Source: a virus. From it: a stretch of 43,906 bases of DNA. Positions 1 to 43,906 of the stretch are shown here, in pieces. A model generated the notes under the pieces. It saw nothing but the letters and a program-made list of their open reading frames with translations, did no database searches and was not told the DNA's origin. Position 1 is the first letter of the stretch. Every line of letters begins with the position of its first letter. Made by a program: the position numbers and the translations under genes. The stretch covers positions 7,948 through 51,853 of the IMG/VR virus record IMGVR_UViG_3300030106_003838; one strand, written 5' to 3'.

Positions 1-21
1 ACAAACAAAACCACGTAATAT

Positions 22-45
22 ATCTACCACTTGTAGATTTTTGTT
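22..45 (+). terminator. Short hairpin followed by T-rich tract upstream of nrdJ
   Basis: The bases ATCTAC (22-27) and GTAGAT (33-38) form a perfect 6-bp stem with a 5-base loop (CACTT), followed by a run of T with one G (TTTTGTTT). That is the shape of a weak intrinsic terminator for a plus-strand gene ending just before this window. The stem also matches the conserved handle of Cas12a CRISPR repeats (TCTAC, 4-5 bases, GTAGAT), which is discussed as a finding. The terminator reading is the simpler one. Only 73 bases precede nrdJ, so its promoter may lie here or outside the window. Confidence 0.4.
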
Positions 46-73
46 TAACAATATTTAAAAGAAAAGGAAAATA

Positions 74-1717
74 ATGAAAGAAATTAATAGTAACATTTTA
101 TCTGATATCACTGTTCATATGAAATATGCTAAATATAATCCTGAGTTAAAACGTAGAGAAACTTGGGAAGAATTAGTAGATAGAAATATGGCAATGCATA
201 TCAAGAAATACCCAGAGTTGGAGGTTGAAATAAGAAAAGCATATAGTTATGTATTTACAAAACAAATACTACCATCTATGAGAAGTTTACAATTTGCTGG
301 AAAGCCAATTGAAATATCTCCTAATAGATTATATAACTGTTCTTATTTACCTGTTGATAGCTTAGACGCCGACATCAGACCTAAAGGTGCTAGGCTAGTG
401 ACATCAGGTGGTAAAGCACCTGGTCCACAGCCTTTGAAAGAATGTTTAATAAAAGTTGAAGGTATTTTAGAAGCAAAAGATGATGGTTCAACACTCACCT
501 CACTAGAAGTACATGATATTATATGTCATATAGCCGATGCTGTATTAGCTGGTGGTATCAGACGAGCTGCTTTAATTAGTTTGTTTACCGCTACCGACGA
601 CGACATGATATCTTGTAAATCTGGTAATTGGTGGGAAACTAATCCACAAAGAGGTAGATCAAACAACTCAGCTGTTTTAATGAGACATAAAATAACTAAA
701 GAGTTTTTCATGGACTTATGGAAACGAGTTGAATTATCTGGAGCTGGAGAGCCTGGCATATATCTTAACAATGACAAAGATTGGGGTACAAACCCTTGCT
801 GTGAGATAGCGCTTAGGCCTTTTCAGTTCTGTAACCTTTGTGAAGTTAATGTATCTAATATTAAAGATCAAGATGATTTAAATAATAGAGTTAAAGCCGC
901 AGCGTTTATTGGAACACTGCAAGCTGGATATACTGACTTCCACTATCTTAGAGAAATATGGAAAGAGACAACAGAGAAAGACGCTCTTATAGGTGTGTCA
1001 ATGACAGGAATAGGGAGTGCCGCTGTGCTCCAAATGGATATGAAGGCCGCTGCAAATATCGTGACAAAGGAAAACGCACGAGTAGCGAAACTAATAGGGA
1101 TTAATTCATCAGCTAGATGTACAACTGTAAAACCTGCAGGGACGACATCTCTGGTCCTCGGAACGTCTTCGGGTATTCATGCTTGGCATAATGATTATTA
1201 TGTCCGTAGGATGCGCGTAGGAAAGAATGAGGCTATATATAATTATCTAATAGATAATCATACGGAATTAATTGAAGATGAGTACTTCAGACCTCACGAT
1301 ACTGCTGTTATTTCCATACCACAAAAAGCACCTGATGGTTCAATACTTAGAACTGAATCACCATTTGATACTCTTGAAAGAGTTAAGCGCGTCGCTGAAG
1401 AGTGGATACGACCTGGTCATAGACGAGGTAGCAATACACATAATGTGTCAGCAACTATATCTTTGAAAGAGAGTGAATGGAAAAAAGCAGGTGAATGGAT
1501 GTGGGATAATAGAGAGTATTACAATGGATTATCTGTATTACCATATGATGGTGGTACATACACACAAGCTCCGTTTGAGGACATTGACGAAGCGAAATAT
1601 AATAAAATGTCCAAAGTATTATCTAATGTAGATTTAACGAAAGTTATTGAAGCTGAGGATAACACAGATCTATCAGGCGAGTTAGCTTGTGCTGGTGGGT
1701 CATGTGAAGTTGTTTAA
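74..1717 (+). CDS. nrdJ: Adenosylcobalamin-dependent (class II, monomeric type) ribonucleoside-triphosphate reductase, internally deleted
   Basis: Class II ribonucleotide reductases convert ribonucleotides to deoxyribonucleotides in the cytoplasm and are common phage auxiliary genes. The protein (547 aa) carries most landmarks of the Lactobacillus leichmannii-type enzyme: NC at Cys89 (matching Cys119), N240-P-C242-C-E244 (matching Asn406, Cys408, Glu410), Cys253 eleven residues on (matching Cys419), a TVKPxGT segment, and a C-terminal C539-x4-C544 pair that would re-reduce the active site. The family usually has about 700-750 residues. Here residue 99 runs straight into DIRPKGARL at residue 100, so roughly 130-140 residues that normally include a GTGVGFS-like segment and the allosteric effector region are absent without breaking the frame. 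The start ATG follows AAGGA at a sensible distance. It is co-directional with the Hc1-like gene 18 bases downstream. Catalytic competence is doubtful; family assignment is very likely. Confidence 0.9.
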   Translation: MKEINSNILSDITVHMKYAKYNPELKRRETWEELVDRNMAMHIKKYPELEVEIRKAYSYVFTKQILPSMRSLQFAGKPIEISPNRLYNCSYLPVDSLDADIRPKGARLVTSGGKAPGPQPLKECLIKVEGILEAKDDGSTLTSLEVHDIICHIADAVLAGGIRRAALISLFTATDDDMISCKSGNWWETNPQRGRSNNSAVLMRHKITKEFFMDLWKRVELSGAGEPGIYLNNDKDWGTNPCCEIALRPFQFCNLCEVNVSNIKDQDDLNNRVKAAAFIGTLQAGYTDFHYLREIWKETTEKDALIGVSMTGIGSAAVLQMDMKAAANIVTKENARVAKLIGINSSARCTTVKPAGTTSLVLGTSSGIHAWHNDYYVRRMRVGKNEAIYNYLIDNHTELIEDEYFRPHDTAVISIPQKAPDGSILRTESPFDTLERVKRVAEEWIRPGHRRGSNTHNVSATISLKESEWKKAGEWMWDNREYYNGLSVLPYDGGTYTQAPFEDIDEAKYNKMSKVLSNVDLTKVIEAEDNTDLSGELACAGGSCEVV

Positions 1718-1735
1718 TTTAATAAAATTTAAAAT

Positions 1736-1915
1736 ATGAATTTACCAGAATTGTTAGACACTATGCAAGATGAAATGCACAGTGCACACGAAGAAATAGA
1801 AAAGTTTATGAGTGGAAATAAATCCGCGGGAACTAGAGCTAGAAAGAGTATGCAGACAATTAAGGAGGCTGCTCAAAACGTGAGGAAACAAATTCAGACT
1901 ATTAAAAATAGCTAA
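1736..1915 (+). CDS. Hc1-like small histone H1-type DNA-binding protein (59 aa)
   Basis: This short gene begins at ATG 1736 and encodes 59 residues ending in TAA at 1913-1915. The core GNKSAGTRARKSMQ (about residues 29-42), followed by an alternating acidic/basic helix ending QTIKNS, closely resembles the Bacteroidota histone H1-like Hc1 family (typical wording GNKAAGTRARKASLELE). Members are small helical proteins presumed to bind and compact DNA. It sits 18 bases after nrdJ on the same strand and just before the terminator at 1937-1962, so the two are probably co-transcribed. In a phage it could act on host nucleoid or phage DNA; which of these is not visible. The gene is a useful host marker because this family is characteristic of Bacteroidota. 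Confidence 0.8.
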   Translation: MNLPELLDTMQDEMHSAHEEIEKFMSGNKSAGTRARKSMQTIKEAAQNVRKQIQTIKNS

Positions 1916-1936
1916 GTATAATATACTTAAAATAAT

Positions 1937-1962
1937 AAAGGGGCTTTTTAGCCCCTTTTTTT
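1937..1962. terminator. Intrinsic terminator between convergent operons
   Basis: AAAGGGGCT (1937-1945), loop TTTT, and AGCCCCTTT (1950-1958) form a 9-bp stem followed by T to 1962. It ends the plus-strand nrdJ/Hc1 transcript. On the minus strand the opposite flank reads TTTATTATTTT, so the same hairpin can also stop the long leftward structural transcript, whose last gene ends at 1961. This is the boundary between the two transcription directions. Confidence 0.85.
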
Positions 1963-2320
1963 ATCCAATATTTTTCTTTTTACTTTTAGTTTTTCTTTTT
2001 GCAATGTTTCTACCTTTTTTACCACTTATATTAGCCGCGCTTTTAGCAAGACTCGCCGCGCCTATACCTTGACCAACTACAGGTAGCATAGCACCCGCGC
2101 TCATCGCAGCATCCGTGGTGTGTCTTTTAACAGCCTTTTTATCACCTCTAATTTTAGCACCTACAGCTCTAGCGCCAGATATAGCTGTGTTAGCTAAATC
2201 AGCTACGTTACCTACGCCTGGAACTAAACCAGCTGCTGACAATGCTGTTTGAGCTTTATCTAATCTTTTACTTGTTTTACCCTTCGTATAAGGACTCCAA
2301 CCTTTCATTTTAAACGCCAT
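1961..2320 (-). CDS. Tagged basic protein with pre-toxin-like hydrophobic segment
   Basis: The 119-residue product begins MAFKMKGWSPYTKGK, the class A N-terminal tag shared by several genes in this region. Residues about 26-53 (AGLVPGVGNVADLANTAISG and on) and 69-92 (DAAMSAGAMLPVVGQGIGAA) are hydrophobic and Gly/Ala-rich and are separated by a basic linker. This arrangement, with VPGVGNVADLxN and later AMLPVVGxG, resembles the pre-toxin TG segment found just upstream of toxin domains in secreted bacterial polymorphic toxins. No toxin domain follows; the tail is a lysine-rich string. I infer a membrane-active, DNA- or RNA-binding small protein. It is the last gene of the leftward operon, abutting the terminator. 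Function is unproven. Confidence 0.85.
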   Translation of the reverse strand: MAFKMKGWSPYTKGKTSKRLDKAQTALSAAGLVPGVGNVADLANTAISGARAVGAKIRGDKKAVKRHTTDAAMSAGAMLPVVGQGIGAASLAKSAANISGKKGRNIAKRKTKSKKKNIG

Positions 2321-2323
2321 AAT

Positions 2324-2371
2324 CTACTTGTTTAATCTTTTAACTTGTCTTCTTTTTTGCGTATACGCCAT
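2324..2371 (-). CDS. Micro-ORF (15 aa) carrying only a class B-like tag
   Basis: Between two tagged genes there is an ATG-started frame of 15 codons reading MAYTQKRRQVKRLNK and a TAG stop. Its ATG lies one base after the stop of the upstream gene (2373) and its stop lies 3 bases before the next ATG (2320), so it fills the gap exactly as a real gene would. The start MAYTQK copies the MAYIQK/MAYVQK tag of three larger neighbours, and the rest is strongly basic. It is either a genuine micro-protein or the remnant of a tagged gene that lost its body. Confidence 0.45.
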   Translation of the reverse strand: MAYTQKRRQVKRLNK

Positions 2372-2372
2372 A

Positions 2373-2630
2373 CTATTTTTTATTTTTTTTCTTATTATGC
2401 TCAGCTCTCATTTCAGCCATGCTCTTTGCTTTAGTACCTGTGATATTTGCGCCTACGTTCGTAGCGTTATCAACCACAAAATCGTGTACTTTTCTTATTA
2501 CTTTACCTGCTTTTGTTTTTCCCTCAGATAACACTTTATCAGCATATCTTTTACTGAGAGATTTTTTATCTTTTTTTAACGCTGAACCAGTACCTTTACC
2601 AAAGTTCATACCTTTCATTTTAAATGCCAT
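2373..2630 (-). CDS. Tagged small basic protein, class A (85 aa)
   Basis: The product starts MAFKMKGMNFGKGTG, then is rich in Lys throughout, with a mid-region VIRKVHDFVVDNATNVGANI (about residues 44-63) that could form a short helix, and a KKKNKK end. No enzyme motif is visible. It is placed among other short tagged proteins in one tight operon. The tag and high positive charge suggest a nucleic-acid-associated or virion cargo role; I do not recognise a family. Confidence 0.8.
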   Translation of the reverse strand: MAFKMKGMNFGKGTGSALKKDKKSLSKRYADKVLSEGKTKAGKVIRKVHDFVVDNATNVGANITGTKAKSMAEMRAEHNKKKNKK

Positions 2631-2650
2631 ATTATCTTATGTTTTATATA

Positions 2651-2968
2651 TTAACAATTCCATCTACGTCTAGCTGCTTTACCTCTTTCACTAGTCCAAC
2701 TTCTTGACCTAGCACAAAACGACTTTCTTCTTTTAGCAGCTTTACTACCAGGTTTTAGTTTAGATGGTTTTGTAGTTACAGCAGTCCGCAACTTACTACC
2801 TGGATTATTTCTTTTATATTCATCAACACCTTTTTGAGTAATACCACCACCAGCAGCTGCTCCAGTAGCACTTTTATCTTTAGACACAGGATTAAAGTTT
2901 TTACCTCTACCTATAGTTCTACGAACATCTGCTTTTTTAAAAGGATTATTTGATTGTATGTAAGCCAT
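2651..2968 (-). CDS. Tagged basic protein, class B, with Cys/Trp C-terminal domain (DUF6321-like)
   Basis: The 105-residue protein begins MAYIQSNNPFKK, the class B tag. The C-terminal 35 residues contain GSKAAKRRKSFCARSRSW and end RRRWNC, which resembles the small phage/giant-virus domain I know as DUF6321 (pattern AKR..FCAR....RWNC). The two Cys residues flanking basic residues may bind a metal or form a disulfide. The middle is Gly/Ala/Lys-rich linker. Its ATG overlaps the stop of the upstream class B gene by one base (TAATG at 2968), so translation is coupled. Function is unknown; the DUF name is from memory and unverified. Confidence 0.85.
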   Translation of the reverse strand: MAYIQSNNPFKKADVRRTIGRGKNFNPVSKDKSATGAAAGGGITQKGVDEYKRNNPGSKLRTAVTTKPSKLKPGSKAAKRRKSFCARSRSWTSERGKAARRRWNC

Positions 2969-3243
2969 TATTCACCACATTTTTTTGATGGATCATCTAC
3001 TCTTCTCCAGTCTTCTTTTTGAAACCAGTCTCTTAATGTAGCACCTTTTTTACGTGCTCCTTTAACATTTGTTTTAGATGATCTTTTATATTTACCTTGA
3101 GCACCAGCCGCTCGTTTAGAGCGAACAAGCTCTTGTCTTTTTTCTTTACTTAAGCCACGTATCTTAGCTGCTGGTAAACAAGTTTTAGTTGTACCACCGC
3201 CTTTTTGTTTTTTAAATGGGTTTGATTTCTGTATATAAGCCAT
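2968..3243 (-). CDS. Tagged basic protein, class B, with TLRDWFxKEDW motif
   Basis: This 91-residue protein starts MAYIQKSNPFKKQKGGG. It continues with KTCLPAAKIRGLSKEKRQE and a C-terminal module GATLRDWFQKEDWRRVDDPS followed by KKCGE. A LxxWFxxxW(V/R)xVDxP...CG pattern is known in small phage proteins that co-occur with the preceding Cys/Trp module, so the two genes may act together. It overlaps the PAP2 gene stop by one base at 3243 and the next gene start at 2968. No catalytic motif is seen. A structural, metal-binding or cargo role is possible. Confidence 0.85.
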   Translation of the reverse strand: MAYIQKSNPFKKQKGGGTTKTCLPAAKIRGLSKEKRQELVRSKRAAGAQGKYKRSSKTNVKGARKKGATLRDWFQKEDWRRVDDPSKKCGE

Positions 3244-3785
3244 TACACTTTATCCTTTACATGTTGATACATTGCTTCACCTAGTTTTTCGCCCATTATA
3301 CTATCAGATTTATAATGAGCCTTAGCTGTTCTTCTACTATCAGATATTTTTTTACCAGCTTTAATAAACTGCTTTGATGCTTTAGGAAACTTATCTGCTA
3401 GTATTCTACCTATTAATATACCTTGAGTTGAATGTCCACTAGGATATGAAGGTGTTTTCATAGAACTCATTTCATAGTCCTGCATGTTAATACCTAACTT
3501 TTTAGCTATAACTTTAGGTCTAGGTCTATTGAAATGTTTTTTTAATTTAGTTACTATAGGTGCAGATTTTTTTATTAAATCGCCAACTAACTTAGAGTCA
3601 TAGTTTGTTATATTATTTTTAGCAGCTATATCAGCAAACGTTTTTTCTATATTATCATACCTTTGAACAGATGTTTTATTCATGGGTATAGTATTAAGTT
3701 GCTTTACCTCCTGCATTGTATTAAAAGAATTATCAGAAGGCGGTTTTATGTTTTTAAACTTATCTATATTAAAACCTTTAAACAT
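3243..3785 (-). CDS. PAP2-type (class A acid phosphatase fold) phosphatase, soluble
   Basis: The 180-residue protein carries the complete three-part PAP2 active-site signature: K80-x6-R87-P88, P115-S-G-H118, and S150-R-x5-H157-x3-D161. In the family the two His residues act as nucleophile and acid/base, and Lys/Arg bind phosphate. Unlike many PAP2 lipid phosphatases there are no transmembrane helices and no signal peptide, so it should be cytoplasmic or packaged. Substrates could be phospholipid head groups, nucleotides or sugar phosphates. The gene overlaps its upstream neighbour by 8 bases and lies in the midst of tagged basic-protein genes; its own start, MFKGFNIDKFKN, is basic but does not carry the tag. 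Enzyme class is confident, substrate unknown. Confidence 0.9.
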   Translation of the reverse strand: MFKGFNIDKFKNIKPPSDNSFNTMQEVKQLNTIPMNKTSVQRYDNIEKTFADIAAKNNITNYDSKLVGDLIKKSAPIVTKLKKHFNRPRPKVIAKKLGINMQDYEMSSMKTPSYPSGHSTQGILIGRILADKFPKASKQFIKAGKKISDSRRTAKAHYKSDSIMGEKLGEAMYQHVKDKV

Positions 3786-4320
3786 TTTTATTTTGCTTTT
3801 TTAATTTAGCTTTAGCAGTTTTAGCTAATCTAGCTTGCTCCATTTTACCCATAACTTTAGCTCTCTGTTCTAACACAGTTAATATCTGTACCTTTCTAGC
3901 ATATGGTTTATTTATATTCATAACTTTAGCTATAGTCTTTCTAGCATCAGCTACTGTTGCAAACTTAATACCAACAGTATCTTTAGGGTTTTCATCTGTA
4001 TATAATCTTCTTCCACTACCTTTAGGTTTTTTACCTGTACCAACTAGTGGATCTTTTTTAAGAGGTGAATCTTCTTTTTTACCCAAACGTTTTCTAACTA
4101 TGTTCATAACTGTTTTCATCTTACGAGCATAGCTAGGTTTTTTACCTCTATTAAAAACGTACTGTTGATTTAAACTACTTATTATTTTAGATAAGTTACT
4201 TTTTCTAGTTTTAATAAGCCATGACGCTAAAGCATTTGGTGCTAATTCCTTAAATTTACCTTTAGCATCTGGTGCGTCTGAGTCGTGCCAGGTAATTGAC
4301 TTAGATGTTTTCTTAGCCAT
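3778..4320 (-). CDS. Two-domain small basic phage protein (DUF3175-like plus RLYTDENPKDT module)
   Basis: The 180-residue protein appears to have two conserved pieces. The first (residues about 9-80) runs HDSDAPDAKGKFKELAPN, then SLNQQYVFNRGKKPSYARKM; it resembles DUF3175, in which a helical segment carries an F.(I/V)NR motif. The second (about 97-150) has GSGRRLYTDENPKDTVGIKF followed by a helical ADARKTIAKV segment, a module I associate with phages and giant viruses, often beside DUF6321-type proteins. The end is Lys-rich. It starts MAKKTSKSITW rather than with a tag. It overlaps the PAP2 gene. Function unknown; domain names are from memory. Confidence 0.85.
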   Translation of the reverse strand: MAKKTSKSITWHDSDAPDAKGKFKELAPNALASWLIKTRKSNLSKIISSLNQQYVFNRGKKPSYARKMKTVMNIVRKRLGKKEDSPLKKDPLVGTGKKPKGSGRRLYTDENPKDTVGIKFATVADARKTIAKVMNINKPYARKVQILTVLEQRAKVMGKMEQARLAKTAKAKLKKQNKNV

Positions 4321-4323
4321 TAT

Positions 4324-4773
4324 TTACTGCCCCCCATATTTACTAGGACCACCAGCCTTAGTACATCTTACACCCCAGCCAGAAGCATAAGCACTTGGCC
4401 ATACTTTAAACTTACGTTTAGCTGCGGATTTACAAGGTCCACTTATTTTTTTCATTGGAGTGTTTTTTCTTCTAGATTTTAATGCTTCTTCTCGAGCTTT
4501 ATTCTTTGCAGCAACATCTTTTATTTGCCTGCGGTATTTTTCACCATCTATTGAAGTTGATTTTTTTATTACTTTCTTCTCCATTTTCATAGCACTAGCT
4601 GCTTTATCTATTTTACTAGCTTGATCAGCGTGAAGCTTGCTAGCTTTTTTTAATTGAGTAGAAACTTTATTTAACGAAGCTTTACTTAATTTAAAAGGAT
4701 TATTCATCTGCTCCATGCGACGTCTACCACAGCCAGTTCTAGGTATAGGATTATTTTTCTGTACGTAAGCCAT
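4324..4773 (-). CDS. Tagged basic protein, class B, with VWPSAYASG domain
   Basis: This 149-residue product begins MAYVQKNNPIPRTGCGRRR and soon repeats the second half of the tag as MNNPFKLSK (residues 22-30), so it looks double-tagged. Residues about 35-100 are a Lys/Ala-rich predicted helix. The C-terminal 40 residues form a compact module, GPCKSAAKRKFKVWPSAYAS then GWGVRCTKAGG, with two Cys residues and a YPSAYAS-type core seen in other marine phage small proteins. No catalytic residues are evident. It is separated by only a few bases from both neighbours, fitting one operon of tagged genes. Confidence 0.85.
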   Translation of the reverse strand: MAYVQKNNPIPRTGCGRRRMEQMNNPFKLSKASLNKVSTQLKKASKLHADQASKIDKAASAMKMEKKVIKKSTSIDGEKYRRQIKDVAAKNKAREEALKSRRKNTPMKKISGPCKSAAKRKFKVWPSAYASGWGVRCTKAGGPSKYGGQ

Positions 4774-4775
4774 AA

Positions 4776-5531
4776 TTACTTGTTTCTTTTTCTTCTAATA
4801 GCTTGTTTTAGTCTAGAGCCTTCAGTTTTTCTAGCAGCTCTATTGTGTTCTCTTTCAAGCTTATTTAACTTCCTTTTTAATTGTCTTTGCTTTTTCTTAT
4901 CTACCGCACCAACTGAACCACCTGTTTCTTTAAGCATCATGGGAGCATTATACATTTTACCTTTTCCACGACCACGTCCCTCTGAAACAGTACGTGCTAT
5001 TCCTCCTCTTTTTCTTTTTCCTAATATGCTACCAAGCGCTCCACCAGCTAACGCGCCAACAGGTCCGCCTAACGCTAAACCAGCTAAAGCTCCTTTACCT
5101 GTACTACCTAAAGCACCACCTAAAGCTTTACCAATTTTACCTATAAATTTTTTAGGAGATTGTTTTTGAGGCTGACCAATACGTTTGCCTGCTGCTCTTT
5201 CTTTTGCTTTTCTAATCGCTTTAGAAGCAGCGTCGATTGTGGGACGTACTGGTCCAGCAACTAAAACCTCTGGATTATTTTTTATAAAATCTTTAGCCTT
5301 ACTAGCTAATTTTTTTAAATTTCTACGTTTATCCATAGTACCAGTTGTAGCTCCATCTTTCTTTAGTTTAGTGGGAGCTTTATCAACAGCTGCTTTAAAT
5401 TTAGGATTGTTATCTAGCTTACCAGCTTTAGATGCTGCTTTCAACCCAGCGTTAAAATTCATTGGCGTAACTGTATCTCCGAAGTTTTTTCTCATAGGTC
5501 CTTCTTTACCCGCTTTCATTTTAAATGCCAT
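4776..5531 (-). CDS. Tagged basic protein, class A, with glycine-zipper segment (251 aa)
   Basis: It starts MAFKMKAGKEGPMRKNFGD, a slightly varied class A tag. Residues about 129-169 (GKIGKALGGALGSTGKGALA then GLALGGPVGALAGGALGSIL) have GxxxG spacing typical of glycine zippers that insert in membranes or pack as helices. Both sides are very rich in Lys/Arg, and the C-terminus is a long basic coiled-coil-like helix. A protein with basic arms and a membrane-prone middle would suit an internal virion cargo or a DNA-ejection helper, but this is inference. Long open frames on the opposite strand here are shadows of the biased composition. Confidence 0.85.
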   Translation of the reverse strand: MAFKMKAGKEGPMRKNFGDTVTPMNFNAGLKAASKAGKLDNNPKFKAAVDKAPTKLKKDGATTGTMDKRRNLKKLASKAKDFIKNNPEVLVAGPVRPTIDAASKAIRKAKERAAGKRIGQPQKQSPKKFIGKIGKALGGALGSTGKGALAGLALGGPVGALAGGALGSILGKRKRGGIARTVSEGRGRGKGKMYNAPMMLKETGGSVGAVDKKKQRQLKRKLNKLEREHNRAARKTEGSRLKQAIRRKRNK

Positions 5532-5533
5532 AA

Positions 5534-5941
5534 TTATTGAAATTTATTTAGTATTATTGTATCAATAGAATTTTGTATAACTTTTTTATCAGCTTCCAAT
5601 TGAAACATAATGTTTGCGTTAAACCTACATTTTTCCACACCATTGTCGAATATAACAATTGTAGGTATAGCTGTTATATTGTACTCAGCCTGTAAATCAG
5701 AGCAATGCATTATATCAACTCTATATTTACTAGCTTCTTTTAATTTATTTATTTCTTCAAATTGATTTTGTTTATTCCAATCAGCCCAAAATTCTACCAC
5801 AGAAATATCTTTAGCTATTTTACTATCAAAGTTGCTAACAGTAATAACCTCTTGAGCTAAACCCATTGCTGTGCCAAGAAAATATATAATTACTATAGTA
5901 GCAATATAAGCCCAAGTTGTAATGTCTATTCTTTTTTTCAT
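5534..5941 (-). CDS. Membrane-anchored thioredoxin-fold protein lacking the CxxC cysteines
   Basis: The 135-residue protein has an N-terminal hydrophobic helix (about residues 9-29) that can act as a signal anchor, then a thioredoxin-like domain. The signature positions are clear: VVEFWADW (48-55) and the cis-proline loop AIPTIVIFDNG (91-101). The expected WCxxC after the Trp is replaced by N56-K-Q-N59, so both redox cysteines are Asn. Two other Cys (80 and 105) are outside the active site. It is therefore unlikely to be an oxidoreductase and may be a binding or chaperone module, for instance a decoy of a periplasmic thioredoxin. Its ATG overlaps the stop of the upstream coiled-coil gene by one base. 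Confidence 0.85.
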   Translation of the reverse strand: MKKRIDITTWAYIATIVIIYFLGTAMGLAQEVITVSNFDSKIAKDISVVEFWADWNKQNQFEEINKLKEASKYRVDIMHCSDLQAEYNITAIPTIVIFDNGVEKCRFNANIMFQLEADKKVIQNSIDTIILNKFQ

Positions 5942-6282
5942 TATCTTAATTCTTTTATTTCTTCTTTCAACTCGTCAACTTCCTTAACTAACGCATCAAT
6001 TTTATTTCTAGCCATTTGATCTTTCATGTTAAACTCCATTCTAGTTGGAGGCCAAGTGTTAGTAGCGGCTGGGTCACCCATATCAATTGTGTATATACCT
6101 GTTCCAGGTTTTGGCAACTCTAACGCTTGTTCAACTTTACTTTCAAGCTCTGAAAACTTAGAATTTATTGTTGCCATTAAACCAAAATAAGCTGATATAA
6201 CTGTAGCGACAGCTACAACTATACCAACTAAAGTTTTAATACTTATTTGAAACTTACTATCTTCTGATAATTCTTTTGTCAT
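5941..6282 (-). CDS. Single-pass membrane protein with coiled coils
   Basis: A 113-residue protein with a polar N-terminus, one transmembrane helix (about residues 17-38, LVGIVVAVATVISAYFGLMA), then a first heptad-like stretch (SKFSELESKVEQAL), a Pro/Gly-rich linker containing TNTWPPTRMEF, and a final acidic coiled coil (NKIDALVKEVDELKEEIKEL). The topology would leave the coiled coil in the periplasm or cytoplasm. This could be a spanin-like or holin-associated protein, or an envelope adaptor for the thioredoxin-fold neighbour to which it is translationally coupled. I do not recognise a named family. Confidence 0.8.
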   Translation of the reverse strand: MTKELSEDSKFQISIKTLVGIVVAVATVISAYFGLMATINSKFSELESKVEQALELPKPGTGIYTIDMGDPAATNTWPPTRMEFNMKDQMARNKIDALVKEVDELKEEIKELR

Positions 6283-7058
6283 TATTTTTTATAATAAATT
6301 TTACCATTCTCTATATACAATCCTTCTCTTATTAGGATCGCTTGTCCCTTTATATTATATATTACACCATTTGTTTTAGATTTATCTACTACCTCCATAA
6401 TAGCGGAATTACAAGGTAAGCCTGAATCACAGTCTATGTACTCTGTATTTATTACCTCAATGTATTCTACAACTGTATCAACTACAAATATTTCTATATA
6501 TTCAGTTTGTGTTTCTACTATCGTGTCGTAAACAATAACATCAACGTATTCAATAACATCAATATACAATGTATCTAATACATCCTCGTAAACAAAAACC
6601 GTGTCAGTTATATAAATGTATTCTGGAACAAAAGTTTCAATCTCAAATGTGTCTATAACGATGTTTGTTATATATTCGGTTTCAACTATTGTATCAAATT
6701 GAATTACTGTTTCATATATATAAAATGGTACTTCAATTTCAACAGTATCTATTTCTATAACAGGAATATCAACATATACCGTATCACATGGTGGTGGTGG
6801 TGGTGGAGCACAGTCTTCAGGCGAGGTAGGAACAGCCCCGTTTTCATCACCCTCGTCTACACAATCAACCCAACCATCGTTTAACCATTGATTTATAACA
6901 CAACCCATTGGTGCATATTGAGTCCAGTTAGCTGGATCATCTCCACAGTAATAACCTTCTGCTTCAGCGCAGTCTAAACATAATTGTTGAAAATCGTATT
7001 CTTGCGCATTAACGAACGAACTAATAAACGCAAATAGTATTATAATATATTTCTTCAT
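6282..7058 (-). CDS. Secreted repeat protein with type IX secretion sorting-like C-terminus
   Basis: The 258-residue product has a classic signal peptide (MKKYIIILFAFISSFVNA, cleavage before QEYDF). A Cys-rich segment (residues 27-90) is followed by a six-proline run and then about 120 residues of beta-type repeats built on xDT(V/I)xxxxxEYI, such as DTVYVDIPVIEIDTVEIEV. The last 28 residues, GVIYNIKGQAILIREGLYIE plus NGKIYYKK, look like a short type A sorting domain (YNxxGQ, GLYI, NGK.YYK) that directs proteins through the Bacteroidota type IX system. It probably ends on the host surface or medium. The GGT-repeat in the DNA near 6788 just encodes the prolines. Confidence 0.85.
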   Translation of the reverse strand: MKKYIIILFAFISSFVNAQEYDFQQLCLDCAEAEGYYCGDDPANWTQYAPMGCVINQWLNDGWVDCVDEGDENGAVPTSPEDCAPPPPPPCDTVYVDIPVIEIDTVEIEVPFYIYETVIQFDTIVETEYITNIVIDTFEIETFVPEYIYITDTVFVYEDVLDTLYIDVIEYVDVIVYDTIVETQTEYIEIFVVDTVVEYIEVINTEYIDCDSGLPCNSAIMEVVDKSKTNGVIYNIKGQAILIREGLYIENGKIYYKK

Positions 7059-7073
7059 AGTATTAAATTTTTT

Positions 7074-7406
7074 TTATTTAGTATTTCTTTTCATTTCTCT
7101 TCTAGCTCTTCTTTCTTTTCTTCTAGCTTTTCTCTTTTCTCCTTGTCCTACACCTAGAAATTTACCAACCTTAGTGTCTTTGAACTTTTTTCTAGTTTCA
7201 ACTGTTGATTTAGTTGATTTAGTTGTTGGTTCTTTTTTTCTACCCACTAGCTCGTCGTGCTCAAGTTTCGCTTTGTCTACTTGCTTATCGTAATAATTTT
7301 CTTTTTTAGATTCTTCTTTTTTATAGTAATCTTGTTTTGCAGCTTTTTGATCAGCGTATGGATCAACTCTTTTAAAGCCAGAAAAACCTTTCATCTTAAA
7401 TGCCAT
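7074..7406 (-). CDS. Tagged basic protein, class A (110 aa)
   Basis: The product begins MAFKMKGFSGFKRVDPYADQ and consists of a charged, probably helical stretch (KAAKQDYYKKEESKKENYYD and on), a Lys/Thr linker and a strongly basic end KRKARRKERRARREMKRN. No catalytic or membrane motif is visible. It interrupts the two envelope-protein genes on either side (secreted repeat protein and outer-membrane barrel). A nucleic-acid-binding cargo role is a reasonable guess from its charge and tag. Confidence 0.8.
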   Translation of the reverse strand: MAFKMKGFSGFKRVDPYADQKAAKQDYYKKEESKKENYYDKQVDKAKLEHDELVGRKKEPTTKSTKSTVETRKKFKDTKVGKFLGVGQGEKRKARRKERRARREMKRNTK

Positions 7407-7408
7407 TG

Positions 7409-8461
7409 TTAAAATATTAAATAGTTAAAACCAAACTTCACTTCATACACTGGTTTATCCCAGTACTTCATGTGAGTTCCTTCAATAAACATCCCAAGTG
7501 ATTTTGTAATCCTTGAGCCGAACACAATACCAGCATCCCACTCGATATTGTCATATTTTTCTTCTCCATATTCAAACGAGTATTCGTCTAAACCGTAATG
7601 TAGTGGCAGGCAGTTTAACCAAAAGTGTAGCCATAGTTTAGGTGTATACTTGTAGTAGGCTAAACCCACAACAGCACTAAGTTCTCTTTGTAAACCTAGC
7701 TTTTCTAATTCACGTTCGTTAAACCTAGCAACAGCATCACCGAAGTAGTGGTGGAAAAACTCGTCATTTGAGGTAGCGATAAGTACGGAATCTCCACCAC
7801 TAACATCATACCAATTTTGATTTATATAAAACCCCTGCATCCAAGGTTCTGATGCATAGCCAAAGTCTTCCGCTAAGTCTTGAAATGTATTTTCTCCTGG
7901 TACCCAAAAATCATCTATTGGAGTTATACCATACACTGGATGTATTCTAGCAACAGCGCCAATAGTAAAATCCCAATTACCCTTTGTTAATCTAAATCTA
8001 GTGTCAAACGATCCAAATCTTAAATCAACTCTTTGGTTGTCTGTGTATTGCATTTTAGTAACGCAACTGTTGCCTAAATATCTTAACCAGACATTTTGAT
8101 TATTAAACTTTTCTCCACGCTCTCGAATAAAAGAATAGTTGAGTAAGTATTCCCAACCAACAGCATTACCTATTGTCACGTTATCACTTACGCCATCTTC
8201 TGTTCCGTAGTACCATGTTTTAACCTTGTATTCATAATCCATACGCGCAATTTTTCTTATACCAATTGTTAAGTTGTAATCATATGGATTAATTTCTGTA
8301 ACATCTTCATATCCTTTGTCAACAGCAGTATAGTCTTCTGTTTCTACAAACGAAGTACCCATTGTCATCGATGTGTAGAAAGTTGAGTACTTAAAGAAGT
8401 CTTTTATTTGAGCAGTACAAATAGTACTAATCAATAAGAATAATATAATTAATTTTTTCAT
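7409..8461 (-). CDS. Outer-membrane beta-barrel protein (phage-encoded)
   Basis: The 350-residue product has a signal peptide (MKKLIILFLLISTICTA, then QIKDF). The mature part alternates polar and hydrophobic/aromatic residues in strands and ends VYEVKFGFNYLIF with a terminal Phe, which is the usual beta-signal read by the BAM machinery. I therefore place it in the outer membrane. No TonB box is seen. Possible roles are masking or replacing the phage receptor (superinfection exclusion) or changing permeability late in infection. Its ATG overlaps the stop of the 42-residue gene upstream (ATGA). The family name is not recognised; the barrel prediction is by pattern only. Confidence 0.85.
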   Translation of the reverse strand: MKKLIILFLLISTICTAQIKDFFKYSTFYTSMTMGTSFVETEDYTAVDKGYEDVTEINPYDYNLTIGIRKIARMDYEYKVKTWYYGTEDGVSDNVTIGNAVGWEYLLNYSFIRERGEKFNNQNVWLRYLGNSCVTKMQYTDNQRVDLRFGSFDTRFRLTKGNWDFTIGAVARIHPVYGITPIDDFWVPGENTFQDLAEDFGYASEPWMQGFYINQNWYDVSGGDSVLIATSNDEFFHHYFGDAVARFNERELEKLGLQRELSAVVGLAYYKYTPKLWLHFWLNCLPLHYGLDEYSFEYGEEKYDNIEWDAGIVFGSRITKSLGMFIEGTHMKYWDKPVYEVKFGFNYLIF

Positions 8462-8586
8462 TTTCCTTGTCCGTTATATGCTTTTTTGTAGTTACTACTA
8501 CCTTTAAATTTTGAGGTCTTTGATTTAGCGTGTACACCTCTTTTTACACGTTTCTTTTTTTCAAATGTATAAACTTTCTTAGCCAT
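8458..8586 (-). CDS. Conserved small basic protein (42 aa)
   Basis: A 42-codon frame starts at ATG 8586-8584, overlapping the stop of the DUF5675-like gene (TAATG), and ends in TGA overlapping the next ATG at 8461 (ATGA). The perfect fit between two genes supports translation. The peptide begins MAKKVYTFEKKKRVKRGVHA and ends FKGSSNYKKAYNGQGK. The pattern KR.G.HAK(S/T)K(T/N)S...NYKK.Y.GQG(K/R) recurs in small proteins of many marine phages next to late genes. Function is unknown; its charge suggests nucleic-acid binding. Confidence 0.7.
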   Translation of the reverse strand: MAKKVYTFEKKKRVKRGVHAKSKTSKFKGSSNYKKAYNGQGK

Positions 8587-9077
8587 TAGATAGTCTTATA
8601 TGTTATCGTAACCTTTTCTCCACACTCAATAGCTTCTGCTATACGTGGATAAATTCTTTTATATGCTTGAGTTGATTTACCTATAAAACCGTCCGTCGTG
8701 ATTTGGTTATTTTCTTGTGAGTCTCCGACAAGTAAACACCCTGCTGTGTGTTCATCAGTATTTCCACAGTGAATAAGTATATACTCAAAACCAGGAACGT
8801 CAAGCACGTGAAGCATACCAATGTGAATATGAGAAAAGCGTTTAGAATATTTTGCGTGATATCCACCAACTTTTCTAAGACCCAATTTATATGTTCCGTT
8901 AGGTATTCTAGTTTCTCCATAAACCTTTTCATTACGTTGTTCATCTTCTAGTGTATACGCTAAAAATTTTTTTTGTTTAAATATACCATCTATTTCGTTT
9001 CCTTGTTGTATTGTTTCAAATAATATTCCATTAGTACTATCAGTACCACTGGAAAATCTAATTACTTCTAAGTTCAT
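8586..9077 (-). CDS. DUF5675-family protein, candidate cell-wall hydrolase or transpeptidase-like
   Basis: The 163-residue protein matches the DUF5675 pattern: RIPNGTYKLGLRK (58-70), HIHIGMLHVLDVPGFEYIL (83-101), then H103-C-G-N106...T-A-G113-C114-L-L-V-G and STQAYKRIYP. The family's His and GC motif recall the His/Cys centre of YkuD L,D-transpeptidases, so it may act on peptidoglycan; this is by analogy only. In phages it often lies where a lysis gene would be expected, and no classical endolysin (lysozyme, amidase) is visible elsewhere in the window. No signal peptide is present, so a holin would have to release it. The short overlapping frame at 8681-8944 is a shadow. Confidence 0.85.
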   Translation of the reverse strand: MNLEVIRFSSGTDSTNGILFETIQQGNEIDGIFKQKKFLAYTLEDEQRNEKVYGETRIPNGTYKLGLRKVGGYHAKYSKRFSHIHIGMLHVLDVPGFEYILIHCGNTDEHTAGCLLVGDSQENNQITTDGFIGKSTQAYKRIYPRIAEAIECGEKVTITYKTI

Positions 9078-9078
9078 A

Positions 9079-9411
9079 TTACTTTATTATTAAAGCGCAG
9101 TTAGCACCACCTGTTGTTGTTAATTTTAATTGAAATTTATTTTTTTGTTTAATAAAATCTATACCAGTAGAAACTATATCTTCATCTAATAACAAGCTTG
9201 CTCCAACCGGTATTTTAACATTAGCTATAATATCGTATTCATTAGTCGTATCATCTATGTAAAGTCTGTCTACAGTTAACTCGTTGCTATCGTGGGTGTT
9301 TGTTATTAGTATTCTATTTACAGTGATACTACTATCGTTAGTAGTTTTAGAAGACGTAGATAATAAATCTGTGTCAGTAGTGTTTCCCGTAAATTTTAAA
9401 AATTTTAACAT
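9079..9411 (-). CDS. Short beta-rich virion-associated protein (110 aa)
   Basis: The product begins MLKFLKFTGNTTDTDLLSTS and is rich in Thr, Asn and Ser with alternating hydrophobic residues, ending KLTTTGGANCALIIK. It looks like a small beta-sandwich structural protein or head/tail decoration. It lies directly downstream of the tail-fibre-like gene and upstream of the DUF5675 gene with 1-4 base spacing, so it is probably co-translated with the tail genes. I do not recognise a family. Confidence 0.75.
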   Translation of the reverse strand: MLKFLKFTGNTTDTDLLSTSSKTTNDSSITVNRILITNTHDSNELTVDRLYIDDTTNEYDIIANVKIPVGASLLLDEDIVSTGIDFIKQKNKFQLKLTTTGGANCALIIK

Positions 9412-9415
9412 TTAT

Positions 9416-10300
9416 CTATGTTGTTTTTGCTATTGTTATTTTGCCTCCGTATATTATATCAGTTGTATCGCCTGGATTAAAATATATTGTACAAAACTTT
9501 TCACCATCCCCAACAATTTCTTTTCCTGATATAACAGCTTGGTCTGCGTTAAAATTAAATATTAAACTAGCTTGAACAGCAGCTGTGCCAGTAATATCGT
9601 TTTCATAAGCTATAAAAGCCGCTGTGGTGCTACCACCATCAACCCCATTTATTCTAAAATGAGTTGCTTCATATCCTTTAGGTATCATTTTTTGTGCAAT
9701 ATAACCAGTTGAAGCAGAGCTTGGCGCCATACTTCTTCCATCAGTTGCCATGTTTGGATAAAACCTATAACTAGATGCTGCTACAAAATCTTGAGGTAAA
9801 ACTGGAATATAAAGATCTTGAATTACACCTATATTACTTCCTCTATATAACCCCGTTGTATTTACATAATTAGTTGCAGCACCAACTTCTAATTCTATAT
9901 TAGCACCTGAATCTAACGTAACAGTTGTTCCTGCTACTTCAGCTGTTCCAGAGCAGTTTATAATACCAGATGCCATAGCTACAGAATCATCTGTGATAAC
10001 TGTTGTGCCAGTGGTAAATCCACCTGCAGTTATAACTCCAGACGTTGTGTCATCACCTGAGTTAATTAAAAAAGCGTCGTCAACATTTATAGTTACATCG
10101 CCTGAACTTCCACCACCAGAGCAGTTTGTTCCAGCAGTTACAGATGTAATATCTCCACTTGCTACATCTTGCTTATATAGTTTACCACTAGTATCTACAC
10201 CAACAACATGATCTTGAGCGGACTCAGTTAAGTTTTCTAAATAAACATCAGATCTAAACCTAGATATTAAACTCCATATATGTTGACCTATCCATTTCAT
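9416..10300 (-). CDS. Tail fibre/spike-like structural protein
   Basis: The 294-residue protein opens MKWIGQHIWSLISRFRSDVY, followed by LENLTESAQDHVVGVDTSGK, an N-terminal pattern common to tail-appendage proteins in marine phages. A Gly/Ser/Thr/Asp-rich beta repeat region (residues about 45-140, ITSVTAGTNCSGGGSSGDVT and on) is typical of fibre shafts, and the C-terminal half (about 150-294) should be a globular beta domain that could be the receptor-binding tip. Its ATG overlaps the stop of a 22-codon frame upstream. Role as appendage is inferred from composition and position. Confidence 0.8.
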   Translation of the reverse strand: MKWIGQHIWSLISRFRSDVYLENLTESAQDHVVGVDTSGKLYKQDVASGDITSVTAGTNCSGGGSSGDVTINVDDAFLINSGDDTTSGVITAGGFTTGTTVITDDSVAMASGIINCSGTAEVAGTTVTLDSGANIELEVGAATNYVNTTGLYRGSNIGVIQDLYIPVLPQDFVAASSYRFYPNMATDGRSMAPSSASTGYIAQKMIPKGYEATHFRINGVDGGSTTAAFIAYENDITGTAAVQASLIFNFNADQAVISGKEIVGDGEKFCTIYFNPGDTTDIIYGGKITIAKTT

Positions 10301-10365
10301 TTTAATAATTTATAACTACATGCCGCAAGAACGATTGCTGTTACACATATTGGGCAAGGGCACAT
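10297..10365 (-). CDS. Micro-ORF (22 aa) with CPCPIC motif
   Basis: The frame starts with ATG at 10365, sharing a base with the stop of the upstream gene (TAATG), and its TGA at 10297-10299 overlaps the ATG of the tail-fibre-like gene (ATGA). The peptide is MCPCPICVTAIVLAACSYKL plus LK. It repeats the CPCxxC motif of its upstream neighbour and continues into a short hydrophobic helix. Perfect coupling on both sides and the shared motif argue for a real gene, though 22 residues is short. Confidence 0.5.
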   Translation of the reverse strand: MCPCPICVTAIVLAACSYKLLK

Positions 10366-10547
10366 TATATTTCAAATCCAAAATTAAACACCATCAACTT
10401 AAATCTAGCACAGCTTTTCTTTTTGTTTTCACAAACCCAACAAGGACAAAACATTAATTCAAATACTGTTAATGTACTTATTCTCAATGCTAATTCATAT
10501 TTATCTTTCTTATTACCTGCTTTCCAGGAGTTTATCCAATTTATCAT
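10365..10547 (-). CDS. Small Cys-rich protein with CPCWVC motif (60 aa)
   Basis: The protein starts MINWINSWKAGNKKDKYELA and contains FCPCWVCENKKKSCARFKL; the four Cys at about residues 34, 36, 39 and 46 could bind a metal or iron-sulfur cluster or form disulfides. The gene is tucked between a tagged gene (10550) and the 22-codon CPCPIC frame with single-base contacts. No family recognised. Coding status is supported by the tight spacing and by the motif shared with the next frame. Confidence 0.6.
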   Translation of the reverse strand: MINWINSWKAGNKKDKYELALRISTLTVFELMFCPCWVCENKKKSCARFKLMVFNFGFEI

Positions 10548-10549
10548 AT

Positions 10550-10864
10550 TTATTTTTTTTTAGTTTTCCAATTTCCTTTTCTAGCAAAATTAACCATTTC
10601 TTCGTGAGTATTAAATTTATAAATTTCACCAGTTCTTCGAGCTTCATCTTCAGGGTTATCTGGTTGATACCAAACACCTTTTTCTGTTTGAAACAATGTT
10701 GGCCATGCTGTTTTATCACCATCATCACTCATTAAATGAGTAGATGGTTGATGACCCTCGTACATTGGTTTGTCTGAAAATTTCTTATCTCCAACATATA
10801 CACTTCCTTTTCTTTTTTTTGGTTCTTTGCTAAAGGGTGACCACCCTTTCATTTTAAATCCCAT
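10550..10864 (-). CDS. Tagged protein, class A variant (104 aa)
   Basis: It begins MGFKMKGWSPFSKEPKKRKG, a class A tag with Gly in position 2 and the same GWSP(Y/F) extension as the protein at 1961-2320. The remainder is less basic and contains THLMSDDGDKTAWPTLFQTE and WYQPDNPEDEARRTGEIYKF, followed by a helix ending ARKGNWKTKKK. This looks like a small folded domain with a GE.Y.F...EEM..FA.KGNWK pattern found in other marine phage proteins. It immediately follows the 2873-residue gene and is the tagged gene furthest from the operon end, 8.5 kb from the first. Confidence 0.85.
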   Translation of the reverse strand: MGFKMKGWSPFSKEPKKRKGSVYVGDKKFSDKPMYEGHQPSTHLMSDDGDKTAWPTLFQTEKGVWYQPDNPEDEARRTGEIYKFNTHEEMVNFARKGNWKTKKK

Positions 10865-10882
10865 AACTATATTATTACACGT

Positions 10883-13800
10883 TTATTGATGAGCATAACA
10901 CTTCTTATTTTTATTCTCTGTTTTATTCTTACATCTTTTGCCATTAGATTTTATAGCAGTGCATCTATATTCTTTTAATCCATCGCCATCTCTATCCATA
11001 CCATCTTTAAACTCCATGTGATGTGTGCATAAGAATTTCTTATCTTTAGTATAGTCTGACATTATCTTGCATCTCTCACCGTTTGATCTTACACCAGAGC
11101 ATCTAATCTTTTTAAAACCCCTTTTCTGCATATCCTTTTCTTCATCCTCTTTCTTCTTACGCCTATCCTCTATTCTTCTATCGTTTATGTTTTTCTTAAC
11201 ATCTTGTTTAGCTTGTTCTAACTCCTCGTCTTTTATACCTAATGACCACATGTCCCAACCCAAAGCTAGTGCTATACGCTGCCATGTTTCATGTTGACTT
11301 GTTATAGCTTCTTCTAAATTATTTGCCTTTCTAACTAGTCTTTGTAGTGGTATATTAGTTGCAGCTTCTATTATACTAGCTAAAGCATATAACTTAGGGT
11401 TCTCTATTCTAAAACCTATCTCATCACTAATTTCGTCCATATTATAAGACTCTGTTTTAATAGCTGAATATATTTTTCTAAGCTTACTACCAATAGGTGG
11501 AGAAAAGTTTAATGCTTCTAGTATTATTCTACCGTCATCTCTTCTACCATAACCTTTTTCTTTTTCAACCTGCCATCTAAGTATAGTATTTTTTATTGCC
11601 GCAACAGCAGCTCCATACATACCCGTACCTCTTAGTAGAGAGTCGAAAGCAGAGTTTAATGTTCTTTTAGCTTTATCATCTATAACTTCTTCGTCTTCCT
11701 CATCACCCCACATCATGAAAGCCAAAGCACTTTGTAGTGATGCAAATATAATATTTTGTACAGCACCATAATATATAACCTTAGATATATTAGTTTTCAT
11801 ATCACCTCTTCCGTTTACTATATCAGACAGTGACTTCTTCATTAAACGCGTGTACTGCATTGTAACGTTTTGAAAAGCTAAAATTAATCTACCTAAAACA
11901 CTAGCTTGTTGTTGAGATATTAAATCCTCTCTTGAAGACTGTTGTGTTTCTTCAGCTATTTCTTGAAAGTCAAGCATCGCTTTATCTTTAGCTTGAGCCT
12001 CAGTCATACCTTGTTTTATGTAGGTTTTTATTCTATTTCTAATAAAAGAAGCACCACCAAATGCTATAGCAAAACTATCTGCTATTTGGGTGGGTGTAAA
12101 ACCCTTTTCTAGTAACCAGTTTATAACAGATTGCGGTGTTCCTCTACCGTCAGAAAAAGCTCTTGAAAGCTCTGATGCTGATACATCTATTTGTATACCA
12201 GCTCTTCTTTGTTTTAACTGAGGTGAGTTAAATAACATAGCAAAGTCAGACCAAAATTGTTTTTGATTAGCAAACGCAGCAGATGCTTTAAATATATTGT
12301 TATCACTCCAGTTAATAAAGTTAACAGTAGATATAGTTTGAAGTATAGCAGATCTCATATTAAAAAACATAATAGCACCTATAGAGCCATTTATCCAGTT
12401 TAATAATCTATTAGAGTTTCTATCATATATTCTGTTTCTATTTCTACCGTTTTCCATACGGTATAATATGTTTTCTAGAGCTTCTTTAAAACCAGTTCCA
12501 TACAGAGCTTCTATTTTATTCATATTTTCTGTAGTAAAAATAGCTTCAACGTTCGCTAAGTATTCTGCTAAAAATTGTTTTCTACCAACCTTGTTTACAA
12601 CATTATTTAAATCAGTTGCTATAGTTTGTATACTCCAATTATTACCAGGTTTAACATAACCGTCTTTAGTCTGAGTTATCGCACTCAATATATCAGCAAA
12701 GTTTCTTACTTCAGTGTTATTTGTAACGTAATCATTTAGTATGTTTTCAGTTGCAGCGTCTAATCCAGGTATTTCAAAACCAGCTTTTTTCCATAAATAT
12801 ACTCTTATCGCAGCATCAACAGTAAACGTTGTTCCAGGAACCTTATCGTTTAAAGACTTAGTTACATCTTTAAAATCTTTCTTCAATTGTTTATACTCAT
12901 TAACCATGTTTTGTTTATAGATATTCCAAGATCTTATTCCTTTAGCAAATGGATCTAAAAGATTATCTTTAAACCACGCCATATGTTTATCACCTTGTTT
13001 TCCTTTTCCTAAAAACCTATATAGCAAACCTTTGAAATCTTCAGCTGATGGTGGAACAAAAATTCTCCACCAACCCTTATTTCTACCTAGTCTTTTTGCT
13101 TCAGCTTGAGAAATTATCCTATCAGCATCTGTACCCTGTGACTCTTCAATTATTTTATTAAATTCTTTACCAGCTGTTTTACTAAATTTAACCTTTGCCT
13201 GAACAACGTCCGATTTAACGTCTAACTGATCAAGAACTTTTTTGACAGCTTCAACATTAGCTAAAGCATCATCAACGAAGTACATGTCATTATAACCTTC
13301 CGCAAACTTCTCTAAGAACCACTCTGCCTTAGCGTTACCAGTACTATTAGCTAGTCCAGTTATATTTTCTATAGGTATATTTAAGCCTTGCGATTTTAAA
13401 AACTCTTGTATAGCTTTAGCAGAAGCTTGAGGCCTAGCAGTTAAAATATACATGTCTTTAGTTCCAAACTTTTCAGCTCTTTGTTTAGCTTTGTCTAACA
13501 GTGGACCAGGCATACCTTCAACAACATCGTTAAATTCTGAAAAATCAAACTCACCTCCTTGTTCTAGTATAACACTGCCTTGCTCAGCAAATTCAGCTGC
13601 ATCTAATCTTCTCTTTTCATAACTAAAAACAAAATCATTCATCTGCTCTATAAGCTCTGTTGGCATGGGACTATCCATTGTTAAGTTATCTGTATTAACT
13701 TCCATGAACCTTTTTCCAAACATATCTTTAAATGTAGATTTATTATTTTGTACAGACTCGTGGTTACGTCTAACAATAACATCAAGTAACGAACGTTCTT

Positions 13801-16800
13801 TTCTAGCTCTATTACGCTCTAAGGCTACATCTAATGAAGTTTCTACAAATACCATGCTAACATCATATCCTTTAGCTTCAAACTCTTCTACGAGCTTTTG
13901 CATTTGCTTTGCTGATCCACCTGTGCCATCAACTACAACTCCATTTCCATTGCCTTGAAACTTCATCATTTTTCTTCTAGCAATACCTCTAGCTTGATGA
14001 CCTAATTTACCCAATAAACTTCTTTGTTCTTTTGTTAGTTCATTCATATTTTCAGGTAAACCATGGTTTTTCTTTAGCCACTCCAATGATATATCTTGGT
14101 TAACTATTTTAAAACCCATACCCTCTAAGCCTAACTTTTTAATAATATTGCCCTTGCCACTTCCAGCACCACCAGCTAAGAATATAACTTTTTTACCTGG
14201 TTTAGGTTTACCATCATTGTTTGGTATAGTAACTCTAACTCCAGACTTAGTGTAAGCCATTGTGTCGTCAAAATCAAACGTTGACATACCTGTTTTTTTA
14301 CCACTTTTACTATACTTAATTTGGTTAGCTATAGCGCTGTTATAAGTTACAATAGACTTAGATCTTTTTACGCTTTCTAAATGTTTACCCGTTTTAGATA
14401 AAGCGTCTACACCGGATTTATCTAAAATGTCTATGTCTGATTTGCTAGTTATTTTATCTACAACTGGTATAGCTCTGAGATTAATATTAACATAACCTGT
14501 TTTTGTTGTTACCTTTTTTACAGTTTGTTTTTGGGAAGACTTAACTTGTCTTATAGGTACACTAAATGTACCTTCTAATCTAGGAACACCAAGGTTTAAA
14601 ACGTCACCACCTATACTAAAAAGTCCTTTACCTAATATGTATATGTAGTTAGTCGGTACAGCTTTGTTTAAGTAAAAGTTTTCTATTAGTGTTTGAGTAA
14701 ACGTAGCTCTTTGTGTTAATCTACTCCAATATCCTTCTGCTTTTAATACACCGTGAGCCCAGTTTGGCATAAAACTTTTTGGACTATTCCAATTTTTTAA
14801 ATAATTTATATCTTGCTTTGTTATAGACTTAGGTATTTTTATTTGTTGATTTCTTGGTAACTTTTTATTTGCTTGTCCTATTAAAGATATGATATCTTCT
14901 TTGCTCATTGAAGACATTTCTTTGGCTCTAGATTGCACATCTTTTAAAACTGGAACTATTTTTTTTGCTATTTCTTTTATTTTGTTTTGGTTTTCTTGAG
15001 ATAAATTATCTATTTTATCTATTATAATTTCACCGGTTTTCAAATTAACATCGTTAATCGACAGACTACCAACTTGAGCATCAAACATTTTAACTTCAAT
15101 ATGAAAGTCTTGACCGTGAAACTTAGCGTAAACATCTGGTATATCAACACCTTGTTCTGATTGATATTCAAACACAAGATCCACTCCTTCTATCTTACCA
15201 AACCTGTCAATAACATACTGTTCAAATCCCTTCGTTCTAGTGTCACCAGCTGGAACTAGTTTAGATAATTTTTTTAATATATCTCCAGGGTGTAAAGATA
15301 TTTTATTGTTTTCATAAAAGTTTTTTATCACAAAGTTTATAGTACTAGAAGGTATATCCGTATACTCATTAATCCCCACATAATTTCCTTTACTATTTAA
15401 CTTAGCTATACCAGTTAAATCACCTTGAGCTGATATAGCATTTACTAAGTCTACACCATCTTTAAATACTTTAGAACCAGCAGAACTAGCACTAAATTTA
15501 ACTCTAGGATCTCTATTTATTTGTTTAGCTATAACTGCTAATTCGTTGACAGCTTGCTCTTGTCCTTGTAACTGTAGTATGCCTCTTCTTTTTTCTTGAA
15601 CATCAGGCATCTGCACAGTTTCAGCTGTTGCATCAAAAGCTAATTCAACACCTATTTCCATAGCTAGTTTATCTTTTCTAGTACCAAGAGTTGAAGCACC
15701 AACCTCATACCCTAATTCCTGTAACATGTTAGTTCCCCTAAAAAAGGCCATTACTTTTGCTTGACCAGGATATGGATTTTTTATATGTAATTGAGGTCCG
15801 GATAACCTATTAGTGTCTTTAGGTAATAATCCTTCACTTATTAATTTATCAACTTCTACTGGCTTAGTTACTCTTTTTGATTTAGTAAATATTCTTTGCT
15901 CTGGCTTAACAGACCTTTCCATTTGAACTAATGTTTCAACTGGTAAAGCGTTATATACAGCTTCAAAATTATTTTTTAAAAACTCATTATAATTATTTCT
16001 AGAACCTATTAAATCTTGTATGGTTTTTTTAAGTTCTGTTCTAAATCTTTTTTGAAGCTCATCTTTAAATTTTTTAGTATTAACATCTGGTAGTTTAGTA
16101 CCAAAAGTTTTTATAACAGCTCGACGAACTTTGTCCATCATTTCCTTACCTAAATTCAACCTTCTTCTAAGCTCAGAGTACATATCTTGCTGTTTGTCAT
16201 CTAAACCTATTTGATCTATAAGATCTTGTTCTAAGGAAGTATCAGCTTCTACTTGAAAAACAAGAGCACCCTCACTGGTTCTAGCGTCAATATCTTGAGT
16301 TCTTTGTGTTACTTTGTATTCTCTATTATATACGTTACCAGCTTTATTTGATATTTGAGAATTAATCCAACCAAATAAACTATCATTTATTTCTGGATTA
16401 AAGTTTTTAATATGAGGAGTTAATTCAGCTAAAACCTTTTTAACAAATTCTTTTGTTCTAGCTGGTGACATTGGTACTTTTAATTTAGCTGCTATTAATC
16501 TATCTAGTAAACTTTCTTCTTCTATTGTCTTAACAGCAAAAACGTGCCCTACGGTTTTCCAACTAACATTATCCCAACCATATTCAGAACCTATTTCATT
16601 AATTATGTTTTCGGCCTCTGTTTTAGAACGTTTATCCTGAGTTTCTTGAGTTTCTTTTGGATCAGCTTTTTCACCAAGCTTACTTTCTAATTTAGTTTTT
16701 AAAACTCGTCTTTTAGTTATTTGACCAAACAAACCCTTTCTATTAACATGCTCTGTATATGTTTTTATAAAATCAAATATTTGTTGCCCTGTATTCAATT

Positions 16801-19504
16801 CAACAGAACCAAGACCAAGACCAGTAAACATATCTTTAAAGGCTTTTGATAATGTTTTAGGACTAGCATCTGGTAAAGGCATTTTATTTTTCTTTATAAT
16901 ATCACTTAACATTTGAAAATATTCTTCCAAAGCTCCAGGTTGAAACTTACCGTCTCTACTTAAATACCCGTTTTGTATTAATCTTTTATCTATACGATCT
17001 ATTATAGCTTTACCTCTTTCAGTAGTACTTAAAAAATCTTTAAGAGCATCTACCATTTTCTTCATAGAAGCATTATCTACCTTAAAGTTTTTAGACATCA
17101 TGTAGTGAAGTAGCTCGTGGCCTAAAACATTTGTTTGACCAACAGCCGCCGCAGCAACAGTGTTCACATATATAACACCATCATTTGATAAAAACAAACC
17201 CTCTTCACCACTGTATTTAATATTTTTTTCCTCAAGTTCTTTTTTAGCAGCCTCTATTTGTTTTTCATTGTTTAAATATTTTATTTTTAAATCACTACCA
17301 AAACCTAAAGTTGCTGCTTGTTTTTTAATTTCAGCTAAATTTTGAAGAAATTCACCAATAGCTTTTTCCGTTGACACATCGACAAATCCATCTGTTAAAC
17401 TATTTTGCTCTTCTAATATTTGATCTATACGTTTTTCTACATCCTTCTTGTCCTTAACAGACATTTTAGTATTTAACAAACCTAGTTCTTTACTTAAAGC
17501 GTCTTGTTTTTTAGCATAATTAATCAGCTCTTTATTTGTCATACTACCAAAAGCAGTCTCTAATTGCTGATCGTGTAAAGTGTTTTGTTTGTTTAATCCT
17601 TTTAATTTGTTTTCAAAATAATTTTTCTCTTGGCCTTTAGCATTTTTTAGTTTTAACTCTGTTTCTATTATGTCGTTTTGAATCTTTGACTTTTTTGTTT
17701 TCCACTTCATAGAAGCTATAGCCATTTGAGCTTGTTGTTTAGTGGGTTTATTAACAACTTCCATAGTACTAGAAAGACCACCACCTAGTACACTACCTAT
17801 TAAAAAACTATTAACACCATTTCTCCAAAAATCTTTAAAACCAACTTCATCACCATAAATATGCTTATCTGTAGCATCTTGCATTACACTGGTGAAAGAT
17901 TCAGATAAACCTTCTGATAAAGAACCTCCTATGTAACCTGCTATAAATCTTTTCGTATAACTATCAGTAAACGCTTTAACCGTTTTCTTAGCAGCTCCGC
18001 CACCAAGTAGACCGCCACCCGCTCTAAATAACATTGCTCCAGCAAACTCTCCAGCCCACTCAGCACCAGCTTTCATAAAAGATCCTTTTCTTAATAGTGA
18101 CGCTTCTTTATCTGTAATAATTATACCTTTATCAATATATAATCTTTCTAAATCAGCTACCATTTCTTGTCCGTACACGCTACCACCTAATATACCAGCT
18201 CCAATTGCAGCACCTGCAGGTCCAAACGCTAATCCACCACCAACACTAATTGCTAAACTAGGGATTTGAGCTATAGACTGTTCAGCTAGTAAAGTTGCAG
18301 CATCTCCAATTCTACCAGTTTGTATAAGATCTTTTGGAGTCATCACTCCACCTTGCTCATCGAAATGTTTTGTAGCAAATTGATTACTTATTTTATTAAA
18401 GTCTTTTTGAATTAAATGCACAGGAGATATGTCGCGATCTTCAACCATTTCTTCAATTGTCTTTCCCTGCTTAGCACCTTCAAGTATACGTTCACTCTCA
18501 ACAGCGGATATTAATCCAGTAGTTATATTTGACGCTACACCCGCATATCCCATACTAGCATTCATAATTAATCTACCAACACCAGTATTCATCATAAATT
18601 TAGTTTGCAACCTGTAAAATAAAGGAACATCTTCAAGATATTCGTCAAAACCTGGGCTTATGAGTTCCATGTTTTCTAAGGCTTCAGCGTACTCATCTTT
18701 ACCCAGCATACCATCTTCATATCTTTTTTTATAATCTTTTACTATATCATTATGAGTAGCTTGCTTCATGTTTCTTTCTGACTCTGTTAATTCAAATAGT
18801 TCTTTTGTTTTAGGATTATAACCATGAGTACCATCTTCTACAACTTTTTTTCTTACATCACTTCCGTAACTAGCATTTATATCAAACCATTCTTTGGCTG
18901 TATTATAAGTTAGTATTTGATCTGGAGTACTAGATATAAACTCTGCTTTTTTATCTCTAGCCCTCTTTGACATTTTATCTATATCTTTAAATTCCATGTC
19001 ATAATCAGGTAGTTCGTCACTTAGTTCAATGTTTTGAAACCTACTATCAACAAGTGAATAACCTATTGGATTGTTAGATATTCTAGGATTATCTTTGTTG
19101 TAAATATTATTATACCCCTTAATGTTATTATTTAATATTTCATATTCAACTTCATATTCTTTTAATATAGAATTGTAGTTGTTTACTAAATTATTATATT
19201 TTTCAGGGTTTTCATCACCATCAATAGATTTCAACTGTTCATTAATAGAACCTAATCTCTCCTCATACTGATTGTCTAATATTTTCTTTTCAGACTGCTT
19301 TATTTTAGCTGCAAGTGATTCCAAAGAACCATCTTCCAAGTTGGATTCCGTATTTGTTTGTTGATTTGTTTGAGGCTGGCCCGCCTCTTTCGACTTTCCC
19401 GGCACTGTAGATTTTATTGCCGTTGGATTATTTTTTAAAAAATACTCTTCGTATTTTGGCTCAATCTTCACGACTTTACCATTTAATATATATTCTATTT
19501 TCAT
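10883..19504 (-). CDS. Giant polyvalent internal virion protein (2873 aa) with peptidase, nuclease, kinase-HAD and zinc-knuckle segments
   Basis: This is probably injected with the DNA. Visible parts: hydrophobic Gly-rich segments (about 400-580) that could cross membranes; H796-E-L-L-H800, a zinc-peptidase motif; a PD-ExK nuclease-like core with D1457 and E1470-V-K1472; a HAD motif D1744-F-D1746-D-T; then a P-loop GGAGSGKG with Lys1784 followed by zeta-toxin/polynucleotide-kinase-like sequence (VNQDISL, VVVDGTGG, ALERNRAR); then HAD motifs ILTARP (Thr2022) and FVDDAL (D2078-D2079). So the kinase is inserted inside the HAD domain. A long helical region with FFNMRSAILQTISTVNF is typical of marine phage giant proteins. 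The last 72 residues hold two zinc knuckles (Cys2802/2812/2826/His2828-2829; Cys2848/2858/2869/His2872). It follows two gp14/gp15-like genes, the place of T7 gp16. Each activity is motif-based. Confidence 0.9.
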   Translation of the reverse strand: MKIEYILNGKVVKIEPKYEEYFLKNNPTAIKSTVPGKSKEAGQPQTNQQTNTESNLEDGSLESLAAKIKQSEKKILDNQYEERLGSINEQLKSIDGDENPEKYNNLVNNYNSILKEYEVEYEILNNNIKGYNNIYNKDNPRISNNPIGYSLVDSRFQNIELSDELPDYDMEFKDIDKMSKRARDKKAEFISSTPDQILTYNTAKEWFDINASYGSDVRKKVVEDGTHGYNPKTKELFELTESERNMKQATHNDIVKDYKKRYEDGMLGKDEYAEALENMELISPGFDEYLEDVPLFYRLQTKFMMNTGVGRLIMNASMGYAGVASNITTGLISAVESERILEGAKQGKTIEEMVEDRDISPVHLIQKDFNKISNQFATKHFDEQGGVMTPKDLIQTGRIGDAATLLAEQSIAQIPSLAISVGGGLAFGPAGAAIGAGILGGSVYGQEMVADLERLYIDKGIIITDKEASLLRKGSFMKAGAEWAGEFAGAMLFRAGGGLLGGGAAKKTVKAFTDSYTKRFIAGYIGGSLSEGLSESFTSVMQDATDKHIYGDEVGFKDFWRNGVNSFLIGSVLGGGLSSTMEVVNKPTKQQAQMAIASMKWKTKKSKIQNDIIETELKLKNAKGQEKNYFENKLKGLNKQNTLHDQQLETAFGSMTNKELINYAKKQDALSKELGLLNTKMSVKDKKDVEKRIDQILEEQNSLTDGFVDVSTEKAIGEFLQNLAEIKKQAATLGFGSDLKIKYLNNEKQIEAAKKELEEKNIKYSGEEGLFLSNDGVIYVNTVAAAAVGQTNVLGHELLHYMMSKNFKVDNASMKKMVDALKDFLSTTERGKAIIDRIDKRLIQNGYLSRDGKFQPGALEEYFQMLSDIIKKNKMPLPDASPKTLSKAFKDMFTGLGLGSVELNTGQQIFDFIKTYTEHVNRKGLFGQITKRRVLKTKLESKLGEKADPKETQETQDKRSKTEAENIINEIGSEYGWDNVSWKTVGHVFAVKTIEEESLLDRLIAAKLKVPMSPARTKEFVKKVLAELTPHIKNFNPEINDSLFGWINSQISNKAGNVYNREYKVTQRTQDIDARTSEGALVFQVEADTSLEQDLIDQIGLDDKQQDMYSELRRRLNLGKEMMDKVRRAVIKTFGTKLPDVNTKKFKDELQKRFRTELKKTIQDLIGSRNNYNEFLKNNFEAVYNALPVETLVQMERSVKPEQRIFTKSKRVTKPVEVDKLISEGLLPKDTNRLSGPQLHIKNPYPGQAKVMAFFRGTNMLQELGYEVGASTLGTRKDKLAMEIGVELAFDATAETVQMPDVQEKRRGILQLQGQEQAVNELAVIAKQINRDPRVKFSASSAGSKVFKDGVDLVNAISAQGDLTGIAKLNSKGNYVGINEYTDIPSSTINFVIKNFYENNKISLHPGDILKKLSKLVPAGDTRTKGFEQYVIDRFGKIEGVDLVFEYQSEQGVDIPDVYAKFHGQDFHIEVKMFDAQVGSLSINDVNLKTGEIIIDKIDNLSQENQNKIKEIAKKIVPVLKDVQSRAKEMSSMSKEDIISLIGQANKKLPRNQQIKIPKSITKQDINYLKNWNSPKSFMPNWAHGVLKAEGYWSRLTQRATFTQTLIENFYLNKAVPTNYIYILGKGLFSIGGDVLNLGVPRLEGTFSVPIRQVKSSQKQTVKKVTTKTGYVNINLRAIPVVDKITSKSDIDILDKSGVDALSKTGKHLESVKRSKSIVTYNSAIANQIKYSKSGKKTGMSTFDFDDTMAYTKSGVRVTIPNNDGKPKPGKKVIFLAGGAGSGKGNIIKKLGLEGMGFKIVNQDISLEWLKKNHGLPENMNELTKEQRSLLGKLGHQARGIARRKMMKFQGNGNGVVVDGTGGSAKQMQKLVEEFEAKGYDVSMVFVETSLDVALERNRARKERSLLDVIVRRNHESVQNNKSTFKDMFGKRFMEVNTDNLTMDSPMPTELIEQMNDFVFSYEKRRLDAAEFAEQGSVILEQGGEFDFSEFNDVVEGMPGPLLDKAKQRAEKFGTKDMYILTARPQASAKAIQEFLKSQGLNIPIENITGLANSTGNAKAEWFLEKFAEGYNDMYFVDDALANVEAVKKVLDQLDVKSDVVQAKVKFSKTAGKEFNKIIEESQGTDADRIISQAEAKRLGRNKGWWRIFVPPSAEDFKGLLYRFLGKGKQGDKHMAWFKDNLLDPFAKGIRSWNIYKQNMVNEYKQLKKDFKDVTKSLNDKVPGTTFTVDAAIRVYLWKKAGFEIPGLDAATENILNDYVTNNTEVRNFADILSAITQTKDGYVKPGNNWSIQTIATDLNNVVNKVGRKQFLAEYLANVEAIFTTENMNKIEALYGTGFKEALENILYRMENGRNRNRIYDRNSNRLLNWINGSIGAIMFFNMRSAILQTISTVNFINWSDNNIFKASAAFANQKQFWSDFAMLFNSPQLKQRRAGIQIDVSASELSRAFSDGRGTPQSVINWLLEKGFTPTQIADSFAIAFGGASFIRNRIKTYIKQGMTEAQAKDKAMLDFQEIAEETQQSSREDLISQQQASVLGRLILAFQNVTMQYTRLMKKSLSDIVNGRGDMKTNISKVIYYGAVQNIIFASLQSALAFMMWGDEEDEEVIDDKAKRTLNSAFDSLLRGTGMYGAAVAAIKNTILRWQVEKEKGYGRRDDGRIILEALNFSPPIGSKLRKIYSAIKTESYNMDEISDEIGFRIENPKLYALASIIEAATNIPLQRLVRKANNLEEAITSQHETWQRIALALGWDMWSLGIKDEELEQAKQDVKKNINDRRIEDRRKKKEDEEKDMQKRGFKKIRCSGVRSNGERCKIMSDYTKDKKFLCTHHMEFKDGMDRDGDGLKEYRCTAIKSNGKRCKNKTENKNKKCYAHQ

Positions 19505-19540
19505 ACTGTATCGTTAGTTACCCGTGTTAATATTTATTGC

Positions 19541-20947
19541 TTATTGATTGTCTGGTATGTAGTTTCCATTTTCGTCAATTGAACCACCTACTACCTCAAC
19601 CTGCTCTACCTCGTTATCTTTAGTTTCTTTTGCTTCGTTTGAGATGTAAGCACCATGCTGTTGTTCTATGGCTTTAGTAAAGTAATTAGATAAATGCTCT
19701 TTTAACATATCTTGATCGCTCATTAAAGCTTGAACTATTGTTTCTGCGTCTTGCTGAGATATTTTATTATCATCACCATCTGTATTTGGATCTAGGCTTT
19801 CAACCTTTTTAATAAGTCTTTTTTTTCTTTTCGCATCAGTGGTAGAAGCGCCAGTACTAAATATACCTAAATCATCGTAGTTAGCCGTCTGTAAAGCTTG
19901 TGTTAAATCTGCCTTAAAAGAACTATTTGTAATGTTATTCTTGTCTGACGCAAGTGATTTTAAATTTGTATTTTCATCATTAATTATTTTCATCATATCA
20001 CTTCTAACAGCGCGATAGTTAAAAGTTTTATTACTTTTAGCATCTTCTATAACTTTAGAAGTAGCAGCATCAACCTTACTAAACGTGGCTTTATCTTTTA
20101 AGTTACCTTTAATATGTTCTTGTATATCTTCTATTTTAACGAATTGAGGTTGGTCATCTAATAACTGTTGTGCTTCTTCTGGTGTTAAATACTCTCTTTT
20201 ACCTGTAGTTGAATTAAAATGCAACAGTTTGTTACCAGTTTCTTTGGCTTGATTTATCCAATACAACTTTGCTTTTCTTTTAAACTTTTCATATCCAGCT
20301 GTATTATTTTCATACTTGACGCCATCTTTATCTATTTTAAACTTACCATCTGGTGAAACCTTAAATCTACCATCGTCCCAAGCTTGTCTATAGCTCAATA
20401 AAGTTTGCTTACCATTTTCGTCTTCAATAACAAACTCTTTTAGAGATGGTCTTTTATCAGCGAATTGAGGTCTCATAATATAACCAACATCTCCATTTTC
20501 ATTTGTAACAGGAGGATTTGTACCGTCTAGTATATCTTTAATGTCATCAACATCATCTCCCAACTTTTCAACTATAGCATTTTCGTTTTCAAGATCACTA
20601 GCTATTGTATTTTTAGCTATTTTTTCTTTTTTAATATTATCAGCAAATTTAAGTAAATCTCTTTCAGATAATAATCTTTCTTTTTTATTTAAATAAACAT
20701 AGCCGCCTCTTTTTCTTTCAAGAGCTTTTGATAACTTCTTGTATGTCTCGTCGTCCATGCCTTCTGTTTTAGCTAAAGTAGCTTTAACAATCGCATTAAA
20801 CTCTCTGTTTCTTTTTTGTACAACGGTACTTATGCCTTCAGCTAAGTGCGCTGCAACTTTTGTTGCGCCTTCAGCTGCAGCTAGTTTACCTATTCCCTCT
20901 GTTTGTGCCACTAAACCAGCACCTTGTACTAATGTTTGATCTGCCAT
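19541..20947 (-). CDS. Putative internal virion (ejection) protein, gp15-like position
   Basis: The 468-residue product is mostly helical and charged with an Ala/Gly-rich start (MADQTLVQGAGLVAQTEGIG). There is no signal peptide, enzyme motif or repeat. Near residues 385-400 the segment DPNTDGDDNKISQQD has the spacing of an EF-hand or dockerin-type calcium loop. By position it sits between the gp14-like protein and the giant protein, matching the T7 order of ejectosome genes, so I infer a DNA-ejection role. Sequence similarity to T7 gp15 is not visible. Confidence 0.75.
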   Translation of the reverse strand: MADQTLVQGAGLVAQTEGIGKLAAAEGATKVAAHLAEGISTVVQKRNREFNAIVKATLAKTEGMDDETYKKLSKALERKRGGYVYLNKKERLLSERDLLKFADNIKKEKIAKNTIASDLENENAIVEKLGDDVDDIKDILDGTNPPVTNENGDVGYIMRPQFADKRPSLKEFVIEDENGKQTLLSYRQAWDDGRFKVSPDGKFKIDKDGVKYENNTAGYEKFKRKAKLYWINQAKETGNKLLHFNSTTGKREYLTPEEAQQLLDDQPQFVKIEDIQEHIKGNLKDKATFSKVDAATSKVIEDAKSNKTFNYRAVRSDMMKIINDENTNLKSLASDKNNITNSSFKADLTQALQTANYDDLGIFSTGASTTDAKRKKRLIKKVESLDPNTDGDDNKISQQDAETIVQALMSDQDMLKEHLSNYFTKAIEQQHGAYISNEAKETKDNEVEQVEVVGGSIDENGNYIPDNQ

Positions 20948-20954
20948 ATTAGTC

Positions 20955-21683
20955 TTATATTATTGTCGCGTTTATACTAGATGTTGGATTAGCATCGTAA
21001 TCATCAAATTGATCTTGCAACCAACTAGGTATAGCACTTTGTTGGCTTGAAGTATTAGTAGTAGCACCATCACCAAAACCAGCAAACATGTCTGCCATGC
21101 CAGTCATACCTCCAGTTATAGCATCTGTTCTTGCTTGTCTAGCTGCTCCTTCTTGAGCTTGATAAGCTGCAGTTTCTTGCTGCGCCATACCTAGTAGTGT
21201 AGATGTTTTTTCTCTTTCTAAATTTCTTGAGTACACTTCACCCTCTCGCTCTCTCGCCTGTATCGCCGCCGCTTGTTGAGCCATTGCTCTTTGATTAGCT
21301 GCTTCTTGTTGACCTATACTAGCCGCAGAACGTTGTGCAGCTATTTGTCCTTGTTGAGCTAATGACTGGGCTAGTGCTGCTATACCACTACCACCAGCTG
21401 CACCTCTAAGTCCTTGCATTATATTAGCTTGACTTTGTTGAAACGATTGTCTTTCAAAGTCTGCTTGTTTTTGGTTGATTGTTAAATCTTCCATTGTATT
21501 TTCCATGTTTAAATATGGATTACTAGTATCAAGACTTTCGTATTGAGCTTTTAGTGAGTTCATTTTTTCTCTAGCTTCATCTGCTTTCTTTTTAGCAGCT
21601 TCTTCCTCTTTTTTAGCTTGAACTGCCCCGAATATACTCGAGCCAACCTGCATGCCTATACCTATTATTGTAAATGGATCCAT
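20955..21683 (-). CDS. Putative internal virion protein, gp14-like
   Basis: The 242-residue product begins MDPFTIIGIGMQVGSSIFGA, a short hydrophobic start, followed by a Lys/Glu coiled coil (VQAKKEEEAAKKKADEAREK) and a long Ala/Gln-rich helix (about 75-190) with QSLAQQGQIAAQRSAASIGQ. This composition, with a GxG hydrophobic head and a Gln/Ala helix, is typical of podovirus internal virion proteins such as T7 gp14 and P22 gp7. Such proteins form part of the ejection channel in the outer membrane. The first gene after a repeated promoter-like element at 21700-21718. Confidence 0.8.
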   Translation of the reverse strand: MDPFTIIGIGMQVGSSIFGAVQAKKEEEAAKKKADEAREKMNSLKAQYESLDTSNPYLNMENTMEDLTINQKQADFERQSFQQSQANIMQGLRGAAGGSGIAALAQSLAQQGQIAAQRSAASIGQQEAANQRAMAQQAAAIQAREREGEVYSRNLEREKTSTLLGMAQQETAAYQAQEGAARQARTDAITGGMTGMADMFAGFGDGATTNTSSQQSAIPSWLQDQFDDYDANPTSSINATII

Positions 21684-21699
21684 ATTATTTTCTATTTAT

Positions 21700-21718
21700 T
21701 ACTATATTATAGTTACAT
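21700..21718 (-). promoter_or_regulatory. Repeated 19-base promoter-like element, copy 1
   Basis: The 19 bases TACTATATTATAGTTACAT (plus strand) occur here and, without mismatch, at 31917-31935. On the minus strand this reads ATGTAACTATAATATAGTA, which includes a TATAAT-like core. It lies 17-35 bases upstream of the gp14-like ATG (21683), in the larger-than-usual gap between coding genes. I infer a phage promoter or regulator binding site. Confidence 0.45.
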
Positions 21719-21728
21719 TTATTGCTAT

Positions 21729-22112
21729 TTATTTACTACTTTCACTGTATTCACAGGCTACAGAAAATAACTCAGCATCAAGACTTTGTATTATCTGAAA
21801 CTCTGCTTCTCCATAATAACCCAATATAGATGATTTGTTAGCTATATTATTTTTTTGAAAAAGTAAATAATGATCAGTGGTTGTTTGTTCTAAATTATCA
21901 GGAACGTCAATGGTTAAAACAGTTGTATTAGTAGTAGTTCCATCTGTAGTTATTGTTCCGTCTTGTATATTTTCTATTTCACCCATTGTTATTAAAGCAC
22001 CTGTGTTTGTATCGAATGCACCTTGTTGTTGTGTGTTGGTTCTGTAAACTTTATCTCCAATTTGTAAAGAAGAATAATCTTGTCTAGGTAAATGTACTGT
22101 TTGTGTTGCCAT
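21729..22112 (-). CDS. Small virion protein with QIGDKVYRTNTQQQG motif
   Basis: The 127-residue protein begins MATQTVHLPRQDYSSLQIGD followed by KVYRTNTQQQGAFDTNTG. Its C-terminus, FQKNNIANKSSILGYYGEAE then ELFSVACEYSESSK, is a pattern I associate with short structural proteins of marine Bacteroidota phages (NIVNxSSLLGYYAEV-type). It may decorate or plug the tail or anchor to the neck. It lies directly after the large appendage protein (2-base gap) and before a promoter-like repeat. Confidence 0.8.
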   Translation of the reverse strand: MATQTVHLPRQDYSSLQIGDKVYRTNTQQQGAFDTNTGALITMGEIENIQDGTITTDGTTTNTTVLTIDVPDNLEQTTTDHYLLFQKNNIANKSSILGYYGEAEFQIIQSLDAELFSVACEYSESSK

Positions 22113-22113
22113 A

Positions 22114-23601
22114 TTAAGATGTTGTTACGTGGTCGTCTAAGTTTAAATTCATTGTTACACTAGCGTTTCCAAAGCTAATTATTATAAATTTAAAAGTTAT
22201 ATTTAAATTATTATTTCCATTACTTCTTGTTGCTGCTATTCTAGTCATTTCTACTTTGTTATTTCCATTAGAATCACCAGCTGCAGAGTTTGTCCACGAA
22301 GACGCTGAATTATCTGTACTTGACCAATTTATTGTAGATGGAGCATTAAATGTATGACCGCCATTAGTTGTTAAAGGTATATCTATAGAGTTGTAACTTA
22401 ACACACTTTTATTATGTTTCAACTCTGCTGCTCTAGTGTTAGGTCTTCCAGTGAACTGCATTGTAGGAACAGCTGTTGTAGTTATTCTAGCGTTACCAGT
22501 AGAAACAGTAAGCGTTATTGTTGGATTAGCTAATTGAGTTATAGTATATTCTGTAGTCACACCAGACGCGATAGACGTTCCATCTTTAGGAATTATAGAA
22601 ACACTATAAGTACCTGTTCCAGATGGAAACGTTTGATTATAATAACAATATCCTAAGCCAAAAGATTTTGGACCGCGTATTTTCTTGGTAAAAGCATCGA
22701 TAGTACCAAATGACGAAGTTAATATACTATCATTTTTTCTACTTAATATAGAAGAGCTATCACTATCTTTTATAGCAATAATACTAAACTCAGCATCATT
22801 TGTACCTTGCACCTTTATTGTTTTATCACCACCTAAACTAGATAATTGAGTTGAATTTATTCTAACACTTGTTATTAATTTACTTGTTGAACTGATAGGT
22901 GTAGCAGTATATTTTAAGTCTATATCAGAAGTGTTAATATCTACGTTTGCTTTAGCTAATACGTCAAAGTTGTATGCTGTTTTTTCTCCATTTGAATTTA
23001 CTGTTGTACTAGTAGTTTTTATTACTATGTTTTTATAATCATTATTATCATCATAAAATAAATATGGTTTAGATCTAAAATAATAATTAGTACTAGCTGT
23101 AATGGTTAACGTCCCTATTTTTGTTAATATATTATTAGTTAATGTAGCAGAAATAGAAGTTGTTGTTATATTATTAACAGGTGAAGAAGTTGTAAAAGTG
23201 TAACCACTGTTTGCTGTAAAAACAATCGAGCCAAAGGTATTTTTATTTGTATCGTTTTTTATACTAGATTTAAATGAAAATGTTTTAGTTTTTTCTGTAA
23301 ATACTTTTGCGTCACCAACTATATCAAGAGTTATATCAGTATTTTCGCTAGCAACAAAACTAGAGGCAAATGTAGCTAATCCAGTAACAGTATTACCAAT
23401 AGCGCCAGCTGTAGTTGTATCTGTAAAAACAACAGAAGCAATACTACTTGGTAAACTTGAAACAGAAAAATCAGACGCAGACACAACATAACCATCGTTT
23501 GGAGTTATAGTAATACTTCCAGACGTAACCATATTATTAAAAAATATAGAGTCATTTTTATTTTCTGTCGTACTAAAGCCTGTTAATGTATAATTAGCCA
23601 T
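22114..23601 (-). CDS. Beta-rich tail appendage protein (495 aa)
   Basis: The product starts MANYTLTGFSTTENKNDSIF and is dominated by Thr, Ser, Asn and alternating hydrophobics, consistent with stacked immunoglobulin-like or fibre-type beta domains (for example TITPNDGYVVSASDFSVSSL and SIVFTANSGYTFTTSSPVNN). No catalytic motif is seen. It overlaps the 2206-residue tail gene by 8 bases and is therefore a late tail component, possibly a side fibre or an adhesin contacting the host surface. Confidence 0.75.
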   Translation of the reverse strand: MANYTLTGFSTTENKNDSIFFNNMVTSGSITITPNDGYVVSASDFSVSSLPSSIASVVFTDTTTAGAIGNTVTGLATFASSFVASENTDITLDIVGDAKVFTEKTKTFSFKSSIKNDTNKNTFGSIVFTANSGYTFTTSSPVNNITTTSISATLTNNILTKIGTLTITASTNYYFRSKPYLFYDDNNDYKNIVIKTTSTTVNSNGEKTAYNFDVLAKANVDINTSDIDLKYTATPISSTSKLITSVRINSTQLSSLGGDKTIKVQGTNDAEFSIIAIKDSDSSSILSRKNDSILTSSFGTIDAFTKKIRGPKSFGLGYCYYNQTFPSGTGTYSVSIIPKDGTSIASGVTTEYTITQLANPTITLTVSTGNARITTTAVPTMQFTGRPNTRAAELKHNKSVLSYNSIDIPLTTNGGHTFNAPSTINWSSTDNSASSWTNSAAGDSNGNNKVEMTRIAATRSNGNNNLNITFKFIIISFGNASVTMNLNLDDHVTTS

Positions 23602-26600
23602 CTGTATCTTCTGTGTTTATAGTTATATCTACTTGATTTTGAGTGTCATCAGTGTTAGCCAAAGGTTTACCTAATCCTTGTACAGCAAACTTACCTAAGT
23701 CACCGGAGTCTTCTGTTGTGGTTGTTGTGTATAAAATAGGAAATTCAGCGTAACTTTTAATATAATTAAACCACTTGCCTTCTTTTTTAATAAACTCATT
23801 AACTTCACCAAGCTCAATATCAGTTTTAAAAGTAGTAACACGCCATCCACTCGTGGCAGATATATTATAGTACTCTGATGTGTCGTCAGTGTTTTGTGTT
23901 ACATTTCCTTGAGATCCTTCGTAATTAATTGCTTTAAAAGATTTAATAACACTTGGTAAATCATTGAATAAAATTTTTATTTTTGAAGGAGCATATACTG
24001 CACCAACATCATAAAAAACATTATGAGAATCACTAGCGTAATGCTCATAGATACTATGTGTAACATTAGAAACCTGCTCATTAGAAGAACCAGTCGAACT
24101 TGACCACCACCTGTAACCTGATGGTGCAGTTAAATATTTACCACTAATAGAAACACCTGTTGATGGAACAAAGCTTTTAAAACTAACCCAACCCTTACTA
24201 CCTTCGTTAAATGAAACAGTAACGTAGGGACTATCATAACTAGCATTAGCGTCTTTTCTTAATAAAGATAAATTATACTCGCCATTAACAGTATCAAAAG
24301 TACCTACTAGATTATCACACGTTTTTAAGTTATTTCTAAAATACGTTTTCATACCCACGTTTGATATAGGTGTTAGTCCGTCCATTGATAATCTTAGAAC
24401 AGCGCCTCTTTGCATGTCAGTAAAATACATTCTATATTGATCACTAGCTAATGACTCTGGGTTTTTAGATATACCGTAGTCACCAGCAAAGGGCGTTGCA
24501 TCTCCTAAAACTCTATTTGTTGCAACAAGTTGCGGATTACCATCTGCATTAAATACAGCATCTTTATTGGCTAGAACTTTTAATATTTTATCTTCTGTAA
24601 ATGTTACTATATTGTTCTCTCTAGTTTTCATGGCTTGTATAGAACCGTAGGCTGGATTTAAATTTTTAGTAATTTTCTCAGCCATGTTAAATTCATTTAA
24701 GTCATTAACACTAGATGTTGAATTGTAAAGACCAGAGTGTATTATACCACTACCTATTCTTTCTTCACCATACTCTAAAAACGTAGAAGATACTCTACAT
24801 CCATTATCTATTTGTGGAGCATTAAAATCATCTCGTATTCTATCTGACTCAACACCGTTACCAAATGAATAACAATTAAACCAAGGTAACTTAACTGGAT
24901 ATTTCCAAACATCATCATCTATTTTAAATATACCAGTAACATCAACGTATTCCACTTCTAAAACAGTATCATTATTGAAACCACCAATAATAGGATTATT
25001 AAGTGCTACAAGTAAAAATGTGCCATTTGCTGAATTAAAATTTCCAATTTGTATAAGCTGAGTTCCAACAACAAATGTTCCAGGTATAATCATGTCTTCA
25101 AAAGCTGGAGAAGGAATAACATTCATACCTGGTCTTATAGGATAATTTTCTAAATTATTAGGCTGATAATCTCCAGGCATTAATGTAGCTTGACCATTTA
25201 TAGTTGATAAATTAACAGTTGTAAGAGAATTAAGACCAGTACCATATATAAGTATCGCGTTACCGTTATTATTTTCTGATGAAGGATTAATAGCTGACGT
25301 ATCAGCTATATTAAAACTTTGAAGCGTTGTATCACCATCAATAAGACTATTGTTGTTTGGCGGTAAACTAACAGGACCATATCTATCTGATAACTGTAAA
25401 GATTCTCCATTTTCTGAATCAAAATCATACACTATTTTATAGTGATCTAGTATTTTACTTTTAGTTTCAAAACCATTTGATCTTCTAAAACATATAGTGT
25501 CTCCAGTTGAAATTAAATTTAAACCATCAGTTGTGTTAGGTGATATAACACTAGAGCTCATACTATTGTTATTTTGATTAATAGAGAAGTTACTATGAAC
25601 AATAACGCCATCATCTCCAATTGTTCTAAAAGCAAAAGCATCTCCATCGAGATTAATATACTGCATGACTTGATTTAACATCCTAGGTTTTATATAAACT
25701 TGACTTGCAAAATTACGATTTGCATTAGAACCCACAAACTCCATTATGTTTAACATATTTAATTTCATAGGTATAGCAGAACTAGCCTCATAGTATATAT
25801 CTAAATCCGCGCTTTCTTTTGGTTCAGTTTCCCAACATGAAGACTCTGTTACAACATCATCTTGACTTAGCTCGCCCTCTGATGATCTTTGTACTATTTG
25901 AATTTGAAAAGAACCAAGGCCATCATGTGTTACTTCTCCTCTAGGATCAAATCTTTCAACATCTATTCCTGAACCCTCAACAACTTGACCAAGACTATCT
26001 ACTCTAGCAAATCTAACAATTATACTAGTTCTAAAACCAGCAATATTATCATATTGATTCGCACTGTCACCAGAGTTTTGAAATTTAGATGTCTTATAAT
26101 AATTCCATTGAAGCATTGATCCGTTAAGACCATTGGCTTCAGTACCTATGTTTATTGGACCTTTATGTCTATGATTACCCTCTGATGTGTAAGATTCCAT
26201 TGCAGCTTCATCATCATAAAGTGATGCTGAAGCGGTTTCAAGATAAGTTGTTAGGTCCTGAGAATTACTAAGAATTCTATAAACAATTTGATCTGGATCT
26301 GCTGCAAATCTAAACAAAGTGCCTGGTTGTTGTATTTTAGATTTAAATACAATATCAGAACCAGGTCCAAATTGATTTGTTTGGTTGTTAGTTATTGGTT
26401 GATCAGATACTGATGAAAAAGTCATTTGACCAAAAAGTCCATCATTTGCATACCCTTGAGATAATCCAGCTGGTTGGTAGTTTGGGTTAATATGAGATAT
26501 GCCAGGTCCACCATCACTTAAAAATTGAGAGTTCCACTCCATGTAGTCGTTAGGTCCCCAAATTTGTTCTCCAAATTTATAACTTATTGGAGTATAACCT

Positions 26601-29600
26601 CCACCATACCCAGGCATTAAGTTACCGTTGTAATAACCTGATGCCCCATCAAAACCGTAGTTACCACTACTTTGGTTTTCACTACCATTATTAACCCAAA
26701 GGCTCAATGCTCCAATCATGTCTTCGTGGCCAGCAGCCGCTGGTGCATTATCTAAAAATATATTAGTTGATTTATTTTCATTCCAGTCTTGCCAAAAAGC
26801 TTCAGTTTTTTCATAGTCACCAGGTCCAAAAGCAGGAACACTACCTTGATCTGCTGCAACAACCTCAATACCAGGGTAATTTTCTACGTAAGGGTATATA
26901 TTGTTGCTACTCACGTCTAAATCTACAACTTCATTTGTGCCAGCAGTTGCAACATTATTTAAATTCAAATTATCACTAGGTGACACCATTGCTTCAACAG
27001 CACTTCCAGAAAAAGCATTATCTGTTGGCCATGTAAAATCTTTTTGTGACCCACTTACCGCTGGATTTGTATTTGAATTTGATATGTAAGCTATATCAAA
27101 AGTATCTACTATAGTATAATCTAATGGACCTTCATTTAAAACTCTATCTCTTAGTGTTTGATCTTTTTGAATTTTAACAAAAAATCTACCGTCAAACTCA
27201 GGAAGATTATTTGTTTGCTCGTCCATGTATTCTAAATAATAGTAAATGTAATCATCATTTGCAGTACCTGCCTCATCGTTATCATCAACGTTTGTTACAT
27301 TTATTTCAGCTTCTAATCCAGCATCTGCTAACACGCTAGATAACTTGAGAAACATATTTACCTCTTCATTTGTAAATTTTTCAGATATTACACATCCATC
27401 ATCTTTAATCTGTGTAACAGATTTATAAGGACTAAATGCTTCAAAAGGCTCATCACTGCCATCTGGTGTGTAAACACCTACTATTCTAACTTTTTTTCTA
27501 CCTTTAAAATCACCTCTAGCAATGTTATGAGTCTCTGTGGTTGCTATAGTAGAATTATTTATCAGCTTATCAGGAACACCTGTAATTTCATCAGTAGTAT
27601 TAGCTGTATATATATTATTTCTATTTATTTCTATTCTATCAAACTTTCTTCTTTCTAGTTTTATAAAATCAGGAGCTTCATTTTCTATTGCTAGTATTTT
27701 ATATCTAGCTTTATCAAGAACAGCAGCTTGACTACCATGTTCGTTTTTTAGTATTAAATAGGTTTCTTCATCAACTTTATTTCTATCTACAGAAGGAAAA
27801 GCTAACCATATATTACCATCACCAGCATTGTACCATCTATCTAAAATTAAATTGTAGTATTCACTAGATGTTTCTTTTACATAATACTTAACATAATCCA
27901 TCCAAGGTAAAGGCTGTGAGTTCCAGTTTTGCTGTAATTCAAATTTATTAGAAAACGCAGATAGTTGTTTAGCTGTAGACGCCGTACCTGTTATTGTTTC
28001 ACCAGAAGATGTTTTATAACTACTAGCTAGTACAGGTGTTTCTCTACCATACTTATCACCAAACACCATACCCCACTTATAAGATCTCATAGATTTAACA
28101 GATTTTTGCGGGTTTGGAAAATCCACTGGGTCAGATATAATTGTTTGTTTTAAACCAACAACAGTATCAATATCATAACCTTGAACGTAGTTGGCGTATA
28201 CTACTCTACTTGCTGTAACTTCTTGAGCTAACGCAAATCTTGGAACGTTATCCCAGGTTCTTAATAGTTGATTTGCTGGTAGAGTTCTATTAATCATTTC
28301 AGAAGTTATGCTTAAAGAACCTGTAGATTCAATAGAGTTGTTGTCTACAAAATCTTCCCACTCGTCATCTAATTCTCTAGTTATAGTTTTAACAACATAA
28401 ACATTTTGATCGTCTGTTGTTTTCCATAGTATATCTATAGACCTAACGTCATCTGGCCTATAAGAGTTATTAGGTATAAAATCTCTAACCTTAAGTCTTC
28501 TAACACTATTACCCATACCTTCATTATGACCAGTACTCGGCGTGTATGAAAAACTATCTGGTAAAAAAGCTAATTCTGACCAAGGTGAAAATGCTGAATA
28601 TTCGTTGTCTTCGTATTTGTATCTATATGCAAATCTTCCAAATTTAGTTTCAAATAACGCTGCTGGTTGCTGTATTGTTACAGTCCATTGATCCGGATTA
28701 AGCTGCTCTAACATTGGATCAATAACAGTACACTTTATTCTATGCCACTTAAACTGATTAGATACCGCGTCTGCAATATCTGTTTCTTCAACAGTAGCTT
28801 GCACAATTACTGGATTTGAAAACCCAAATTGAATACTTTCAAATATTAATATATCGTTTAACCTAACATCTACCTGTGATGGAAATTTAACAACTCTTTC
28901 AGAGCCTACACTTGCCACAACATCATCAGAAGGTATTTGAAATATATTTTCTTCGGCTATTGACTCATAACCACTTTCGTTAAAATCAACATATGTTTCA
29001 GTATAGTTTATAAAACCACCAAGTTGATAATCTTCACCATTAGTATCTGTTATGATTTCAGGGTATTGTATATCAAACTCTATAGGACCTTCTCTATCTG
29101 ATGGACTCATTTCTAACGTTGGTGGTGATGTTGGTTTCTTTCTTATAACCGTAACGTGTTCTTTTTCTACATCACCATGAGCATCAACAGATGAACTTAA
29201 AGAGGTATCATTATAGTTTTCAACTTCTGTTACGTTAACTAATTCACCTTGCGCGTTTTTAACAAAAAGTTTAGTATGCTTAGGATCTGTTAGGTAATTA
29301 TCTTGAATACTACCTAATTTAGATCTTGTTATATTTATTTTTTTAGGTTCACTTTTATTATCTGTGTAAAATAATAAATCATCAATAACATTAACAGAAG
29401 AACTTATTAAACTATCATAGTCAAACTCTAAAACTCTTTCTTTGTGAATTAGTTTTACAACTATATTTTGAGTTTCAGTTTCATTAAAGTCACTAGTACT
29501 AAAATCAATAGATTGTCCAAACTCAAGTAAAACTTGGTTTCCATTAATATTTATAATTTCAACACCAGCAGTTCCATTGCTATCGAATAAATAATTGGTT

Positions 29601-30214
29601 GTAGCTCCACCACCTGAAGGAGTTCTTTGAATAAAAAGCCTCATACCAATTCTAGCAATAGGTGCGTTGAATGTTATTGAGTTGAAAGGTGTCGTAGAAC
29701 CATTTAAAGCGTTAAAGTTTTCTTGTGTGATATAGTTTATAATTTGGCCAGTTCTACCAAAATAATCTACAAAAACAACTTCTGAATCAGTGCCATCAGC
29801 ATTAACTTGGATTATGCTGTCAACCCACCTTACATCTGAATCTTCAACCGGAGAAGTTAGATCAGCTATCGTGCTAGGTTCAATATTTTCTAGAGCACCT
29901 TTTTTAGCTCCAGCTTGCTGTGGAGGTAAAGGTGCTGCAGCAAAAAAATAAGCACAGTCATTTTTTTCATCAGCTACACTAGCTATGATTTTAGTTTGAT
30001 TACCATTATAACCTACAGTTTTATATGCTTCAGCTATTTTTGTGTTACCTTTTATATTCTGTACTGAACCAGCGTCACCAACACCATCGCTATCGCCATC
30101 AGTGGTTCTAACTTGTATGTTTAATGCATCTCTATATTCACCGTTACGAACTAATCTTTCATCAAGATCTTTGTTCATTTTACCGGCTGTAAAGTTGTGT
30201 TTAATTTCCGGCAT
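23594..30214 (-). CDS. Large tail protein (2206 aa), probable tail nozzle/hub (gp12-like)
   Basis: The N-terminus (residues 5-60) reads HNFTAGKMNKDLDERLVRNG, EYRDALNIQV and later GSVQNIKGNT, which matches the GGMN.D.(D/N)...L..GEY..ALN(I/V)....G...N..GN opening of podovirus nozzle (tail tube B / P22 gp10-like) proteins in marine phages. The later C-terminal region (about 1850-2200) contains RMYFTDMQRGAVLRLSMDGL and other beta-propeller-like strands found in the same group. In between lie beta-rich domains. It is three times longer than T7 gp12 (794 aa), so it may have absorbed additional fibre domains. It follows the two connector genes with a 2-base gap. Confidence 0.8.
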   Translation of the reverse strand: MPEIKHNFTAGKMNKDLDERLVRNGEYRDALNIQVRTTDGDSDGVGDAGSVQNIKGNTKIAEAYKTVGYNGNQTKIIASVADEKNDCAYFFAAAPLPPQQAGAKKGALENIEPSTIADLTSPVEDSDVRWVDSIIQVNADGTDSEVVFVDYFGRTGQIINYITQENFNALNGSTTPFNSITFNAPIARIGMRLFIQRTPSGGGATTNYLFDSNGTAGVEIININGNQVLLEFGQSIDFSTSDFNETETQNIVVKLIHKERVLEFDYDSLISSSVNVIDDLLFYTDNKSEPKKINITRSKLGSIQDNYLTDPKHTKLFVKNAQGELVNVTEVENYNDTSLSSSVDAHGDVEKEHVTVIRKKPTSPPTLEMSPSDREGPIEFDIQYPEIITDTNGEDYQLGGFINYTETYVDFNESGYESIAEENIFQIPSDDVVASVGSERVVKFPSQVDVRLNDILIFESIQFGFSNPVIVQATVEETDIADAVSNQFKWHRIKCTVIDPMLEQLNPDQWTVTIQQPAALFETKFGRFAYRYKYEDNEYSAFSPWSELAFLPDSFSYTPSTGHNEGMGNSVRRLKVRDFIPNNSYRPDDVRSIDILWKTTDDQNVYVVKTITRELDDEWEDFVDNNSIESTGSLSITSEMINRTLPANQLLRTWDNVPRFALAQEVTASRVVYANYVQGYDIDTVVGLKQTIISDPVDFPNPQKSVKSMRSYKWGMVFGDKYGRETPVLASSYKTSSGETITGTASTAKQLSAFSNKFELQQNWNSQPLPWMDYVKYYVKETSSEYYNLILDRWYNAGDGNIWLAFPSVDRNKVDEETYLILKNEHGSQAAVLDKARYKILAIENEAPDFIKLERRKFDRIEINRNNIYTANTTDEITGVPDKLINNSTIATTETHNIARGDFKGRKKVRIVGVYTPDGSDEPFEAFSPYKSVTQIKDDGCVISEKFTNEEVNMFLKLSSVLADAGLEAEINVTNVDDNDEAGTANDDYIYYYLEYMDEQTNNLPEFDGRFFVKIQKDQTLRDRVLNEGPLDYTIVDTFDIAYISNSNTNPAVSGSQKDFTWPTDNAFSGSAVEAMVSPSDNLNLNNVATAGTNEVVDLDVSSNNIYPYVENYPGIEVVAADQGSVPAFGPGDYEKTEAFWQDWNENKSTNIFLDNAPAAAGHEDMIGALSLWVNNGSENQSSGNYGFDGASGYYNGNLMPGYGGGYTPISYKFGEQIWGPNDYMEWNSQFLSDGGPGISHINPNYQPAGLSQGYANDGLFGQMTFSSVSDQPITNNQTNQFGPGSDIVFKSKIQQPGTLFRFAADPDQIVYRILSNSQDLTTYLETASASLYDDEAAMESYTSEGNHRHKGPINIGTEANGLNGSMLQWNYYKTSKFQNSGDSANQYDNIAGFRTSIIVRFARVDSLGQVVEGSGIDVERFDPRGEVTHDGLGSFQIQIVQRSSEGELSQDDVVTESSCWETEPKESADLDIYYEASSAIPMKLNMLNIMEFVGSNANRNFASQVYIKPRMLNQVMQYINLDGDAFAFRTIGDDGVIVHSNFSINQNNNSMSSSVISPNTTDGLNLISTGDTICFRRSNGFETKSKILDHYKIVYDFDSENGESLQLSDRYGPVSLPPNNNSLIDGDTTLQSFNIADTSAINPSSENNNGNAILIYGTGLNSLTTVNLSTINGQATLMPGDYQPNNLENYPIRPGMNVIPSPAFEDMIIPGTFVVGTQLIQIGNFNSANGTFLLVALNNPIIGGFNNDTVLEVEYVDVTGIFKIDDDVWKYPVKLPWFNCYSFGNGVESDRIRDDFNAPQIDNGCRVSSTFLEYGEERIGSGIIHSGLYNSTSSVNDLNEFNMAEKITKNLNPAYGSIQAMKTRENNIVTFTEDKILKVLANKDAVFNADGNPQLVATNRVLGDATPFAGDYGISKNPESLASDQYRMYFTDMQRGAVLRLSMDGLTPISNVGMKTYFRNNLKTCDNLVGTFDTVNGEYNLSLLRKDANASYDSPYVTVSFNEGSKGWVSFKSFVPSTGVSISGKYLTAPSGYRWWSSSTGSSNEQVSNVTHSIYEHYASDSHNVFYDVGAVYAPSKIKILFNDLPSVIKSFKAINYEGSQGNVTQNTDDTSEYYNISATSGWRVTTFKTDIELGEVNEFIKKEGKWFNYIKSYAEFPILYTTTTTEDSGDLGKFAVQGLGKPLANTDDTQNQVDITINTEDTDG

Positions 30215-30216
30215 AA

Positions 30217-31101
30217 TTACTTAATTTGTTTACCCATACCTTTTAGTACTTGTGTAAATTCTTCTATCTTAATATTTGATAATCTTATTTTTGCTTTTCT
30301 AGTTTCAGCAAATCTTTCTTTTTTATATCTTTGAACTATATACTCTGGTATATTAGATCTAGTAGATAACACTCCGTATGCTATGTGCTTATATATAGCT
30401 TCTTCACAAAATTTATGAACAACCATTTCAGCGTCTGTACCTAAGCCATCACTAACATAGTGGAGCGTTACTGTTTCACCAGCTAATGCAGCGCCAAACT
30501 TTATTAAACCTCTTAATTGGTCTATAAAAAAACTACCATTAATTTGAGAGTATTGTGGGTCTAATCCATATCTCCTACCTTCTGTAGATATTTCTATGTC
30601 AGAAGAGTAGTTAACATCGTATAATTGATAATTAACAGGCGTTACATCTTCAAAGTTTTCAGATGTGTTACTGGGAGTTTGCTCTGTTAAAGCACTATCT
30701 GTAAATTGATAAACACCATTTGCGTCTTGTGTTATAGCAAATGGATCTGATGTTTTTCTAGCTGGATATAATACTCTTTCTAAACCATCACTACCAACTC
30801 TAACTAATTTTATATAGTTAACGTAGTCTTGAGGTAGCACCATAGATAAAGTATTTGGTACTTCTATTTCCTGTGATTTAAAAGATTTTAATACGTCATA
30901 TGACAACTCTTGTATTGCGCGCATAGCATGAAACTGCACGTCTGTTCTACTAACTTTACTTATTATTTTACTTTCACCTACATATATATACATAAAAGCG
31001 TGTATAATATTTTCTAATGTTACAAACTGATAATCACCATAGTTAGCGGCATTACCAGATCCATAATAAGTTTCTTGAGTTGTTCCATCTAGTAATCCCA
31101 T
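30217..31101 (-). CDS. Head-tail adaptor or tail tube A-like protein (294 aa)
   Basis: The protein begins MGLLDGTTQETYYGSGNAAN followed by YGDYQFVTLENIIHAFMYIY. The helical stretch MRAIQELSYDVLKSFKSQEI and the C-terminal HKFCEEAIYKHIAYGVLSTR match podovirus adaptor (T7 gp11 / P22 gp4) topology: helix bundle plus a beta insertion. It should form the ring between the portal and nozzle. Order (portal, capsid, adaptor candidates, nozzle) fits. The family call is based on position and composition. Confidence 0.8.
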   Translation of the reverse strand: MGLLDGTTQETYYGSGNAANYGDYQFVTLENIIHAFMYIYVGESKIISKVSRTDVQFHAMRAIQELSYDVLKSFKSQEIEVPNTLSMVLPQDYVNYIKLVRVGSDGLERVLYPARKTSDPFAITQDANGVYQFTDSALTEQTPSNTSENFEDVTPVNYQLYDVNYSSDIEISTEGRRYGLDPQYSQINGSFFIDQLRGLIKFGAALAGETVTLHYVSDGLGTDAEMVVHKFCEEAIYKHIAYGVLSTRSNIPEYIVQRYKKERFAETRKAKIRLSNIKIEEFTQVLKGMGKQIK

Positions 31102-31103
31102 AA

Positions 31104-31892
31104 TTAACTATTTTGTTGTTGTTTTTCTAATTGAATACTTGTTGCGCCAGCTTGATAGATATCCTGTTGTTTTAAGGTTACTCCAGCTGACATTAGTATT
31201 CTTGAAACTAAGTTTTCTTCTTCACTCATATGTAACTCAAAATGAGCTAAGTCACCAGCAGTAGCGTTATAAAGAGCCTTATTACTAACAACAACATATG
31301 TCCAGTTTGGAATAATTGGTCTTTTATAGAAACTTACTACAAAAGACTCAGAGTCGTTAGAACCACTACTATTTGTATCAACATTGACAGTTGACGAAGT
31401 TACAGCTGGAATTATATTTAAATTAGTTCCACTATTCATATCTTGTCTAACATAAACAGATCTAGTTAATGTTGCTTTAGTGAGTGGATTACCTTCGGTG
31501 TGATGTATTTGGCTTTTGTTTATCGGTACAACAACAGTTCCATTACCTCTTGTTATTCTCGTTAACTTATGTATAGTGTAATTTAAACTTGATAAATCTA
31601 AAGGAGTTGAAGCCGATGGAGTTAGTGTTGTGTTACTACTTGGCGCGACGTTTATTGTAGAGTCAACAAGAAAAGGTTGTAGTTTTTCTTCTATCATTTC
31701 TATTTCATCTGCATAAAGCATTTGATTTTTAGGTTTCTGTTCAGCCATTTTAATATTATGAAAATAATTATTATATATTTCCATTTGAGCTTTATGTGCA
31801 AACAAATTAAATTCTTGAGGAGTTATATAACCCCTTTGTTCTTTATTAGCTATAGCTAAAACTTTTTGATATACAGTATTTATACTAACCAT
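31104..31892 (-). CDS. Head-tail connector protein (ANKEQRGYITPQEFN family)
   Basis: The 262-residue protein starts MVSINTVYQKVLAIANKEQR then GYITPQEFNLFAHKAQMEIY, a motif I see repeatedly in marine Bacteroidota phage structural modules. A beta-rich middle (residues about 70-190) and helical end (AGVTLKQQDIYQAGATSIQL) resemble connector/adaptor folds. It lies next to the second adaptor-like gene with a 2-base gap and behind a repeated promoter-like element (31917-31935) and a terminator, so it probably begins a transcription unit for the tail genes. Confidence 0.8.
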   Translation of the reverse strand: MVSINTVYQKVLAIANKEQRGYITPQEFNLFAHKAQMEIYNNYFHNIKMAEQKPKNQMLYADEIEMIEEKLQPFLVDSTINVAPSSNTTLTPSASTPLDLSSLNYTIHKLTRITRGNGTVVVPINKSQIHHTEGNPLTKATLTRSVYVRQDMNSGTNLNIIPAVTSSTVNVDTNSSGSNDSESFVVSFYKRPIIPNWTYVVVSNKALYNATAGDLAHFELHMSEEENLVSRILMSAGVTLKQQDIYQAGATSIQLEKQQQNS

Positions 31893-31916
31893 TTTATTTT
31901 TCTTATAAATATATTT

Positions 31917-31935
31917 TACTATATTATAGTTACAT
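31917..31935 (-). promoter_or_regulatory. Repeated 19-base promoter-like element, copy 2
   Basis: Exact second copy of TACTATATTATAGTTACAT (see 21700-21718). It lies 25-43 bases upstream of the connector gene start (31892) and downstream of the terminator at 31962-31992, exactly where a new transcript would start. A shorter imperfect form, ACTATATTATTACAC, is found at 10866-10880 just before the tagged gene at 10864. Confidence 0.5.
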
Positions 31936-31961
31936 AATAAAGTGGAAGGTTAGCCCCTAAA

Positions 31962-31992
31962 TAAAAATAGCCACCCGTAATGAGTGGCTATT
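31962..31992 (-). terminator. Intrinsic terminator after the 32011-32841 gene
   Basis: AATAGCCAC (31966-31974) and GTGGCTATT (31984-31992) form a 9-bp stem with a 9-base loop. On the minus strand the stem is followed by TTTTTATTT, the usual T tract. It lies 18 bases after the stop of the upstream gene and separates head from tail genes. Confidence 0.8.
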
Positions 31993-32010
31993 AATACTAG
32001 TTAAAAGATA

Positions 32011-32841
32011 TTAGTTTAATCTTTTTTCTATATTTGTATATATTTCCATACCTTCATCTGTTTTAAACCAAGCAGCTAACGCTGAGTATGGATGTTCATC
32101 AAATGGAATTGTCATTAACTTTCTATCATTAGAACCCCACATAAAGTGTCTTTGATCTTGAGATAGCTTTAATATACCCATTTCAGTAGCTCTAATACCG
32201 AAGTTTCTTAACTGTATGTTATCATCAGAAACTAAATCTAAGAACAACTTTGGATCTTTCTTAGCAAATAATAGTAAATCTCTTCTAAGCTCTTTAGAAC
32301 TCATGTTAGATACATCAGATCCTTTCTCTACTCTCATTATAGCTTCAGCCATATCTATATCCATGTCTTTAGCAATACCTAAAGCTTCAACTTCAAACTC
32401 TAACCAGTCTAACTGTGATTCAGCTATAGCTTGAGGCTTATGCTCATAGTATATTGTATCTTTGTGCGGGTGGTATAGTGATAGTAGTTTTTGTAATGTT
32501 TGTTTTTCTCTAGTAACATGAAGCGCACCATTTCTAAAAACTATATGAGACAACCTTTGGTCGCCTTTCATTTCATCCACAAAAACTGTTCTTTGGTTTT
32601 CACAATACTTGAGTTCTCTTTCGTAACCAACTTCTTCGTCAAAATAATAAACATTTGAAGATTTTATAGATCTAGATAAAGGTTTCATTCTACCTTTTAA
32701 ATAATAAACTTTATCTTCTACAACCCAGTTGTTTTTTGGTTTAGCTTTTACTTTAGGAGCTTCAACCTTAGGTTGCTCTTCCACAACCAGTGTTTCTTCA
32801 ACTATAGGTTCTTCTATAGTTTGTTTCTTTTTCTTTGCCAT
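32011..32841 (-). CDS. Conserved structural-module protein (276 aa)
   Basis: The N-terminus is a Lys- and Glu/Val/Pro-rich linker (residues 1-38, MAKKKKQTIEEPIVEETLVV and on), then a beta-rich domain with VYYLKGRMKPLSRSIKSSNV and VGYERELKYCENQRTVFVDE, and a helical C-terminal domain with ELRRDLLLFAKKDPKLFLDL. I do not recognise an enzyme. Its location between the major capsid gene and connectors, and its own terminator, suggest a head-completion, head-decoration or assembly protein needed in high amount. Confidence 0.85.
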   Translation of the reverse strand: MAKKKKQTIEEPIVEETLVVEEQPKVEAPKVKAKPKNNWVVEDKVYYLKGRMKPLSRSIKSSNVYYFDEEVGYERELKYCENQRTVFVDEMKGDQRLSHIVFRNGALHVTREKQTLQKLLSLYHPHKDTIYYEHKPQAIAESQLDWLEFEVEALGIAKDMDIDMAEAIMRVEKGSDVSNMSSKELRRDLLLFAKKDPKLFLDLVSDDNIQLRNFGIRATEMGILKLSQDQRHFMWGSNDRKLMTIPFDEHPYSALAAWFKTDEGMEIYTNIEKRLN

Positions 32842-32860
32842 AATATAATATATAATATAA

Positions 32861-32899
32861 TTAATAAAAATATAAGGGCGATACTAGACCGCCCTTATA
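32861..32899 (-). terminator. Strong terminator after the major capsid gene
   Basis: TATAAGGGCG (32871-32880) and CGCCCTTATA (32890-32899) form a perfect 10-bp stem with a 9-base loop. On the minus strand it is followed by TTTTTATTAA. It lies 11 bases after the major capsid stop; a terminator directly after this gene is common in phages and raises capsid transcript relative to the genes behind it. Confidence 0.9.
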
Positions 32900-32910
32900 A
32901 ATAAATAGTC

Positions 32911-34401
32911 TTACTTCATCAACATAAAGTTGTTAGCACCTTGAGTAACTAAACATCTTTCAGTTAAGAAGTGTAACTGCATTGCATCTAATGCCGATGT
33001 AGCAGCTCCAACAGAACCAGTTGTCCAAGTTTTCATTCTTCGATCATCTGTTGCAGAAGCTCTATATCTAACATGTAAAAATGGTCTCTTCATGTTTTTG
33101 CCCATTTGTTGGTCATAAACAGTTGAAACACCCGCAGGTATCATAACACCTCTAATAGCAGCGCTAGTAGCAGCATCATTAATACCACCTCTTGTAGCTT
33201 TATCATTTAAGTATCTAAAGTCAGATTTGTAGAAGTCATAAGAACCTCTTCTAAATCCTGAGAAACCTAAGTTTAATGCCATATCTTCGTCGTTGTCGAA
33301 TACTCCGTAAGAAGTACCTCCGGCTCCGTAAGAATTCATAGAAGCAAGCATGTCGTCCATAGCTAAACTAGTTGAACGATTAACAAACATCATGTATTCT
33401 TCAATAGCACCTTGCTTATCAAACTCAGCTAAGATAGCATCAAATTCAGCTAAATCAGTAGCAGCGTTAACACCTGTAACACCAGATGTAACATTACCTC
33501 TTTGTTCAATAGAGTAGAATAAACCTTCAGTACCAGCATCAGCTTCAGTTGAAAAACCTAAATCTGCATCTACATTTGTAGAGTTAGATCCTGGAATTGA
33601 TTCAAGCATTGACATTTCTAAGTAATCAGTGAAACGAGATCTTGTGTCAGCTTCAGCTTTTAAATACCATAAGTAACCACCTTGTCCTTGCTCAGTTGAA
33701 ACTTCTACCCAACCAATTCTAGAAGCGTCTGATCCAGATACTTCGTAGTAATCTTTCATGATAATTGGTTTATTTGTAAAAGTTTTAAATGTAGGTTCAT
33801 TAGCAGTTCTTTTAGCTACTCCGTTATAGTCATCACCTTTCTTAAATTCAGAACCGATAACTAATAATGTTGCAGCACTCGCTGTTTCAGAGTGACCAGT
33901 TAATACATCTTCATCATAAGCGTGCAAACCAATGTGACCACCTGTTGCGTTAACAACACGTACTCTACATCTTGAAACTTTACCAGCAGATGCTAATAAA
34001 ACTATGTCACCAACTCTGACGCCGTGATCAGCAAGAGCAAAACCATCACCAGCGATGTTTCCGTCAATATCAGAAACAACAGTGAATTGACCTTTACTAG
34101 ATGAACCACCAGCACCATCACCATCTAAATCGACAGTACCAATTAATGAAATGTGTAATCTACTTTGTTCAGACCATACGACTCTATCAGATGTCATAGC
34201 CTCTTCCGCTCCAACTTGAGATAAAAAACCTGAAATAGTTCGTGGACCGAACACTTCAGCTTCTTTTTCCATTAAGTCAGGCAGGTATTGTTGAGCCCAG
34301 CCTTCTGTTGCTGAACTCGTAAAATCGACGTAATTTGTAGATAATGCTTGCTTCTGTGAAGAAGGAACACTATTCAAACTACCTCCTGGAGTAATTGCCA
34401 T
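32911..34401 (-). CDS. Major capsid protein
   Basis: The 496-residue protein has the make-up of an HK97-fold capsid subunit: an N-terminal arm (MAITPGGSLNSVPSSQKQAL), a helix-rich start (YLPDLMEKEAEVFGPRTISG), an extended beta insertion (residues about 85-190 with HGVRVGDIVLLASAGK), and an acidic domain with DLAEFDAILAEFDKQGAIEE. It has few Cys and balanced codons of a highly expressed gene. Portal, acidic scaffold and this gene are in the standard order, with a strong terminator after it. No direct motif is diagnostic, so the call is contextual but strong. Confidence 0.85.
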   Translation of the reverse strand: MAITPGGSLNSVPSSQKQALSTNYVDFTSSATEGWAQQYLPDLMEKEAEVFGPRTISGFLSQVGAEEAMTSDRVVWSEQSRLHISLIGTVDLDGDGAGGSSSKGQFTVVSDIDGNIAGDGFALADHGVRVGDIVLLASAGKVSRCRVRVVNATGGHIGLHAYDEDVLTGHSETASAATLLVIGSEFKKGDDYNGVAKRTANEPTFKTFTNKPIIMKDYYEVSGSDASRIGWVEVSTEQGQGGYLWYLKAEADTRSRFTDYLEMSMLESIPGSNSTNVDADLGFSTEADAGTEGLFYSIEQRGNVTSGVTGVNAATDLAEFDAILAEFDKQGAIEEYMMFVNRSTSLAMDDMLASMNSYGAGGTSYGVFDNDEDMALNLGFSGFRRGSYDFYKSDFRYLNDKATRGGINDAATSAAIRGVMIPAGVSTVYDQQMGKNMKRPFLHVRYRASATDDRRMKTWTTGSVGAATSALDAMQLHFLTERCLVTQGANNFMLMK

Positions 34402-34426
34402 AATATATTTTTTTTTAAATTGTTAA

Positions 34427-35572
34427 TTAATTTTTCTTTCTAATTTTAAAAGATCTATTTTTAATTTCAGAAGAAGATTCACCTAACACCTTATACTTAA
34501 CACCCCCAACATTAGTTTCGCCATGAGTTTTTCTAGGTTCTAGGTTAATGTTTTTATCTCTAGCAACTTGACCTTTGATTGCATCTGCTCTACCTTGCTC
34601 ATAAAAGTGCTTGGCAATAGCGTCTGCATTCATAGCTGTATATAAAGATTTATGATAACCTTCAGTATCTTCAATAGTTGATTTATCTTCACCAACAAAC
34701 TTGTCGAGGAAATTATTGATATTACTTTGAGTTGTCTTTACTTTATTAACATCATTAACATTATACCGATATTTTTTATCTCCAACATTGTATTCAAAAC
34801 CTTTGAAGTCTTGTCCAAAGAAACTATCAGTCTTATTTAAAAATGTTCTCTTGCTTTTTTCAGATAACTTTTTCTGACCTTTTTGATCTTCATTGTATTT
34901 ATGATAAAAATTAATAGCATCTTGTTGTTCTTGAGTCAACTTTGACCCAGCTTTAATTTCATCATAGTATTTAGACTTTTGCCTGTCTAAGTGGGCTCTA
35001 GCCTCGGCAACTTGCTCTTTGAGGGCTATTTTCTTTTTACGTTTAGTTCTATCATCATCTAACTCATCATCATAACTAAAGGTATCTTCCATTAAGAAGT
35101 TTCTTTCTTCAGCTGTTAAATGAGGTTTAGTAGATCGATAGTATTCATCTAACACATCAGAGTCGTCCATTTTAGTAACATCTCTGTTTAGGTTTACGTA
35201 GTCTTGTAAATCACCACCTGTTTCATCCATAAAATCTACAAGCTTTTGTATATTCTCTGGTAGTGGCTCTCCAGTTGCGATAGCTTCTTCAACCGCTTCT
35301 TCAACCGTCTCTTGTACCTCTTCTACCGCGTCTTCAGTAACCTCTTCCATTACTGGTTGCTCTGTAGATTCTTCTACGTTTTCTTTTTCTTCTTCAACAA
35401 TCTCTTCTTTTGGTTCAGGCGGTGGAGCGTCTAAGTTTACCTTGATAACATCTGGATCATCAGCACTATCAAATTTAGTTTCGTCGATTACCTCTTCTAC
35501 CGCTTTCTCTAAAGGTTGTTCATTTTGTTCTTCGGTTACTTCTTCAATAACCTCTTTGTTTTCTTCTGCCAT
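34427..35572 (-). CDS. Scaffolding / capsid assembly protein
   Basis: The 381-residue product starts with about 115 residues dominated by Glu and Val (MAEENKEVIEEVTEEQNEQP, VEEVQETVEEAVEEA), then a middle domain with helices (YRSTKPHLTAEERNFLMEDT) and a basic C-terminus (KVLGESSSEIKNRSFKIRKK). Acidic N-terminus plus basic, helix-forming C-terminus that can contact capsid protein is typical of scaffold proteins. It sits between portal and major capsid genes. No protease motif is visible. Confidence 0.8.
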   Translation of the reverse strand: MAEENKEVIEEVTEEQNEQPLEKAVEEVIDETKFDSADDPDVIKVNLDAPPPEPKEEIVEEEKENVEESTEQPVMEEVTEDAVEEVQETVEEAVEEAIATGEPLPENIQKLVDFMDETGGDLQDYVNLNRDVTKMDDSDVLDEYYRSTKPHLTAEERNFLMEDTFSYDDELDDDRTKRKKKIALKEQVAEARAHLDRQKSKYYDEIKAGSKLTQEQQDAINFYHKYNEDQKGQKKLSEKSKRTFLNKTDSFFGQDFKGFEYNVGDKKYRYNVNDVNKVKTTQSNINNFLDKFVGEDKSTIEDTEGYHKSLYTAMNADAIAKHFYEQGRADAIKGQVARDKNINLEPRKTHGETNVGGVKYKVLGESSSEIKNRSFKIRKKN

Positions 35573-35604
35573 AATAAAATTTTATAAAATATTAAAAATA
35601 AAGA

Positions 35605-37986
35605 TTACAGATCTAAACCTGCATCCCCTGTAATTATATCATTACCTGATGACTCAAACTTTTTAAGTGGTTCACCCCCACTTCTTTGAGCAATCATTTC
35701 TTTTTGCCTATCAGCTTGCATGTTAACTCTCTGATCTCTTCTGTCTTCTCTTCGTGCTTCAAGCTGAGAACTAGCACCTTGTTTTATGTTTTGTAATCTA
35801 GAGTTTAATTCAAACTCAAGCTGCATTAAATCTTTTTTAACTTCAGCTTCTTGCTGTAAGTATTTTATCTTTAATTCGTTTTTAGTACTCTCTAGTTGAG
35901 CATCAGCTTGTGTTTTAGCTTGGTTCTTTTGCACTTCAGCTTGTGCTGCAGCTTGCTGTGCTTGTTGGTTTGCTTGAGACTGAGCTTGAATATTCTGCTG
36001 TTGCATTGCCTGATCTCTCTCTTGTTTTCTTTTTCTTTTAACTTTTAACAATTGATTAGCTAGTTTTATATTTCTAACGTTTCTTAAATCAATCGCATCG
36101 TCTAAATCTATGGACTGTTGAGCTAGTGCTGCTTGAATATTATTTTCTAGTAATTGTTTTTCTTCTTCATCAGGTAGTAACTCTATGAATATACCAAAGT
36201 CATATAAATGTAACTCTGACATTTCATCTAGTGTAGCAACATTGTGTGCACCTAAAGCTCTTATGAAAGCATCTTTTGTTGGTGAGTATTCAATTATATC
36301 AGCTATACGTAAAGAAAGACACTCTGCTACCTCAGCAGTTATATATAACATTGACTGTAGTATATGTCTTGTCGCTGTATTAGAATTTGCTGCTGCTATT
36401 TTTTGTACACCAACTAGAGCGTTACGATCCGGTGTGCTAGCATCTCTAGCTTCATTCAATCCAGTCACATCTCTAATCATTTGTAAATAGTAGTTGTAAG
36501 TAGTAATTAAACTTTGTAGTTTACCACTATTAACACCGTTGTTTATTTGCTGTATTGGTACTTTACCGGGATTCATATCACCTTCAGAAGTAAAACTTCT
36601 ACCAACAACACTACCAGTTTGAAAGAACATATTTAAAGCTTCTTGTGGATTATAGTTTGTTCCATTACCTAAATCAACTTCAGCTAAACCGTCAACATCT
36701 AAGTAAACACCATCAGGAACCATACGTGCCATTACTTGTTGTAACTTTAAATGTGTTAGCTGTATCATATCAGCAAAACTAGTTATTCTACCAACTAAAC
36801 TTTCTATTCTTCCTTCATATATTCTCGGTGCTACAATTTGATAATTCATTTTTACATTAGAAAAATCAGAGTCTGTACGCATCATATTATCACACATCTT
36901 CCAAGTTAATAGTTTATCAGCACCAACAACATACACACCTTCATATAAAACCTCTATAACTCTTTCTAGTTTACTAAACTCACCTTCTTTATCTTTAGGT
37001 GGATTAAATGTATCATCTTTTTTTATAACTTTATCAGCACCAGTAGCTAACTTCTTTAGTTTATAAACATCATTCATATGTGTCTTATAATTAAAATATA
37101 AAACTTGAACTTTATTTTTATCTCTATTTGTTACGTAATCTAAAGGATAAGCATATTTATCTGATAATTCTTTTATTTCTTCTTCGGATAAACTAGGAAA
37201 TTGTTTGACTAATTCATTTATTGGTAATTCTTTTATTTCACCAATATAATATACGTCATCAAAATAAGGTGACTCTGTGTGAGAATACACTAAGTCAGTT
37301 GGATCAACATACTCCGCTTTAGCTCCACTGCTAAAATCAAATGTTGTTTTAGTTGCACCAATACCTAATACAGTTAAATCGTATAAAACTCTTCGTCTAA
37401 TTAAATCATAATCACTGTTCTCCATCAATACATTTAAAGCCTGCTCTTCGGCCATTTCAACAGCCTGCTTATAATTAAGCTGCATATGTAAAGCTAGTTC
37501 TTCTTCTGTATCGGGTAATTTATCTGGTTCATTTTCTGTAAGATCAATATCAAATTGTTGCATGGCTATTTGATCAAACTTCTTAGCTCTAATATCTCTA
37601 AGCATAGATTCCATATACTCAGTACGTTTACTAACACCATAAGCATCTTGTGAAAAACAATTTATCTCATAGTTTCTTTGAGCCATACCGTTAACAACGA
37701 TATCAACAAACTTAGGTATAATAGGCACTGGTTTCCAGTCTAAGTTTAAATAAGATAAATCACCATTTATAGATAATTCATTTTTGTACTTTTGTATAGG
37801 TTGTTCACCTCTAGCATATAATCTTAGTGTATGAAAGTTGTTTTTATGACTATTATATTTTGATGTAGTTCCTGAAAACCACTCGTGTCTTATAGCTCTT
37901 GCTACTTTTAAACCATAATCTTCACTTAGCTTTTCTAAATCGCTAACAGCTTGTGATGGAAAATGTATAGAGTGTTCTTGTCTCAT
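35605..37986 (-). CDS. Portal protein
   Basis: The 793-residue protein matches the large podovirus-type portals: N-terminal ARAIRHEWFSGTTSKYNSHK and YLNLDWKPVPIIPKFVDIVV, a central region with EYVDPTDLVYSHTESPYFDD, the crown/stem helices with IRDVTGLNEARDASTPDRNA, and a Gln/Ala-rich coiled-coil tail (about 655-770, QQQNIQAQSQANQQAQQAAA and on). The portal forms the dodecameric ring through which DNA is packed and ejected. Its ATG overlaps the terminase stop by 4 bases, in the standard order terL-portal-scaffold-capsid. The long Gln-rich coiled-coil end may reach into the capsid. Confidence 0.9.
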   Translation of the reverse strand: MRQEHSIHFPSQAVSDLEKLSEDYGLKVARAIRHEWFSGTTSKYNSHKNNFHTLRLYARGEQPIQKYKNELSINGDLSYLNLDWKPVPIIPKFVDIVVNGMAQRNYEINCFSQDAYGVSKRTEYMESMLRDIRAKKFDQIAMQQFDIDLTENEPDKLPDTEEELALHMQLNYKQAVEMAEEQALNVLMENSDYDLIRRRVLYDLTVLGIGATKTTFDFSSGAKAEYVDPTDLVYSHTESPYFDDVYYIGEIKELPINELVKQFPSLSEEEIKELSDKYAYPLDYVTNRDKNKVQVLYFNYKTHMNDVYKLKKLATGADKVIKKDDTFNPPKDKEGEFSKLERVIEVLYEGVYVVGADKLLTWKMCDNMMRTDSDFSNVKMNYQIVAPRIYEGRIESLVGRITSFADMIQLTHLKLQQVMARMVPDGVYLDVDGLAEVDLGNGTNYNPQEALNMFFQTGSVVGRSFTSEGDMNPGKVPIQQINNGVNSGKLQSLITTYNYYLQMIRDVTGLNEARDASTPDRNALVGVQKIAAANSNTATRHILQSMLYITAEVAECLSLRIADIIEYSPTKDAFIRALGAHNVATLDEMSELHLYDFGIFIELLPDEEEKQLLENNIQAALAQQSIDLDDAIDLRNVRNIKLANQLLKVKRKRKQERDQAMQQQNIQAQSQANQQAQQAAAQAEVQKNQAKTQADAQLESTKNELKIKYLQQEAEVKKDLMQLEFELNSRLQNIKQGASSQLEARREDRRDQRVNMQADRQKEMIAQRSGGEPLKKFESSGNDIITGDAGLDL

Positions 37987-40220
37987 ATTTTATTTTTAAT
38001 TATCTTAGATGAAAATCCAGCGTTATTATATTTTGATATGGTTAAATTTAATGGTTCTCTTTTTTGTTTTGGATTTGGTCGGTATAAATGTCTGTTGCAA
38101 GCCATTACTGCTAAGCCGGAACTTATAGAGGCATCATGCCTTGTTCTTCTATTTATATCAAACTTTGACCAGTCGTTTAATGTCTCATTAAAATACATAG
38201 TACCATAAGTACCATCTTCTAATAAACCAACATGATCGTTGATATACATTTCAATTGCAGCGGCATGAGCTTGCTTTATATCTTCACTAGAGTTTGGTAT
38301 ACCACCAACTTCTTTTTCTGCTGTTGATAATTTATTCCAAACTTTATCAGGTCTATTCATACTAAAAGCTCTATAACCTCTTCTACGTAAATAGTATAAT
38401 AACCTTGGTTTGTTATTCTCAGCAAGTAGTGGCATACCATAAAATACTAATGCCATTAAAACATCTTCAAAAAATATTTCAGCTGTTTGTGGTCTTGCTA
38501 TATATTCAAGGAAAAAAGTATTTGCTGGGGCGTCTTCCATTGAAAACTTTGTTAATCCGTGCAAAGCTCCTTTTGATCCTCGTTTATCTACTGTTCCAGA
38601 TATATCATATGAGTCACAACCAAATGCACCCATGTGTTCATTACCTGGATATTTTACGCCATTTTTTAATATAACGTTATTTTGTAATTTACCTCCTGGT
38701 ACCCAACTTACTTTAAATCTACCATTTGGATCTGGGTTAAAAGTTACCATTGTATCTTTTTTACCACTAGCCCATTGAAAGTTACCAGTTGTTAACACCG
38801 AAGAGTTTCTATTTCCTTCATTATAATCTATTTGCTCGTATATCTTTATAAGATTAAATAAACTATTTTTTGTTTCGTCCCTAAACGCATGTTCTTCTGT
38901 TCTTGGAAACTGACGGTAAAATTCATTTAAAGCGTCTTGGTCGTCTTTCATTCCTTCAGCTTCATTGTCCCAATGGTTTATAACTCCTTGTTCTATTTCT
39001 AATCCATGTGGATCAAATGTTTGTTGTTCAGGATCAGTGAACACAGGTCGTCCGAATTCATCAATGAATCCCTCGTAATTCCATTCCATAGGAATAAACA
39101 AAGAATATAATCCCGACTTAGTTTGTCCATTTCTGTTTCGCTTGGTAACATCTGAATCATTATATAAATTTTTAAAGTTATCACCTCCTTTATCTAATGC
39201 GTTAGATGTACTTCCCATCATACACTTGCCAACTATTCTACTACCCAGTCGTAAACACGTTTTTGTAACTCGCCAGTTGTTTTTTATATTATCAGGTCTT
39301 TCCCACTTACCACTCTCATCATGAACTAATAAACTTAGTTTTTCACCGTCATAACTATTATCACCTGTATTTTTCCAATCTATAGTTGTATCTAATCCTT
39401 CAACATCATCCATTTCTTCACGTTCACGTATTTTTTTACGAGTAAACTTTTTCGCTGGCACTCTGTAAGCGAGCTCGGACTTTGGCCGGTCCATACCGTC
39501 CTGTATTGGTTTGAAGAAGAAAGGGTAATTTAAACTAATCGGTACTACCTTGTCGGTAAACATTTTCTTTGCGTCAGCACCGGTTTTAGACAATATCCCA
39601 AATCTACTATCACTAGCTAATGTGGCTAGGTTAACAGTTTCAGCTGAACTCATAAAAGAAAAACCAGAACGTCTATTTTTTAAATAGCACATACCGTAAC
39701 TTCTTTTATCTGCTTTACAAGCTTCCCAGAATATAAAGAATAATCTATTTGCCTCTCTAAAATCTGGTGCACCAACATCTATTTTACTCCACTGTAAATA
39801 CATGTAGTGTGTTCCTGTTATATAGGTTGGTTCACCGTTGTTAATGAACCAGAAACCTTCTTCTCTTCTTTTAAACTCTTCATCTATATATTCATAGTGA
39901 CTTTGTTTAAAATCATCTGGATAATCTTGCCAGTCAAATACAGTTTTAATTTTCTTAAAAGCTGGATTAGCTGGAAATTGTTTCCATTTTTGCTCTTCTT
40001 TTTTATTACTACAAGAATATATTTTTTTAGGTTGATTAGGTAAAGCTATTTGCAAACCTTGTATTTCTATAATATCACCAATCATACCTGTCTTAGATAT
40101 AACAACAACATCATTTTCTTTGTTATATCCATACTCCCACTTTTTAGATTTGTTTAATCTTTTTATGGTAGTTAGTTTTACTGGTTCTACTATTTTATAT
40201 AAACTTTGTTCGTAATTCAT
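37983..40220 (-). CDS. terL: Terminase large subunit
   Basis: The 745-residue protein carries a deviant Walker A, K181-N-R-R-S-G-F-S188, and Walker B SLLVHD301-E302. The nuclease domain includes an acidic strand residue in GAFGCD536SYD and a later pair in AEIFFEDV, and ends with NRRTRHDASISSGLAV. It cleaves concatemers and pumps DNA into the prohead through the portal. The length is greater than the usual 450-600, with an N-terminal extension of about 150 residues seen in related marine phages. Bases about 39380-39620 look richer in GC and use other codons than the rest, which may be a recombination patch. It overlaps the small-subunit gene by 4 bases. Confidence 0.92.
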   Translation of the reverse strand: MNYEQSLYKIVEPVKLTTIKRLNKSKKWEYGYNKENDVVVISKTGMIGDIIEIQGLQIALPNQPKKIYSCSNKKEEQKWKQFPANPAFKKIKTVFDWQDYPDDFKQSHYEYIDEEFKRREEGFWFINNGEPTYITGTHYMYLQWSKIDVGAPDFREANRLFFIFWEACKADKRSYGMCYLKNRRSGFSFMSSAETVNLATLASDSRFGILSKTGADAKKMFTDKVVPISLNYPFFFKPIQDGMDRPKSELAYRVPAKKFTRKKIREREEMDDVEGLDTTIDWKNTGDNSYDGEKLSLLVHDESGKWERPDNIKNNWRVTKTCLRLGSRIVGKCMMGSTSNALDKGGDNFKNLYNDSDVTKRNRNGQTKSGLYSLFIPMEWNYEGFIDEFGRPVFTDPEQQTFDPHGLEIEQGVINHWDNEAEGMKDDQDALNEFYRQFPRTEEHAFRDETKNSLFNLIKIYEQIDYNEGNRNSSVLTTGNFQWASGKKDTMVTFNPDPNGRFKVSWVPGGKLQNNVILKNGVKYPGNEHMGAFGCDSYDISGTVDKRGSKGALHGLTKFSMEDAPANTFFLEYIARPQTAEIFFEDVLMALVFYGMPLLAENNKPRLLYYLRRRGYRAFSMNRPDKVWNKLSTAEKEVGGIPNSSEDIKQAHAAAIEMYINDHVGLLEDGTYGTMYFNETLNDWSKFDINRRTRHDASISSGLAVMACNRHLYRPNPKQKREPLNLTISKYNNAGFSSKIIKNKI

Positions 40221-40489
40221 TTTGATCTACCTTCTGCAAAGCCTTTAAATGTTGTTTCCTTTTTTTCTTCTACCTTACCTTCAAGCATATTCTCTTCTTC
40301 ATTTATACGATTAAGTATTTCAAAAGCATCGAATATAGCTAGCTTTTTAGTAGCAGCTGCATTTTTTAATCTGTCAGCTGATATATCGTCGTCTGAATCA
40401 ACAATAGGTTCTTTAGCTACTTTAATTAATTCTTCAACCGCTTTTTGCCCAGCTTGGATTATACTCTTCTTCGTTTTCTTTATATTCAT
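40217..40489 (-). CDS. Probable terminase small subunit
   Basis: The 90-residue protein (MNIKKTKKSIIQAGQKAVEE) has two helical segments: IIQAGQKAVEELIKVAKEPI and ADRLKNAAATKKLAIFDAFE with ILNRI, then a charged linker (EENMLEGKVEEKKETTFKGF). The motif (S/L)AD(R/K)LKNAAATK(K/R)LAI.DAF.IL is recurrent right before terL in marine phages and I take it as the DNA-recognition subunit. It is short compared with many TerS (130-180 aa), which fits this lineage. It overlaps the upstream GroES-like gene by 56 bases; no later ATG gives a sensible product, so the overlap is real. Confidence 0.75.
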   Translation of the reverse strand: MNIKKTKKSIIQAGQKAVEELIKVAKEPIVDSDDDISADRLKNAAATKKLAIFDAFEILNRINEEENMLEGKVEEKKETTFKGFAEGRSK

Positions 40490-41021
40490 ATTTAATTGTA
40501 ATAAATTTATTCATAACCCTATATAATCTTTCTCCATTAACGACAAACTCGTATTCCATGCTAGGTGCAAAACCAACTAGCTCTTCCTTATTAAAGCTAC
40601 CATCAGAGTACTTGATAATACCAATTAGTGGTCTTTCTATTTCTACATCTAAGCTATCAATAGACTTTAGCGGTTTAACAAAACTATAACCAGGCATAGC
40701 AGACCAATCTTTTTTTTTATATAAATATATTTGATCTTGTGATATTATATACTTGTCTTCTTTAAAATAAGATCTACTATTCTTTTCTCTACCCTTCATA
40801 TCGTGCCATCTTCTAAAGACATTGTGATGTACTATTACTTCATCACCTACGTTTAAAGGTGATTGAAACAATAGTGGAGTAGCGATTATCTTTGCAAGTC
40901 TGTTTATATATTGATGATTAAATATTTCAGTGTTTAATATCAACTCTTGTTCTCCAACCTGTACACTATTATTATAGCGATCACCCACAGGAGAAACAAT
41001 ATAATCTTTATATGCATTCAT
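40434..41021 (-). CDS. GroES/co-chaperonin-like protein
   Basis: The 195-residue product contains features resembling phage GroES/gp31-like folds: GEQELILNTEIFNHQYINRL with AKIIATPLLFQS, then NVGDEVIVHHNVFRRWHDMK, a mobile segment (GREKNSRSYFKEDKYIIS), DQIYLYKKKDWSAMPGYSFV and a final KPL. The GD.VIVHHNVFR and D.IY.YK..W...P.Y.FVKP strings match proteins that I recall annotated as co-chaperonin GroES in Flavobacterium phages. Such proteins help the host chaperonin fold the capsid subunit. It is the gene just before the terminase genes. The C-terminus extends beyond GroES length (about 100) and the assignment is medium confidence. Confidence 0.75.
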   Translation of the reverse strand: MNAYKDYIVSPVGDRYNNSVQVGEQELILNTEIFNHQYINRLAKIIATPLLFQSPLNVGDEVIVHHNVFRRWHDMKGREKNSRSYFKEDKYIISQDQIYLYKKKDWSAMPGYSFVKPLKSIDSLDVEIERPLIGIIKYSDGSFNKEELVGFAPSMEYEFVVNGERLYRVMNKFITIKYEYKENEEEYNPSWAKSG

Positions 41022-41245
41022 TAGTACTCTAAGTTATACTCAATTGATATAGCCATGTTTTTATTAAAATCTTTCCAAGGTATAACAACCTCTTGTTTTC
41101 TAATATAAATACAGTACTTATCCTCTTCTTCTATTATATCACAGATCTTATGACCACCATAAACCTCTTGCTCTACAGCGTAGTGCATTGAATCGTTTTT
41201 GTAGTCTTTACCTATGGTAATTTTTCTTATTATATTATTTTTCAT
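41021..41245 (-). CDS. Small conserved phage protein (74 aa)
   Basis: From the ATG at 41245 the product reads MKNNIIRKITIGKDYKNDSM, HYAVEQEVYGGHKICDI and IRKQEVVIPWKDFNKNMAIS, ending EYNLEY. The frame could begin 24 bases further up (41269), but the proposed start overlaps the upstream stop by 11 bases instead of 35 and gives the N-terminus shared with similar marine phage proteins (M(K)xIIRKITIGKDYK). It looks like a compact beta-rich domain. Function unknown; position next to GroES-like and terminase genes suggests DNA packaging or assembly. Confidence 0.75.
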   Translation of the reverse strand: MKNNIIRKITIGKDYKNDSMHYAVEQEVYGGHKICDIIEEEDKYCIYIRKQEVVIPWKDFNKNMAISIEYNLEY

Positions 41246-41507
41246 CTCCATCCCAATTAATGGTTCCATCAGCTATGTTTATATCAAACGAGCCATACTC
41301 TGTTGAAAACATATCTTGCATTTCAATTATTTTGTTTTGAGATAAAACTAATTCATGAAGAACATTATGTTTTTGACTTTCTAATTGACCTACTTTAAAT
41401 TGTAGACCATTAACTTCATTTACAACTTTTTGTAAATCTTTTAAATGTTCGTCAGATATTTTATCTACTTTAGGTTTTAATTCAACCGTTTTTTCTTTTT
41501 TTGCCAT
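41235..41507 (-). CDS. Coiled-coil protein (90 aa)
   Basis: The product MAKKEKTVELKPKVDKISDE continues HLKDLQKVVNEVNGLQFKVG and QLESQKHNVLHELVLSQNKI, an almost unbroken coiled coil (residues 15-60), ending with a small acidic segment FDINIADGTINWDGDEK. The pattern (F/L)G.(L/I)E.QK....(E/H)... followed by Y/FG....NI.DG.I is common in short phage proteins. Function unknown; probably a structural or assembly accessory. It overlaps the following gene. Confidence 0.8.
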   Translation of the reverse strand: MAKKEKTVELKPKVDKISDEHLKDLQKVVNEVNGLQFKVGQLESQKHNVLHELVLSQNKIIEMQDMFSTEYGSFDINIADGTINWDGDEK

Positions 41508-41537
41508 TTTATTTAATTTTATTTAATTATTAATTAT

Positions 41538-42149
41538 TTATCTTCTATAAACTGTAGCGCAATAGTTTTTCATGTAGAATGTTGCTCCAGTTCGTGGTCT
41601 GTCACCAGGGCCAAAACCAATCTCAACATTTCTTCCCCCGCCGTATTGTAAACCAACACTACCCGGTACATTCATAATACTAGTTGTATTTAGGGAGAAC
41701 ACATCTGAAGAGGTAGGATTCAACCAACTTCCTTCAATCCTAACTTGAATATTATCTGTCCCATCCCAATGATCGTCAACGCCATTGTGATATATGTATA
41801 TATCAAATTCAACATCAATTAAGTCCCCAATATATGGAGGACCAGGGTTTGAAATACTTCCGTGAAAACTAAACGGACTAGGAGCAAGTTCTCTTCTTAT
41901 ATTACCACCTTGAAGAATAGATTGATTAGCTCCATAAACTACCTTTAACCAACCATCGGAATTAGGCGCACTTCCGCCAACATCACTATATGGGTTATTA
42001 TTACCTGTTATAGTTGGTGTCCCGTTATGATCAGCTGGTGCTCCCTTTATCCAACCATCAGCATCTTGAGTGAAATCACTACAGTATTCAGCTACAACAT
42101 ACTTATCAATATAGCTAGAGTATGTTAAACCTGTTGATAATCCTAACAT
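41538..42149 (-). CDS. Lectin-like structural protein (203 aa)
   Basis: The product begins MLGLSTGLTYSSYIDKYVVA. It is beta-rich with many aromatic and Gly residues (for example DFTQDADGWIKGAPADHNGT, SDGWLKVVYGANQS, VEFDIYIYHNGVDDHWDGTD) and ends MKNYCATVYRR. The composition and strand order recall carbohydrate-binding jelly-roll (LamG/CBM-like) modules that bind host glycans. The start MLGLSTGL is a common opening of virion proteins in this lineage. It overlaps the preceding gene by one base (TAATG at 42149). Role as receptor-binding or decoration protein is inferred. Confidence 0.75.
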   Translation of the reverse strand: MLGLSTGLTYSSYIDKYVVAEYCSDFTQDADGWIKGAPADHNGTPTITGNNNPYSDVGGSAPNSDGWLKVVYGANQSILQGGNIRRELAPSPFSFHGSISNPGPPYIGDLIDVEFDIYIYHNGVDDHWDGTDNIQVRIEGSWLNPTSSDVFSLNTTSIMNVPGSVGLQYGGGRNVEIGFGPGDRPRTGATFYMKNYCATVYRR

Positions 42150-42502
42150 TAGTAACCTATATAAGCAATTACTTTTCCACTATCTAGCAGTATACTAGTC
42201 CATCTACCGTATATTGTTAGTCCCTTTGGAAATACCTCAGAACCAGTAACCGCACCTCCATTGGCGTCTATACCAGTTGAAGCTGTTGAATCGTTTACAA
42301 AAATAGTGTCATCTTCTGATGTTAAGCCAGCTGAATCAAACACTGTATCTTCTAAAAATTGTATAGCTACAAAAACAGCATTTTGAGTTTTAAACGTACT
42401 GTTCGCAACATCTCTACAAGTAACAGCATTAGCTGTACCTGTTATAAGTATTGAACCCATTTGTCCAAATCCGTATTCTATTGTATTGTTTTTAAATCCC
42501 AT
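42149..42502 (-). CDS. Small beta-rich virion protein, paralogue of 42859-43275
   Basis: The 117-residue protein begins MGFKNNTIEYGFGQMGSILI. It shares the blocks VAIQFLEDTVF and FPKGLTIYGRWTSILLDSGK with the protein at 42859-43275 (VAITMLESIKF; FPEGVTIYGRWSRVELADS). The two are therefore tandem paralogues separated by one gene. Probably trimeric tail or head-fibre parts. It lies within a block of short structural genes that starts at the right edge. Confidence 0.8.
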   Translation of the reverse strand: MGFKNNTIEYGFGQMGSILITGTANAVTCRDVANSTFKTQNAVFVAIQFLEDTVFDSAGLTSEDDTIFVNDSTASTGIDANGGAVTGSEVFPKGLTIYGRWTSILLDSGKVIAYIGY

Positions 42503-42508
42503 ATTTCA

Positions 42509-42859
42509 TTAACAATTTTGTGTTGCTACTACTACTCCAGCGCTATTTATTTCTAAAGTTTTAAATCTACCTCCACCGCCGTCAACCTTGTAAAAACCAG
42601 CTTCAAATGAATTTGGAACACGTGCTCTTTTACTAGTGTAAACTATATCGTTAACAGCTGGAATAGCACTACTACCATTATGGTAAAACGTCTCTCCTAA
42701 AGGTGTACCAGAACAAGATGCTGGGTGATTTGCAGCACTTCTTCCACAATTAAGAGTTCTGTAGTTTATTGCGTTTTTAACTTCTCTACTTTTTTTAATT
42801 TTAGTGGCCTTATTTTTTCCTCTAGCTTGAGCGCTACTATTTGAAGTACCTAATGCCAT
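42509..42859 (-). CDS. Short virion-associated protein between paralogues (116 aa)
   Basis: The protein begins MALGTSNSSAQARGKNKATK with a basic N-terminal tail, followed by a beta domain with INYRTLNCGRSAANHPASCS, FYHNGSSAIPAVNDIVYTSK and RARVPNSFEAGFYKVDGGGG, ending VVVATQNC. Three Cys residues, one of them terminal, could bridge subunits. Gly-rich strand-turn composition suggests a small fibre or decoration protein. Family not recognised. Confidence 0.75.
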   Translation of the reverse strand: MALGTSNSSAQARGKNKATKIKKSREVKNAINYRTLNCGRSAANHPASCSGTPLGETFYHNGSSAIPAVNDIVYTSKRARVPNSFEAGFYKVDGGGGRFKTLEINSAGVVVATQNC

Positions 42860-43275
42860 TACTTAGGACCGTAATATACAATTATACCACTAACGTAATC
42901 ATCTGTTCCACTATCTGGATTATCTGAGTCTGCTAGTTCTACTCTACTCCACCTGCCGTATATAGTTACACCTTCTGGAAAAGTAACATCGTGACTAACG
43001 GGAGCTGATGTTACAGCATCACCATCATTGTCTTCTCCGTTTGCTAAAAATTGAGTACCACTTCCAAAGTAAGAAACACCATCATCTACAGATGCACTAC
43101 CAGATGCGACATAAGTATCATCCGCAACTAACTGCTCAAACTTAATACTTTCTAACATTGTTATTGCTACTATTACTTTTCCTGTTGGAGCATATAGGGC
43201 TGTACCTTCTGCTCTTAAGTGACCACTTCCATTTTGACTAAAATTGTAAGCAACTCCTTGTGAATTTATTCCCAT
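42859..43275 (-). CDS. Small beta-rich virion protein, paralogue of 42149-42502
   Basis: The 138-residue protein begins MGINSQGVAYNFSQNGSGHL and carries the same FP(E/K)G(V/L)TIYGRW block as the protein at 42149. The middle is Asp/Ser/Gly-rich with an insert not present in its paralogue (DGVSYFGSGTQFLANGEDND). Likely a structural component of the same assembly. Its ATG lies 3 bases after the holin-like gene. Confidence 0.8.
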   Translation of the reverse strand: MGINSQGVAYNFSQNGSGHLRAEGTALYAPTGKVIVAITMLESIKFEQLVADDTYVASGSASVDDGVSYFGSGTQFLANGEDNDGDAVTSAPVSHDVTFPEGVTIYGRWSRVELADSDNPDSGTDDYVSGIIVYYGPK

Positions 43276-43278
43276 AAT

Positions 43279-43701
43279 TTATTTATTATTTTGTTGTTCA
43301 TTTTTCTTTGACGATCCGCCGAAAAAGAAATCGACCACCGTATTAACCTTAGCGCTCATAGCACCAAATATTGTAGAGATAAAACTTATCTCAAATTCTC
43401 CTAACTCTAGATCACCCATTACGAAGTATCTAAACATCATAAAGCTTAATCCAAAGTACGCGATTGTAAATAACGTCGCAAGTATCTTTTGAATAAGTGC
43501 ATCGTCTTTATACATATCACGAGCGCTCTTCCTGTCTTCGACCTCTTTGTTGAAAGCTTCAGTTTCGGCTTCAAGTAATAATTTTCTAAGAGCGAGCTTC
43601 GCTTCATCGCGCTCTTTGTCTGTTGTAATAACCTTGTCAAGTATTCCTTCTGCATTGTCTACTACTTTGCCGAATAAGCCACCTATAAATTTTCCTATCA
43701 T
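43279..43701 (-). CDS. Holin candidate, 3TM / GTA-holin type
   Basis: The 140-residue protein has an amphipathic start (MIGKFIGGLFGKVVDNAEGI), a charged helical stretch (TTDKERDEAKLALRKLLLEA), DRKSARDMYKDDALIQKILA and then hydrophobic helices (TLFTIAYFGLSFMMFRYFVM and FEISFISTIFGAMSAKVNTV) before FFFGGSSKKN. The order of an E/K-rich helix, SARDMY and two or three membrane helices matches the GTA-type 3TM holin family. It would time lysis at the inner membrane, although a classical endolysin is not next to it; the DUF5675-like gene at 8586 may be its partner. Its ATG overlaps the stop of the truncated gene to the right. Confidence 0.8.
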   Translation of the reverse strand: MIGKFIGGLFGKVVDNAEGILDKVITTDKERDEAKLALRKLLLEAETEAFNKEVEDRKSARDMYKDDALIQKILATLFTIAYFGLSFMMFRYFVMGDLELGEFEISFISTIFGAMSAKVNTVVDFFFGGSSKKNEQQNNK

Positions 43702-43906
43702 CTTTCATTATCTTTTATCATATCATCGATAGACTTATTCATTACCTTATCGGTGTATGACTTGTTATTAAAAAATATACTCTTCTCTGATGTTGGTATA
43801 TCCTCTTCACCCAAGAGTATTCTATATATTCTACTTATTAAGTGCGAACACTTAAAGGAGGTTTTGAATACAGAGTATTTGATGGTTGTTCTATTTCTGT
43901 GTCTCC
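43698..43906 (-). CDS. Truncated CDS running off the right edge (C-terminal 68 aa)
   Basis: An open minus-strand frame enters at the window edge and ends with TGA at 43698-43700, overlapping the holin-like ATG (ATGA). The visible C-terminus reads TTIKYSVFKTSFKCSHLISR, then IYRILLGEEDIPTSEKSIFF, and ends SIDDMIKDNER. No internal stop occurs and the coupling to the holin gene is typical of this operon, so the frame is real although its 5' end is missing. Function cannot be told. Confidence 0.65.
   Translation of the reverse strand, partial: RHRNRTTIKYSVFKTSFKCSHLISRIYRILLGEEDIPTSEKSIFFNNKSYTDKVMNKSIDDMIKDNER

Follow-up and report, generated by a model that had tools for sequence, protein, structure and literature searches.

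A P-loop kinase predicted to interrupt a HAD-type phosphatase in giant proteins of related phages

In phage T4 Pnkp (PseT), a close described counterpart of the module reported here, a P-loop kinase and a HAD phosphatase lie side by side in one chain, the kinase first, and R38 of the T4 kinase is essential. In Clostridium thermocellum Pnkp (CthPnkp) the kinase is joined not by a HAD domain but by a metallophosphoesterase and a ligase domain. Among HAD enzymes, the turn of the flap hairpin is the known insertion point of the C1 cap, and cap-less members usually go with macromolecular substrates. We know of no described HAD whose C1 cap is a complete kinase; the literature searched contained no report of a kinase inserted in a HAD domain, and a PDB profile search gave no chain matching both the kinase and the HAD parts. 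Two further groups of phage proteins are relevant for the chain as a whole. Phage polyvalent proteins are very long multi-domain chains encoded beside virion genes (Iyer et al. 2017, PMC5512222), and the proteins encoded after the muzzle gene of crAss001 include virion cargo, which was detected in virions and modelled as ejected (PMC10172136).

The giant protein and its gene cassette

The window (the whole stretch of 43,906 nt that was analysed) carries genes for terminase, portal, other virion proteins and a muzzle-like protein that are related to those of Cellulophaga and Flavobacterium phages. Positions 10883..19504 are a single reading frame of 2,873 aa, open throughout and read on the minus strand from 19504 to 10883. 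Its product is a giant phage protein of modular build, which is probably packaged into virions and then released in the host. The features of this protein and the start of its gene cassette are as follows.

23594..30214, minus strand: muzzle-like tail protein, 2206 aa, start of the cassette (PF25729, 27.4 bits, cut-off 27)
10883..19504, minus strand: giant ORF, candidate virion cargo (ejection) protein, last gene of the muzzle-to-giant cassette
17705..18607, minus strand: Gly/Ala-rich hydrophobic N-terminal region, about residues 300-600
17105..17119, minus strand: HEXXH (HELLH, residues 796-800), zincin-like motif; 8/8, no Pfam match
15089..15157, minus strand: PD-(D/E)xK-like nuclease motif, residues 1450-1472; 6/6, no Pfam match
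14222..14290, minus strand: HAD N-terminal part, residues 1739-1761, with motif I (DFDDT) and strand 1 of the flap hairpin
13622..14221, minus strand: inserted P-loop kinase, about residues 1762-1961
13199..13621, minus strand: HAD C-terminal part, about residues 1962-2102, with flap strand 2 and motifs II, III and IV
11138..13093, minus strand: conserved C-terminal region, residues 2138-2789; no Pfam family
10886..11137, minus strand: two Cys-Cys-Cys-His knuckles, residues 2790-2873, at the C terminus

The motifs named by the initial annotation were all found at the residues it gave, on an ORF of the minus strand. Its proposal that HEXXH and PD-ExK motifs share the chain with the kinase and phosphatase stands as far as presence and conservation in a few relatives go: HEXXH is kept in 8 of 8 relatives having that region, with E861 likewise conserved, and the set E1450, D1457, E1470 and K1472 in 6 of 6. 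It does not extend to a family assignment, as no Pfam family backs either motif and the support is at motif level. With the full protein as query, Pfam detected the kinase alone (Zeta_toxin 3e-9, AAA_33 6e-9) and not the HAD domain, and a single-sequence search of the PDB gave no matches. Relatives vary strongly outside the HAD domain and the C-terminal region; because the N-terminal part of the giant protein is variable across the family, HEXXH and PD-ExK do not constitute a fixed toolkit. The conserved C-terminal region is present in most relatives, with or without a kinase. The terminal knuckles (C2802, C2812, C2826, H2829 and C2848, C2858, C2869, H2872) are conserved in 35/36 and 40/40 relatives; their occurrence in about 40 relatives would be compatible with a packaging or targeting tag.

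The gene order muzzle, 495, 127, 242, 468, giant recurs in relatives whether they have the kinase or lack it. Its position matches gp097-gp101 of phi40:1, all five of which are annotated as structural by MS/MS, and injection of the giant protein is plausible for this reason, although the muzzle-like gp097 alone among the five is clearly homologous to its window counterpart. The N-terminal region of some relatives resembles gp101 (gp101 vs L021, E 2e-12, small database), whereas hhalign of the window protein against gp101 or the Manatee Spring giant was not significant. By analogy, packaging and ejection are plausible, and the earlier idea of delivery together with DNA is indirectly supported by the position within a virion-protein cassette, the equivalence to gp101 being mainly positional.

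The muzzle-like protein itself shows a marginal match to the crAss muzzle C-terminal domain and is much longer than gp097. Elsewhere, the window holds ribonucleotide reductase, PAP2 phosphatase, thioredoxin and a GroES-like gene (74-1717, 3243-3785, 5534-5941, 40434-41021), and the part of the record outside the window encodes an NT5C-type nucleotidase and a sigma-70-like protein (L258 667-1855).

A kinase between the HAD motifs

HAD motif I (D1744-F-D1746-D-T1748) is parted from motif II (T2022 in ILTARP), motif III (K2059) and motif IV (D2078/D2079 in FVDDAL) by a complete P-loop kinase of ~200 aa. D1744, D1746, T1748, T2022, K2059, D2078 and D2079 are each present in 47/47 nested sequences. 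With 4 rows of spacing 35 (motif-matching errors) left out, motif I and LTAR lie 276 residues apart in 48 nested rows, 274-282 apart in 8 others and 76-79, typically 77, apart in un-nested rows, corresponding to an insert of about 199 residues. The hairpin of un-nested relatives, for example KSDVLYTTPEGKKGKLNAEQFA, appears in the window as KSGVRVTIPNNDGKPKP...kinase...YEKRRLDAAEFA.

An AlphaFold2 model of the nested module (41-sequence alignment, pLDDT 84, pTM 0.71) places strands E26-31 and E232-237 on both sides of the kinase, and the corresponding strands of the un-nested HAD L053 are E25-29 and E35-39; the order of strands and helices in the nested module fits a HAD Rossmannoid core. In the models, the kinase occupies the turn between the two strands of the HAD flap hairpin, where C1 caps are inserted. 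The nesting of a P-loop kinase inside a HAD domain, as initially annotated, is supported by the alignment of nested and un-nested forms together with the models of both. A predicted structure without a HAD fold around the kinase had been named as the outcome that would speak against it; the predicted structure shows a HAD-type core interrupted by the kinase, and the claim therefore held.

The HAD domain is only weakly placed in a family. Of 20 un-nested members, 17 match PHROG 415, annotated as polynucleotide kinase (best E 9e-6), and DUF2608 exceeds its cut-off for one HAD member only. Foldseek with the un-nested HAD model, whose pLDDT is under 50 after residue 151, found no significant PDB match. 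Membership of the HAD domain in the T4 phosphatase family was considered and is unsupported, since hhalign aligns the two at motif I only.

The kinase carries the P-loop GGAGSGKG (1778-1785, with K1784), N1802/D1804, D1859-G-T1861-G and R1897-N-x-x-R1901-x-x-R1904. K1784, N1802, D1804, D1859, T1861, R1897, N1898, R1901 and R1904 are each present in 47/47 nested sequences, and the Walker A Lys is followed by S/T in 27 of the 47 and by G in the other 20, the window sequence among them. The complete conservation of the catalytic residues and the near-constant spacing indicate that the nesting is more than chance. P-loop, N-x-D, D-x-T-G and R-N-x-x-R-x-x-R are invariant across nested, tandem and stand-alone kinases.

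By structure and by profile alike CthPnkp is the best match, with zeta toxin and T4 Pnk following closely. The top Foldseek matches were CthPnkp kinase (TM 0.74-0.75 on target, E 2e-8), then zeta toxin (3e-7) and T4 Pnkp (7e-7); the kinase profile search gave CthPnkp at 7e-7, zeta at 2e-6 and T4 Pnk at 4e-5, and hhalign to residues 2-148 of T4 Pnk gave E 4e-8 for the pair. In Pfam, Zeta_toxin PF06414 ranks first (37-41 bits, cut-off 22.3). The Pnkp-type Walker A, catalytic Asp (T4 D35) and lid Arg (T4 R126) have counterparts in K1784, D1804 and R1901, but at the acceptor-phosphate Arg (T4 R38) the position three after D1804 is not Arg. Judged by sequence profiles and predicted structure, the kinase is homologous to the T4 and CthPnkp polynucleotide kinases.

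Empty, nested and tandem forms among relatives

Residues 1735-2110, used as the query against viral contigs, returned 80 loci, 78 of them readable: 46 nested, 2 with HAD followed by kinase and 30 with HAD alone. HAD-only sequences as queries gave 80 loci, nearly all un-nested, and with the kinase as query came further nested forms, a third tandem form (L183; all three have the kinase after the HAD domain) and numerous stand-alone kinases, for the most part 220-300 aa long. These row counts do not equal independent genomes, because some contigs recur in several scans. More than 100 relatives with HAD but without the kinase represent natural empty sites, and in one giant protein (L184) a kinase lies at about 4001, in the place expected for the HAD domain and immediately ahead of the conserved C-terminal region, while no HAD domain can be recognised. 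The nested arrangement is genuine and is found in dozens of related phages. A search for plasmid relatives of the kinase gave none. Giant-protein contigs were also encountered in bacterial and archaeal MAGs (L089-L094: Aliivibrio, Sphingobacteriales, Maricaulis, Ilumatobacteraceae, Woesearchaeota), where they probably reflect mis-binning of phage contigs; two nested copies are present in the Aliivibrio MAG.

Two trees, in neither of which the root is fixed, bear on the history of the insertion. On the HAD tree the nested label requires at least five changes, and on the kinase tree the kinases of giant proteins, the tandem ones included, group in a single clade (98/98) that excludes the stand-alone kinases. 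Both trees would be explained by a single acquisition of the kinase into the protein family with later losses and transfer between HAD backgrounds; related kinases may instead have entered the same hairpin independently. A first tree had suggested L052, L053 and L075 as losses within the nested group, and wider sampling left L075 alone there.

The relatives also show that kinase and phosphatase activities are separable modules, as either is carried alone or both in tandem, and that coupling of kinase and HAD is not essential, as most relatives have the HAD domain without the kinase.

Possible function and comparison with known systems

Of several possible functions, we favour, with a confidence that falls a little short of even, that the HAD domain with its PNK-like kinase in the flap hairpin is delivered by the virion and heals nucleic-acid ends. 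End healing is the best-supported function that we infer and our leading hypothesis, given the PNK-type kinase and the ligase-like DUF6267 neighbours of its stand-alone relatives. A DUF6267 protein adjoins these in 25 of 69 loci (L082:1200-2432 and 18 full-length relatives among L190-L254 are examples), and KxDG, EGxV and KxVDR motifs occur in all 18 full-length proteins; they resemble those of nucleotidyltransferase ligases, which suggests an unrecognised ATP-dependent ligase family. Several observations speak against end healing: the residue at the T4 R38 position is not Arg, Zeta_toxin heads the Pfam ranking, the HAD domain aligns with the T4 phosphatase at motif I only, the un-nested HAD model has no significant PDB match, and most relatives do without the kinase. 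A T4 Rnl1-type RNA ligase, too, was not found in the 51.9-kb record, which is possibly incomplete.

In the process we envisage, a complete PNK-like kinase, inserted where the HAD flap turns, would lie next to the phosphatase active site, and both domains would refold after ejection and act in the host. The kinase would phosphorylate a hydroxyl group at the expense of a nucleoside triphosphate, the HAD domain would strip phosphate, and most likely 5'-OH and 3'-phosphate ends, in host-cleaved tRNA or nicked incoming DNA, would be healed early in infection. We give less weight to a fuller version, where the active kinase serves as a C1 cap beside the phosphatase site, the two form one virion-carried end-healing unit that refolds in the host, and the hairpin slot has gained or lost the kinase several times.

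Unlikely, though ahead of the other alternatives, is a zeta-toxin-like kinase that phosphorylates UDP-N-acetylglucosamine or another small metabolite and so weakens or reprograms the host, the HAD domain being unrelated or counteracting. Zeta_toxin is the best Pfam match and above its cut-off, Foldseek and the profile search both put zeta structures in second place, the DGTG of the kinase resembles the zeta EGTG, BFVD lists a viral homologue under the name UDP-N-acetylglucosamine kinase, and zeta-like kinases are known in polyvalent proteins (PMC5512222). However, the RNxxRxxR lid is of the PNK type, CthPnkp scores higher in both searches, and the stand-alone relatives adjoin ligase-like genes.

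Rather less probable is an action of the kinase/HAD pair on nucleotides or nucleotide signals that, for example, counters nucleotide-based host defence or adjusts nucleotide pools. Stand-alone kinases adjoin cytidylyltransferase-like genes in 23 of 69 loci, an NT5C-type nucleotidase HAD gene follows the stand-alone kinase in Methylophilales phage Melnitz (L083:2944-4243), and virion cargo would act early; yet the un-nested HADs have a short hairpin and no cap, and apart from the P-loop fold the kinase bears no nucleotide-kinase signature. The entry of the insert at the C1-cap site and its nearly constant length would also suit a structural or regulatory cap that gates the HAD domain and is not an independent enzyme, but this is quite improbable, as the catalytic residues of the kinase are conserved in 47/47 sequences and the kinase also occurs outside the HAD domain (tandem) and without one. 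An assembly chimera, conceivable for a metagenomic virus record, or a chance motif match is ruled out by recurrence, with the same junctions in 46 further loci of one scan and with empty and filled sites in many samples.

If end healing is correct, these marine phages would bring nucleic-acid repair with the genome and would not make it after infection, and the activity could therefore meet early host nucleases. The module also illustrates how one folded enzyme can take up a second without being destroyed, with natural before-and-after forms for comparison, and the effect of nesting can be tested directly on the empty, nested, tandem and kinase-only forms.

Among known systems, gp101 of phi40:1 (Pervagoviridae; 1691 aa, a virion protein by MS/MS annotation in which no HAD or kinase motif was noticed) and the crAss001 cargo proteins occupy the same place after the muzzle gene as the window giant. 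The polyvalent proteins share with it the great length, the multi-domain build, the location next to virion genes, a zincin-like motif, a zeta-like kinase and variable domains, while the main text on them, as searched, makes no mention of a phosphatase or an inserted domain (PMC5512222). Zeta/PezT toxins have a similar fold and GTG motif, with PF06414 above its cut-off, and differ in the lid, which is PNK-like in the window kinase; no antitoxin gene was identified. The CthPnkp kinase (4gp6/4gp7) is the best structure and profile match, the RNxxRxxR lid being common to both.

T4 Pnkp likewise combines a related P-loop kinase with a HAD phosphatase in one chain, and P-loop, N-x-D, D-x-T and R-N-x-x-R are conserved, but there the two domains follow one another, whereas in the window the kinase lies inside the HAD domain. 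The resemblance to T4 Pnkp in a different architecture, as initially proposed, is a fair comparison for the kinase half, because the kinases are homologous; it fails for the HAD half, which aligns at motif I only, and at the R38 position, and for these reasons we do not file the module in the T4 Pnkp family. The insert enters at the flap hairpin as in C1-capped HADs, and here the cap is a complete kinase.
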